This document shows positions 1 to 64,000 of a DNA stretch of 64,000 bases, one piece after another. The position numbers were made by a program, and so were the translations under genes. This stretch comes from Catonia carolina (lineage: Eukaryota; Arthropoda; Insecta; Hemiptera; Achilidae). How positions within the stretch are numbered: position 1 is the stretch's first letter; every line of letters begins with the position of its first letter. The DNA lies in contig JAQMRL010000002.1 of NCBI GenBank assembly GCA_035578175.1, positions 138,684,171-138,748,170 of the forward strand, in the 5' to 3' direction. The notes under the pieces are model-generated. The model saw only the letters and a program-made list of their open reading frames with translations, searched no databases and had not been told where the DNA came from.

Positions 1-1350
1 CCGTTTCGAGGTATTGTAAATAAAGTCCTCCATAGAAGGGAAGAGAAGGTGTTCGTGTATGATGCGATTGGATATAAGATAGTGGAACTGTGTGGTGCAC
101 CGGAGGACTTTGTTCTGGTATGCTGAAGTACGTCTTTTGTTGGACTTGGAGAGAAAGGACCACCATCCCGGTGACCCGTACAAAAGGAAAGGACGTAGGA
201 TAGAGGAGTACATCAGAAGCTTCAGTTTTGAGGAGTATGCAGGAGAGAGGAACAAAGGGATGAGTAAAGCGAACAAGGCCCTACCCTTGCTAAGCTTGCT
301 GTTTATGTGCTGTCGAAGTGTCAATCGTTTATCTAAGTCAACCCCTAGATATTTCACGCTGTTCTGCCATGGGAGGAATTCCCCTTCCAATCGTAAAGGC
401 GGAGGAACATTGCGTTTTAGTGTAAAGTGGATTGCTTCGCATTTTGTGGGGTTAAGTGATAGTCTCCAGACACGACACCAGCTAGTGTTGTCTAGAAGCT
501 GAGTTTGAAGCGCGCGGCAATTGAGGCGGAGGCATCTGGCGTGACGGTACAGAATAGCATCATCGGCAAACAGTCCGAATTGGATTGAATCACGGACAGG
601 AAAATCGAAGGTGTACATAAGATAGAGGATGGGCCCAAGGACCGAGCCCTGAGGTACACCCGCGGACGAAGGGGTGAGTGGGGACATGGCCATGTGGAAC
701 TGAGGAATAGTGACAGAGACTTGGAATTGTCTTCCAGTAAGATAGGAATGGAGTAATCGGACGGTTGAGGGGGGAAAGAATTGTGCCAGTTTGTAAAGGA
801 GGCCCATATGCCAGACGCGGTCAAATGCAGCCCGAAAATCAAGCAGCACAGCCGTCGTGTCACAGTAAGAATTTCTGGCATCCACAAGTGCCGTGACGAT
901 GCGGAGGAGTTGGGTAGTTGTGGAGTGTCCTTGACGAAAACCAAATTGCTCGGGGGGAAGAACAGATTCAACAACAGGACGCAGGCGCGGGAGAAGAAGC
1001 CTTTCGAATAATTTTGACAGAATCGGTAAAAGGGAAATTGGTCTATAACTTTCGGGATCAGTCGGACGTTTGTGGGGTTTCAGAATAGTAATGTCTTTGG
1101 AAACCTTCCACGAAGAGGGGAAATGTTGCAGCGCCAACACTGCATTGAATATTGCCAAAAGATGAAGCTTTAGATCTGGCGGGGAATTCAGGATGGCGTA
1201 TCCAGAGACATTATCAGGACCAGGGGCCTTACGCGGATTAATCGAGGAATTAAAGCGGTGAATGCACACAACACGCGAAGACAATACTGAATGAGGTGAA
1301 CACGACAGACTCGTACTGAATGCTAAGCGTTACTCAACTGAAACCGACGC
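1..1350 (-). CDS. Jockey/CR1-like LINE reverse transcriptase, partial, running off left edge
   Basis: Reading the minus strand from about 1,350 to base 1 gives one frame with no stop codon (the first upstream stop is at 1,351-1,353). It carries the ordered motifs of a non-LTR retrotransposon RT: KAPGPD (near 1,225), YRPISLL (near 1,035), FRQGHST (near 935), GVPQGSVLGP (near 650), the catalytic FADD (near 562) and SVKYLGV (near 350). The RT N-terminus and endonuclease are missing: homology starts abruptly at the KAPGPD block near 1,250, so the element is 5'-truncated there and the codons upstream are probably genomic filler. The 3' end lies beyond the window. An intact 1.25-kb RT frame suggests a younger insertion than the neighbouring broken elements. 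Clade is inferred from motif style only. Confidence 0.85.
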
Positions 1351-1917
1351 TTACAAGCCCGGAGACATGTTGATACATGAGCTGAATTGCGATCGGACAG
1401 AAGGCCAACTGACAGGCGCAAGCAACCATTAATCGATTTTGCCTTAAGCACACTAAAATAGATCTGTTCTAGAAAATTCTATGAAACAGGCAACTGCGTG
1501 CGAATCCAAAATATCAACGTGTGATATCCAACAAACCAGTTTAAGCACTGTTGACAAACAAGACATTAGGATCTTGTAATCACCTTTCATTACACAACGT
1601 ACTATTGTTTTCAATGACACAAATAAATATAATCAACATTTGTGAGAGGGCACTTTGTGTTGTCAACTAATTTGAGCACTGTTGTAAGACAAGACATCAG
1701 GATCTTGTCATCACCTCCCATTACACTTAATCTACCATGCTTTCAATAACGCAATTAGTAGCTATATCTATAACTAGGTTGCGCTTCTTTATTACTACTT
1801 ATCCAAAAATTAACAATGCTTAAGGTACATGATTCAACGTTTTAATTTTAACGAGTCAAAATATACAGTAAACTATTTCCTTATACACAAAACTACAGTT
1901 CCACTGTCTCTTTAATT
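1351..1917. repeat. Downstream flank with an imperfect 130-bp tandem duplication
   Basis: This stretch has no convincing gene. A block beginning near 1,543 (AGCACTGTTG, then ACAAGACAT, AGGATCTTGT and ATCACCT) recurs near 1,674 with several mismatches, giving a two-copy imperfect tandem repeat with a period of about 130 bp. The interval lies just downstream of the last serine-protease exon on the minus strand, so it may hold that gene's 3' UTR. A minus-strand AATAAA (plus TTTATT, 1,788-1,793) is a possible polyadenylation signal, and another overlaps the stop codon. Confidence 0.5.
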
Positions 1918-2293
1918 TTATTTCAAACCTCCAGTGATAAAGCAAACCATAAGCATGATATGCATATAACTATTGCTTTTGGTTATTGATGAGTCACTTT
2001 TTCCATGTTTTCCTCCACCACCTTTAGTAGTAGCAGGTCTTTCGGTTACAGCTCCATTAGAACTTGATAGAATCCAATTGTGAAAATTACCGACATTAGA
2101 AAAAAATAGATTAAAATCTTCATTGCCACATCGATCATCTCCTAAATCAGAACTTCCACTGCCACACTTGCCAGTAGGTGGACCAATAAAACGATTAAGA
2201 CCCTTAACTACTCCATCACAGATAATAGCACCTCCATTACAACGGCAAGGTCCTTTACCTTTCTTATTTTTTAGGCAAATATCATCTCCTTCA
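1918..2293 (-). CDS. Serine protease homologue, terminal exon (exon 5)
   Basis: The acceptor reads TTTATTGTTACAG before TGAAGGAG on the minus strand; the first T completes an AGT serine codon with the preceding exon. The exon encodes the degenerate active-serine block ([12 protein letters not shown]), DGVVKGL, a Cys-bearing loop, [10 protein letters not shown], then a roughly 45-residue tail with Gly4 and Ser/Lys runs ending in [15 protein letters not shown] and a TAA. In active trypsins this region supplies GDSGGP and the S1 pocket; here the nucleophile is absent. The shape of the tail suggests membrane or GPI attachment, an inference only. Confidence 0.78.
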
Positions 2294-5200
2294 CTGTAAC
2301 AATAAAGCAAAATGGATATATAGCAAATTTTTTATTTTTTATATTTTTGTATTGTTATCTAATCGGGAAATACTTTATACATCACCTCGGTGTGGCAATT
2401 GCTATTTCCAGTTGCATATCTGGCTTTAATAGAACAGTTGTTGAACAGACATTCATATGTGTACATGTTTGGATGTCTGGTGAACCTAATACAGCGTCTG
2501 TATAAATCTCAGGCAATCTGTATTAATAAAAACCCAAAACATCGTTCTACCAGTTGACTGACGGGTAGGATGAATATTTCACAATCGTCTTCCACAAACG
2601 CTGCAATCATCAACGATAACTCTGTGATGCGGGAAAATACTGAGAAAATGACAATAATAAATGATTTAAATATCGTCCTAGAAATCCATAAAGTCACTCT
2701 TTCGGGTTCAGAAGTTAATTAAACAATCGTGAAAAACTCCGGGTAAAAATGGTATTCATAAATCAAAGCAGAGAATCAAAATACTTGTAAAATAACTTAG
2801 AATGGAGTTTTTCAATAAATTAAATAAATATTCGCAATTGTTGTTAGTTTAAGACGTTTAATGAAAAAAATAATGAAAAAATAAAAATAAATATTAATTA
2901 TAAATTTACAAAATGTTATGATTCTAAATTTTATCTCGTGGTTGTAAAAATGAATAAGTGTTTATTGTTATTGCTTAAATTAAAATGGCTACCTTTAAAA
3001 AAATAATTGGAAAGCTACTATAAAAAACAAATGAAAATCGACTTACGGCTAATGAAATTTTACTTACTGGCTTTCAATTTACTAAATGTATTGTTATTTT
3101 AAGAATTTGAAAACTTTAGTGAATGATATTTTTGAATTTAAAAAAAATACTGTTTCTATAATAGGAAAAATATTTTTAAAAAAATTCACTCACCCTGAAT
3201 ATTTTTTGGCATTTTTTAAGTTGTGCCATTTGGCTACTCCATGCAATACGGTGTATATGTTGTCAGCACTACACGAAGGAAATCTGCACTCACTGAATCA
3301 TTTACTAATAATAACTAATAGTTTAATACATAAAAAAATGTTCAAATATTGGTGTCTCTAACATTACTTTAATTCCTAACTAATAAAAATGAATATATAT
3401 TATATTTACAAACCCTACAACAGGCCTAAATAACTAACGGGTGATTCAAAAAGAGCGCCGGTTTTTAAACGGCTGGTAAATTTTTGTTTATCGGTTGGCA
3501 ACATTGTTAGACCTCATTTCTATTTCGGAGAACATTCCGATTGACGATTCAGTTGTAGTTTCTCTTGTTCGCAGTGTAGTACTCTCGCAGTCTGTGTCTA
3601 ACCATGGAGAAGTTTACTATTGCACAACGAGTGTTAATCGTCAAAACATTTTACCAGAGTGGAGAGAGTTATGCGGCTACTGTCAGGCGACTTCGCGGTA
3701 CTCTAGGACGTAATGAAGCACCGAATGAATCAACAGTTCGCAGGCTCTTGAAAAAGTTTTTTGAGATGGGTTCAACAGTCGACCTTAAAAGTTCTGGACG
3801 TCGTCGTTCTGGCCGAACTGAGCAGAACGTTGCGTTGGTTCGTGACAGTGTGGCTGTTAGCCCAGCAAAATCAATACGTCGCCGTTCTCAACAATTGGGT
3901 TTACGATGTTCTTCTGTACGGAGAATTCTTCGGTACCATCTCCAATATCACCCGTATAAAATTCAGTTGACGCAACATTTGAAAGTGGCAGACCACCAGA
4001 AGAGACGACAGTTTGTTGACTGGGTATTGAGAAAACGGCAGGATGATGACACCTTCGCAAACAAAATTGACGCCTTGTGACTTTCAACTTTGGGGTCATC
4101 TGAAGTCATTGGTGTATGCCAATAAACCCCGAAATATCAATGACTTGAAGAAGGAAATTCGACGGGTTATCGGGCAAATGGAAGTCGAAACTTGTCGTGC
4201 AGTAATATCCAATTTCATGGACAGAGTTGATGCGTGCCAGCGCAGTAGAGGAGGACACATGCATGACATCATTTTTCATACATGAAATCGGAAGGTAAGA
4301 TGAACTTGTTGATGTATTTATTTTCAGTTTTTCAATAAAATAAATCTCTTAATTTGATATCAAAACCGACGCTCTTTTTGAATCACCCTATAGTAGTTTT
4401 TATAATTATAAATTTAACCGAATGGTTCATTACAAATGTTGTGGCTACTGTAAATATTTTGCACATAAAGTAAAAGTAGCTAAAATAAAATAACTAACCT
4501 AGCAAATGGAAATAAAATTAACAAAATAAAAATTATTAAAATTCAAATACGGCCTACTAAAATTATAGCTACTATATAAAAACTCACTACTAAAATACAT
4601 AACTAAGTTATTAAATAAAAACTAGGCTTACAGTAAAGTAAAAGTAGCTAAAATAAAATAACTAACATAGCAAATTGAACTTAAATTAACAAAACAAAAA
4701 TTATTAAAATTAGGCCTACTAAAATTATAGCTACTAAAAAAAACTAACTAGGCTTATAGTATCTGAACACAAAACATATTTTTTTTAAGCATTTAATTTA
4801 TAATTTATTTAATCAATGTTTTTAACTGTGTGATACCTACGAAAACAGTTATTCTTATTATTAAAGCACAAATAGACTGCACATTTACTACACTTGACAC
4901 GTGTGAATCCTTTGCAGGGTGAAATTTTGCATCGGTTTTTTTTTGTCAATGTGTTCCATCCAGTGATCTATTCTATCTAGGCGAACTTCTCGCGGAACAT
5001 CTCTTGTAGTTTGCTGCTTCTTTTTTGGAGGTTGACTGTCAACAGCAGCTAATGAAGGTCGACCTCTGCTTTTCATGGTAGATTTTCCAGCCATACACAT
5101 GATTTGGGCTATATTTAGTTTGAAGTCAAATAAGGAAAGAGATGAAGTTTTTAACGTCTGACCCTTATTTTGTTGGACCCTTCTGTACAATAACCAAGCA

Positions 5201-8200
5201 TTCACGATGGTAAGATCAAATAAATGATAAAATATTCGTAAATACTATCGTTTTCTGCATTTCATAGTAATCCTACTACGCCCCAACAAGCTGTTGGTTA
5301 GATCAACGCCACCCATATGTTTATTATAGGTGACAATTACATCTGGACAGTCAAATTTCTCTTGCTTTTTCTCCTTTCTGTTATACCTAGTAACTTTCTT
5401 AACAGGATTTTTATATCTTTCCAAGCAAGATTTGAAAGCTGAATACCATCAATATTCGCAACGAATTCAACTGATGTCCCTCTAGGGTGTGATTTGAATT
5501 CAGCATCTGGTGGTAATTTACAATCTTTTATACGGTTACACCGTACAGTCCCTAATAACAAAATTCCTTTTTTCTTCAAGTATAAGATTAGAGGAATACT
5601 CGTATAAAAATTATCATGATATAATTTGTGATTTGAATTTTCTGGAACACAACGTGTAAGCCTCACAACTATGTTGCTACTTGCTCCTAGATCTGGCTCA
5701 TCAGGCATACGTCTACAGGTATCATTTTCTTGTCCTGAATAGACTTCAAAATTGTACATGAATCCTGAGACCCCACTCAATACATATAGTTTATACCCAT
5801 ATTTATGGGTCTAGTTGGGCATGTATTGCTTCATGTGATGCTTTATTTTAGTAGGGCACACTTGTTCATCTACTGACACAGATTCTTCCATTGGAATACT
5901 TACAAATTTTTTAATAATTGGTCAATTACAGGTCGTAGACGAAATAGTTTGTCATGTCCTGGTTCATCCCTGGGAAAAAATTTACTATTGTCATTGAAAT
6001 GTATAAATCTTCGAATATTTTCAAAAGCATTTAAGGTCATTGTATCTTGTACCAATCTAATACCAATAACTGGATGCCAATAATAACGGACATTCCTTAT
6101 ACAAGTAATGCTGGAAAGACACAGTATTCCCAGGAATTTTGTTAAATCATTTTCTGTAATGGTACTGGGTTTTTCAGGAACAATCTGTACACTTTACAGA
6201 GTACTCTGCTCACTTATTAATTTAATAAGGTCTTTGTCAAAAAAATAAGAAAAAAAATCATATGGTGATTCTAGAGAAGTTATCTCACTAGGTAGTGTAT
6301 CATCTCCTGTGAACTCTACTTCTGAACGTTGCAAAAACGTTTTTTCCCAATTTATTCCATTAGTCTTTCTCTCTCTCTTTCTTTCTCTCTCCCCATGTGC
6401 CTTACAGCGTCGGGGTAGTCTCGGACAACTTCCTCCATTGTACTCTATCTGCCGCCAATCGTCTCATTTGCCCTAGGGCCATGCCTCTTTCCTCTCCCAA
6501 TCTTCGTATGTGCTCATCATATGAGTATCGTGGACGTCCTCTTTTCCTACTCCCGCCAACGATCACGTTTGCATACTGCTTGGCTTTCCTTTCGTCATCC
6601 ATTCTTTGTATGTGACCCCACCATCCCAATTGTTTTCTATCTATTACCTCCTTCACATCCTTCATTCCTATTTCCTCCCTGATTCTTTCACTTCTTACTC
6701 TATCTCTCAATGTCTTCCCAGCTGTCCTTCTATGGCACTTCATTGCAACTGCCCTGATTCTGCTCATTTGTTGTTGCTTCAAGGGCCAGCTTTCTGCACC
6801 ATACAGGACTATTGGTTCAATAATACTTTTATAGACCCTGTTTTTTACTGTGGCACCCACTTCTTTTTTTCCAAAAATACAATTTCTGGTTGCATAGAAG
6901 GCCCGACTAGCTTTAGAGATTCTATTTCTTAGTTCATCATCTATTTTCCCATCGTCCCTTACTACTGTACCCAGATACTCATATGACCTCACCTGTTCCA
7001 TTACCTGTCCTTCCACATCTATCCTAATTCTTTCACCTTCCAAGCCATTAACCACCATCACTTTACTCTTATTGATATTCAGTGTCATGCCTTTCCTTTT
7101 AATCTCTTCATTCCATTCAATTACTGCAGTTTGAAGCTTTCTTTCAGAGTCAGCAATAAGAACTATGTCATCTGCAAATAACAAAGCTTGAGCAAATATG
7201 GGCCTCAAGTTCCAACGTCCCACCATCATTCTGTCAGTTCTTCTTTTGCAGATTTTATTAATTTCGTCCATTATCATCACAAAAAGTAGTGGACTCAAAC
7301 TGTCTCCCTGCTTAATTCCTTTTTCCATTTGTAACGGTCTTGAAATCCTTCCACACGTTCTGATCACTGCAGTCACATTATTAAAAACACTTTTTATTGC
7401 TCGCTGTAATTTTGGTGATACGTTTTTGGCAACCAGCGTCTCCCATACAACACATTTTGGGACCGTATCGAAAGCTGCTTTGAGGTCCAAGAATGCCAGA
7501 TAAATCCGTTTTCCCTTTTCTATAGACTTCGAACAGATTGATCTCAGCGAGAAAATATGGTCTTGAGTTTGTCTGCCTGGTCTGAAGGCACATTGTTCCT
7601 CCTCAAACTGGTCCTCCACCACCGCACGAAGTCTTTTCTCTAGAATTCGGGTATAAATTTTCAATACAACCGATGACAAACACACTGCGCGATAGTTTTC
7701 ACAATCAGTTGAGTTACCTTTTTTATACAGTGGGATAATGATATTTTGTTCCCATTCTTCTGGAATCTTTTCCTGTTTCCAGAATCCTGCAATAATTTTG
7801 TTAGGCTATTCACTATGCATTCACCTCCTTTCTTCAGGTATTCAGCATGTATTTCATCTATTCCTGCTGCTTTCCCTACCTTCATTTTTCGAATTGCATC
7901 CCTAACCTCTTCCTTTGTTATATCATATTCCATTAGTACTTTCTTTATTTTTGTGATTTATCAAGGGCCTACTTCTTCTACTTTTCGGCTGCTCAATACT
8001 ATCAGCACTAACAGTAGGCTGGTTTTCATTCCTAGGAGACTGCCTTGTAGGTTGTTCACACCACTGGTACTGGGTAAGTTAGTATCAATATAATCAAAAT
8101 TATCAAAATTAACCTCAGTGTTTGAATTTTTCCACCTTTCCAAGTTCCTCCTCCAAATCAAATTCTGTAAAAAGAGCATTTCCATCAAATTCAGGATCCT

Positions 8201-11200
8201 CTTCATCATCACTTTCCTCATTTTCACTTCCACTAGGAATTTCAACATCAAAAATATTTTCTTCAATTAATTTTCTTAATTTCATATCACTGTCCACATA
8301 ATAAACACTAGCCGCTTCGTCATTCATTTTGTAATTTTATAAATTTGTTTGTAAATTGTTATAAAATTATCCTAAATAATACACCACAAAAGTGTTGTCT
8401 TTTAGCAACTCTACGTACACTTACACTAATATATTACAGTTAATTGCACAAAATATAATAATAATAATAATAATAATCTTTGTAATTTTATTACACTTTA
8501 TTATAAATACATTATGGTAGAACAAATCGAATTACCCACTTTATATACAAACGAACGTATAATACAACGAACACGATGTAAATAAACGAACTAACGGGTG
8601 TTTCAAAAAGGACGCACTTCGAAGTTTGAGAACGCTAATTTATTAAGTAATTACAAATTATACAAATTATATGGTATGAAATTATTACCTTTATAACATT
8701 CAGATTACCTTTAAAACTTTACAATAAATGTTCAAAATGACTTCCTCCGCTTGTAATGCAAGTTTGGACACGTTTCATAACATTTGTAGCCACTTTTCGT
8801 AGTGTTTGCTCATTAATGTTTGTAATCTCACTTTCAATATTAGCCTTCAATTCTTCAATTGTATGAGGATTGTTTTTAAAAACTTTACTCTTTAAATTCC
8901 CCCAAAGAAAAAATCCGCAGGAGTAAGATCTGGGGATCTTGGTGGCCACAATCCTTTTGATATCACACGATGGCCAAAAAATTCTCGTAACATATTCAGC
9001 GTTTCAGTAGAAGTATGGCACGTTGCGTTATCCTGCTGAAACCAACAATCTCGATCGTGTAATTCTAACAACGCTAAAAATTGTTCAATTAAGTTGCGGT
9101 ACACCACACCATCTACAGATGTGTCAAAAAGTAAAGGCCCAACAATACGACGCCGGGAGATCGCACACCAAACACCAATTTTACGTGCGTGTAGTGGACG
9201 TTCATGAAATGTGTGAGGATTATGAGCGCTCCATATTCGGCAGTTTTGGCTGTTGATGTAACCATCCAAGTGGAACCATGCTTCGTCACTGAAATAAACA
9301 GGATCCAATATTTCAACACCGTTGTCATTAACAAGAGAACGTATCCAACGACAATACTGTATACGTTTCCCATGGTCAACTTCTTTCAGTTCATGAACGA
9401 CACCGATGCGGTAAGGATGCAGATTTAATTTTTTTGTAGCCCATAAAGCGGAAGATAGTGATAATCCAGCCTGTGAAGATAACTTTCTAAGTGATTTGCT
9501 GGGTGAGGTAGTCAAACGTTGTTTCACATCGTCCAAAACTTGTTCTGTTAATACTCATGGTCGACCTGTGCTTTTCCGATCCTGTACACTGCCAGTCTCA
9601 CGAAATTTATTAATCAGACGCGATATTGTGGTGTTATTAGGTACTTCAGAATTGGGAAATTTTTACTGGAACTCGTCTTTCACTCGTTCGTAAGATTTAT
9701 ATGCGCAATAACTTTCAATAATAACAACACGTTCCTCCTTTGAAAAAACCATGTTTGAACTTATACAGGCACTACAGACACAAATGAATACTGGGATAGC
9801 ACTAGTACATGTCAGTAATACACAATGGGTCAACAATGAGTATGTTAGTGCCAACTGTTATTTGGGGGAAAAAATATTCCCTATGCAGAAAATATTAACC
9901 CTTAAACTTCGAAGTGCGTCCTTTTTGAAACACCCGTTATAATCTCAAAACACACTCCGCTAGTTCAGCTCGAACCGCATGGAGTTGCCACCAAATGGCT
10001 ACCAACATTGCCAACGCTTTAGATAAATATAAAAATACATAAAACATAAACCAAATAGATGGATGAAAGAATTATTGCTATTTCATCACCAAACTATTTT
10101 TTTAGCTCTTCGTTTTAATATTTTAGTTAGAAAAATAGTTTAAAGTTGGAAGAATTGCATCCTCTTTGTTTGGTGAACATTCAGTGCGTAGTAGTAAAAA
10201 TATGGACTAAAGAACTCTATCAAGTGGTTAGAAATGTAACTACGCTGTAATATTATAAAATTTATAATTAATGAAAAAGACGCTCGATACATGAAGTAAC
10301 CATTTGTCTACAGAATTAAAGTAATACATCGTAATTAAAACTTGTTGCCATTTGGCAACTGTATGCACTTAAGGGTTTTAAGAATTTGGAAAATAAAATT
10401 TTGAAAAAGTGAATTTAAAAGTTGTCTCCGCTGTATTTAAAAAATTGTTAATAGTTTTACCGGTTCTTATTTCTTGAATCTTGGTCTTTTCTCTTGATGG
10501 GAGGTCGGCGTATCGCGATGGTTCTTGATTAGGTTATTGAAATTGAAGTTATTAATTAATTTCACGGATTACAAGATTCAGTTTAGTAGTTAATTATGAG
10601 TTTAAACTTTTATGGTCAGGAACATAAATATATTTTATCGTATTAATTAATTTTTTAATATTGAAATCTTAAAATTTGTCAGAGCGTCTATTAACGATGT
10701 GAATTGCACGGCTCTCGGAATAACACACCTCCTCGAGTCAATGGCTCAACCAACAATATTGATATTAAATTTGATTCAATAAACATAAGAATGTTCTTAA
10801 AATTCGGATCACTATATCAAATGATGTATTATGTATTAAGTTAATTATTTTTGTTCTTAATTTGCTATTCTGTTTTGATTTCGATTTTTAATTCCTATTT
10901 TAGTAAATATTCATTTAGATGCTGACTTCAACAACGTAGTACCAACTTGAAATAATCTTCGTTCACGGGTTAAATACAGCGTAATTTTACTAAGATATAC
11001 TGTATTAATAAAATGATTATAAATGTTTATTTTGTCAGTTTCTACCATTTACAATGTTAATAACTCTATTTAAAAGTTTTTACACATATTAATAGCCAGC
11101 ATCTACCTAGTTCATATTTTTGTGTTAAAAACTAGGTAGTGGTACACCTAATCTCGACCGTGTCCAGTAAAATAATTTAATTTAACAGATAAATAATACA

Positions 11201-14200
11201 GAAAGTTACATATTTATTATTTACATGACATTAAAGGATCCCACACACCGGTGCGAATTATTCGCAGCTGTAGCGGCAGCGAGAATTCCGCGTCACCGCT
11301 CAGACCGGCGCGTAAATCGCAACAATAGCGGTTATTTATTTATCAGCATTCACAGTTTTTGGCCTCCGGGCCAGCCCAGTCAGTCAGCTGGTCGAGTGTC
11401 GCTATTATTTGTTAAGTAACACCGGTTAGGCAAGCGACTTTGTATGGTGACCAGCTGACAGCCATCCCTGTTTAAACTTATGCCTAATTCACATCAAAAA
11501 TACAGCGATCAAATTGGGTAGTTGTCAATAATGTATAAAGTTCCCGATAACAAATAAAAGCTACAAAAAAAATTCATAGTTTTTGCAATATGTTGTCTGA
11601 AAAAGAAGAGGTACTTGTGTTATGTGCATTGTAGCAGAAGAAGAAAATAACTGGTTACTAATAAAGTTTAATTTATCTAATTAAGTAATAAAATTTTGGA
11701 AAGTCTGTAACCTTTGTACAAGGTACATTGTGTTGTTGACAATTTAAAATACACAATGAAATGTATTGCAGCAGTATTGTATGGTATTAACAAAACAGCA
11801 CAAACAATCTAGTGTGAAACACTCACACAACTTTATCACGCCAATGCAAATAATGACCAATATAACCTAACATTAGTAATAAAAACATTAGAAATAAACG
11901 AAAACTAACCTCCATAAACATAACCTAATTTTAATCATGAGGGAAAGACGCAAAATTAAAATCAACCGCAGTTTGGCTTAAAAATACGGAAAAATCACTC
12001 TTTCACGCTAAACTAGGCTCTGTAGAGAAAAATGCTTTAAATAAAAGTTGTAGATCTTTTAATTTTCTATAATTTTTTATAGACACTTTTGTCGTAAAAT
12101 GCGTACTAAGGCTGAAATCTTAAAAAGTCAATTTATTTTACACATTTTCATGGAACAGAAAATCACTAATTACCGTTAACCTAAGCGTTATACAGAGAAA
12201 TGTTTGAAAAAAATTTAAGATTTTTTAAGCGTCTACAACTTTTATGATATACATTTTTGCGCTAAAATTCATATTAAAGCCGCAATCTTGAAAAATCAAT
12301 TTTTTTACGAAAAAAACAGCCTTCCCAAGAATTTTTGCAAACATGGCGCCTACCCTATCTTGTAGAGCATAAAAAATTTAGTAAACCAGGCGATTTTTAA
12401 AAAATCGTAGGAGCCGTTTTTAAGAAAATCGCAAAAAATTAAAAAAATACACGAATAAACTACTACTTCCGGTTGATCGATTTCGATGCAAATCTTCGTG
12501 TCGGATCCAGTAGTGGTATCTAACTTAAGTTTCAAGTTTCAAGTTCGTACGATATTCCGTTTTTGAGATATTCTGTTCACACCCACACACACGCGATTTT
12601 AAAAACGCGCGCGCACACACGCACACACAAACAAACAAATCGCTAAAAACATGTTTTTTGGGTTCAGGGGGTCTGAAAATGTATGGATCTGGTGAAAACT
12701 CGATTTTGAAAAATCGACATGAAAACAATAGGCCTACTTTCCTTCCTATACAGGGTGATTCATGAAGTTCTCCCGCCACTTCTACAGCACATTGTACTAG
12801 TAAAAATAATGAAAAAATGTTATATAAACATAGGTCCGAAAACGCTTCGTTAGCGAGTTACAGCTAGCGAAAGTTTCGGCTGGATTTCAGTTCACCAGGT
12901 GAAATGAGGTCTTCCTGGAATTGTGGTAAGGTAGATTAAGGGGCGAATTCAATCATTTCTTATGGTTTTTGATCTGATAAATTGAATAAAACAGGTCCCA
13001 GAACTGTAAGTTAAATAGTTTTTGAGAAAACCAGTGTCAAATGCAAAAAATGGAGTGAAAATCACATTTTTTCATCTTTGGGCAAGAATAACTTTGTTAT
13101 TTCACCAAGAAACAGTTAAAATTTTTCAATAAAAAATGTAGAAAATTTTATTCTGAACAAACCGGTGTAAATAAAGTACACAGAAAGCGAATAGTTTTTG
13201 AGAAAACCAGTGTCAAATGCAAAAAAATGGAGTGAAAAAAACACATTTTTTCATTTTAGTTTTTCCGGTTAATTTTACTTTGTACTCTTATGAATAAAAA
13301 CTCATTTAATCAAACATCTATTCGCTTTCTGTGTACTTAATTTACACCGGTTTGTTCAGAATAAAATTTTCTACATTTTTTATTGAAAAATTTTAACTGT
13401 TTCTTGGTGAAATAACAAAGTTATTCTTGCCCAAAGATGAAAAAATGTGATTTTCACTACATTTTTTTGCATTTGACACTGGTTTTCTCAAAAACTATTT
13501 AACTTACAGTTCTGGGACCTGTTTTATTCAATTTATCAGATCAAAAACCATAAGAAATGATTGAATTCGCCCCTTAATCTACCTTACCACAATTCCAGGA
13601 AGACCTCATTTCACCTGGTGAACTGAAATCCAGGCGAAACTTTCGCTAGCTGTAACTCGCTAACGAAGCGTTTTCGGACCTATGTTTATATAACATTTTT
13701 TCATTATTTTTACTAGTACAATGTGCTGTAGAAGTGGGGGGAGAACTTCATGAATCACCCTGTATATTCATACAGGCAAGGGAAAGTAAAAACCATCAAA
13801 TTAGACCTAAGACTGTAGAACACTCTTAGTAATTTACTTTATTTAACTAAATAATTTTTCCTTGCTCTGTATGAATATATCGGGAAGAACGTATTGATTT
13901 TATGTCGATTTTTTCGAAATCCGAGTTTTCACCGGATGTAAACTTTTTCAGACCCTCTGAACCCAAAAAAAACATGTTTTTAGTGATGGTCTGCGCGCGC
14001 GCGTATGTGTGTGAACAAAATTCTCAAGAACGAAGTATCGTACAAAGTTGGAACTTAAAACTGAAGTTAGGTAAGACTGCGGGACCCGACATGAACATTT
14101 TCATCAAAATCAGTCAATCGGAGTAGTAATTTATTCGTGAAGTTTTTCACTATTTTGCGATTTTCTCAAAAACAACTCTAAATTTATTTTTTGAATTCGC

Positions 14201-17200
14201 CTCATTTAGGGCTTACTACATTTTTGATGCTCTACAAGATAGGGTAAGTGCTATGCCTGCTGAAATTCTTGGGAAGGCTGTGCTCTTATAGAAAAAAAAG
14301 TTGTTTTTAAGATTGCGACTTTATTTGCATTTTAGAGCAAAAGTGTATACGTATAATCAAAGTTGTAGGACATTCAAAAACCACAACTTTTTTTTTTTTT
14401 TTTTTTATTTATTTAACGTTGCATCAACTACAACGGTCATTAGCGACGACGTTGGGGTGTAACTGTTTACAATGGAGGATGATATGATTTTTTGTAACGT
14501 ATGAAAATATGCCATGCCTGGGTGGGATTCGAACCCAGGACCGCATGATGAGAGGCGAGCACGTTACCAACTGCGCCAATGCGGCCGGCCACAACTTTTA
14601 TTTCAAACATTTTTTTGTACATTGCTTACTTTAGCGGCAAATTAGTGATTTTATGTTTTTTTTCCATGAATATCTGTAAAAAATGTATTTTTTTAAAGAT
14701 TGCGTCCTTGGTATGCATTTTATGAGACAAGTGTATAGGTCACTTATAATCAAAATTATAAGAAATTAAAAACCTACAACTTTAATTTGTAATATTTTTC
14801 TCTAGTATAGAGCCTAGTTTAGAGGTAATACGCCTGATTTCTCGTATTTTTAATTTTTACAGAGGTAAATTTTAATTTTGCGTCATTTGCTCATGATTAA
14901 AATAAGGTAATGTTTTCCATTCTATAATGTTTAATCACGATTAGACATAGGTTATAATTTTCATTATTTATATTGCCAAGAGAAAGTCATGTGAGTGTTC
15001 ATACCAGATTTTCAATGTATTACTTTGTTTTTGTACCTATCAATAATATGTAATGTTTAAACATTCAATAAATTATTAAATATAGAGTTAATAATTTTGT
15101 CAGTTTTGTTACTGAACCGTTCAATCCTATACAAAATAAATATCTAATTCTGAGTGGTAACAATATCTACAATATCTGCGGTGTGGTGAAAGTTCAATAA
15201 GATTCGAACTTGAAAACCTCATTTTCTCCTAACTGAATGAGATAGACATTCCCCCTTTACCCCTGTATATTTCTAATTCAGTCTCTGGCATTTTGGTACT
15301 TCGCGAATTCGCTGTTGTTACAAAAAAAAAAAAAACGCTGTCGACAGCGAACTGAATATTCGCTGTGACAGCGAATAAAAACGCGGCAAAGTCGCGCAAA
15401 TCTTCCTCCAGGTCGCGCTGGTGTGGCTGGCTCGTATGCCGCCATTACAATAAACATCAGCTGTTTATTGTTGTTGTAACAGCTGTGGCTTACACAACCG
15501 GTATTCCGCTGCTTCAGCGAATATTTCGCACTAAAATCGCAGCGAATAAAACGCTGCACATCCGCGCGAAATCCGCTCCGCTCTGGTGTGGGCTGGCTCG
15601 TAAGTTGCCATTACTATAAACAACAGCTGTCGCGTAAACAACGAATATTTCGCTACTGCTGCGAATATTTCGCGCCGGTGTGTGGGATCCTTTAGAAAAG
15701 AATTAATTTCTTGTTTGAAATATTGTTGACAGCAGATCAAAATGTAAACAAACCGTTTTTGGCGTTGTGTTCATATTTATTTTCTAATGTTTATAGTGTA
15801 AGAGCTTGTTCACGAGTTAATTATTTAATCTAAAACTGTGCTTCTGCGTTTTTTTTGTGTACATATAATTTACTATGGACACTGAACCCAACCATTGCTG
15901 CACTGATGGCAGCAATCGTACCTAATTACATGAATGGGATTCAGTTCCTGCTAAGAAACGGTCAGCCCCTGGTCCTTCTAGGGGTGAGTCTAGGAAGCTA
16001 CCTCGACCAGGTTCGATTTTATTAGAAGAGCCATCCGTGACAACGGAAAATCGATTCTGTCCTTACCGATCTTGGTACACCTGCAAAGCCATACATTGAA
16101 CACTACAAGAAACCGCCACCAGTCTTCCTAACAGACGTTCATGAATACGCCCAACTAGTAAAATCGTTGGAATAAGTAGGCGGACCGCAATCATTCTCGC
16201 TTCGGTCAAGTATCAAAGGTGTTACCATTTACCCAACCTCACCGTCGACATACAGACAATTCATTCATCACTCGGAAGACCGAAACGCCCGGTTTCACGC
16301 ATATCAACTACAGCAACAACGAGCACAACGCATTGTTATTAAGGGATTACATCACACCACGCCAAAAGAGTTAATAGCGGAGGCTCTCAAAGATATGGGT
16401 TACGTAGTTCGAAATTCGGTGTTCGCAATTTCGAACCGAGATCGTACACCTTAGCCGATGTTTTTCTTGTTAAGAAGTCGCAGACATACAATGACAAAAT
16501 ATACAACATAAAATCTTTATTATATACTAGAATTATAGTTGAGGAACCACATAAACGGAGGGAAATAGTACAGTGTACGCGCTGTCAAAATTTTGGACAC
16601 ACAAAATCTTACTGCCGCCACCGCTGTGTTAAATGTGGTGGCAGCCACGAATCTGGCAGTTGTAGTAAAACGAGACAGTCACCGGCTACCAGCGCAAACT
16701 GTGGAAAGGATCACCCAGCAAATTACAGAGGCTGCGAAGTTCATAAACACCTGCGAGCTAGTTGATACCGTTTCACGCAACCACAAACGAACATACTTCC
16801 AAATAACCAGCTACACTGAGACCGGAAGATTTTCCACCTCTGCCGCAACAACCAAAAGCAATACCTAACCTAACTCCATCATCAAGCCCATACTTAACTC
16901 ATCTGTTACTACCGTCTGGAACACCGGTTTCATTGACTTCAACACCACAACCCCCTACCTCACAGGAAAGAAACAGACATTATGCATGGACATATAATCA
17001 TCGTCATCTCCCCCCTCATAATTCACAGGTAGGCTCAATCTTCTCCCCAGATACCTAATGTTGATCAGATTTTTTAATTTATTGGTTCAACTAAATCAAC
17101 ACCTCCAGCCTCTTTTCTCGCTCGCTACACACAGATCCCACATTACACAGTCTTTAAGTAGCAGTTATGCATTAATTCACTCACTGCAAATTCAATGACA

Positions 17201-20200
17201 ATTCTACTTTGGAATGCTAACGGTCTGACGAAACGCAAAACTGAGTTAGACATATATCTACATTCTCAACGTATTAACGTAGCCCTAATCTCAGAGACAC
17301 ATCTTACAGCTAGGTCTCGATTTTATATTCGCGACTATAGCATATATCGGACCGATCATCCGGATGGTACAAGCCATGGGGGTACGGCCATACTAGTCAA
17401 ATCCTCCATCAAACACAATGTTTTAACACCTTTTTCTACTCCTCATGTCCAAACGACTCTGATAAATTTGCAATGCAAGAACATAAGTTTTACCATAGGC
17501 TCAGTGTATTGCCCTCCTAGACACATCACATCATAAATTCCCAAATATTTAGAGATTTCTTTAATAGTCTAGGTAATCGGTTTCTTATTGGAGGAGACAG
17601 GAACGGTAAGCACATACAGTAGGGATCCCGTATATGTTCTCCCAGGGGCAGAAATTTACTAAAAACTATAACAGAAAATCATCTGCATTATATTTCTCTA
17701 GATAGTCCAACATACTGGCCCTCCGCGCGTACCAAATTACCAGACCTCCTTAACGTTTTTGTTTTTAAGAATCTATCACACCTTCCTTTTGAAATAACCA
17801 CAGTAAATGATCTTTCATCAGATCATTCCCCCATACTTTTAATGGTTTCAGACCAACCAGTCTCTACGGAATGCAGACAGAGTCTTACTCCCGGGCCTAT
17901 GGATTGGGATCTTTTCCAGTCAAATTTAGAACACGCCTTAGATATCCCATTATCAATTAAAACGGTCTCGGAGGTAGATGATGCTGTTGATTTATTTACT
18001 ATCTCTGTTCAACAGTGTGCATGGAAGGCTCACTACCATGCTGTCCAAATGTCCTAGACGCCTCACTATCCCACCTACATCAGAGAACTTATTCGAGAAA
18101 AACGCCGCTCTCGTAACACTTGGCAGAGAAGCCGCCTACCATCTGATAAACGTCGCTTAAACCGGCTGACAAACGAGCTGAAACAGAACCTTCAAACACA
18201 CAACACCCGCATATACGAAAATTATACTGGAACTCTGAACGAGAAGGATGGTAGTCTCTGGCGCAGAACAAAACGCCTACTACGGCATCACACGACATCG
18301 ATGCCCCTTAGGGTGGGTGACGGACCCTGGCTTATAACTGATGACGACAAAGCTGAATGCTTTGGTAGTCATCTCTCTGAAACGTTCACTCCCCATTATG
18401 ACATCCAATCTGTACATCACCAACGCGTTACTCAGTCGCTAGATGAACCGCTTCAATTATCCCTCCCGCTGAAATACTTTCAGCCCTCCGAAGTAAAATC
18501 TGAAATTTCGAGATGATCACGTAAGAAGTCACCGGGTTATGATTTAATAACAGCTGAAATACTTAAAAATTTACCGCGGAAAGCGCTCGTCCTCCTCACT
18601 ACAATCTTTAATAGTATATTGCGCACGACACATTTCCCCACTCAGTGGAAGTATGCAGAAATAGTAATTATACAAAAACCGAACAAACCTTTTCATTTAC
18701 CTTCCTCCTACCGACCAATAAGCCTCCTCTCAGTACCTTCAAAAATTTTTGAAAAACTCCTTTACAAGCGCATTTTTCCGCTGGTTCATAATATATTACC
18801 TCCACATCAATTCGGAATCTGCGCTCAACTCTCCACTACACAACAACTGCACAGAGTGACTGATTACATAGTTTCGTCTATGGAACAAAAGATGTAGGTG
18901 TCCGCAGGTTTCCTGGATGTCGCTCAAGCTTTTAACATAGTTTGGCATACAGGTCTTTTACTCAAACTAAAAGCAATACTACCATTTACCTACTACCTTA
19001 TCATAAATTCCTTCCTGTCTGACAGATTCTTTAGGGTTCGTTTAAGATCGTCCTACTCAAATTTCTTTCTTGTCTCAGCTGACGTGCCTCAGGGCTCAAT
19101 TTTAGCCCCAATTCTCTATTCTGTATATACTTCAGACCTACCGACCCTACCCCAGACCCTCACTGCTACCTACGCTGACGACACAGCGATATTAGCACGA
19201 GACCAAAACTCTATACACGCTTCACTAACACTCCAACATCATCTCAATCTTTTACACGAATGGTGTAAAACATGGAAAATAAAACTTTATTCGGCAAAAT
19301 CCCTTCACGTAACTTTCACGCTCCGTCATGGTGATTGTTCACCAGTATACAATAGACAATGAACCTCTCACAAAAAAGATACGGTCAAGTATCTCGGTCT
19401 GACTTTAATAAACGACTAACTTGGAGCACACATATTAAACGGAAAAGTTTATAACCGAATTCCCGAGTTAAACTTCTATATTCTCTACGTTACAAACGAT
19501 CAAAATTACCAATGGCACAAAAATTACTCATATATTGTTCTCTTTTGAAACCTATATGGACCTACAGGACCCCAATTTACGGTTCGACCAAACCCTCTAA
19601 CTTGCAACGAATTCAAGCATTCCAGTCAAAAACATTACGCCTTATAGCAAAAGCACCTCATTACGTTAGCAACAAAACCTTACAAACAGATTTGAAAACA
19701 CCACTTATAAAAAATTCCATCGAATGCCTATACAAACGCTTTCACGACAAGTCACACGAACACGAGAACCCACTGGTGCGTTCACTTTCCACCTTCCATG
19801 TACCTGATAATCCCCCTAGACGCCTTAAAGACGTTGGAATAGAGACCTGCTAATTTGATATACAAATTTCATTCTTGGGGAGGCACCAATGGGGGCCGTA
19901 CCCCTCTCATGCCGATCATGTCATTTACATTATTATCTTAATCATCATATTTGCTGGTTGTAAAATTTTACAGTTTTAAATAAAGAATTAACGAGGAAAA
20001 AAAACAGATTCATATTTTTTGTTTGAAATCTGATGCAGAGGCTAACCTGTAACATGACCGTAGCCAGCTAGTATTACGTAGGTTATGTTTCTACACACTG
20101 ACCATGTAACGAGAGATTACTGTGCACCCTGGTATTACTCTATTATTTTAATCTTAATATTATATTCTATTATTGTGTTTTAATGTACATTGTGACTATC

Positions 20201-23200
20201 TAAAAACAAAGTGTTTGTTTTCAGAATGCTATAGTAGGAGTGAGATTTAAAAACAAATGTTAACGTAAATAATAAAAGAATGATAAATAGGGTTTCCAAG
20301 AAATAAACAGAAATAGGCTATGTATAATTGGTCAGGTGACCAACCTGAGTGGTCGGTGTACCTATTTAAATAATTAGCCCTTTTGTAACCCCTTTTTTCA
20401 ATCCTAATTTATTTACCTTTTGCTAAGATTTATCCTAAAACCGACAGAAAGATTTTTTATTTGTATACGTTTGTTAATGCAGTATTTTCTAGAAGCTAAA
20501 ATATCTATATAAAGAGCGGGACGTCTTGAAGTTTAGAGTTAGTCTTGAACTGTTATCGAGTCTGTGAATTGGTTAGTGCTGCTTAACAGTTATGTTTGGA
20601 GAAAGTCAACGTGTGCTGTGTGTTGTTATTGTTGGAACGCTTATTTTGTATAGTTTGTAAGTAGTATTAATTAAATTACCTTGCCTTCATTTTACGGAAC
20701 TTAGAGATAAGTGTCACAATAATATTATGTTGCCGTCATATTGTTATAAGAATTGTTTATTTTATGGGGTAGAGTGTTGATCTAGTAGAGAATTGCAATG
20801 AGTTAAAATTATAGGCCTAAAATATTTTTCTAGGAAATCGAAAGTAGGAAAGTTTGTTACTTTTCTTCCTTCTATAAGGTTTCAAAATAGCGGTGATGGA
20901 TCTTAATGTTTGGGAATGTGGTTCGTTGTTCGGTGCACCACCTGACAAGGCGCAACAACTTGTTACAAATGGTTGCCAGCGCAACAATACGCTGCGGATT
21001 TTCTAGCGAGGATCCTCGAGATCCACAACTATGCCCGATAGGATCTGCAAGTAGCCAATGACCGAATGAAGGTAAGATACGACTTGATGGCAAACCCCGC
21101 TTGATATCAGCCCGGTGACCGCGTGTAGCTCTACAGACCAATAAGGGCAAAATGGAGGTGCCCTAAGCTAGGAAATCAATGGGAAGGCCCGTAATATGCT
21201 GTTATCAATCGCATCAACGCGTGGTCTACTCAGTACAGTGATGTAATGAAGCTAAAAAGACGGTCGTTAATCTCCACTGATGGCACCATACTTAAGAGGC
21301 TACTTGGAACGAGCAGCCTTAGGAAGGGGTCAATGTAAAATAGTTCGTGATTAGTGTAGAAATGGTTAAAGTAATGGGTTGTCTATTTAAGAATAGGTTA
21401 TTTATTTTTCTATAGGTTGCGCACATGTTATTTTAAGAGGTGTGTTATTGCATGGGGTGGACACAAGACTACTGTCCGAACCCAATTTATCAAACTTCTG
21501 TAAAAGTTTTTTGTTTATGACCTTCCAAAAGCTTTTTTTAAAGTCTGACACAGGACTACTTCTAGCGCCGGTCCGCAGTTACGGTTTTATCCACCATATC
21601 AGTGCCAGCTGTGATAGGTTGTCACTCCTGCCGCCAATCAGCGCAAGTGGCAAATTCTCGCCTTGATTGTATACTGTGGGCGGATAAAAGGCGATGCAGA
21701 TTGAGCCAAGTTGTAACCCAGCAACTCCTTCCTTAAAATTATCATAAAAAAACCCAAAACTCCGTAATCTTGTCCCCGAGCAATCAGGTGATCCTTTCAC
21801 GACATCGCTCATTATGGGGCTCCTAACCTTTATGGGTTTGATTCGATTTGCCAAGTTGTCAGTTCGATCTCAAACCTCAAGCTGAGAGAATAAGCCTATG
21901 AAGGTGATGAATACTACACTGAGTTCAGTTTCTTTGCTCTTTTCCCTGACAACCATTCACTTAGTCAGCGGCCACTCCTACCACAGGCAGCAGGCAAAGG
22001 TTAACTCCAATCGACCACGCCACTCCTGCCAGAAGCGAAGGATAGCCACTATCTCGCGCCTTCAACGGGAGATACGGTAAATAGCGCAGCAGCTCCAGAT
22101 CGCAACCAGCCGGCCGGAATCCGACACGCTGCAGCACATCCAACAGTACTACTTTCTTTCTCGCTCTATCAAACCTCTACTCCCATCACCTGTAAAGTTC
22201 ATTCCCTGCAACTATTATATTCTTTACCGATCTTTTAACACTCTTCCCGTCCTTCATCCGGACGACCCTCGCCAACAACGCATACCCTCATGTCTCTTCA
22301 GTATAGCTCCTTCCCGTACCACATGTTATATTAATACGAGAGTAAATATCTCGATGTAAACCACATATCAAACTGGACTACTATAATAGTATACTTACTC
22401 ACGGCAGCCGCAATTTGTTTCATCTCGGCCAAATTCCATATCTATGTACGCCACTTTACGTGACGTTACAAAAATCTTTCCTTCACGTTTTCTCCCATAC
22501 CCAACATACGTGCACTTCTCCTTCTTCTTATCTGGCCACCCACTTTTTGCAACTTTTGCATAACTAACACCTTTGTCAAATTTTGAGTTCAGCTGTAAAA
22601 TAAAAGTAACTATACCATTACAAAAGATAACACAAGACTTCCAAAACGCAAGGACACTAAAAGGACTCTAAAATAAGGAACATTGCTGTGTGTCTAATTC
22701 AAAGGGGAATAAGTCCGCAGTTACCTAATTCACTTTAGCGAAACTCTTTTTGTATAACTCCCGCTATGTTTTTGATGACATCAAAATTCGTTTGTTGGAT
22801 TTTTAAAGGTAAATTTCTGTATTTATGGTTGGAAAGAAGCCACTTTAGAAAAATATGTATCAGACTCTTTGTAAAATTTGTTAAAAGTATTTAAAAACAA
22901 CTAGTAGACTATACATTCATGAATTATTGTATACTTTTGCTAAGGTCAGTTTCAAGATCTAGGTAAAATAAATAATTAAACTATCGTTTAAAAATTACAA
23001 ACAAATACAGAGTGATCCAAAAAAATGTATCCACTGTTTAAAAGTCCATAACTTACAAACTATTGACGGAGTTGTCTCATCTTTGGTAGTGTACTAGTTT
23101 GTAGTTCCGACAGTCGCCACACAAGCGTTGTTTTGTTTTGTAGTTCCGGCAGTCGCCAACTGCGAGTGGTTTAACAACATGGTGCGCAACGATGACGAGT

Positions 23201-26200
23201 TTGCAGAGATGATTGTGTGGTCTGATGAGGCACAGTTCAAACTCAATGGTACAGTAAATCGCCACAATTGCATCTACTAGGCCGCCGAAAATCCGAACGT
23301 CCATGTCGATAAAGCCGTGAATTTGCCAGGAGTAAATGTGTGGTGTGGGTTGTCGTACCGGGGCTTGATGGGGCCATTCTTCTTTGACGGCACAGTTACC
23401 GGTGAGGTGTACCTTCAGAAGCTTCAGACATCCATGTTACCTGCCATCCGAGACCTGTATGGAGACGGAAGATTTTACTTTCAACAAGATGGTGCCCTAG
23501 CCCACTACCATAATCGTGTTAGGGCGTATCTCGACGAAAATCTACCAGGAAGATGGATAGGCCGTAGAGGTGCTGTGGAGTATCCACCACGTTCCCCAGA
23601 ATTAACTCCTCTGGACTTTTACCTGTGCGGAACACTGAAGGACGTCGTTTATCGACAAAACCCACGCACATTGGATGAACTTCGAGAATCCATCGTACAT
23701 TCATGTGCAAATATCCAACTGAACACGTTGCAGACAGTAGTTCGTGCTGCAGTTCGGCAGCATCGTTTGTGTGTGGATGTGAATGGTGGCCATTTTGAAC
23801 ACCTACAGTGATATCTTTAAGTAGGACTTTAAGCTACACTTTCACCAAAGATGAGACAACTCCGTCAATTAGTTTGCAAGTTATGGACTTTTAAACAGTG
23901 GATAAATTTTTTGGACCACTCTGTAGCTGTTATTAAACACTATAAAAGTTACAAAAAATTATCTTACTTGAATATGTTAATAAATTACAATTACTACAAA
24001 CAAGATACTTGTAATAAATAATGAACTAATTACAATAAATTAACGAACTTAAAAATAGTATATGGATATCCCCACAAGAAACATACCAATTTGTATAAAA
24101 GTGAGTTTTCCCATGAATAAACAATGTCAATTTCTATGTGTGATGAGTGGTTTAATTTTTTTTTTTTAATATTGTTACAAAATGTAGTATACAATTTAAT
24201 TTAAGCGAATTCAAAATTTATTAGTTCTTTATAACACAAAAAAATGTTCTTTAAATTCAAAGTATTTTACCGTTAAATAAAATGATATTAGCATTAACAA
24301 TCATTAAATTGTTTTTAACAAGTAGCCTAGATCAAACGTAACAAGTCTGAATAAAAATTAAAATCTTTAATATTACCTAATTTAAAAAAAAATCGAATTG
24401 AACCGTGTAAACGAAATAAAATATTAATTGTTAAAAATCGTCAAATGAAACTAATAAAACATTAACTCATAACAAAGAAAAACTCAAAAGGTATAAAAAA
24501 TATAAAAATTAATTCTTTGAACAAAATTATATAGTAAAACGAGTTTTGAATAAAATCTGAAAACAAGGCTAAGTTTCAAAGAATCTTGCAATGTTAAAAA
24601 GTTTGTCAAAGCTTGTTTTTGAAATATTACATATTAAATAAATGTAATATTTTACCGATGTCAACAAATTTTGTTGACATCGGTAAAAATTCAAGCGTTT
24701 TTGATTTAATTAAATCAATTCATATATTCTGTAAAAGCTTTCTTAAAATTATTAATTATCAAAATTATATTTCTTAAATCACAAGTTAAAATAATTCGTT
24801 TATATTCGGACGAATGAAAGACTGCAGATGAAGGCGGAGCATAATGGCCTAGAACAATGCACAGAGCCAATTGACTTTCGGCAGCCGTATCTTGCGTTGT
24901 CACATTGTGGTCCCGCTGTTCACGTTACTAAACCACAGTTTACTAAAAGTTTTGGATTCAATCTTCTTGAACTGCCGTACAAAATATTTGGAACCTGTTA
25001 ATCCATCAGTTAAAGTATCAAACAACAAACAGAGACAAAGCTTTTATGGCAAGTTTTAAGTATATAGCTTAACGGAATCCGAACTTATTTTTGGATTGTT
25101 TGTTTTTTCAAAAAACATTACATTAGAAAAATAAAATTCACCGTTTGTAAACAATTACTCGAATAAATAAAATAATTGTACGAAACATGTTCGCGCCAAT
25201 ATTAAAGATATTAGGCCTAAAAGCAACAAAAAGCTACTTATATTTCTGTTTATTTTTAACAATAGTTCCTGTATCATGTATAATTAAGCAATACTGATGT
25301 GTAGGTAGTAATAATTTAACTTTTAACGTGGCAAAATTTATTAATCATAACAAATAAAATAAAAGAAGTATAACTCACAGTTTGTTTTAACACTACAAGA
25401 AAATTACGAATAGGCGTGTACGTTTATTTTGCTAGCTTTACATTCACATCAGAAAAACGATCGAAATGTTTGTAAAGTATCAACAAACAATGAGTAGTCA
25501 TAACATTATTAATGTGTTGTTAATATTAGCGGCTCGCTAGCAAAACAGTATGCACGTATTGTACACTGTTAAAAATGTAAATAATATAATTACGTCAATG
25601 TTAACGGTTTTACCTTCTCGGTTTTTTCTTCTCGAGATCTACTAAACATACATAGTACCTACCTGAAGTAAGTTTTAAATTAATTAATATTAAAAAGTTC
25701 AGTTTATTTTAAGTCGCATGAATATCTTGGTTATTAGAGATTACTTTGGGCTATAAAACATTGGATTTTGACACTTCATAATTTCTAGGCCCGTAGGGAA
25801 TCGAATACGGTACCTTCCGCTTCGTAGGCTAGCGCTCTAACCATTACGCCGCGGAGGCGGCCTAATACTTTTTTTTTAACTTTTAAGACCACACTGGATC
25901 ACTTTAAGTTAGTTTAACATTTATTTAGTCTTACGTTGTTTTCTCTTCTCCCAGTAGGCCCTCATTCTAAGCGATCGGGCCAGTCTCACTTCATCTGATA
26001 CGACACTCGTTTTATATTGTTTAGTTGGAGGAGGTGCAAATTTAAAGCTTTTAATGATGTTTAATTTTTCGGATTTATTTTGGAGGTCTTCAATTTTTAA
26101 TCCCATCACCTCCAGATCTTCATTTATTTCTCTCATCCATACCGGTTTGAGAGCGAGTCCACAACAGAAATTCAATATCTGTTTGACATATCTATTTTCT

Positions 26201-28730
26201 GGATATCTCAATATGTGACCGAGGTATGATATTCTCTTTTTTCTTATCGTCTCAGTTACTGGATCAATAGTTTTGTAAACTTCACTATTGGGTAAAAGTC
26301 TCCAGTGTCCTTCCACTTTGTTTCTCTTGCCTATGCAGGTTCTCACTATTTCTCTTTACTTTTTGACAACTCTGTCAGTGTTAATCTTGGATTTTATTTT
26401 AAACAGGGTCTCACTGCAATAGGTTATTTTGGGTTGGACAACTGTTTTATAGTGTTTTAATTTAGATTGAATTGAGAGGCATATTTTCTTATATGTGTTT
26501 TTCACCATCTTATAGGTGCTGTTCATCTTGGCTGATCTTTCAGTCCAATTTATTGCCTCATTATTATTTTTAGTGATTATTTCCCCTAGATAATTAAATT
26601 TCTCAACTAATCCCACTTTGTTGTCATTTATCATTATGTGTTTAGATTTGTCCTCTCCTAAATTCATCTTTTTAGTTTTTTCATACGATATTTTGAGTCC
26701 TATCTTTCCTGCTATATCTTCTAGAGATTTAACTTGGGAAATGGTTCCCTCTGCATTTGTTTCTAGTAGCGCTAAATCGTCTGCAAATACCAGACAACTA
26801 AATTTCAATCCTTTGTTCTTTCTTCCTAATACCACTGTGGGAGGATTGATTCTCTGCCACTCCCTCATTATATACTCTAGTGCACAGTTAAACAGTAATG
26901 GAGACAGTCCATCTCCCTGTCTTAATCCTGTTGTGATGTTAAATTCTTTGGATAGTTCTCCTCTAAATCGTATTTTGGATTTGGTATCTTTTAGTGTCAA
27001 CTGGATTAGTTTGATCAATTTCGGGTTTAATCCCGAATTTCTTAATATTTTTAGCATGAAATTTCTGTGTATACAATCGTAAGCCTTTTTAAAATCTATG
27101 AATGAAATCACTATACTCTTCGATTGTTTCATTTTCTTGTGGTAGTCTATTAGTAGTTTTAAAGTTAAAACTTGATCAGCTCCACATCTCCAAGGTCTGA
27201 ACCCTGCTTGATAATCTCCCAATTGTTGGTGTAATTGGTCTTTAATTCGATTGTATTGTAAGGATAATATCCTTGAGAATATCTTGTACGTACAATCTAA
27301 CAAGGAAATTCCTCTATAATTATCCGGGTTGGTCTTATCTCCTTTCTTGAACAGAGGGCAAATAATTACTGATGTCCAATGTTCTGGCAATATTTCTGAG
27401 TTGCAGATTTCACATAAGTTCCGATGTAGTTGGACTTGTGTTTCTTTGGACGCATATTTCCATAGTTCGGTTGTGATTGGATCTTCTCCGCAACTCTTAT
27501 TGTTCTTCATCTCTGTGATTACATTTTGCACTTCCATTAGTGTTAGTTCTTGGATGTTTCGCTGTTCCGTCAAAATTGGGGTATTTTCATCAATTTCAAA
27601 AAAGTTCTGTGGGATCTTCGCAGTTCAACAGTTTATCAAATGAATCTGCTAAGATTTCTGCGTTTCCTTGGTTGTTATGGGCAGTTTTCCCTTGTCTATT
27701 TTTCAGTATTAGGGTTGGTGGGGCATATTTAGCTGTTTGTTGTTTGAATCCTCTACAATACAATCTGGTGTTATTTTTCTGATTGTTAGCATCCATTTCC
27801 TCTAAGGATGTTTTCAGATATAGTCTTTTTTCACTACGAATTATACCATGGGATAATTTACTTTGTTTTCTATAGTCCTCCAGACTATAAATAATACTTA
27901 TTTATTTTAATAAAAAATGTATTCATATTGAAACAAAAAAATCTGGTGTGAAACACTCACACAACTTTCTCTTGCCAATGCTAATAATTAACAAAAATCC
28001 TAACATTAGTAATAAAACATTAGAAATAAACAAAAAACTAATCTCTAAAAATATGACCTTATTTTAATAATGACTGGAAGACGCAAAATGAAAATCAACC
28101 TCAGTTTGGCTTAAAAATACAGAAAATCACTCTTTCACGCTAAACTACACTCTGTAGAGAAAAATGCTCAAAATAAAAGTTGTAGATCTTTTAATTTGCT
28201 AAAAATTTAATTATGTACTTTTTTGTCGTAAAATGACAAGTCAGAGGAGAGGACTAAGGCCTAAATCTTAGAAAAATCAATTTTTCACACGTTTTCGTGA
28301 GAAAAAACAGAAAATTGCTAATTACCGCTAAACTAAGCGTTATACAAAAAAATGTTTGAAACAAAAGTTGTAGAATTTTAAATTCTTTACATTTTTATTA
28401 AATACATTTTTGCGCTATAATACATATTAAAGCCGTAATCTTAAAAAAAACACTTTTTTTACGTAAACACACCCTCACCAAGAATTTCAGCAAACATGGC
28501 GCCTACCCTATCTTGTAGAGAATAAAAAATTGAGTAAATAAGGCGATTTTAAAAAAAATCGTAGGACCAGTTTTTGAGAAAATCTCAAAAAAACGAAAAA
28601 TTACACGAATAAACTACTACTTCCGGTTGACCGATTTTGATGAAAATGTTCGTGTAGGGTCCGGTAGTGGTATGTAACTTAAGTTTCAAGTTCCAAGTTC
28701 GTACGATGTTCCGTTCTTGAGATATTTTGT

Positions 28731-28762
<32 letters not shown>

Positions 28763-31700
28763 ACACACACACGCGCGCGCGCGCACACACACACACACAC
28801 CAATCGCTAAAAACATGTTTTTTGGGTTCAGGGGGTCTGAAAACGTATAGATCCGGTGAAAACTCGATTTTGAAAAATCGACATGAAAACAATACTTTCC
28901 TTTCTATATATTCATATAGGCAAGAGAAAGTAAAAATTAGAGGCCGCAAAAATATATTGATCTACGTTGATTGTAAAGATTAAAACAAACGTCGACATTT
29001 AACGAAACATGATCTTACGGGTGCGTTCTACCTCTGCCGCGCCGCTCAATGTAAAGGTTTAGATGATTACAACCAACTCTGTTGTTATGCAAGTCATAAT
29101 GAAAGTTTGACATGCCTTTTAAAGCTTAAAATATGCTCTTTTTACCACTAATATTTTTTATATGTGCACTACGTTTAAACTTTAAAAAATTAAAGTAAAT
29201 CTCTTAAAGTTGTAAAGTTTTCTAAAATTATTTGTAAATTACGAACAGCAATACTGACAAACACTTAGTAATTAAAACTTCAAATACAAACAAAAAAAAA
29301 AGATTCATCAAAAATTACTTAGTCAGCTGGAACATAGTCAACAATAAAAAATGGCTTGTTGAGTTTTTTACCTTATTTAAATTTTGTATTGTACAAGCAT
29401 TAAAAAGAAAGGGTTAATAAAGATTTGCACAGATTTGTTAAAATTAATCTCAAATTAAGTCAAATTGATCAGTGAATTAACTCTTAGTGACGGTAAGGGA
29501 AGATAATCTAACATCCAAGACAGGTCATTTTCGCTCCCGAGTTAAACGGGCTGTAACTTCAAAACGGTAAGAGATATTTAAAAACGGTTTTACCAGTGGA
29601 TTTTTCGCAAAATTCTACATGGAAATGATGTGCCACATGAACACCTTCGTATTTAAAAAAAAAGTAGCAATTACGATGGCTGATCCAAGATAACGGAAAT
29701 AATGTACGAACATTATTTTTAATAGTTTTTATTCACATACATAAGATTATATTGTGTTTTGAAGAATAACATCACTAGTTCGCAAAATATTTCACCGTGC
29801 TCGGACTTTTGAGACACCTCAAAAGACACCTCAAAACCACACATTGTGACCTTCTCACAAAACGTATAAGTATAGGCATTTCATCTGGCGCGTGGAGGCT
29901 TCGAATGAATCAGCTTGCATATACTACATCCATCCGTCCCTCACCTATTGTTATAGACTGTTCATAAAACTAATGTATACATTTTTCTACATTTTATAGT
30001 GACATTCTTTTTTTGTAAATACAGTACAAACCGAATGGGTAGTGATGTAATGTATTTATAACTAATCATAATTTATTATTGTATTATACAGTTATAGGCT
30101 TATAAGTAAGCATAGTTTATTTACAAATTAAACTGGTTTTGACAGCAGGTGACTCATCAACTACATACGCCTAACTAACAAATGAACCGCTATATTGTCA
30201 TTCAGTGTTTAATCAATTGTCGTTCAGTACAATCATTACGGTTATACAGCGTCGAGGGGTTTTTTATGTGTGCAAATCAAATAGTGTGTTAGTGTGAATA
30301 GTGTGTGTGTTAGATTATAGTTCTACCTATTTTGATTTGTTAATTTTTATTAGCGTTATGGTTAAAGTATAAATTTACCTATTGTAGTGTTTATTATTTT
30401 GTCGTTTACTAGTTCACATTAAGCTTAAAATGTCTAAAATCGGAGGGAGTAAAGTTCTGCATAGCCAATCTCGGTAGAAAATTGCTAATGTGGTTACGTT
30501 TATGACCGAGGAAGCAAAGCATGGCGTTTTTACTATAGATGTTAAGAAAATTATCGAACGCGTTAGTGGCGCAACTGGTGTGTCAAAACGTTCAATTACG
30601 CGAATAAAACAAGAATCGAAAGTTAAATTAGAAGGATCGTCACTGTCTTTTACGACACCCAAAAAACATTCGGTACGGGCCAAACCTGTTTCAGATTTGG
30701 ATGATTTTGACAGGAGTGTTATCCGTCAAAAAATAAATAATTTTTACACAGACGAAGTTGGAAAATGCTTACTAACAATAAATAAATTATTAATAATCAA
30801 TTAATAATTTATTAATAATAATCAATACCAAGTACGGAGAAATTAAAATGGTAAAAAAGTTCAAATATTTGGGTGAAGTTATAACACATAATGCCATTAA
30901 TAAAATTCCACTTAAGGAGAGAGCGGAGAAGCTGGAAAGAGCTTTCAACACAGTTAGACACATATACAATAAAAGGAACCCATCCATCACCGCAAAGATT
31001 AGACATTATACAACGGTAATCAGACCTTTGGTTCTTTATGGTTCCGAAACCTTGGCTATGAACAAGGAAAACAAAAACTTGGCCCGAATTGAGAAAAGAA
31101 TCCTAAGAATGATATGCGGACCACTCAAAACAGAAGACGGGTTCAGAAGGAGACCAACATCAGAGATATACAGAGTCTTGGAACCCATAGACTCAGCTAT
31201 AATCAGGCGTAAACTGAAATTCCATGCACACATTATGAGAATGAATAACCAAAGATGGGTGAAACGGATTTACAATAAAACTCTTAACATGAAGAATAGT
31301 ACTCATATATTCAGTAAAACAGTTAAACAATTCCTGGAGAGATATAAAATTACAGAAGAACTTTGCCAAAACAGAGAAAAGTTTAGACAACACATTGGAA
31401 AAGTGGAAGTCTTTGAATGCGAAAAACCTAAAAGTAAACCGGGGACCAAATGGACCCAAGAAAGAAAAGAACAATTTGCTAGCCAAATGAAAGCCTACTG
31501 GCAGCAACGGAAAATGAAGAATATAAAAATAAACCTTCCTAATTAGTATTTGCGTAGTCCTTAGAAGGCTAGACCGCAAAAAAAAGAAAAAAAAAGACTA
31601 TCAATAATCAATTAAAAAATTAAAGCAGCGCTGTTTCAAAACTGTTACCGAAATTTTGTTAAAGTATAATATTCTTAGAAATAGCTTTATAAATTATAAT

Positions 31701-34700
31701 TGCGTCTATATGAATATTATTGTATAAATGTACGCTTTATAGAAAACTCTGACATGCATTTTGTTTTGAAGTGGGCATTTCTGATACACCTTATAGTATT
31801 ATAGGCTGAACTCTCTGCAAGCCTGATGAGACGCCTATAGCGGACGGGTGAAAGGCAAAGTGGTCTAAGTCATTTTTTGTTAAAATTGGGATAAGTCAAC
31901 GTATGAATATTCTCCATAGCTACATTCACCGTCTAGTAATGTGAACTAAGTCATAGTTCGACTGTGTGGCCGCTAGATAGCAGAAGTTTACTGTACCTGA
32001 TTGTGTTCGGCTGTTTATTTAGAAGGCAGAGTGATCTATGTCAGACTTACACCAGTTTGCCTTAAACTGTTTTTGTTCCATAGCGTGGTAGTTAGTCTTT
32101 AAAGCTGTTCTACAGAAATGGAAAATTCGGACAGTAATGATTCTGAAATGGTTAATGAGCTGAGTGTGTTGGAATATTCAGGAACGGATTATGGCCTTCC
32201 GATGATTGCTTCAGTTCAGGTAAGTAAATAAATAATATTTATTAATATTTACATATTTTTATTCATAAACTTTTTGGTTAGGTTAAGTGAAAAAGAAGCT
32301 ATTTTTTGTTTTCCGAAGAAGATTCAGTAACAGATTAAAGGGAGTTGGAAAAAATATAATATTCTTTTAGGTTTAAGTAAATTTTAGGTTTTGTTGGTTT
32401 AATTTGAGGTTAGGTACTTTTTTAAATTTTGTGCTTTTGTAGTTTGCCACAGTTACTCCATTCTTTCGTTCTAAAGGTTTGTAGAAACTGTAATACAGCA
32501 AGGAATTAAAAAACCTGAAAAATTAACTAGTAAAAATGTGGAATGTCACTTAGTACAAATACAAGCAGTGTTAGAAAAATCAAACCAAAACCAAGTTTAG
32601 TTTCAAAAATTATAATAGTTTTGAGTAGTATGAACAATAATTTAAAAAGAAACTGTCGCTAGGAGTTATTTTACTTTCAATATGCACTCACTGACTTTAA
32701 ATAATAAATCTTTGTAATGCCTGTATCCAAAATCCTTTTGCCCAACTGCTGTATTTTTTATCTTTTGTGTACAACCTTTCGGTGGATCCACCTTCATCAG
32801 ATTATAGTATTAAAAACTGAAACTTTTTATTTAAAATTATTACAGAAGATGTTTCCTCTGCAGTCACTAGAAACTGAAGAGAAGACATCTTATGTAATTT
32901 TAAATGAAAAGTTTCAGCTATTTTTAATACTACTATCTGGTGAAGGTGAATCCACTAAACGATTGCAAGTAGAAAATTGATAGATACAGCAGCCAGGAAA
33001 AACGTAGTGAAAAATAATTAATAAAAATAATAATATAATGTTCCAGTACATAATGGTAATGTTTTTTTTCTCAGATGACTCTCGGCATTCTCAACACCAA
33101 GAAGCATCTGACGTAGAAATAAATATGCCTGCAAATGAACCACAGAAAAAAACAAGGAAACGCCAAAAAAATGAAAGCAAGCAACAAGCTCGAAAAAGGA
33201 AAAGGAATTCTGGTATGGCCTACGAAACCAAGAAAGGTAAACTTGTTTTGTCAAAAATGTTTGTAAATGATCCTTGTTTGTGCAGAAGAAACTGCAATAA
33301 TACGATTGACGAGGAAAGCAGAAAACATGCTTTTACTGTTTTCAGGAAACAAGGGAATTTTAGCTTACAGAATACATACTTGTGTGGGCTGGTACAGCCC
33401 ACACAAGTATGCAAAAACGACTTTATGCTCCACGTCCAGTAACAAAAGAGAAAAAGAGAGATATGTTGGACTTGCTAAACTTTATTCCACCAATTCATTA
33501 TACTTTCTACCATTCTTTAATTACATCAGACACCTCTGAGGATATTGGTCCTTTGGAGGATGTACTACAGATTCCTGAAGATTATTGTAATGATGATTAG
33601 TGTTTTTCCATCTATAAATCGTTTATTAGTTTTATCTTTATTTTTTATAACATTAAAATATTTGGTACTACATAAATTTCATTCCATTTTAAAAGTGTAT
33701 CTTCTTAGTGTTTAAATAAGTGTATTTTTAAGTATTCAAAGTGTGTATTTCTTGTAATAAAACTGTCTCTTCAGAGTAATAAGTTGTATTTACTTTTTAC
33801 CACTTTTCCAGATAGCATATAATTATACATGACAAATTTCAGTCAAAGTGGTCTAAGTCATTGTTTAAAGCAAAGTGGTTTAAGTCAGACTTAGACCACT
33901 TTCCTGCAATTCATTATAATATAACTGGTTTTGAAAACCTAAATATTCTTGTAAGGAAAAGTGGTCTAAGTCTCTTTTTTGCTCTCTAAATAAACAGAAT
34001 CATGATAATAAGCTTAACTAACATAAATAAAAAACAAAATAATATCTTAGTAAAGCAATACAGTAACGAAAAGTCACTTGTTATAAAAATTAAATGTTCT
34101 GTAGCAAAATTTACAAAATATCAGTTATCTCGAAAGTTAGTTTTCTGACTTAGACCACTTTCACTTTCACCCGTCCATTACAGGCTGAACTCTCTGCAAG
34201 CCAGATGAGACGCCTATAGCTATACCTGATACACAGTATCCAATTGGCGACACAATTCTCTTCTGTATTACTGATCAAGACTAACTAACTTCAAGATGTC
34301 CTAGCCTTTTAAATACCTAACTCGACGGGGTTCTAGTTTAACAGAAATTTTTCTGTACCTAAAAAATATGCAAAGTTTTTTGTCGGTTCTGAGTGAATAT
34401 TATTAAAAAGTAAAAACATTAATTTAGAATTAAGTACTTATTATAACGTCATAACAAAAGAGCTAATTATCTAAATAGGTACCCCGAGTCTTTTCAGGAA
34501 GCCGTCCTAACCTAATACCTAACCATTTGTATACTATTTCTCTAAACATTTCTCGGAAACAACCCGAATACTGTATCACTATTATTTACATTTCAGAAAC
34601 TTGGTCCCGCTATAGAATTCTGGAACCAACACTCTCCTTTTAGATTGTATCACAGTATAAATTATTTTTGTTTATGTGGTACAATTACTCTGAAACGGCT

Positions 34701-37700
34701 ACACCACATTTAATGAAATTTAGAACACTCATTTAGAGACGTACTTGAGTTGGCCTGTTAATTTTTGTCAGAAATTGTTTAGTAGTATTTTTAGATATTA
34801 TTGAAGAGTCAAGAACATAAGCATTCACCACTTACGGGCCGAACCAAATAACCCTATTATCATGGCATTGCAATTGACGGGGATGCATGCGGGTTAATTG
34901 ACGTCGACTTGTACTTTTTTAATTTGATATCGCAGATAATGACCTATGGTAACGCGACGTCATTAACAGAATATGTATCGCATGAAATTCTCTAAAAAAT
35001 GTATTTTGCCAGAAAATTGCTGATTAAAAACCCTGGATGTTTGCCAAATAAAATCCAACATGTTTGTAGAATTTATATAACCACTTTGTTTCAAACTTAA
35101 ATTAAATTTAGTTACGTGGTAGGTTGAACAGTTATTTTATTTTACAGTTGCAAGCGATTTTAAATTTGCAAGAAGCATTCAGATAAATTTTTGCTGACAC
35201 AGCCAAGTTATCATGTTTATAGAAAGGAAACGCTACAATGTGAGTAAGCTACATGAACTCAGAAAGTGAGCGAATGATTACATTTAATTTTCAGTGAATA
35301 GTACATGTGATGGCATTCCGCGGTAATTTCCTGTCAGACCTAAAATAGTTAACTTTTAGCTGTGATTATGACCTACCATTTATGTTGGTGAAGTCGACGT
35401 ATTTTGTAAGCTTGAGAGATTTATTGGACTAACGATTTTACGTTATTAACAAAACGTTTAAGTAATTTACAAGGTTCTTTGGACCCTTCTGCCTAAATAA
35501 CAGTGAAATTTTTACTAGCATATGTACACAAAGGTTAAGGGATACTGAAATTAGACAAAGTTATTGACTGGCTGCACTACATGGAATACACGATAGAGTT
35601 TGAACAGCTAAGATTTTTACGTCCTACTAAGTGCAAAATCTTTCATATCAATCTTAGAAAGATTTTTCAGTATTTAAAATTTCAGATTTTTAAATTTTTT
35701 GCAGTTATCTTTTCTATTACTTTCAAAACACCCGGTATTTATTATTTTATTTCAATTAGTTATTTATTATAGTTGTCTCTAAACATTTCGTATGGATTTG
35801 GTTTTGAGACGGCTAAATAATAATTTTACATCTCACGTATGCGTGACAAATCCTAGTAAAGGACCTCTTTTATACGGATTTGAATACTAGAATGTAGTTA
35901 CCGGTGTTCTTTGATGGTTGGGATTCAACTTACCATACTCTCTCAGGAATGGTCGACCTGAGGCTGAGCAAGACTACACCTCATTTACATGTCATACTGA
36001 TCATCTTCATTTCATTGGGTCATGGAGTTACTCATTGTTCCGAATTGATTGCAATTTACACACATTAGGGATAAAAAAAAAACTTATGCGTGATAGTGGT
36101 TTTTTTCCAATTTCAAGTTGAACAGGTATGCGGCTTCAGTTTTGTTGTTCAAGCAGTTTTCATTTTAATCTTTGTTTACATTTATTACCCATTCCCGTTC
36201 GTGTACAAAACTTTTTTTAAAGCGTTGCCTTCACTTTTCATTAGAAAATTAAACCATTATTAATGCCAATGGTATTGTAGTAGTGGAAATCCGTTAAGGA
36301 TTTCATTAATGTTCAAGCGAGGTTCGCTTAGTTTCGTTTCGTCCTCAGTTTATATCCAAAATTAACAAAAGTCGATTAGAATTGGGCTTCCGGGCGCAAC
36401 TATTATCTTTGACTTTCGCCAAAAACTATGAACAGATATCGAATAATAAAATCCTCGTAATCTGTGGATTGAGCCATGCAACTTTTAGGGAAAGGTAACG
36501 GAAATCTAAAAAATGACGTCATAAATAATTTTCTCCGTGACGGACGGTCCATTTTCGAAATACTATAATACTAAGTTTCATCACGTGGGAATCAAGCCCT
36601 TACGTCGACGGAAAGAGGTAACCGAAATTTATCACTTACACATCACATAACACAGAACCTTACTCCCTTGACACGTAACGGTTGTCCCACTCATAACCGC
36701 CATTACTTCTACTACTGTTACAACTGCTGATAGCGTCAACACTCGACCGTACCCCTGAAGTATTGCCCTACTTGGCATTGCTGCGTGTATTGGTACATTG
36801 GTCGTTGGTGGGTCGCACCGATCCATCAAGCGGTAGCCGTACACAAAATGACATCACACATACGCTTGGACTGTTACAATGACACACTTCAATTTACAAC
36901 ACGACATTACAGTTATATACAATCTCGCAATGATATACAAAATTAAATCACTGTACCACTTGTAACATCTGATTAGCAGATTGTTACTGTTTTATTTAGG
37001 TTTTGTCTGCGTTTTTGGGTTGTTGTAGTTTTCTTTATCTGCTTTGCCGATAATGCGTTGCTACCTACCGCGAGGTGGCGCGCTCTGTTTTTTTTCTTAC
37101 GTACTACTTCTGTCCCTCCCGATGCGCTGCCATGTTGTACCTGCCTGCATCTTGTCTGGCGTAGTTTAACCTAGTTACGTTTGTGTTCAGATGTAATTTC
37201 TTTACGTAAAATTTTGATTGTTTTAATACTTTTTAGGAAAAAGTATTCTCTTCTGCCCATTGATATGGTAAGCATATTTCTTTTATTAGCATTCCAGGAG
37301 CTGAGAATATTATTACGAGTTGTTTTATATTCTTTTGTAAAGCTAAGCTATGCTTAGTTTAGGCCTATTTCTAATTGCAAGTTAACTGTTGTATTAAAAC
37401 TAAAAACGATTTTAATTGCACTACTTTTGTAAAGATATTATGTCTTCTGTATAAAAAATTGTTTTCTAAAATGATTAGTGAATTGTATTTCGTCAAGTTG
37501 TTTTAAAGTCTATTATTGTATTTTTTTTCTAAACTCGTAATTATGTTCTTATTTTCTTAAGTTACTTAACCAAAATTTTCTACTTTACTGGTATTGTGTG
37601 ATGGTGCTGTAGTTATGATCTTTTTATAAATTATTGACACTCGCCCGATCTTTGCTACAGGGTTCAAGTACACAGTTCGAGTGTACGGTTCGAGTGCACG

Positions 37701-40700
37701 GTTCAAGTGCATGGTTTGGAGTACCGGGTTCGAGGTAACAAGTTCTAACCAACATAAAACTGCAATCCAGAATTTCAATGTCTACTACCTTCAGTTTACT
37801 GATCATCATTTGGATATTCGATTCTCGAATATGATTTTCATCATCCGCCAATATTCTGTCTTGATGGGATTTTCAAATGTCTGGAGCTTTTCCAATACTG
37901 TTATGTCTACCATTTCGAGAATAAGATTACCTGTGGGATTCGTGAGTGTTTTTTTACAACATATGTGTTATTAACATGAGGTATGTGACCAGCATCTTTT
38001 TATATTTTTGTGAAATCCTCAGTTCCGGTCCACAGTGAATCGGTGAAACGTTTAATTATCTTGCATGAAAGATTCTGTAGTCGAAACCTTAATATAAATT
38101 GCAAGTAATGGACAAGAAAATCTTTGTCGAGACATTACCTTATATATATATATTTTCATGTCGTTTCATAATCAGTAATTAACTACTTTAAATGTTAAAA
38201 TTAAAATATTTTCGTTTGCACAACCTAATGTAACACTAAAAATTTTTTTTATATATTAATATTTAAAATAACTAGCTTAGTTCTAGTTTTGTTTTTCTTT
38301 CAAATTCTTATGTAAATCTAAATAATCTTAAATTTTACTGCTTTATTTAACGTCAATACGAAAGTAATAATGATCCTAAATTATTTATTTAATAGTTATG
38401 TAGTAATTCTGAAAATTAAACATAATAGTTGCTTAGTCATTAGAAAACCGAATCAATATATGCATATGTTGGCCAACAAAAAAAGTTATTATTAGTTTGT
38501 ATAAAAGCATTATTTTACAACTTATAAAGTTATTAATTTTTGAATTACCCATATTGTAATTATTGGGTTTGTTGCTAATGTTCGGTCTTCACCGATTTAA
38601 AATTTTGTTATTAAAATATTTAATGTTTAATATTTTATATGATAGTCTTATTCTGTTATTAATTAAAATTTTTGCAACCTACTGTGAATGATTTTATTTT
38701 TCACTCATGCAACGATCCCCGTGTTTGTTTACCGCTTCCTAAATTTTTTTATTTTATTTTATTTGTTTACACCTTGTCCGACCTGTGGCTTGTTTTTTGT
38801 GGCCGTGTGTGTATTACCGGCGGCGATAGGGGTGTTTACACACTGTACCAAGCGGCGGAGGATCAAGTGAAACCTTTCCAATTCACCTCTGACGCCGAAG
38901 ATTTTCAAAACCTGGGACGTGTGGTCATTGTTGACAACTGTAAACTAGAATATCATGATGGTGGAACGTGTTTCAACCGAAGGGAAACACCGCTGACGTC
39001 TTTTATTGTTTCAAATATCGCGTGAACACGAGTGAGTCGGAAAAGTCACGATGACGGATAATGGCCTACGTATTTCCAATAACGTGCGAAGCAGTTTCTC
39101 ACGTAATCGAGTTGATATAGAATTCTTCTTGTAACATGAACCATAGTATTATGCTAATAACTTGTATTTCAATATTAACATATAGATGGTCCATTTCTAG
39201 TACCATGTAAGGAAATTCTTTCTATATTCATCTTGATGTGTGATTCTTATTGCTACAGGCATCTTACATCAATAATCCTAAAAAAATTTATGTCACAGTA
39301 ATACAAAAAAGGAAAAGGATAATTTATTGATTAGTGTATGTAGTGATGAATCTCCTCTCGGGCATCCGATTTTGAAAACTCAATATCCCACGTGATTGAA
39401 AAATCATGCCTTTATGTTTTGAACTTGGAGAAACGCTTTGTGCTTGTTATAACCAACAATATTGTGAGGAATAAATCCACGAGACCTGACTGAATAGGAC
39501 TGATTGTTAATTAATTATTAATATGGTCAGTTATTTTATATAACAATAATTAATGACTCACCTTTATCAAACCGATTTTATTGCCTAGAGAATTTCCCGG
39601 GTCATCATTCGTCGAAAACGATGCGACAATGTCTTTTGTTTGCTCGTCAGTTCCGAAAGTGCCACCACCATAAACCTGAAATTTAGAATTATATTTAAAA
39701 ATCCATTATCGGCATTAAGTAATATTTTAATTGTATAATTATTTTACGACTACTTAAAACAATTTAAACGTAAAAATACAAAAGTAAATGCATGTCGTGC
39801 AAATGACTTAAGAGAATTTTACTTAGTAGTAAGTACATCGTTTCAACTACAGTACGAGGTGTGACTATTCAATAAACAGACTGACGTCGTAAAACATTTT
39901 ATTTTTATTTTATAGATAATCACTTATTGTCACCTTCAATATACACTCCTTCTCTACTCCTACAACGCTCCATGCGAATTTTCATTGTAGGAAACGGTGC
40001 TGGAAGTTATCTTCTCTCAGCTCTTTCAGTACACGTGCCGCTTTCTCTTTGACAGCTTCCACAGACTCAAATCTTGTCCCTTTTAATGCAGATTTCACTT
40101 TAGGGAACAGGTAGAAGCAGAGCAGGTGCAAGATCTGGTGAATAAGGGGGATGTTCTAACACTGAGATACTGCACTTGGCAAGGAACCTCTTGACAGATA
40201 ACGTGGAATGAACTGGCGCATTGTCTTGGTGGAGAACCCATGATTTGTCCTTCCGCATTTCGGGGCGTTTTTTCCTTACTCTTTGACGTAGTTTAGAAAG
40301 TATCTGAAGGTAGTAATATTGATTAATAGTTTCACCTTCAGGAACCCAGTGAAGGTACACAATCCCATGGATATCAAGAAAACAAATATCATTGCTTTAC
40401 ATTTTGACTTGCTCATTCGACCTTTTTTGCTCTCGGTGAAGTTCGGCACTTTCAGTGCATGGGTTGGCGCTTCATTTCCGGATCATAAGTAAAACCCCAC
40501 GTTTCGTCACATGTTATTATCGTTTCCAAAAAATTTGGGTCATTTCAATTGCGTACAAAGTGTCAGTACACACATTTTTGCGAGCTTCTTGTTGTTCAAA
40601 CGTTAGAATTTTAGGCACCATTTTAGCATAGTTTCCGCATGCTAACATTGTCATGTAAAACTTACCGTAGGGCCTACACATTCTTTATCAATACCTACAG

Positions 40701-43700
40701 TTTCACCAATTGCGCGAATACTTAATCGACGGTCAGACCGAATCAAATTACCGACTTTTTCGACATTTTCATCCATTTTTGACGTTGAAGGGCGACCTGG
40801 CCACGAATCATCTTCAACGTCTTCTCTGCCATCTTTAAAATGCTTAAACCATTAAAAAATACGTATTCGCGATAAACAATCACTGCCATACACTTCTTTC
40901 ACTAAATTATAAGTTTCAGTAACAGTTTTTCCAAGTTTAAAGTGAAATTTCACAATAATTCGTTGCTCAACTATAACACTACAATTTTACCCGGCAAAAC
41001 AAAAAAAAAACAACAACGGTCTTATTTACAGAAACGAGACTAGCTACGTACTAAAGAGAACGGTTCACACTGAACAGCTGTTGATTAATGGCGGTTGATG
41101 CTGCGGATCATTGATCCGCAGCAGCGTCAGTCTCGTTATTTAATTTTTTTTTTTTTTTTTTTTTGGTTTAACGTCCGACTGTTAATTAACTTTACAGACG
41201 GTGAAGAATGAAATGATTTTTTGTAACGTATGAAAATATGCCGTGCCTGAATGGTATTCGAACCCAAGACCGCATGATGAGAGGCAAGCACGTTACAAAC
41301 TCTGTCAATGTTATTTAATAGCCACACCTCGTATATTGGAATGTTTGTAAATAGGTCTATGATCCAGAATTCAGGTTAAGAGGGCTAAGAAGCTTTATGA
41401 TGGTGACATCGTGTTTAGGAACACCTGGTCGCTCGGGGAACAATTTCACTGAGTGTGAATCTGAGTAGTAGTCTATGATTGGTTTTATGTTATTGTATTA
41501 AGTTTTAACAATATTACCTTACTTTAAGCAGTTATAACAGATAAATATCTAATTAATTATCTAATTAAAATATCTAATTAACTTATTACCAACATTAATA
41601 ATTGAAATACAAATTATAAGTTTTATTATAAATATTACTAGGTATGTTAATAAAATTTTTTATTTTTTAAATCGTGTTAGTGAAAATTAGTTAAATTTTA
41701 CAATTTCTTAGTTTCTTTATACATTTTCCGGAAGAAAGTTGAAAATTTAGTAGCAAGTAATTGAAAATGTAATCTTGTAGTCGTTCTATAATAAGCCGCG
41801 ACTGCCCTTCTGGTTCTTTCTGCCTGGATACAGGAGCATAATCATTTGCTTTAACTGCAGATTTATCGTACAAAATCATTTAAATCAGCAAGCTGCTCAA
41901 AAGAAGGTTGTAAGGTGTGCATTGAATCTTTCTTCAGTATAATTCTTGAAACGACCTGACTACTGTGTTTCTACCCAGTTACAAACCTAGTAAATCTTTC
42001 ATGTAGACAAGAAACAAATTCGGCCCAACAACTGTGCGTTAAGGTGCCCTCAGCCACACCAATCCAATGCCACTAAATACATTATTTATTATTATTATTA
42101 TATCACATCTGTTATAACTGCTTACAGTAAGGTAATATTGTTAAAACTTAATACAATAACATAAAACCAATCATAGACTACTACTCAGATTCACACTCAG
42201 TGAAATTGTTCCCCGAGCGACCAGGTGTTCCTAAACACGATGTCACAATCATAAAGCTTCTTAGCCCTCTTAACAAATAGCCTTCTAACAAATATTCTTC
42301 TAACAAATAGCCGAACAAGCAGGTTGCTTAATATTGCAGTATTACATACATTTATGTGTTTTCTTTTTGAAACGTGTAAACCCTATGTTATTAATATTAT
42401 ATTCATAATAACACAAATTTTACGTAAACACCCACGGAACTCGGCAGCTACATAATTCCGTGGTTTGAGAAAAGCCTTCAAGTAGCTACTGACGAAGGAA
42501 TTTAAGTCGAAGTGATAGACCGACGGTGGAATCGATTTTTTCGGAGTTCCTCTCGGAAATTGAGAAAATTAGCAGTCACTTTTCAAATCAGGGGCAGGTA
42601 ATGAATTTGAAAAATGAATAATGCTAAAGTGGACTTTGATAATGAGAAGGAAATGTGCAATAATATTGGCGAGTTAAATGGTCTCGTTACGAAAAAGTGA
42701 AAATAAAAATTATGACGTCTAAAAGAAATTAACAATAATTTAAGCAGTTTAAGCAGAGATTTAGACATTAAGAACACTGGTTAAGCATTCTTTTGCTGAG
42801 ATAGTGAAATTATCGGAAAAAGACATACAATCTGGGAAATCTCAAGGAATGCGGTACTGGTGAAATCCAAGATCGGACATGAAACTGAGGAAGAAAACAG
42901 CAAAATAATCTGGGATTTTTTGAAAAATATGGCAACAGGAAAAATTTGATATAATTATTTTTTTTATATAGCCCTGTGTCAGGTAAGAAAAGCTGTAAAT
43001 ATAAAGTGAGGGCATCCATTTAGTGTTAAATCCCTCAGTAAAGAAACTAGACTTATAGTAAAAATACTTTGAGACTGCAGTTGAGATGTAGCCAGTAACC
43101 GCGAAAGTCGGATGTGAAGGTGCGCCGCTTGGTCTTTATTACCACCAAACTTCAGCTGGTTGTCACTCTGTCACCCACGGACGGTGCGCTCGTAATATTC
43201 AAGTGTGGGAAAGTGGCATACGACACCCTCTTCGAAGGCAATGGTGCGATGAACTGGATCGCTGTTGGCCGACGGCTCGTCCAACATGGGGAGGGATTCG
43301 TCCTGGCGGCTGTTTGTTCAACGTGGCCGACTACACTGGTCTAAACTGGTACGTTACGAAGTTACGCCCCAGATCACAAAGGACGCATCTCAAAAAACGG
43401 GTGACACTGCTACCCTTCTAGGGAGAAGGGCGCAGCTGCTTGTGATGTACAAGTGTGGTAGATTGAGTTGCAGTGCCTCTTCGGGGGTACTGTAATGATC
43501 TCGCCGGTGACTCGTCCAACGTGGCTTTTGCCGACACTGATACTGAGGGGATTGGGACCCTGCGAATCACACTGCACCCGCTTGTTTGGTATAGACTCTC
43601 TGGGGTAGTTGTTTCCCAGATGCTCCCGTTGATCTTCTCTATTAATAAATCCTTTGTGGATTGCGTGGTGATTGATCTTTGAGGGGTTGGGTTCTGTGTG

Positions 43701-46700
43701 TGCATTGAACCGATCAATATTGCGCTCTTCAACTCCAACCAAGATCAACCGCCTGGATCAAAGCGAGAAAAAAGGAAGATGTTTTTGGACTTGACGGAGC
43801 AGCAAGCATCTCACAAGCATCTCACCTGCAGCTCTCACAGCAGCCGCCACCGCAGCAGGAGCAGCCACGTGCTGCCTTCATTACTCTCTTCCGAGACCAA
43901 CCCAACTGTCTTTCTTAGGACCAACTTACCGAGGTTTCAACCGACCCTTTTTAGGGCCATTAACAAACTCTGTCCACGCCGGCAGACACTCACAAAACGG
44001 CCTAAAAGATTGCATACTGAGCATATCATTACGAACTTCCCGGGGAAGAGATTGCTCTAGATCACTCAGTTTGCCTGGAGAAGGCGGAGGACTTTCCTCC
44101 TCGTTTTCTTCTTCTCCTTCTTGAACCGAAAATCTACATCGGTGAAAAAAAAGTCAAAGAGATTAACGATATATTGTTTAGCGCAGTAAGTGGTCAGTCT
44201 ACACAGAGAAATTTATAATAAAATTAGGAAAACCAATGGTCAGTGTACAACATAGAAAGGTGATCCACTCATAGAACCATTGTTCCCTTTACTCTATAAA
44301 GTATTTGCTTCCTGTCTGAATTGGTCATGTTATCAAGGTGGTCAACTTAATACGGGTATTACTGTACTACTGAATGTAATAAGAAATAAAAGTCCCTAAC
44401 TGACTCATGCAAATAGACAGTGACGGCTATTCAGATGAAGTAGGTAAAGAGCCTCTTCACCTATTTTCTGGATAGTACCTAGATTTACGAGGCGTATTTT
44501 TAAAGTAAGGGCCGTTTGAAAATAAAAAAAAATAAAAAGGAAATTTGCAAAAACTAATTTTATTTTCGGAATCTATATACTTTTATCTATTTTTCTATAT
44601 AATTTTCGGCGCAAGGTCAGGGCTATAGGGTGGGTGGTCCAAAACTTCCCAGCCAAAAGAGTCCAATGCAGCTCGGGTCTGAGTGGCAGTGTGAGGCCTT
44701 GCATTATCGTGCAGAAACAAAATTCCTTTTGTGAGCATGCCACGTCTCTTGTTTTGAATTGCTCTGCGCAGCTTCCTCAGGGTTTGGCAGTAGGCTTCTG
44801 CATTTATTGTCGTTCCTCGTTCCACAAAGTCGACCAGCAAAACACCATGCCTATCCCAAAACACGGACGCCATGATCTTGCGCTGTGACAAAGTCTGTTT
44901 GGCTTTGACCTTTACAGGAGAGTGCGTGTGTCTCCGTTCCATGCTTTGTTGTGGACCACCCACCCTACAGCCCTGACCTTGCGCCGAGCGACTTTCATCT
45001 CTTCCGTCATCTGAAACATCACTTGGGCGGCAGCCGTTATGACGATGACGACGAATTGAAAACGGCCGTGAATTTTTGGTTATCACAGCAGGCGGCAAGT
45101 TTTTATGAAGAAGGTTTCCAAAATTTAGTTGTGCGATATGATAAGTGTTTACAAAAACTTGGAAACTATGTAGAAAAATAGATAAAAGTATGTAGATTCC
45201 GAAAATAAAATTAGTTTTTGCAAATTTCCTTTTATTTTTTTTATTTTCAAACGGCCCTTACTTTAAAAATACGCCTCGTATTTCTCACAAAACACCTAAT
45301 TTTAATTATTTCTATTATAATAATTTTTTGTTTTGCGATAAATGAAGTGTCGATAATCAGAATCAGAATACTCTACCAGATAACGACAAAACTAATGTGG
45401 TTAAGAGAAATCAAGAAAAATAAGGAAGAATTAGGCATCACCTTCGAAGATCTAGAAAATAAAACTGATCAGCTGAAACTATTAAAAGATAAAAATATTA
45501 GATTCCAAGGAAAGGTACATAAAAGAGGAAGCAGGAAAGTGATCTTTTCGGAAGCAGAAACGCAAAGAAGATCTGGCAGATTGAAAAAATACTGGAGAAA
45601 AATCAAAGAAAAGAACCAGAAGAGAGTGCCCAAAAACTGACTCAAGTGATCCACTGCGGCTCAAAAAAATGAAGTGTCGTGTAAAAAGTGCATAAAGTTA
45701 CTGTATATTCTTTGAGCTCTTCGTAATGTTTTAAATAACTTTTTGTAATGGTCTGAATGTACCTAAAAGTTTCTCATGTTAAGAGTTAGACGGGTGGCCG
45801 CTCCTTTCTTCTAGCGCGAGCGGGTTGCCATGACGACGATGATTTCAGCGGCAAATCCCCATACCTAGCTTGCCCCACCTGACCTCCACTAGTGAAGAGA
45901 TTGACGCGGGTCGACCAGTCTCGTGCATCTGCATTTCTATGTGCGTGAACGTTCATTGATTTGTATTTTCGGTGTTGGCGCGGTGCGACAAGTGCAGTTA
46001 CTTTTACTTGTAAAGTTTCATTTTTAATGAAAACTTTTGTTCCACCGATATTTTATAAAACTTCCTTCAAAAAATCATTACTGTTGGTTTAGTCACAAAA
46101 TGAACTTTGTTTCAGACGAAGTGTAAGAGGGGAACAATCTACTGCGCATGCCCAGTTTCTCTATTACAATCCTAATAACATACTGACACTCGTAGTTCAT
46201 TGGAATACACAGTCCTTAATATACTACGCGACGAGTGATACAGGATTTATTGTTTTTATTTGGCTATTCCGTTTTTACGTTTTAGGCTAGGTACATTTAT
46301 ACAAATTAAAGTATTATTTTTAATTCGTTAAAACTCATTCAGTTTCTTTTCATTTTAATTCTTCACATTTTATTTATTATTCTGTAGTGTTGTTATAAAT
46401 TAGTTATCTATCCGTGTATTATAAGTTTATCATGTCGACCGTTCGAAAGCAGCGGAAAACAATTTGAAGTGCGGAACAGAATGTTATTTTAAATGTTATT
46501 AATGCGCAAAACGAGACTTTCTTTCTTTTCGCATATCCTTAAAACTCCAGAAAACCGATTATCAAGAAAAATTGTAGAAAAATTCATGTGTGCAAAAACA
46601 GAAGGAGCTACAATTTCTTGGCTTGAAGAAATCAAAAAAGACAGAACAGAATTAAATCTAACAATTGCTGATGTCAAAGATCGCTCACCGGTTTACAAAG

Positions 46701-49700
46701 AAACAATGACAAAAACAAAATTTTATCAGTGAGAACCTAAACGAAAAGAACAGGTTTGTTCAGACGAATTGAGAAAAGCAAGATCCGACAGAATGAAAAA
46801 GTATTGGCAAGAAAGAAATGAAAAGGAAATAAACTGCCGAAGAAAAAGAACTAATTAAAGAGACTAAAGTGATCCTTTGTGGTCATAAACAAAAAAGAAG
46901 AAGAAGAAGAAGAAGCAAAAAATAAACTATATATACTACACAGTTGCATGTTTTTAGAAATGTACGTACTACGCTAGCAGCAGCGCATTGCCCACACTGA
47001 GTCCCGAGTTCATCTCGTCATTACATATCAGTAGATATAACTTACTGTATATCACAGATAAAAATAAACTTGCGAAATATTACGAGGAAAAACCGGATCA
47101 GTTTTGTAACACTAATTTAATAAAACTACTAAACCCACATAATTAAACGTGGAAAATATCGTGAAAAGGAAAGAGGAAATTGTTGATGCGTATCGATCTC
47201 CGAACAGTATGTCCATCAGTTCGTTGGCTGGTTTTGATGTAATGACCCTGATGCAGACTACAACTGATGTGCTTTGGGTGAGAGATAATAATATCGACAT
47301 CAGTACCATACTACGAACGAAAGATTTGGCGGGTCGAGTTTTCGCTCATGTCTCCCTTCTACAACCTCCTATGTACTCAGACTCCCCTTACACTCTTTGT
47401 AGTTTTATAGGTACAGTGGTTTTACGTGTTAAATTAAATAAAAATAGTTTCAATACCCACTGTACTTTTTCATTTTCTTTATTATTTATTTTATTTATTT
47501 ACTGCAGTTAGATAATTTATTTTTATATTAAGGGGGGATGGTACCTTCAAATTGAAAAACTCTCTCCTTGTCTACAGTCAACTTTTGTTTGGTATACATT
47601 TTTAAGCCCAATTAAAGGAATTTTTTGGTAAATTACATTTCAATAAATTCACCCCCCACCCCAAGATATGAGCAAAGGGATGAAAAATCATGCTTTTACG
47701 GGGAAAAGAATTTCTTCATCCAGAATCACACTAGAACCTTTTTTCTTTTTTTAAATTAAAGGTAAAAATATGCTCTATTATCTGAAGCATTTATCTTTTT
47801 GAATAACCTAAGATTTCTATATTAGATTTTCTTTTAAATTTTATACGCAAAATTTATTAGTTTTTGTATTGTTTGAACTGAAATATAAAATTTTGTAAAA
47901 GTCATCACAAACTATCCTTTGCTACAGATAATAGAGAAATGAATTCTGAACAAATCCAAAAAAAAATTATGATTCTAGCTTTTATAGAAACTGAGAAAAA
48001 CTTTTCCTAGTGTTTTAAAAACCACAAAAAATCAAATTTACGGAAACGGAAGAAATAAATGTGGTTTTGTATGTTCTACTTACAATTGTCTTCATTTTTA
48101 AAATTCTCCAGCTCCATAGGTTAAACCTTCCTTTTCTTTATTCACCTGTTCTTTTCTGATGTTCTGCAACCTCAGTTTTCTTCTGATGCACTGGTATCTT
48201 GCCGAATGAGCAGCAACTATCCGCTTCTTCCTTCGAGCATCTCTACGATGTGCTAAGACTCTACTCTTGATACCTGGTGAAATGCTGGCAGTATTCATTC
48301 TTGTAAGCAAGGAAAAGTTTCCAAAATTAAATTCACTGATGGCATCAGAAACTGCTGTTTCAATAATATTTTTGGAAACACTCCTTGTTTTCTCGCATTT
48401 GCGCCATATAAAACTATGCAGGCTTTCATTTATATTTTGATTTTGCCCCTTTAGGCATCGTTTTAACAGCGTTTCATCAGTCAGTCTGGCATAAATTGGT
48501 GCAATATTTTTCAGAACAAGTAAATTTATACGCGTTTTTATATGATCAGAATGTTTACCTGGCTTTTCCTGATTCGCTATTGCTCTATTGAAAAAACACC
48601 AACTGTCGACCCCTGTAGGACATTTATTATGCATTGGTTCCTTGTCAGTCGATGAATAATGACGAAGAGTGGCTATAATGGAAGATTTCATGGAATGAAC
48701 ATCTTTATTTCTATTTTGAAGAATTGCATTTTGATACCGTTTTGTTAGTTTATTGATAGTGCTATTCGTCAAAGTACCTTCCCCTTTACCCCCTAGTGTT
48801 ATTCCTTGTGAACTCCGATCCTTTACTAATTTTCTCAGCGCTGTTCCTAATCTCTTAGATACATGATTCACACATTCTTCTTTTATCAACTCAACATCAT
48901 TGCCATAAATGTTTGCTTGCTTTAGAGTAGCAAACACAGCGGAGTCACCGTCACCAACTAGTGTTGTGTACCGAAAGTTGTGTTTCACTGACTTTTTCCA
49001 TAATAATAATGCTGCAGCAGTTTACATTGCTGGAGAAGAACCATAATGGTTTTGACTGCAGTCTGAATTATGACCTTCCTTCCAGAAATGGTATTCTGCA
49101 CTGTCTTCTCCTAACTGTTTCTTAGTTGCATTACAGTCTCTGCAAAATTTTGATAATACAGTGTAATCTATTACAAAGCCTGTGTTTAATTCAATTACAC
49201 TCCCTATACCATAGTTCGAGGTATGGCCTCTTTTATGCCATGATCCATCGAAAGAAACAGCTAGGCTAACACACTTTCATCAGTTGCTGATGGGTCCATC
49301 TCTTTAAAGTAACGTGCTCGCCTCTCATCATGCGGTCCTGGGTTCGAATCCCACTCAGGCACGGCATATTTTCATACGTTACAAAAAATCATTTCATCCC
49401 TCACCGTCTGCATTAGCAGTAACTGCAGAACAGTCGGACGTTAAACCAAACAAAAAAAAAAAAAAAAATCTTTAAAGTAATCTCTGACACGCTGACGAGC
49501 TTTAGCGAGAAATTCAGCGCCGTTTGCTGTAGAAATTTTATTCAGCTCATCAGCGTGACTTTGAAATGACTTATCACTAAGCGTTTTCATATTTAAAATT
49601 AAACTTACTTGTTCTAGGGCAGACCAGCCCTTGCTTATATCTATAAATGATTGTGTTACTCTCCTATTTACGTCATACACACGAGAACCAGGTATTTTTT

Positions 49701-51981
49701 TTGAACTTTCTGAAGAGAAAACTTCTTCATCACAAGTACTGCAGAAAATTTTGTAAATACTGCAATGTCCAAAATGTTCAATAACATCAAGTTGTAAAGT
49801 GCAATTTTTACAAGTAGGGCACCCAAGAGCTTTTATCATTGTCTTCAAAACATTAGTGTCGGAAAGTAAATAACTTGGGGCAATGTTTTTTACCACCTCG
49901 TCACTTATTTCACTTTTATTAAAATCAGACTGTCTTACATTTAATTTACATTCAAAATTTTCAAAATAATTACTGACACTCTGATCTGCTACAACACTGT
50001 CAGATGTACCTGGTTCACATGTACTGGATGAATGTATATCACTCACACATTCAACATTTTCTGGGTTTTTAGCCCATCTTTTGGCTGCAGCCAACTGTGC
50101 TTTTTTTTTCTTGGACAACCTCACAGATTTAGAATTTTTTCTGGATATCTGCTTCGAACGTGGCATTTTGCAAAACCGAATTCAAAAATAATAAATAATA
50201 ATAAAATAAAACTATATTAATAATAATAATAATAAAATGATAAAATAATGATATAAATAATGATAAAAATAATAAAATTGATATGATAAGTAAGTTGTAA
50301 TAATAAAATAAAGTTTTCTAACTAACTAATAAAGAAGTCAACATAACCTCACACCACTATTTGTTTATCCCTAACAAGTTTATTTTACAATAGTTGTGTT
50401 GAATAGTAAAAAACTGTTTCCATAACAACAAACATGAGTTATATTTATAAAAAAATAAAACAGCTGATGGCTAAAAACTTTCAAACACACGAATGTAAAC
50501 AAAGACGCACCACACTACTGATATGTCAACAACCGAATGCTGCTCCTAGCAGCTGTCACATGAACTTACTGACCCCGTAGTTCAAATTATAACCTTAAAA
50601 ACAAAAAAAAAATTCATCTAAATGCCGCCAGCCGTTCAGAAGTTATTGAATCTGGAAATTCTGAATTTATTTTCAGAATAATCGAAAATTTTCGCCTGAC
50701 ATCTAGTAAGAAAATAATTTTTATAATTTTTTCCGGGCATATTATAACAAAAATAAATATACCAGCGTATTCAGAAAGAATTAGAAAATATAAAAATCAA
50801 AAAACCCAAAATTGATTTTTATTAAATTTTTCTCTAAATCAAAGGTACCATGCCCCCCTTAATATATCCCCCCTTAATCCCCCCTTAATATATTACTAAT
50901 ATAAATTAAGTATAAATAGTTGTATAACAGTTATCCCGATGAGGTAATTATGATTTACATAAAAATTAATGAAACACTGGGAAAATAATCAAAACCGAAC
51001 CGAATAACTACTTAAGGGTATAATATATTAGTATGTCTTAATTGTGTATTAAGAGTATTGCGTAATACTGCCTGCATGCTGAGCATTCTACTTAGTAACC
51101 TATTATCAGACTGTTTTGCATATTAATGTTTTGCATACGCTGAAGGGTTACAGTTGAAAGTGAGCTAGGAAATGTGAAACCTTACCGGAAGTTTACTCTA
51201 ATCATAGCTCACAGATAATTTTTACTGTCTCAGTACAATTGCTCAAAGTCGTTCATCCGCTTTTCTGCACACTAATAAATTTATTTATTTTAGAGTTGGT
51301 GAAACAGGATGTCAATTAGGGGAGACGTGATTAAAATAATATATTGATTTTATTATCTCTCTTTTGTGGATAAGATGACTGCCGAAACAAAATGAGAGTG
51401 CACTGCCTCAATGCCACGTCACGAGCTACCTAAAGAATTACATAGAGCTAAAACACTGTAGAATTGGATTCAAACAATTTTCATGCACCCAGATGTAAAC
51501 ACCAGTAGCATGGAAAGCAGTTGCTGTCATAAGGTATTTGAATACATACTAGGTATAATACATTACTAAATAGTAATTAGTTTGGAAACTTGTGACCTCA
51601 TTACCTTCTTACACAATAATATAAAACCATAGTCAGATAAAGTTACTATAAAAAATAATTAAAATGATGAAAAGGAATATTTACCTTAAAATCCTTTTCC
51701 GCCTCAAGGAGGTCGATACAATGTCCAGTGGTCAATACCCATAATTCTGCTACTAAAACTCCTGCACAGTCCGGCTGATCAAAATTTCCTATTCTGACCA
51801 TGTAATTGTATTTTCGGTGAGTATCTTCTGTTCCACCAAGGACAGCCATATTCGGTTTTGATTCTGACATATTGTAGTATGCATTCATATTATTTCTTTG
51901 ACAATTAGGAGCGGGTGAACATGAAAATAATTCCAGTGTGAACATTAGACCGATTAAAGACAAATAAATTCTTAATTCCAT
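1918..51981 (-). CDS. Secreted serine protease homologue (pseudoprotease), five dispersed exons
   Basis: Proposed CDS is join(1918..2293, 2386..2517, 24812..24915, 39562..39675, 51685..51981) complement, 1,023 nt, 340 residues. Each junction has GT-AG ends and compatible phase. Residues 1-21 look like a signal peptide; VLGG at 47-50 replaces the usual IVGG start of a trypsin domain, with no Arg/Lys before it, so normal zymogen cleavage is not expected. Cys72 and Cys88 flank the WVLTTGHC block, where His57 (residue 87) is kept. The Asp102 block reads NKIGLIK, so Asp is Lys. The Ser195 block reads [10 protein letters not shown] instead of CxGDSGGPxxC: one residue short, no serine. [10 protein letters not shown] matches the family's C-terminal helix. 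A Gly/Ser/Lys-rich linker and a short hydrophobic tail follow, possibly a GPI-type signal. Catalysis is not expected; homologues of this kind act as cofactors, binders or secreted structural proteins. The third exon is the least certain. Confidence 0.7.
2386..2517 (-). CDS. Serine protease homologue, exon 4
   Basis: The minus strand shows a T-rich acceptor ending AATACAG and a donor AG|GTGATG separated by 132 nt. The entering phase leaves one base and the exiting phase two, which fit exon 5 exactly (AG+T = Ser) across a 92-bp intron. The frame reads [18 protein letters not shown], then two further Cys and [10 protein letters not shown], corresponding to the trypsin region between the GWG motif and the active serine. 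A longer open frame overlapping it is in another phase and looks intronic. Confidence 0.65.
2518..3436. other. AT-rich intronic sequence, no feature seen
   Basis: This is part of the large intron between exons 4 and 3 of the serine-protease homologue. It is A/T-rich with short accidental open frames. I see no repeat termini, coding motif or RNA gene. Confidence 0.5.
3437..4388 (+). mobile_element. Tc1/mariner-superfamily element with internal deletion
   Basis: Terminal inverted repeats begin GGGTGATTCAAAAAGAGCG on the left and end CGCTCTTTTTGAATCACCC on the right (about 26 bp, one mismatch), with TA next to each end. Inside is a plus-strand transposase gene whose catalytic core is missing. 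The ends resemble those of the element at 8,594-9,937, suggesting related but distinct families. At 952 bp it is a shortened, probably non-autonomous copy. Confidence 0.85.
3604..4285 (+). pseudogene. DUF4817-type Tc1/mariner transposase, core deleted
   Basis: The first frame (3,604-4,080) begins [20 protein letters not shown] and has the N-terminal helix-turn-helix block typical of DUF4817 transposases ([15 protein letters not shown]), then the linker up to [13 protein letters not shown]. It then runs out of frame into IDAL and a stop. A second frame from about 4,055 resumes with [20 protein letters not shown] and the C-terminal part (MDACQ-like region, GGHMHDI). The segment that should carry the first two catalytic Asp residues is absent, so an out-of-frame internal deletion of roughly 120-150 codons is inferred. 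No active enzyme can be made. Confidence 0.85.
4467..4765. repeat. Imperfect tandem duplication, about 168-bp period
   Basis: A unit beginning AAAGTAAAAGTAGCTAAAAT at 4,467 recurs at 4,634, followed in both cases by ATAACTAAC, TAGCAAAT and GGCCTACTAAAATTATAGC. The second copy is slightly shorter. It lies between the deleted mariner and the 3' side of the piggyBac pseudogene. Confidence 0.75.
6365..7926 (-). mobile_element. RTE-like LINE, 5'-truncated, inserted in piggyBac
   Basis: The insertion is bounded by an 11-bp direct duplication ATTCCATTAGT (6,354-6,364 and 7,927-7,937) derived from the piggyBac coding sequence. The element reads on the minus strand and ends in a short (GA)-rich tail rather than poly(A), as in RTE-clade elements. 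Its 5' end is truncated inside the RT N-terminus, so there is no endonuclease. It is younger than the piggyBac copy it interrupts. Confidence 0.87.
6402..7926 (-). pseudogene. RTE-like reverse transcriptase, 3' part
   Basis: The long frame 6,402-7,685 contains [32 protein letters not shown], the catalytic [17 protein letters not shown] and the C-terminal [10 protein letters not shown] block, ending LSETTPTL. The upstream piece (7,661-7,926) has [20 protein letters not shown] but is in another frame, with one or more frameshifts in the fingers region near 7,680-7,790. The first Met of that piece comes from the target duplication, not the element. About 428 codons of the 3' portion remain intact, yet without endonuclease and N-terminal RT the copy is dead. 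Confidence 0.87.
8328..8593. repeat. AT-rich spacer with (ATA)n tract
   Basis: Non-coding spacer between the piggyBac N-terminus and the next transposon. It includes a simple ATA-type trinucleotide run at about 8,455-8,477. The piggyBac 5' TIR should lie here or in the flank but is not recognisable by eye. Confidence 0.6.
8594..9937 (-). mobile_element. Tc1/mariner-superfamily element, near full length
   Basis: Essentially perfect inverted repeats of about 34 bp, beginning ACGGGTGTTTCAAAAAGGAC on the left and mirrored on the right, flanked by TA at 8,592-8,593 and 9,938-9,939. The 1,344-bp length, TA target and single transposase gene fit the superfamily. The preserved TIRs but damaged gene suggest it could still be a passive substrate. 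Confidence 0.92.
8719..9752 (-). pseudogene. Tc1/mariner transposase with two nonsense codons and a frameshift
   Basis: Starts [16 protein letters not shown] at 9,752. Stops interrupt the frame after DEFQ (near 9,663) and after STGRP (near 9,558). The catalytic domain follows: [12 protein letters not shown] (first Asp), [16 protein letters not shown] (second Asp), and [13 protein letters not shown] (third Asp in PAD, 39 residues after the second). Immediately after this, a one-base indel at about 8,910 shifts the frame, and [20 protein letters not shown] continues to [10 protein letters not shown] and the stop at 8,719. Apart from these three lesions the ~340-codon gene is complete. Related enzymes cut and paste DNA at TA dinucleotides in the nucleus. 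Confidence 0.9.
9940..11230. other. AT-rich intronic sequence, no feature seen
   Basis: No coding motif, terminal repeat or RNA gene is recognisable. A short phrase including GTTGCCA and ATTTGGCAACTG appears near 9,985 and 10,346, hinting at old repeats, but I cannot define an element. Confidence 0.4.
11232..11420 (+). repeat. Left arm of a widely spaced inverted repeat (GATCCCACACACCGG ends)
   Basis: TAAAGGATCCCACACACCGG followed by GCGAA-type motifs is found here and, reverse-complemented, at about 15,667-15,692. GC-rich compared with its surroundings, with repeated TTCGCAGC/CGCTG phrases. It probably represents one end of a TIR element or one copy of a MITE family; only about 27-35 bp next to the terminus match well between the arms. 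Confidence 0.55.
11421..11806. other. Spacer, no feature seen
   Basis: AT-rich DNA between the GC-rich repeat arm and the CA-microsatellite repeat family. No supported feature. Confidence 0.4.
11807..13793 (+). repeat. CA-microsatellite-bearing interspersed repeat, copy 1 (interrupted)
   Basis: One of five copies of a roughly 1-kb family. Diagnostic order: GTGTGAAACACTCACAC start, an ACTTTCTCTTGCC-like motif, several half-palindromic AT blocks, CCTACCCTATCTTGTAGAG, ACTTCCGGTTGA-CGATTT, a CA/CG dinucleotide tract, AACATGTTTTTTGGGTTCA, and a terminal ATTCATACAGGCAAG-GAAAGT. The end motif is the reverse complement of the start motif, so the family has short inverted repeats and is probably a non-autonomous DNA element. 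This copy is split by the foldback element at 12,751-13,762; sequence either side rejoins exactly. Confidence 0.75.
12751..13762. mobile_element. Foldback element with ~444-bp inverted repeats
   Basis: CAGGGTGATTCATGAAGTTC at the left end is mirrored at the right (GAACTTCATGAATCACCCTG). The two arms (12,751-13,194 and 13,318-13,762) stay near-identical reverse complements throughout, leaving a spacer of about 123 bp. TATA flanks both ends, consistent with a TA or TATA target duplication in the host repeat. No transposase is encoded. The CAGGGTGATTCA terminus resembles mariner-type TIRs, so mobilisation by a mariner-like enzyme is a reasonable inference. A phrase of about 40 bp (GAGAAAACCAGTGTCAAATG...) appears both in the arm and in the spacer. 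Confidence 0.88.
13853..15012 (-). repeat. CA-microsatellite-bearing repeat, copy 2 (inverted, SINE inside)
   Basis: Same family as copy 1 in the opposite orientation: AACCCAAAAAAAACATG (13,961), a short GCGC/TGTGTG tract (13,993-14,012), GCGTTTTAGAGC-like blocks and the TTGCCAAGAGAAAGTCATG end near 14,980. A SINE is inserted at 14,392-14,588. Copies 1 and 2 therefore face each other and could form a large hairpin. Confidence 0.7.
14392..14588 (-). mobile_element. tRNA-derived SINE, complete head
   Basis: On the minus strand the head GCCGCATTGGCGCAGTTGG is followed by box-B-like GGTTCGAATCCC and ends in poly(A) (T-run at 14,392-14,406). It is flanked by CCACAACTTTT direct repeats (14,381-14,391; 14,589-14,599). 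Two other copies lie at 41,145-41,309 and 49,313-49,468; all share GCATATTTTCATACGTTAC downstream of box B. SINEs of this kind rely on LINE enzymes; the source LINE is not proven. Confidence 0.9.
15013..15279. other. Spacer, no feature seen
   Basis: AT-rich sequence without recognisable coding or repeat structure, just under 300 bp. Confidence 0.4.
15280..15692 (-). repeat. GC-rich repeat array, right arm of GATCCCACACACCGG pair
   Basis: Contains repeated phrases (GCGAATATTTCGC, CTGGTGTGG-CTGGCTCGTA, AACA-CAGCTGT) arranged as two diverged tandem units of about 200 bp, ending at GGTGTGTGGGATCCTTTA, the reverse complement of the arm at 11,232. The composition differs sharply from the flanks. 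It overlaps several accidental open frames on both strands with no protein similarity. Confidence 0.55.
15874..16870 (+). pseudogene. Jockey-type ORF1 (pre_C2HC gag-like) pseudogene
   Basis: Translation across frames gives [15 protein letters not shown] at the start, [58 protein letters not shown] (the pre_C2HC block), then [16 protein letters not shown], a CX2CX4HX4C zinc knuckle, with [12 protein letters not shown] and [14 protein letters not shown] following. In-frame stops occur after GSNRT (15,919), after KSLE (16,172) and in RTP* (16,452), with frameshifts between. This nucleic-acid-binding protein coats LINE RNA in intact Jockey elements. The later open frame to 16,868 is a shadow in another phase. 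Confidence 0.8.
17195..18060 (+). pseudogene. Jockey-type ORF2 endonuclease domain, broken
   Basis: Begins [20 protein letters not shown], the classic EEP endonuclease start, with ALISETHL (catalytic Glu), HGGTAILVK and [10 protein letters not shown]. The frame stops at 17,536; a shifted frame gives [11 protein letters not shown] and later [12 protein letters not shown] and [11 protein letters not shown] (the SDH motif near 17,820), then [13 protein letters not shown]. This enzyme nicks target DNA to prime reverse transcription. At least one frameshift and several stops inactivate it. Confidence 0.82.
18061..19860 (+). pseudogene. Jockey-type ORF2 reverse transcriptase domain, broken
   Basis: Ordered RT motifs: [12 protein letters not shown] (near 18,530), [37 protein letters not shown], stop at 18,896, then [31 protein letters not shown] (near 19,090), catalytic TYADDTAIL (near 19,170), stop near 19,360, and the C-terminal [19 protein letters not shown] block ending near 19,853. 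Several residues usually conserved are altered (FRxxHST reads [12 protein letters not shown] reads N-I-V). The copy is old and cannot encode active enzyme. Confidence 0.85.
20007..20505. other. Flank of the Jockey element, no feature seen
   Basis: AT-rich DNA with no convincing gene. It could contain upstream sequence for the promoter-like block that follows, or part of an LTR related to the gypsy remnant downstream, but no second LTR copy was recognised. Confidence 0.35.
20506..20656 (+). promoter_or_regulatory. Possible TATA promoter and signal-peptide first exon
   Basis: TATATAAAG at 20,506-20,514 is followed about 30 bp later by GAGTTAGTCTT, close to an insect initiator. The first ATG at 20,592 opens [19 protein letters not shown], a signal-peptide-like run, ending at a strong donor TTT|GTAAGTAG at 20,656 after 21 codons plus two bases. 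No downstream exon was identified before the gypsy remnant. It could instead be an LTR promoter with splice donor. The arrangement is suggestive, not proof of a gene. Confidence 0.35.
20890..21341 (+). pseudogene. Ty3/gypsy integrase C-terminus remnant
   Basis: One plus frame reads [13 protein letters not shown], then [46 protein letters not shown] and YAVINRIN, the pattern of a gypsy-type integrase C-terminal region (GDRVWLY / PKL-W-GPY). Stops occur after YAR, after MANPA, at GDRV*, and after WEGP, so it is long dead. The fragment ends SLRKGSM* beside a purine-rich AGGAAGGGG tract and TGTAAAATAG, which may mark a polypurine tract and the start of a 3' LTR. Protease, RT and RNase H are missing. 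Confidence 0.7.
21342..23007. other. Unassigned sequence, possible 3' LTR and flank
   Basis: If 21,334 is an LTR start, part of this stretch is LTR, but I see no matching second copy. A plus open frame at 21,898-22,080 starts [20 protein letters not shown], superficially like a signal peptide, then becomes basic and stops; I cannot support it as a gene. The rest is unremarkable and turns AT-rich after 22,700. Confidence 0.35.
23008..23923 (+). mobile_element. mariner-superfamily element, DD41D type, 5' coding deleted
   Basis: Inverted repeats of about 85 bp begin CAGAGTGATCCAAAAAAATG and are mirrored on the right (TTTTTTGGACCACTCTG), flanked by TA at 23,006-23,007 and 23,924-23,925. The internal gene lacks its N-terminal half. 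Just inside the left repeat a short phrase (GTAGTTCCG-CAGTCGCCA) is directly duplicated at about 23,100 and 23,140, perhaps a scar of the internal deletion. Confidence 0.9.
23179..23811 (+). pseudogene. mariner-type transposase, catalytic domain fragment
   Basis: From [20 protein letters not shown] (first Asp in WSDEAQF) the frame runs through one stop (NCIY*AAENP, near 23,280) into [37 protein letters not shown] (second Asp) and [17 protein letters not shown], where the third Asp in TPLD lies 42 residues after the second, a DD41D spacing known in insect mariner relatives. C-terminus GGHFEHLQ at 23,811. The DNA-binding N-terminus is deleted, so no active enzyme is expected. SPE replaces the usual SPD but is not the catalytic residue. 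Confidence 0.88.
23926..24811. other. AT-rich intron sequence with a 19-bp perfect palindrome
   Basis: No gene. At 24,651-24,689 two 19-bp arms (TTTTACCGATGTCAACAAA and its reverse complement) are separated by one base, giving a very stable hairpin about 125 bp downstream of exon 3 on the transcribed strand. Confidence 0.75.
24812..24915 (-). CDS. Serine protease homologue, tentative exon 3
   Basis: Minus strand: TTTAGTAACGTGAACAG acceptor, then an open frame [19 protein letters not shown] and [16 protein letters not shown], which aligns with the Cys136-x-x-x-GWG region (GHY replaces GWG). Exon 2 leaves phase 0 and exon 4 needs two bases from its predecessor; 104 nt (3n+2) satisfies both. 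The weak points are the donor TTC|GTCCGA, far from consensus, and a linker to Cys136 about 9 residues shorter than usual, so a small exon could be missing or the boundaries may differ. Confidence 0.45.
24916..25779. other. AT-rich intron sequence, no feature seen
   Basis: Part of the 14.6-kb intron between exons 2 and 3 of the serine-protease homologue. No motif or repeat boundary recognised. Confidence 0.4.
25780..25862 (-). repeat. tRNA-like sequence, probable SINE head
   Basis: The minus strand has a box A-like GCGTAATGGTTAGAGCGC and box B-like GGTACCGTATTCGATTCC about 30 bp later, spaced as in a tRNA. The T-arm does not fold into a regular 5-bp stem with a 7-nt loop and no clean acceptor stem forms, so this is more likely a tRNA-derived SINE head or tRNA pseudogene than a functional tRNA. 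It is not the same SINE family as at 14,392. Confidence 0.55.
25871..27891 (-). mobile_element. RTE-like LINE family B, copy 1, 5'-truncated
   Basis: Bounded by TAATACTT direct repeats (25,863-25,870 and 27,892-27,899). The 3' end (left) has a poly(A)-type tail and a GATCC-AGTGT-GGTC mini-hairpin. Five copies of this family occur in the window, this being the second longest. The endonuclease region is truncated away. Confidence 0.85.
25921..27840 (-). pseudogene. LINE family B reverse transcriptase, one nonsense codon
   Basis: Main frame 27,573-25,921 has [75 protein letters not shown], catalytic [10 protein letters not shown] (near 26,790), FNYLGEII and a C-terminal [15 protein letters not shown], ending RKQRKTK. 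A single in-frame TAA at 26,356 (VVKK*REI) splits it. The upstream part (27,596-27,840, [23 protein letters not shown]) is shifted by one frame near 27,590. Otherwise well preserved, so the insertion is fairly recent. Confidence 0.88.
27942..28937 (+). repeat. CA-microsatellite-bearing repeat, copy 3 (complete)
   Basis: An uninterrupted copy of the family, from CTGGTGTGAAACACTCACAC through the AACTTTCTCTTGCC motif to ATTCATATAGGCAAGAGAAA at the right end, 996 bp. It shows the full order of internal blocks and a long dinucleotide tract at 28,725-28,802, which produces spurious Thr/His and Val/Cys open frames on both strands. Confidence 0.82.
28725..28802. repeat. (CA)n/(CG)n microsatellite within the repeat
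   Basis: About 78 bp of alternating purine-pyrimidine: mostly CA, with a GCGCGC core near 28,773-28,785. Such tracts can adopt Z-DNA. The same position carries a dinucleotide tract in the other copies of the family (12,584-12,630; 13,993-14,012; 61,093-61,108; 62,306-62,370), with different lengths and CG content. Confidence 0.9.
28938..30429. other. AT-rich sequence, likely 5' part of a decayed DNA transposon
   Basis: No coding motif. The part nearest 30,430 is probably the 5' UTR of the Tc1-like fragment that follows, but no TIR pair was found. Nothing else is supported. Confidence 0.35.
30430..30791 (+). pseudogene. Tc1-like transposase N-terminal fragment
   Basis: ATG at 30,430 opens [15 protein letters not shown], then a TAG, then [40 protein letters not shown] (helix-turn-helix), [20 protein letters not shown] and LLTINKLL. 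This matches the DNA-binding N-terminus of a family of insect DDE (Tc1-like) transposases I know by pattern. The frame is cut by a LINE at 30,805, and the catalytic part is not found beyond it, so the rest was lost. Confidence 0.65.
30805..31602 (+). mobile_element. LINE family B, copy 2, 3' fragment
   Basis: Flanked by 13-bp repeats AATAATCAATTAA (30,792-30,804 and 31,603-31,615). It contains a 232-codon intact frame (30,848-31,546) covering the RT C-terminus: [66 protein letters not shown] and a basic end. The tail has an AG-T-CCTT/AAGG-CT hairpin followed by an A-rich run. It disrupts a Tc1-like transposase gene. Confidence 0.87.
31798..34220 (+). mobile_element. Unusual TIR transposon with 44-bp flanking direct repeats
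   Basis: Body 31,842-34,176 (2,335 bp). Ends start GGACGGGTGAAAG and continue to AGTGGTCTAAGTCA, a 31-bp TIR with 29 matches. Directly abutting each end is a 44-bp direct repeat (31,798-31,841 and 34,177-34,220, two mismatches; ATTA-AGGCTGAACTC ... GCCTATAGC), best read as a very long target-site duplication. Inside, AAAGTGGTYTAAGTC recurs near the right end at 33,845, 33,872, 33,888 (inverted) and 33,957, with a diverged copy near 32,029, like subterminal transposase-binding sites. The encoded protein is not of a transposase superfamily I can name. Confidence 0.75.
32118..33600 (+). pseudogene. Candidate transposase gene, spliced, internally deleted
   Basis: Three exons join in frame with GT-AG borders: 32,118-32,219 ([20 protein letters not shown]..., donor CAG|GTAAGT), 32,846-32,945 ([12 protein letters not shown]...) and 33,075-33,442. 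The third encodes a basic stretch ([20 protein letters not shown]), [15 protein letters not shown], a Cys cluster ([10 protein letters not shown]) and [14 protein letters not shown], the N-terminal pattern of a large uncharacterised arthropod family. The family's C-terminal pattern follows in another frame ([29 protein letters not shown], stop 33,600). Several hundred middle codons are missing, and the junction carries a 16-bp perfect inverted repeat (33,375-33,390 / 33,396-33,411). Confidence 0.65.
34221..37662. other. Intronic sequence, no supported feature
   Basis: AT-rich DNA inside the serine-protease intron. Short open frames at 35,581-35,772, 35,918-36,121 and 36,632-36,844 show no protein motifs, signal sequence or splice support that I trust. 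A slightly GC-richer patch near 37,040-37,190 is unexplained. Confidence 0.35.
37663..37728. repeat. 13-bp minisatellite, about five units
   Basis: Units TTCAAGTACACAG, TTCGAGTGTACGG, TTCGAGTGCACGG, TTCAAGTGCATGG and TTTGGAGTACCGG follow each other head to tail. The overlapping open frames on both strands are by-products of this array. Confidence 0.8.
37729..39561. other. Intronic sequence with an unsupported 117-codon open frame
   Basis: Mostly AT-rich. A plus open frame at 38,672-39,025 (ending TSFIVSNIA) has a more protein-like second half ([20 protein letters not shown]) than chance frames around it, but I recognise no family and its start is poor. It could be an old transposon remnant. 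A (TA)-rich run lies near 38,143. Confidence 0.3.
39562..39675 (-). CDS. Serine protease homologue, exon 2 (Asp102 region)
   Basis: On the minus strand AAATTTCAG precedes, and AAG|GTGAGT follows, a 114-nt open segment of 38 codons in phase 0 on both sides, matching exon 1 and tentative exon 3. It reads [20 protein letters not shown], a linker, then GNKIGLIK, the counterpart of the family's NDIALIK motif. The catalytic Asp is therefore Lys. Consensus splice sites, phase and position relative to the His57 exon make this the best-supported internal exon. Confidence 0.72.
39676..39854. other. Short intronic spacer
   Basis: AT-rich spacer between exon 2 and a mariner insertion. It includes the T-poor acceptor region of exon 2. 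Nothing else seen. Confidence 0.4.
40000..41000 (-). pseudogene. mariner transposase pseudogene (DD34D type)
   Basis: Fragments in several frames on the minus strand: [19 protein letters not shown] and the first-Asp block (ACATGTGACGAAACGTGG encodes TCDETW) near 40,510, then [19 protein letters not shown] (near 40,340), [14 protein letters not shown] (second Asp) and [10 protein letters not shown], with the third-Asp motif lost where the frame shifts into LLLPVP (near 40,110). [20 protein letters not shown] marks the linker region. Multiple frameshifts and stops. Identification as a mariner is secure from the DNAPxHS and YSPDLAP motifs. Confidence 0.85.
41145..41309 (-). mobile_element. tRNA-derived SINE inserted in mariner terminus
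   Basis: Same family as at 14,392: box-B-like GGTTCGAATACC, GCATATTTTCATACGTTAC and a poly(A) end (T-run 41,145-41,163). Flanked by GTTATTTAAT (41,135-41,144 and 41,310-41,319), which is mariner TIR sequence. It inserted after the mariner did. Confidence 0.9.
41375..42274. mobile_element. Element with ~170-bp terminal inverted repeats
   Basis: The left arm 41,375-41,544 (GTTAAGAGGGCTAAGAAGC...) and right arm 42,105-42,274 (...GCTTCTTAGCCCTCTTAAC) are near-identical reverse complements. The 560-bp interior is AT-rich with no coding potential; a 62-codon minus frame at 41,691-41,879 shows no family. A non-autonomous DNA transposon with long TIRs is the simplest reading. No flanking duplication is obvious. 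Confidence 0.78.
42275..44487. other. Unassigned sequence with several GC-richer open frames
   Basis: Between about 43,100 and 44,060 the base composition rises and overlapping open frames occur on both strands (for example 43,410-43,748 minus and 43,698-44,060 plus). The phrase GTCCAACRTGG recurs at about 43,280 and 43,513. None shows RT, integrase, transposase or host protein motifs that I recognise, so I report only a possible degenerate transposon. A small hairpin (CCACGGAA/TTCCGTGG) lies near 42,431. Confidence 0.3.
44488..45278. mobile_element. Rearranged mariner with two 3' ends
   Basis: Flanked by TA (44,486-44,487; 45,279-45,280). Both ends match, over about 115 bp, the same non-coding sequence starting CGAGGCGTATTTTTAAAGTA, which on the right side directly follows the transposase stop codon: both ends are 3' ends. 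From the left, the minus strand encodes the middle of a mariner transposase (44,600-44,945); from the right, the plus strand encodes the C-terminus (44,951-45,181). The two halves share the [10 protein letters not shown] segment in inverted orientation. No 5' end or N-terminal coding is present. Confidence 0.85.
44600..45181. pseudogene. mariner transposase halves in opposite orientation
   Basis: Minus half (44,945 to 44,600): [77 protein letters not shown] (second Asp), [16 protein letters not shown], then it runs straight into the 3' UTR. Plus half (44,951 to 45,181): [20 protein letters not shown] (third Asp in PSD), KHHLGG, down to [12 protein letters not shown] and TAG. The first-Asp region and N-terminus are absent. 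Neither half could encode an enzyme. Confidence 0.85.
45353..45667 (+). mobile_element. LINE family B, copy 3, 315-bp 3' fragment
   Basis: Flanked by 12-bp repeats AATGAAGTGTCG (45,341-45,352; 45,668-45,679). Encodes the extreme C-terminus ([38 protein letters not shown], stop near 45,640) and carries the 3' GATCC-ACTGC-GGCTC hairpin and short A-tail. The long minus-strand open frames here are shadows. Confidence 0.88.
45680..46431. other. Spacer, possibly 5' part of a decayed DNA transposon
   Basis: No gene seen. The last part may be the 5' UTR of the transposase fragment beginning at 46,432. Confidence 0.35.
46432..46499 (+). pseudogene. Transposase N-terminus fragment interrupted by LINE
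   Basis: ATG at 46,432 gives [11 protein letters not shown], a TGA, then [12 protein letters not shown]. The pattern resembles the start of the Tc1-like N-terminus at 30,430 (basic head followed by a NVITF-type helix). Immediately downstream LINE family B sequence begins. Too short for a firm family call. Confidence 0.35.
46500..46915 (+). mobile_element. LINE family B, copy 4, 3' fragment
   Basis: Encodes [40 protein letters not shown] and, after a stop at 46,732, [20 protein letters not shown]. The 3' end has the GATCC-TTTGT-GGTC hairpin and an AAG-repeat tail. No clear target duplication was found. Confidence 0.8.
46916..47531. other. Spacer with an unsupported open frame
   Basis: An open frame at 47,149-47,511 ([20 protein letters not shown]) has a plausible-looking first half ([16 protein letters not shown]) but no recognised family and a low-complexity Phe/Leu end. 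It may be a transposon remnant. Confidence 0.3.
48098..50166 (-). pseudogene. Mutator/Kolobok-like transposase, SINE-disrupted
   Basis: Begins [20 protein letters not shown] (basic), with a CPTCKNCTL zinc-type block and [20 protein letters not shown]. The frame is interrupted by a SINE after ARQRVRDYF. It resumes with a frameshift (near 49,265) before [19 protein letters not shown] (first Asp, conserved W-H), [16 protein letters not shown], a TAA near 49,027 (SSPAM*TAAA), then [12 protein letters not shown] (second Asp), [30 protein letters not shown] and [14 protein letters not shown], ending [11 protein letters not shown]. About 610 codons in all. Apart from the SINE, one frameshift and one nonsense, it is complete. 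Confidence 0.85.
49313..49468 (+). mobile_element. tRNA-derived SINE inside the transposase gene
   Basis: Same family as at 14,392, plus orientation, starting within the tRNA part (CGTGCTCGCC), with GGTTCGAATCCC, and ending GTCGGACGTTAAACC plus poly(A). Flanked by TCTTTAAAGTAA (49,301-49,312; 49,469-49,480), which is transposase coding sequence. Confidence 0.92.
50863..51684. other. Intronic sequence, no feature seen
   Basis: AT-rich. The (CCCCCCTTAAT) repeats next to the Kolobok-like end are the only structure. Confidence 0.4.
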
Positions 51982-51983
51982 AC
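51685..51983 (-). CDS. Serine protease homologue, exon 1 of the CDS (signal peptide, His57)
   Basis: Minus strand: an acceptor ATTATTTTAG lies just upstream of GT-ATG, so a non-coding 5' exon probably exists beyond 52 kb. ATG at 51,981 opens [20 protein letters not shown], a clear signal peptide with Cys-Ser at the cleavage area. Downstream [18 protein letters not shown] and [18 protein letters not shown] match the trypsin N-terminus, Cys42-Cys58 pair and His57. The exon ends GATTTTAAG|GTAAAT in phase 0. VLGG lacks a preceding Arg/Lys, unusual for a zymogen. Classification to the trypsin fold is firm. Confidence 0.8.
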
Positions 51984-53372
51984 CTAAAATAATTTTGTAA
52001 AAAATATTTCAAAAGTTAACAAAGAAAAATTCAAGTTTAAATTTTCATTAAAACAGTAATTTTGTTCAACTGTAAACAAATTATCAACAGCTTGAAACAA
52101 TGAAATAAAACAGGTGAAATTTCTGTAGACAATTTAAAAATAAAATGCATTTTCACGGATAATAATGATTATTTATCTAGGCAAACTAGTACGTTGACTT
52201 AATATAATATTTTTTATTTATTTTAAACCAGCCAATATTTAAAAATAATATAATACTTTTAAATATTTCTTAAGATGTTTAAACCAGCCACTATTTAAAA
52301 AAGAATAACAGTATCTAGAAAGCATTGCACTCCGTTACGACTGGAAGCTGGCACATTGCATACCTTTCGTTTCCAAACCATATTAACAAAATTATGAAGT
52401 TCGCTCCACCATTTAACGACTGAGTATTTAATACTTTAATGTCGTTAGCACGGTAAAATCAAATCATTCTTTTTCTGGTATAAGGTTTACCAAATTGTTT
52501 GAGTGAATTTTTGTATATTTTCTGAGAACTAACAGTATTTTTTACGTATATTGGTTAATTTGTTTATTTTTGTTAGAAAAGAAAATATAAATGTTTATTT
52601 TGGTAAATTAAAATACAAAAATAACCTATCATATGATACACAATCACGTATTAAATTTACCGGGTTAACAAGCTTCATTTGGTTGCAGATTATTTATGAT
52701 AGATTACCGAAAAGAAGGGTAATAGAATGGGTTGATAATAGATAAGCCATTGAAACAGTTTTGACGTAGTTTTACATTTTAACACCGTGTATTGTTTATT
52801 GTAATACATCATCTGTAGCCAGCCTATTCTAATTGTACTTCTTAATTTAGCGAGTTAACGATTTTTTGCAAATGTTATACCATATGTTATATCCATTATG
52901 TTATATTACAGTATATTATATCCATAAGACATAGAACAATCAATTTGTAAACCCTGAAAACCCATATACACGAATTTTCATGAAAATCGTTAGACCCGTT
53001 TCAGAGAACAGTTGGACATACAAACATACATACGCTAAGTTGTATAATAAACCTCTTAAAGGTTTTTGACGAAATATTACGTTGGAAGCATTGTATATGA
53101 AAAGTGCCAGTGACGCAATATTACGTTTCTGTCAAAACATGAACTTATTTTTGCTTTAGAACGTAATATCTCTTCGCCAACAGCCAACAGTAATATGCAC
53201 CAGTCTTTTGTAGTACTGTTCTCATCCATTGGACCCTAGCAGCGCCTAATGTTAAAATGTTGTTAAAATTGTTTACTAATGTTAATCTTTCCATATTAAA
53301 TTACAGTTCCCAGGAAACTAGTTGTTATTACGCTGGGCGCACAAGTAAGCAGCAAATGGAGAAACAATAGGG
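51984..53372. other. Upstream region of the serine-protease homologue, no feature seen
   Basis: AT-rich. Near 52,970-53,010 a phrase ATTTTCATGAAAATCGTTAG resembles a commonly repeated insect sequence and the CGATTTTGATGAAAAT block of the CA-bearing repeats, so a small repeat fragment is likely. The 64-codon open frame at 52,551 is unsupported. Confidence 0.35.
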
Positions 53373-53520
53373 TTGGCACATGGTCCGTGCGACGCACGGA
53401 CAGTGCGCCGCACGGATCCGGGCGAAAAAAGCGCCCGGACCTTCCCGCTTCAACTCATCCGTGCGAACGCCCGGACCTTCCCGCTTCAACTCATCTGTGC
53501 GAACGCCCGGATCAGCCGTG
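53373..53520. repeat. GC-rich hairpin cluster with 36-bp tandem repeat
   Basis: Contains TCCGTGCG-A-CGCACGGA (8-bp arms) and CCGGGCG-AAAAAAG-CGCCCGG (7-bp arms), then a 36-bp unit starting GCCCGGACCTTCCCGCTTCA and continuing AACTCATCYGTGCGAAC twice in tandem. Composition contrasts with its AT-rich surroundings. The open frames across it on both strands are consequences of the repeat. Confidence 0.7.
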
Positions 53521-54749
53521 TGCAACTTAATAGGAATTTCCGGTTCAACTTTTTGTCTGCTAGTGAACTTACCACCAGTATGAAGTGACACTAAAAAGGT
53601 GTTTTTGTTATTGTGTAAGCGTTGCGTAAGCTGTGATTTCAATACATTGATGTTACGTTTAACTACGGTATGGTAATAAAACTTTGTGAACTGTTTCCAT
53701 ACCAGTATGAATTCGAATAGCAAATTTCGTACATTTCATAAGGAAATTAGGAAGCTGGTAGAAGTGTAAGTATCGTGCTATATAATATTTTCATTGGTAA
53801 TTATTTACTTATAGGACACCAAATCGACCGTTATATTTAAATTTTCTTACAGTAAAAATGCCTATTGATGAAAGTGTGTATTTTAGTATTCGGATTCAGC
53901 ATACAAAAAAGTATCAATTTCAGAGTAAGTTGTTCAAATCGGTTTAGTGTCCTATAAGTAAAAAATTACCATTTCATTATTAGGTTCTAGTGCCACTTTC
54001 GTTCTTATTTAAGACAGTTATTACTTTTTGGAAAAAAATATACTGTCCTTTCATGTCAGGTATTACCCTATTCATCATTAGTTTCCTTTTTTGTAAAAGT
54101 GGAGTGTTGTGTATATGCTTTATCGATTAATAACAAGCATTTATTAATCTGTCTTTAAAAATTCTACAATACTATTATGTAATAACTTATTTTTGACGTG
54201 TTTTACTCAAAAAGAATTTGTTTGTTTTTTGTTTTAGTTTGTGTTATTCTCGCTTTCCACGAATTGACGAAGACAAAGCATGTACAACCTAAAGGTTCCC
54301 AGAAATTAGAGTGAAACTTGTACAAGTATTAAGCTATACTAGAATTTATACAGCCATTTTGTAAGGTATGTTGTGCTTAATTTCGGTTCATTTTATTTAC
54401 TATTTTGTTTGAAAGGTGGGGTAGTGAATTTAGGAATCAAAAATTTTTTGCAATGTGTTTTTGTTGCAGAGATTCATAGTACAGAATTTCTTGAATACAA
54501 ACATTTAATTATGTTTGAATAGTGATAAATAATAAAAAATTAATTTTGGTATTTGCAGTAAAAGGGCTTGCCAGGCAATAAAAAATACAAAAATACAGGC
54601 CGTTAAATTTCCCATGATTTCAACCCACAAGATAAATTTACATAAAAAACATGTTAGGTTTTTTTACATACGATAGGCCTAAGGCTTTTTAATGTGTACC
54701 ATCTGATAAACATATTGATTTAATTTATCTGCCTATCATAATAGTTTTA
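53521..54749. other. AT-rich sequence, no feature seen
   Basis: No coding or repeat structure recognised. A phrase CATTGGTAATTATTTACTTATAGGACACCAAATCG-like appears twice in opposite orientations near 53,795-53,825 and 53,938-53,975 (ATAGGACAC / GTGTCCTAT), hinting at a small inverted repeat element. Confidence 0.35.
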
Positions 54750-54757
54750 ACACATCA

Positions 54758-54759
<2 letters not shown>

Positions 54760-54790
<31 letters not shown>

Positions 54791-57700
54791 GCCCCAATTG
54801 GAGCACTCAAGTCACTCATGGACATGCGTTCCTTGAGGAGTTAGTTGTGGCACCACACTGTTGTTTTCTTCGTTCCCACATCAATTTCATATTCCTTGAC
54901 CTGGTGGCTCTCAATCTCTCTGCTACAGCTGCATTCAGCTGTCTTCTCTCTCTGAAAGGCAGTTGGGTTATCCTCTTTTCCCTTAGGATGGTCTTCTCTT
55001 CTCGTCTCTGGATCATTTCTTCATTTATATTCAAGTTCCTCATGTCTGATATGACTTCCTGTATCCATTTGTTTTGGATCTTATTCTTCATTTGGTAGTC
55101 AAGGAGCTGTTTAATGAGTCTTAAGTCAGGCAGTCTGCTAAGGTGGCCAAAGAAAGCGACTCTCCTCTTCCTCATTGTGTCCAATATCGGCTCATTTTCT
55201 TTATAAACTATATTGTTGGGGACTATCCACCATTTTCCTTGGACTTGATCCTTGAAATTGATAGCTGTTCTTAATATTCTTCTGTCTATCTTTTGAAGTT
55301 TGTCCGTGGTTGATCGAGTGTTCAAGTTGAAAAGGGTCTCACAAGCATATGTAGTCTCTGGCTTGATTACAGAGTTATAATGCCTGATTTTGGAGTTAAT
55401 TGATAGGGACTTCTTCTTATATATGGGCCAGGTGATTCTTTGGGCCTGTTTCAGTTTGGTTACTCTGTTCTCAATTGCAGGCTTTTCATTCAGATTCCAT
55501 GTGATTATTTCACCGAGATACTTAAATTTCTGAACTATCTTTATTTTTTCTCCATTGCTTAGTTGCAGGCTCGGAAGTTCTTGTTTAAAGCCTGGCATTA
55601 TCTCTGTTTTTTCCCATGATATTTGGAGTCCAACTTTTGATGCTATTTCCTGCAGGGTTTCTATCTGTGCGTGGTTTCCTCCATACTGTTGGACAACAGT
55701 GCCAAATCATCCGCAAAGGCGAGGCAATTCACCCTGATCACTCTTCCAACTTTGACCCCAGGTGAGCATTTCTTGTTCCACTCTCTCATAATCTTCTCCA
55801 GGACACAGTTGAACAGCAGTGGTGACAGTCCATCCCCTTGACGAAGCCCAGTCTTGATCTCAAATCCTTCCGACAATTCACCTCTGAACTTAACTTTTGA
55901 ATTGGTGCCAGTCAAAGTGATTCTGACCAAATTAACTAGTTTCTTGTGGAGACCAAACTCTTCCAAAATTTTCAGCAGAGAACCGCGGCTGATACAGTCA
56001 TATACCTTTTTAAAGTCAATGAAGGCAACAACCAGCTTTTTCGCTCTAGTTCTCATGTGTTTCATGATCCATTTGAGGCTGACAATCTGTTCGGAACAGC
56101 TCCTTCCTGGTCTGAATCCTCCCTGGTATTCGCCGAGCTCCAGATCCAGTTGGTCTTGGATACGTGTTAGTAAAATTTTGGAGAATACTTTATATGTCAC
56201 ATCCAGAAGTGATATACCCCTATAGTTACCAGGATCCATTTTGTCACCCTTCTTGTAAAGTGGGTGGATGATGCCTGTGCTCCAGTGGTCAGGCATTCTC
56301 TCAGTGTTCCAAATATCTATGAGGCGTTTGTGGAGATTCCGCTTCGTGGACTCATGTGCGTTCTTCCAAAGTTCAGCTGTGAGTTGGTCTTCTCCTGATG
56401 CTTTGTAATTCTTAAGGGAATTGATTGCATCCCTCACTTCTTCATATGTTGGTGGGGCCAATTTCTCAAGCAGTGTTTTGTTTAAAGGGTTCTTGCTGAA
56501 TTGGAAGCACTCGGCGGGTTCCTCACAGTTTAATAAATTCTTGAAGTAATCAGCCAGTATTTTGGCGTTGTCTTGGTTGTTGTGAGCTGTGTTCCCATTT
56601 TGTCCTTCAGCATGAGAGTTGGCAGGGCATACTTGGAGAGGTATCCCTTAAAGGTTCTATAGTAGTTTTATGTATTATGGTGCTTGAAGGCTTCCTCTAT
56701 CTCTGCCACTACTTGCTTATGATGATTTCTTTTGATTTTCCTTATTTGTTTAGATACTTCATGGCGCACTCTGGATAGTTCTTCCCGGGACTGCTCCGTT
56801 TTCTTCATTTGATTATTCAGCCATGCCTGATGTCTTCTCTTGATTGCGTTGTCACACTCATCATTCCACCATAGGTGTTTCTTCCTTCTCTTTATTGGGG
56901 CAAGTTCCTGGGCTACGTCTTTCAGTCTTTTGACCATTTCATCCAGCTTATTACTTAGTGTGGTTCTGGTTCTTTCCTGGAACTACTTGTTGCCCACAAT
57001 CAAGGCGGAATCATACTTCCTCTTTTCGTTTTTGTTGGTAGGTCTATGTTTGCCTTTGGGAGTTACTTTGATTTTTATTTTGGAAATGTAGTGGTCCGAG
57101 TCAATATCCACCCCTCTGAGAACCCTAACATTGTAGATCTCCCTATGGTATTCCTTACTCATAGCAACATGGTCAAGCTGGAATTCTCCATACACTGGAT
57201 TGGGGTGTTTCCACGTCTTTAGTTTGTGAGGTTTTCTTGCAAATCTTGTGGTTTTGAGGACCAAGCCATGATCTCTACAAATCTCAATCAATCTCATTCC
57301 ATTCTTCTTTTTTCTTCTGTGAGCCGGATATTTACCCAAAACATCACGGTATTTCCTCTCCAGCCCCACCTGTCCGTTGAAATCTCTTACCAAGATTTTA
57401 ATATGGTGAGTTGGGATATTTCTTATCAACTGGTCAAGTTCCTCCCAAAAATATTCCGTTTGTTCCTTTTCCTTTTGGTTCTTGATATTAGTTGGTGCAT
57501 GGACATTTATCATTGTGTATGTTTTTCCAGTCGACCTGAAGGTGAGGGTCGCTGTTCTTGAAGAGGTTGATTTAAAATCTTCAATTGAGTTACTGATGGC
57601 TGTACTCACTGCAAATCCAACTCCAAGCTGCGGGCAATTCCTCATGACTCGTTTACCTGGTGGACCTTTGTATATTCTATACCCTCCTGATTCAAAAGGG

Positions 57701-58143
57701 TCCTGATCCGTGTTTCTGAGCTCTTGGAGGGCCAAGATTGAGATATTCTGCTACACTAAGGTGTCCGTAAGCACTTTCAACTTTCTAGTCTTCATCAAGG
57801 AGTTTACATTTAGTGTAGCAAAGTATGAGAATTTATTTCTTTTGTTGAACTTGATATTTTTCGTTGGGGCCTGCAAAGGTGTTTGCTGGCTATCTATTAC
57901 ATTTGGATTGAGGGTTCCCAGGCACTCTGCCATGTCATTATCTTTCAAGCGACGGCCCACCGTATCCGAGTGCCGTCTTCCCTGAACGCGTCCAGGCGGT
58001 GGATTATTTATACTCAAAAGAACTGCCATGTTTGACTGTCGGGTTGTCAACCGTGTAATTGGACGAATCCAATTGGAGATACAATTCCAGATGTGATCCA
58101 AAAAGGTGATTGTGAAGGATGTAGTGTGAATGATGAGGTTATG
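54760..58143 (-). mobile_element. LINE family B, copy 5, near full length
   Basis: Bounded by ACACATCATT (54,750-54,759 and 58,144-58,153). The left end is a 25-base T-run (poly(A) tail), preceded by the GCTCC-AATT-GGGGC 3' hairpin. It encodes endonuclease and RT, 3,384 bp, the longest copy here and the likely reference for the family. Confidence 0.9.
54816..56937 (-). pseudogene. LINE family B reverse transcriptase region
   Basis: Linker 56,937-56,668 (RKKHLWWNDECDNAIKRRHQ), frameshift, then 56,461-55,661: [79 protein letters not shown], catalytic [10 protein letters not shown] (near 55,705). A frameshift near 55,670 leads to 55,598-54,816: KFKYLGEIITWN, IRHYNSVIKPETTYACETL, LDTMRKRRVAFFGHLSRLPD and a basic C-terminus. 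It has roughly two to four lesions over 700 codons. Confidence 0.87.
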
Positions 58144-58152
58144 ACACATCAT
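56983..58152 (-). pseudogene. LINE family B endonuclease region
   Basis: Starts around MAVLLSINNPPPGRVQGRRH and continues to the EEP start KFSYFATLNVNSLMKTRKLK (NVNSL motif). A TAG after TDTLV (57,751) splits it from ILALQELRNTDQDP (catalytic Glu), RNCPQLGVGFAV, YTMINVHAPT, ILVRDFNGQVG, FQLDHVAMSK and IDSDHYISK (SDH motif), ending IVGNK with a stop at 56,983. The enzyme nicks target DNA. GDFN reads RDFN, a change at a normally conserved Gly. Residues for Mg binding otherwise look present. Confidence 0.85.
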
Positions 58153-58153
58153 T

Positions 58154-59017
58154 ATGTATATCTTTAAAATTAAGATTCAACTATACAGCTGAGCGCTGGT
58201 TGTAATAACGCGATTTTCTGTCATGTTGCTGCACACAAATCTCATATACGGACTCATTTCTCTCGACGGATTTTGGACAGCATGGGCCCTAGACCTTTTA
58301 AAAAATGACTTACTTTTTAAAAAATCGATTTTCCACTGTGTTTTCTTTTTATGAAGGGATTTCCTATTAAATGTCAATTCTTTAATTAAACATCGATTAA
58401 AGTATTTGAAAATTTTGCTGGCTTTCAATTAATAACAGAATTCTAAATTAGTTTTTATTTTTTTTAAATTCCTAGTCGTTTTGATGGAAAACGCGCACAA
58501 AAAATGTGTGACGTCACGATTTTTTCTTATGTTATGCAGCGTTTTGAACTGGGTACTCATCAGACAGCGCAGAGAGCGGTAACGGATTTTACTACTCCCA
58601 CTTCTTCCTCTAGCCTTCCCCTCACGGCGTTTGTTAGCGAGAAATGTCACATAGTACGTGCACTTAAGTAGACCTACTCTGTTATGTTATTTTTCAGTTA
58701 ATTTTGCAGTATACATAAAGATGAGTTTTCGCGATGTCTCCTTCAACCAAATAAACAAGTTCAATTCTTGTAAACTTTTAGCATTGTGCCTACGGCAAGA
58801 TATCGGAAAATTTAAAAGTGTGAGGGTTTAATAGGATTTTTTTAAATAATATATGATATGTTACAGCCTATTATGTTCTGTTATATTTGTTTTGGTTTTG
58901 AGTGACATTCATAATAACTTAGAAACACATTTGCTTTTATTCAAGCAATACAGTACCTATTTCCTATCTAACCATTAATTACAGCTACTACATATATATA
59001 AATACTACATTACAGCT

Positions 59018-59050
<33 letters not shown>

Positions 59051-59416
59051 TACAGCTACTACATACTACATATTTTATAAATACTACAATTTTATACTGT
59101 TACGTAATATTTATTACGCTTGTTTCATTTATCATAAAAATGTGTGCAGTCTGAAGTAATGTAGGTGACAGTGATACATAATATTTTGATAAGTCGCTCT
59201 CCTTTCTTATCAAATAAACGCGATTTCCTTTGTCTGGACAAAATTGCTAGTTTCAAAGTAATTAATAAAATATTAATTTATTCAGTACTAGGTAATTATT
59301 TCTTATATTTGACTCCAAAAACAGTTCAGTAATAATTTCCAAAATACAATATAGTACAAATAGTACAATACTCATTTACTTTGCTGGGCGCTATCGTTGG
59401 ATTTATACAAAAAAAT
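58154..59416. repeat. AT-rich spacer with (TA)n microsatellite
   Basis: A TA run lies at about 59,020-59,049, with repeated TTACAGCTACTACAT units around it (58,979, 59,012, 59,050). Minus-strand open frames 58,177-58,428 and 58,429-58,650 show no family. Nothing else supported. Confidence 0.5.
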
Positions 59417-59854
59417 ATCTGGTGTGAAACACACGACTTTCTCTTGTCAATGTAAAAACCCATATTTATAACCTTTATTTCATCATTAGTAAACAACGGT
59501 AAATGAAAATTATCTAATTTTAATCATGAGTGAATGAAGCAAAATTAAAATCAATCTGTTAAACTGCGGGAAATCACCAATTTACGCTAAAATAGTCTCT
59601 GTAAAGAAAAACGTTTGAAATAAAAGTTGTTGATCTTTTTATTCCCGATAACTTTTATACATTTTTGTCATAACTTCTAAGGCTACTAAGGCTTTAATAT
59701 TAAAAAATCCCATTTTCTACCGATTTTGATGAAGAAATACAGAAAATCACTGACTGACGCTAAACGTTGTACAAAATATGTTTGAAAGAAAAGTTGTAGG
59801 TTTTTTTAATGTTCTACAACTTTAATTTTTTACACTTTTGCTCTATAATGCATA

Positions 59855-60791
59855 CGAGGTGTGGCTATTAAATAACGAGACTGACGTAAAAAAAAATATT
59901 TTTATTTTATACATAATCACTTGGTGTCACCTTCAATATACACTCCTTCTCTATCCCTACAACGCTCCATGCGAATTTTCCATTGTTGGAAACAGTGCTG
60001 GAAGTCATCTTCTGTCAGCTTCTTCAGGACACGTACCGCTCAAAAATGTTTGAAATGAAACTCGCAAAAATGTTTGTACTGACACTTTGTACGCGACTGA
60101 AAATGACCTAAATTTTTGTGAAACGATAATAACATGTGATAAACGTGGTTTTTTACTTCTGATCCGGAAACGAAGCGCCAATCCATGTACAGGAAGAGCC
60201 GAACTTGACCGAGAGCTAAAAAGCTCGAATGAGCAAGTCAAAATTTAAAGCAATGATGATTGTCTTTTTTTATATCCATGGGATTGTGTACCTTCAATGG
60301 GTTCCTGAAGGTTAAACAATTAATCAATATTACTACCTTCAGGTACTTTCTAAACTTCGTCAAAGAGTAAGGAAAAACACCCCGAAATGTGGAAAGATGA
60401 ATCATGTGTTCTCCACAAAGACAATGCGCCAGCTCATTCCGCGTTAACTGTCAAGAGGTTCCTAGCCAAGTACAACATCTCAGTGTTAGAACATCCACCT
60501 TATTCACCAGATCTTGCACCATGTAACTTCTACCTGTTCCCTAAGAAGGTGAAATCTGCATTAAAAGGGATAAGATTTGAGTCTGTGGAAGCTGTAAAAG
60601 AGAAAGCGGCTCGTGTCCTGAAGGAGCTGAGAGAAGATGACTTTCAGCACTGTTTCCAACAATGGAAAATTCGCATGGAGCGTTGTAGGGATAGAGAAAG
60701 AGTGTATATTAAAGGCGACAATAAGTGATTATGTATAAAATAAAAATAAAATTTTTTACAACGTAAGTATCGTTATAATAGCCACACCTCG
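59855..60791 (+). mobile_element. mariner element, copy 2 (CGAGGTGTG ends), internally deleted
   Basis: Ends CGAGGTGTGGCTATT inverted, TA at 59,853-59,854 and 60,792-60,793. Same family as 39,855-41,331. At 937 bp it lacks part of the 5' coding region; the interior left part contains fragments in plus orientation (AAAATGTTTGTACTGACACT). Confidence 0.9.
60387..60728 (+). pseudogene. mariner transposase C-terminal half
   Basis: The frame reads MWKDESCVLHKDNAPAHSAL (second Asp), [39 protein letters not shown] and ends DRERVYIKGDNK. The third catalytic position, normally Asp in (S/C)DF, is Asn (PCNF), so the enzyme would be inactive even without the missing N-terminus. Upstream remnants of the first-Asp block (ATAACATGTGATAAACGTGG) have CDET changed to CDKR. 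Confidence 0.88.
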
Positions 60792-61260
60792 TATTAAGGC
60801 GGAAACTTTAAAAAAATGATTCACCACGAGAGCACAGGCCTCTCAATAATTTCACCTAACATGGCGCTTACTCTATCTTTTAGAGCCAAAATTTAGTTAA
60901 TGAGGCGATTTAAAAAAAATCGTAGTAGCCGTTCCGAGGAAATCGCAAAAAGTGAAAATTTCCACGATTTAACTACTTCTTCCGGTTGACTGATTTTTAT
61001 TAAATTTTTATTTGTCGGGTCCTCTTATGGTACCTAACTTACGTGGTAAGTTCCAACTTTGCAATTCTGTTCTTGGGATATTTTGTTCATACGTGCGCGC
61101 GCACACACATTGGAGACCAATGGCTAAAACCATGTTTTTTTAGTTCGGGGACCTGAAAACGTGTGGTATCCCTTGAAGACTCTATTTCAAAAGTGGATAT
61201 TAAAACAATACTTTCCCTTTCTATGTAAATTATATTTATACAGGGCAAAAAAAGTAAAAA

Positions 61261-62042
61261 TAGGGAAACTTATACAGACTTTGGTATGCCATTACTGAAG
61301 CGATAACATATTGAAAACGTAAAGTTGCCAAAACAGGGTGGACCTCCTCAAAGACGATATCTTAAATGGCCCAAATCATGTATTTTTTGGGAACCACTAG
61401 ATTTGTCCTAAGTTTGGTTATTTTTTCGAACATACACGTATAAAAGGAACCAGTCTAATTTGCTGCCCGACCTGAAATCTTGTGGGCTATTTGAACTCAC
61501 TGAAGAAGCAACTCGCTGTCAGCTTGAATTCCTACAGCCTTTTAAATGATATAGACAGGAACTTTGGTGATCACTACAACCACGCAGTGGCAAAATTCAC
61601 TCGTGGGAAAAGAACTTTACAAAGCTTAGAAGTTACGAGGCGAGGTATCAAGGAGCGGTAGTGCAACGCAATTCAGTGATGACACACTATAAATTACATA
61701 AGTCATTGCTGAGCTGCAACCCTAGAATGTTTTCAAAAAATGCATTCTTGAAAAGAAAAAAAGAATGTACATCAATACAGGGAAAGAAGAAAAAGGAAAG
61801 AAAAACCCTGCCAAGTTTTATTTTCGGCTGAAACGTCGCAGACTGATAAACATAACGGCCGTAATTTACAGCGCCCTAATTTGTCATCGGTGGTCACTTT
61901 GAAGAGGAACGAAACCGCTTTCTAACTAGTCTGAATATCGATGCAATTCAGCGACAGCAACTCGCAGAAAGGACGATGGTTCCGTGTCACTAAGCCGAGT
62001 AGCTTGAAGAGCGCAGAAAACGGATCTGTTCTTCTTCGTTCG
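61261..62042 (+). other. Weak coding remnant between two CA-bearing repeats
   Basis: Across 61,560-61,830 the plus strand gives KFTRGKRTLQSLEV, then in another frame THYKLHKSLLSCNPRMFSKN and AFLKRKKECTSIQGKKKK before a stop. The pattern (basic, LHKS, RMFSKNAF) recalls the C-terminal portion of Mutator/YqaJ-type arthropod transposon proteins, but the match is from memory and weak. Confidence 0.3.
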
Positions 62043-62527
62043 GCAGCCTCACCAAGAATTTCAGCAAACATAGCGCCTACCCTATATTGTAGAGCATAAC
62101 AATTTTTGTAAACAAGGCGATTTTTTAAAAAAAATTGTAGGACCAGTTTTTGAGAAAATCGCAAAAAAGTGAAAAATTACACGAATAAATTACTACTTCC
62201 GGTTGACCGATTTTGATTAAAAGTTTGTGTCGGGTCCGGTAGTAGTGTCTAACTTAGTTTAAGTTTCAAGTTCGTACGAGGTTCCGTTCTTGAGATATTC
62301 TGTTCACACACACACGCGCGCGCACGCACGCGCACGCGCGCACGCACGCACGCGCACGCACGCGCACACAGCCCAATCGCTAAAAACTGTTGAATTGCGA
62401 AGTTATGTTTTTTTGGGTTCAAGGGTCTGAAAACGTGTAGATCCGGTGAAAACTCGATATCAAAAACTTGACATGAAAACAATACATTCCTTCCTATATA
62501 TTTATATAGGCAAGAGAAAATAAAAAT
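62043..62527 (+). repeat. CA-microsatellite-bearing repeat, copy 5 (3' half)
   Basis: Begins inside the family at CACCAAGAATTTCAGC and carries CCTACCCTATATTGTAGAGC, ACTTCCGGTTGACCGATTTT, a CG-rich dinucleotide tract (62,306-62,370) and the GGCAAGAGAAAAT end. The 5' half is missing. The dinucleotide tract here is mostly CG/CA. Confidence 0.8.
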
Positions 62528-63681
62528 ATCGTAAAAAAATAAAAATAATTGTGAATTTATCTTTAGTTATTGAGATGTTTATGGAAACTGGTAATGTTTA
62601 GAAAATAACGTAAGGGTTCAACACATTTTTTTTTGGATAGAAACTGCTAAATTCCCAACAAATTGTATACCATTGGATGGAGAAAACACTACATTTCAAT
62701 ATTTTGCAAAAAACCGGAAACGTGAAAATTTTCAATATTTTCCGTTCCGTACCGTTAGGTATCGTACTTGTAAATTTGTTTACAATTTTTTTTTTCCAAC
62801 TAATTTAGCCTAATTGGGGATGAATTTTTTATTTATGACATAACTAATTTGGCACATATACATCTGTAAATCAGAATGTTATCGTATTTAGTTATATATG
62901 ATTTTTAATTTGATTTTTTGAGAATATATCAGTGAGGTAATCATTGACTTTATATTGTAAATTTGAATATATTTGCCACTTCAAACAATACTACCTATAG
63001 ACCTATTGTTCAGAATTTGGGTTTACTATAAAATCAATCTTTTACTGTACCTAATAAAGTTGTAGGTACTTCCATTACCAAACAATACAATTAATCAGTC
63101 ACAAGCTAAATGTATAACTGAGTAAGAAATTTCGTTACATCATTTATTGATGTGTTTATAAATCTATAGTTAGGTTACATTTACACAGAACAGAATACTG
63201 AATTACGCTATTTTAGGCTTTGTGTGGGTGGATATGTTTTTTCGGACTCCCTCGATCTCTCTCTACATGCATAACCAGTTGTGAAGTAGTGGGGAGAATG
63301 GTTTTCTAGGGGAAATGGGTCTGTGTTAGAACGTACGGACGCACATAAATACGCACACGTAAACACACAACTATTGCTGACTGATGATTCATAAAACGAT
63401 CAAAACAAGCCTGCTATATAGTTGAATCTTAAAATTAAAAAACTAAGCAGTTATTTTTTAATTATTTAAAAAATTGGGCTCGCATGATCAGACAGTAGAT
63501 CCGATCAGATTATGAATTAATTGTATGAAAATAATTGGAATTTTATGACCATTGTTTTCTTATTAGTTCAATGAAGTACTTGTATAAGAATGTCTAATTT
63601 CAGATTTTTTACTAGCCTACTACTCCCTTATACAAGTTTTAATGTCAGTATGCAATTAATGCGTAGTTTTCTCTGTTTCAG
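62528..63681. other. AT-rich sequence, no feature seen
   Basis: No gene or repeat boundary recognised. The last 15 bp form the acceptor of the possible P-like exon. Confidence 0.4.
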
Positions 63682-63771
63682 AAGAAGAACGTGCAGGGGC
63701 TGCAGCAACTTTCATTGAATTTGTTAATCAACTCCTTGACTCATTTAGTGTCAGTTCATATGCCTTGCAAG
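63682..63771 (+). CDS. Possible P-element/THAP9-like transposase exon
   Basis: A strong acceptor (TTTTCTCTGTTTCAG) precedes and AAG|GTGTGT follows a 90-nt segment. In one frame it reads EERAGAAATFIEFVNQLLDS followed by FSVSSYALQ, resembling the segment of P-element and THAP9-type transposases around FIEFxNxLFDSFN. It could be one exon of an element extending past the right edge, or a chance match. The longer open frame 63,691-63,876 is in another phase. Confidence 0.35.
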
Positions 63772-64000
63772 GTGTGTAATATTTTGGAAAATTTAGTTAA
63801 AACTATGCACAAGCTTTATGCTTGTGATATTACTGTACATAGAATCCACCAGCATTATTATGCCTGTGATATTTAATACATATATTGTGTGTCGTGTATG
63901 ATGTTGTGATTGTAGTTTATGTTAACATTTTAAAAGAAAAGAATTTAATTTTGTAAATTGAAGATTGTGTTACAGACCTTGTTAGCGCCGATTCGAGCGT
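63772..64000. other. Right edge, no feature seen
   Basis: AT-rich DNA that would be intron if the preceding exon is real. Confidence 0.4.

Follow-up and report, generated by a model that had tools for sequence, protein, structure and literature searches.

A 44-bp target-site duplication flanks a DNA transposon in Catonia carolina

In a 64,000-nt stretch of the Catonia carolina genome (contig JAQMRL010000002.1; called the window here), we found a DNA transposon flanked by a target-site duplication of 44 bp, which is genuine and, in this one insertion, unusually long for a eukaryotic cut-and-paste element. The duplication is demonstrated by comparison with a host repeat carrying the 44-mer in single copy, by the exact abutment of both copies on the element and by one private change in each copy. 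We consider it reasonably probable that a DUF7869-type DDE element was inserted in one event with a wide stagger, whose 44 bp were then filled in.

The element and its flanking repeats

A sequence-only reading of the window had described a 2,335-bp element with 31-bp terminal inverted repeats and an adjoining 44-bp direct repeat identical at 42 of 44 positions, and re-measurement confirmed all of this (Table 1), with zero bases between each inverted end and its direct repeat. Searched for with up to three mismatches, a 20-nt core of the 44-mer turns up at two positions of the window only (none expected from 100 shuffles), and a chance origin of the pair is excluded. A scan of the window covered 389 inverted-repeat pairs, of which this one alone has a long direct repeat at its flanks, the next-longest flanking direct repeat being 12 bp.

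Table 1. Coordinates of features at the insertion locus (window positions)
Feature	Position	Strand	Remark
Host repeat, left part (29864-30809 and 31593-31841), with a 783-bp insert (30810-31592)	29864..31841	+	
Left 44-bp direct repeat, 3′ end of host repeat	31798..31841	+	T at its position 27
Inserted DNA transposon, 2,335 bp, non-autonomous	31842..34176	+	
5′ terminal inverted repeat, 31 bp	31842..31872	+	
Likely first coding exon, 34 codons, then splice-donor-like GTAAGT	32118..32219	+	read from sequence
Transposase gene remnant, P0001 residues 27-147	33065..33397	+	56% identical; tblastn
17-bp perfect hairpin where ~464 codons are gone	33375..33411	.	
Transposase gene remnant, P0001 residues 612-669	33412..33582	+	66% identical; tblastn
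Four-copy cluster of terminal-repeat 15-mer AAAGTGGTCTAAGTC	33845..33972	both orientations	at most 1 mismatch
3′ terminal inverted repeat, 31 bp	34146..34176	-	29/31 identical to the 5′ one
Right 44-bp direct repeat	34177..34220	+	C at its position 5
Last bases of host repeat, TATA	34221..34224	+	TATA after the 44-mer in 38/52 copies

The 15-mer from the inverted ends has seven copies in the element at up to two mismatches, both ends counted. Repeated motifs near transposon ends are often transposase-binding sites, and by analogy these copies are putative sites of this kind. The phase of the likely first exon makes no simple join to 33075, and within the presumed intron lie nested inverted repeats (32772-32965; 45 nt at 82% and 35 nt at 83%), perhaps a further small insertion. 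The miRNA-like Rfam matches in the element are all below gathering and were rejected. We also dropped the idea that CTGATGAG of the left 44-mer marks a hammerhead ribozyme: there is no Rfam match at gathering, there is no ribozyme among 10 Rfam matches at E 5, and all 52 host copies described below have A, giving CAGATGAG. Elsewhere in the window (12747-13766) there is a large near-perfect inverted repeat with 304-nt arms, 99% complementary and 412 nt apart.

A host repeat carries the 44-mer once

Rather than belonging to the element, the 44-mer forms the 3′ terminus of an abundant host repeat. Its core, with up to two mismatches allowed, is found at 263 places (130 + 133; control 0) in the 1.47-Gb, 142-contig assembly, 261 of them outside the window; 66 of the 263 are exact, including two inside the window. 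We read 52 of the 64 exact-core places outside the window, and the 44-mer was seen as the 3′ end of the repeat in 30 of these loci; the repeat is 886 to 1,330 bp long and starts near window position 29864 (17 of the 30 copies measured end to end). It is hardly credible that the 44-mer belongs to the element, as long terminal direct repeats or recombinase att-like sites: it does abut both ends and has an inverted-repeat core, but it is the end of another repeat in the 52 loci read, its core is present at the 261 outside places, and it is absent beside every other copy of the element found. The sequence-only reading had allowed that the same 44-mer might flank all copies, which is not the case; nor do the copies share it as the att direct repeats of a site-specific recombinase element, a candidate we rejected.

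Exactly one 44-mer is present in each of the 52 loci (up to nine substitutions allowed); these are the empty sites with a single 44-mer that the earlier reading proposed to look for, and they bear out the 44 bp as a target-site duplication. Position 27 of the 44-mer is A in 52 out of 52 host copies and T in the left window copy, and position 5 is T in 49, C in two and A in one, and C in the right window copy; both positions are outside the core used to pick the loci. With one private change each, the two window copies therefore descend from one ancestral 44-mer. A single copy gave rise to both by a duplication of 44 bp, and insertion is the simplest occasion for it, because the abutment is exact and nothing is lost. 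A tandem pair of 44-mers already present in the host copy, its junction hit exactly by an element that duplicated nothing, is very improbable: insertion free of duplication is conceivable, as another copy of the element (L088, see below) has no duplication at its ends, but two 44-mers are found in none of the 52 host copies, no tandem array is seen at the rejoined empty site (TRF and alignments, 300 bp each side), and an exact hit on the junction is required. The two flanks have one 9-mer, CTGATACAC, in common, at a distance of 66 bp once the site is rejoined; with 60-bp flanks such sharing slightly exceeds the 95% level of shuffles, whereas with longer flanks it falls short of that level.

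The ends of the host repeat, TATAAGTATAGGCATTTCATCTGGC and, reversed, TATAGCTATAGGCGTCTCATCTGGC, are alike at 21 of 25 positions (compared by eye), so the host repeat is probably itself a non-autonomous inverted-repeat element. Past its last bases the flanks mostly differ among the 30 copies, with a right flank common to L050, L051 and L052. The 783-bp insert of the window copy has an A-rich tail and holds the final part of a frame resembling reverse transcriptase, with its stop at ~31546. Most aligned copies of the host repeat join 30809 to ~31593 directly, without this insert, and the idea that the 44-mer is the 3′ UTR of the adjacent reverse-transcriptase fragment was rejected for this reason. 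Other DNA splits two of the copies: in L031 the break falls at ~31665, and in L047 at ~31800, inside the 44-mer and near its left boundary. The insert in L047 (~582-1497) is a different one, matching a repeat at window 27905-28938. A stretch similar to GGACGGGTG, the first nine bases of the inverted end of the element, is found in the host repeat (window ~29920-29945, reverse strand, one base different) and is exact in host copies L044 and L048; it may be there by chance.

The encoded protein and its family

The remnants in the window match the beetle protein P0001 (Diabrotica LOC114345931, 673 a.a.) at E 3.3e-56 (padded query), and the window copy is without ~464 codons, the whole catalytic core included. 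14 of 25 aligned relatives match PF25273 (DUF7869) at E 0.1 or better (the best at 1.6e-6); P0001 and the window pieces have no match to this profile at E 1. Proteins of this type are encoded in insect genomes such as those of Diabrotica, Pyrocoelia and Homalodisca. Judged by sequence similarity, the element is an internally deleted, non-autonomous relative of a DUF7869-type protein gene. The family of P0001 is very probably one of DDE transposases, because the alignment of relatives contains an invariant D-D-E set and the predicted structure has an integrase/Mos1-like core, which is RNase-H-like.

No Pfam transposase profile matches the 25 family members at E 0.1, a result that still allows distant kinship, and a PDB sequence search with P0001 gave no match at E 1. 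Foldseek returned a single match at E ≤0.001, to an IstA complex (E 6.6e-4, rmsd 18.4, TM-score 0.16), and transposase families missing among its matches are not excluded by their absence. The earlier description of the internal protein as not a named transposase holds for Pfam, but it appears to be what is left of a DUF7869-type protein whose core is predicted to be DDE. Protein relatives were found neither in viral_contigs (0 out of 4 stretches) nor in genome_contigs (0 out of 37); DNA-pattern matches in these sets (0; 20, 1 and 1), one match each in the match surroundings that were read, look like chance and were discarded. The name DUF7869 was not found in the literature searched.

Other copies of the element

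A search with the inverted end (up to three mismatches) gave seven matches in the genome, two of them the window's own, and a search with its final 197 bp found 10, the window among them, both counts being lower bounds. We count ~8 independent events: the window, L079, L088/L089/L090 with L080, L075, L078, L081, L092 and L095 (the same loci also appear under second labels: L079=L094, L080=L091, L078=L087 and L081=L093). L088/L089/L090 with L080 share flanks (98% over 3.2 kb for L088-L089, 100% over 3,198 bp for L088-L090 and 97% over 1.7 kb for L088-L091) and are therefore one event copied with its surroundings; what was multiplied with its flanks in L088, L089 and L090 is a 295-bp derivative of the element.

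Two recognised ends are found in three events only (the window, L079 and L088/L089/L090). L079 is 870 bp long and matches the window element at 71-76% identity; with shifts of up to six bases allowed, no duplication of 4-11 bp is seen at its ends. It carries a diverged ~80-bp repeat with a local score of 34.5, as compared with at most 32 in 260 same-locus control pairs, which is reached by 20 out of 5,000 shuffles; its length-scanning score is reached by three out of 57 controls, and we take the signal as a hint of an old repeat. The left flank of L079 shares 6 bp (TAACAC) with sequence inside the 3′ end of that copy, a match we dropped because it is not outside the element. L088/L089/L090 have no repeat abutting their ends, and L088 has no 4-11-bp duplication there with shifts of up to five bases allowed; diverged copies of the L088 right flank 450-950 bp upstream of its 5′ end (a tandem-like region) do not abut and were not counted as a duplication.

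The remaining copies have one end. No second end is found within ~5.4 kb of L075, L078, L080 and L081, and no long repeat where their homology stops; candidate short duplications are seen at L078 (4-5 bp, ACAT or ACATG) and L080 (7/8 matching). For L092 and L095, ~1.4-1.5 kb upstream was covered, and the right flank alone was compared with this region. Pieces of another DUF7869-like reading frame flank L078: at ~1380-2190 of this locus, a 336-bp piece of the element is inside that distant frame. The solo ends of L075, L078 and L081 stop at or near internal copies of the 15-mer (element ~101, 2001 and 2110), as if these motifs had served as substitute ends.

No rule for the family follows from these copies, whether of long or of short duplications, and young two-ended ones, on which the generality of the long duplication could be judged, were missing among those found in this genome. 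The survey of other copies proposed in the earlier reading gave one weak long repeat of a copy's own (at L079) and none abutting L088/L089/L090, and the short duplications it had named as evidence against its claim are absent at L079 and L088 and appear as candidates at L078 and L080. Its broader suggestion, an insertion mechanism differing from those of the described superfamilies, was not borne out for the family, with two other two-ended events showing no clear long or short duplication. It is unlikely that the family regularly makes long, variable target duplications as IS1549/IS1634 do, with ends joined independently and a length that differs per copy. The 44 bp in the window, the weak old repeat at L079 and the missing short duplication at the exact ends of all three two-ended events point that way, and bacteria offer a precedent of 8-514 bp (in the excerpt available of PMC2266710); against this, nothing abuts the ends of L088/L089/L090, the length-scanning score of L079 is non-significant, and L078 and L080 have their short candidates. 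The corresponding general proposal, that a eukaryotic DUF7869-type DDE family joins its ends independently to inverted half-sites tens of bp apart and so would produce long, variable duplications as a counterpart of IS1549/IS1634, is decidedly doubtful.

Target symmetry and a model of the insertion

The two ends of known DDE elements attack the target on opposite strands, with a short stagger between them. In the wide-stagger insertion that we favour, an internally deleted DUF7869-type DDE element would have entered the 3′ end of a ~1.2-kb host repeat, both its ends being joined to opposite strands 44 nt apart, presumably by a transposase supplied in trans, and gap filling would then have duplicated the 44 bp. 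We infer from the wide spacing that the joins would have been made without the usual fixed stagger; inverted TATAGGC half-sites would give each end a half-site of its own to choose, and in an alternative geometry the joins would be made at the foot of an extruded hairpin.

In the target a half-site begins two bases inward of either join, TATAGGC at one and its reverse complement at the other. A symmetric run of seven in the outer 12 bases is found in 69 out of 61,357 other 44-mers of the window, and at least seven of nine outer pairs in 223 out of 61,357, by a test of half-site symmetry chosen after seeing the site; the right copy of the 44-mer has six of nine outer pairs and a run of four. 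Folding of the 44-mer as RNA is unexceptional (18 of 200 shuffles fold as well), and as DNA 60 of 2,000 window 44-mers fold as well. The symmetry is compatible with separate joins of the two ends at similar half-sites, or with joins at an extruded hairpin.

The main alternative, which we consider less likely, is a repair accident: the excised element would have been ligated into a break with 44-nt overhangs, which were then filled, and the spacing would not have been chosen by the transposase. This would suit a single case that is not clearly repeated at other copies and would need no half-site symmetry, but the two ends are precise, with nothing lost and no filler at either join, and the duplication is symmetric about an inverted repeat.

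Comparison with known systems

Long target duplications occur in R2-like non-LTR retrotransposons, which are not known to have inverted ends and use a different enzyme. Among insect proteins, those of PF25273 (DUF7869) appear related to the window remnants via P0001, with the catalytic core gone from the window copy; the case draws attention to an insect protein family with an integrase-like predicted structure and no curated function.

The length of the target duplication is treated as a diagnostic superfamily character, reflecting the transposition mechanism, in the part of PMC3706591 available to us, which gives 4-10 bp for hAT, Kolobok, P and MuDR and 6-7 bp for Dada; for MULEs the available part of PMC6446971 gives 8-11 bp. 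The window element resembles hAT, P, Kolobok, MuDR/MULE and Dada in its inverted ends, its deletion derivatives and a DDE protein with a predicted RNase-H-like core, but differs from them in the duplication, theirs being 4-11 bp in these excerpts and its own 44 bp; no 4-11-bp duplication was found at the ends of L079 and L088 either. We noticed no eukaryotic DNA transposon with a comparably long duplication in the literature searched, which does not prove its absence from print. The 44-bp duplication, with its empty site documented by 52 copies, suggests that the usual geometry was exceeded at least once.

Long direct repeats at insertion, as at the window element, are described for IS1549/IS1634 (IS1634 family), for which no mechanistic model had been proposed as of 2008, according to the excerpt of PMC2266710. 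This likeness is in the duplication: IS1549/IS1634 are bacterial, with a length reported there to depend on the copy, whereas the two-ended events of the window family comprise one clear duplication (44 bp), one weak (~80 bp) and one absent.
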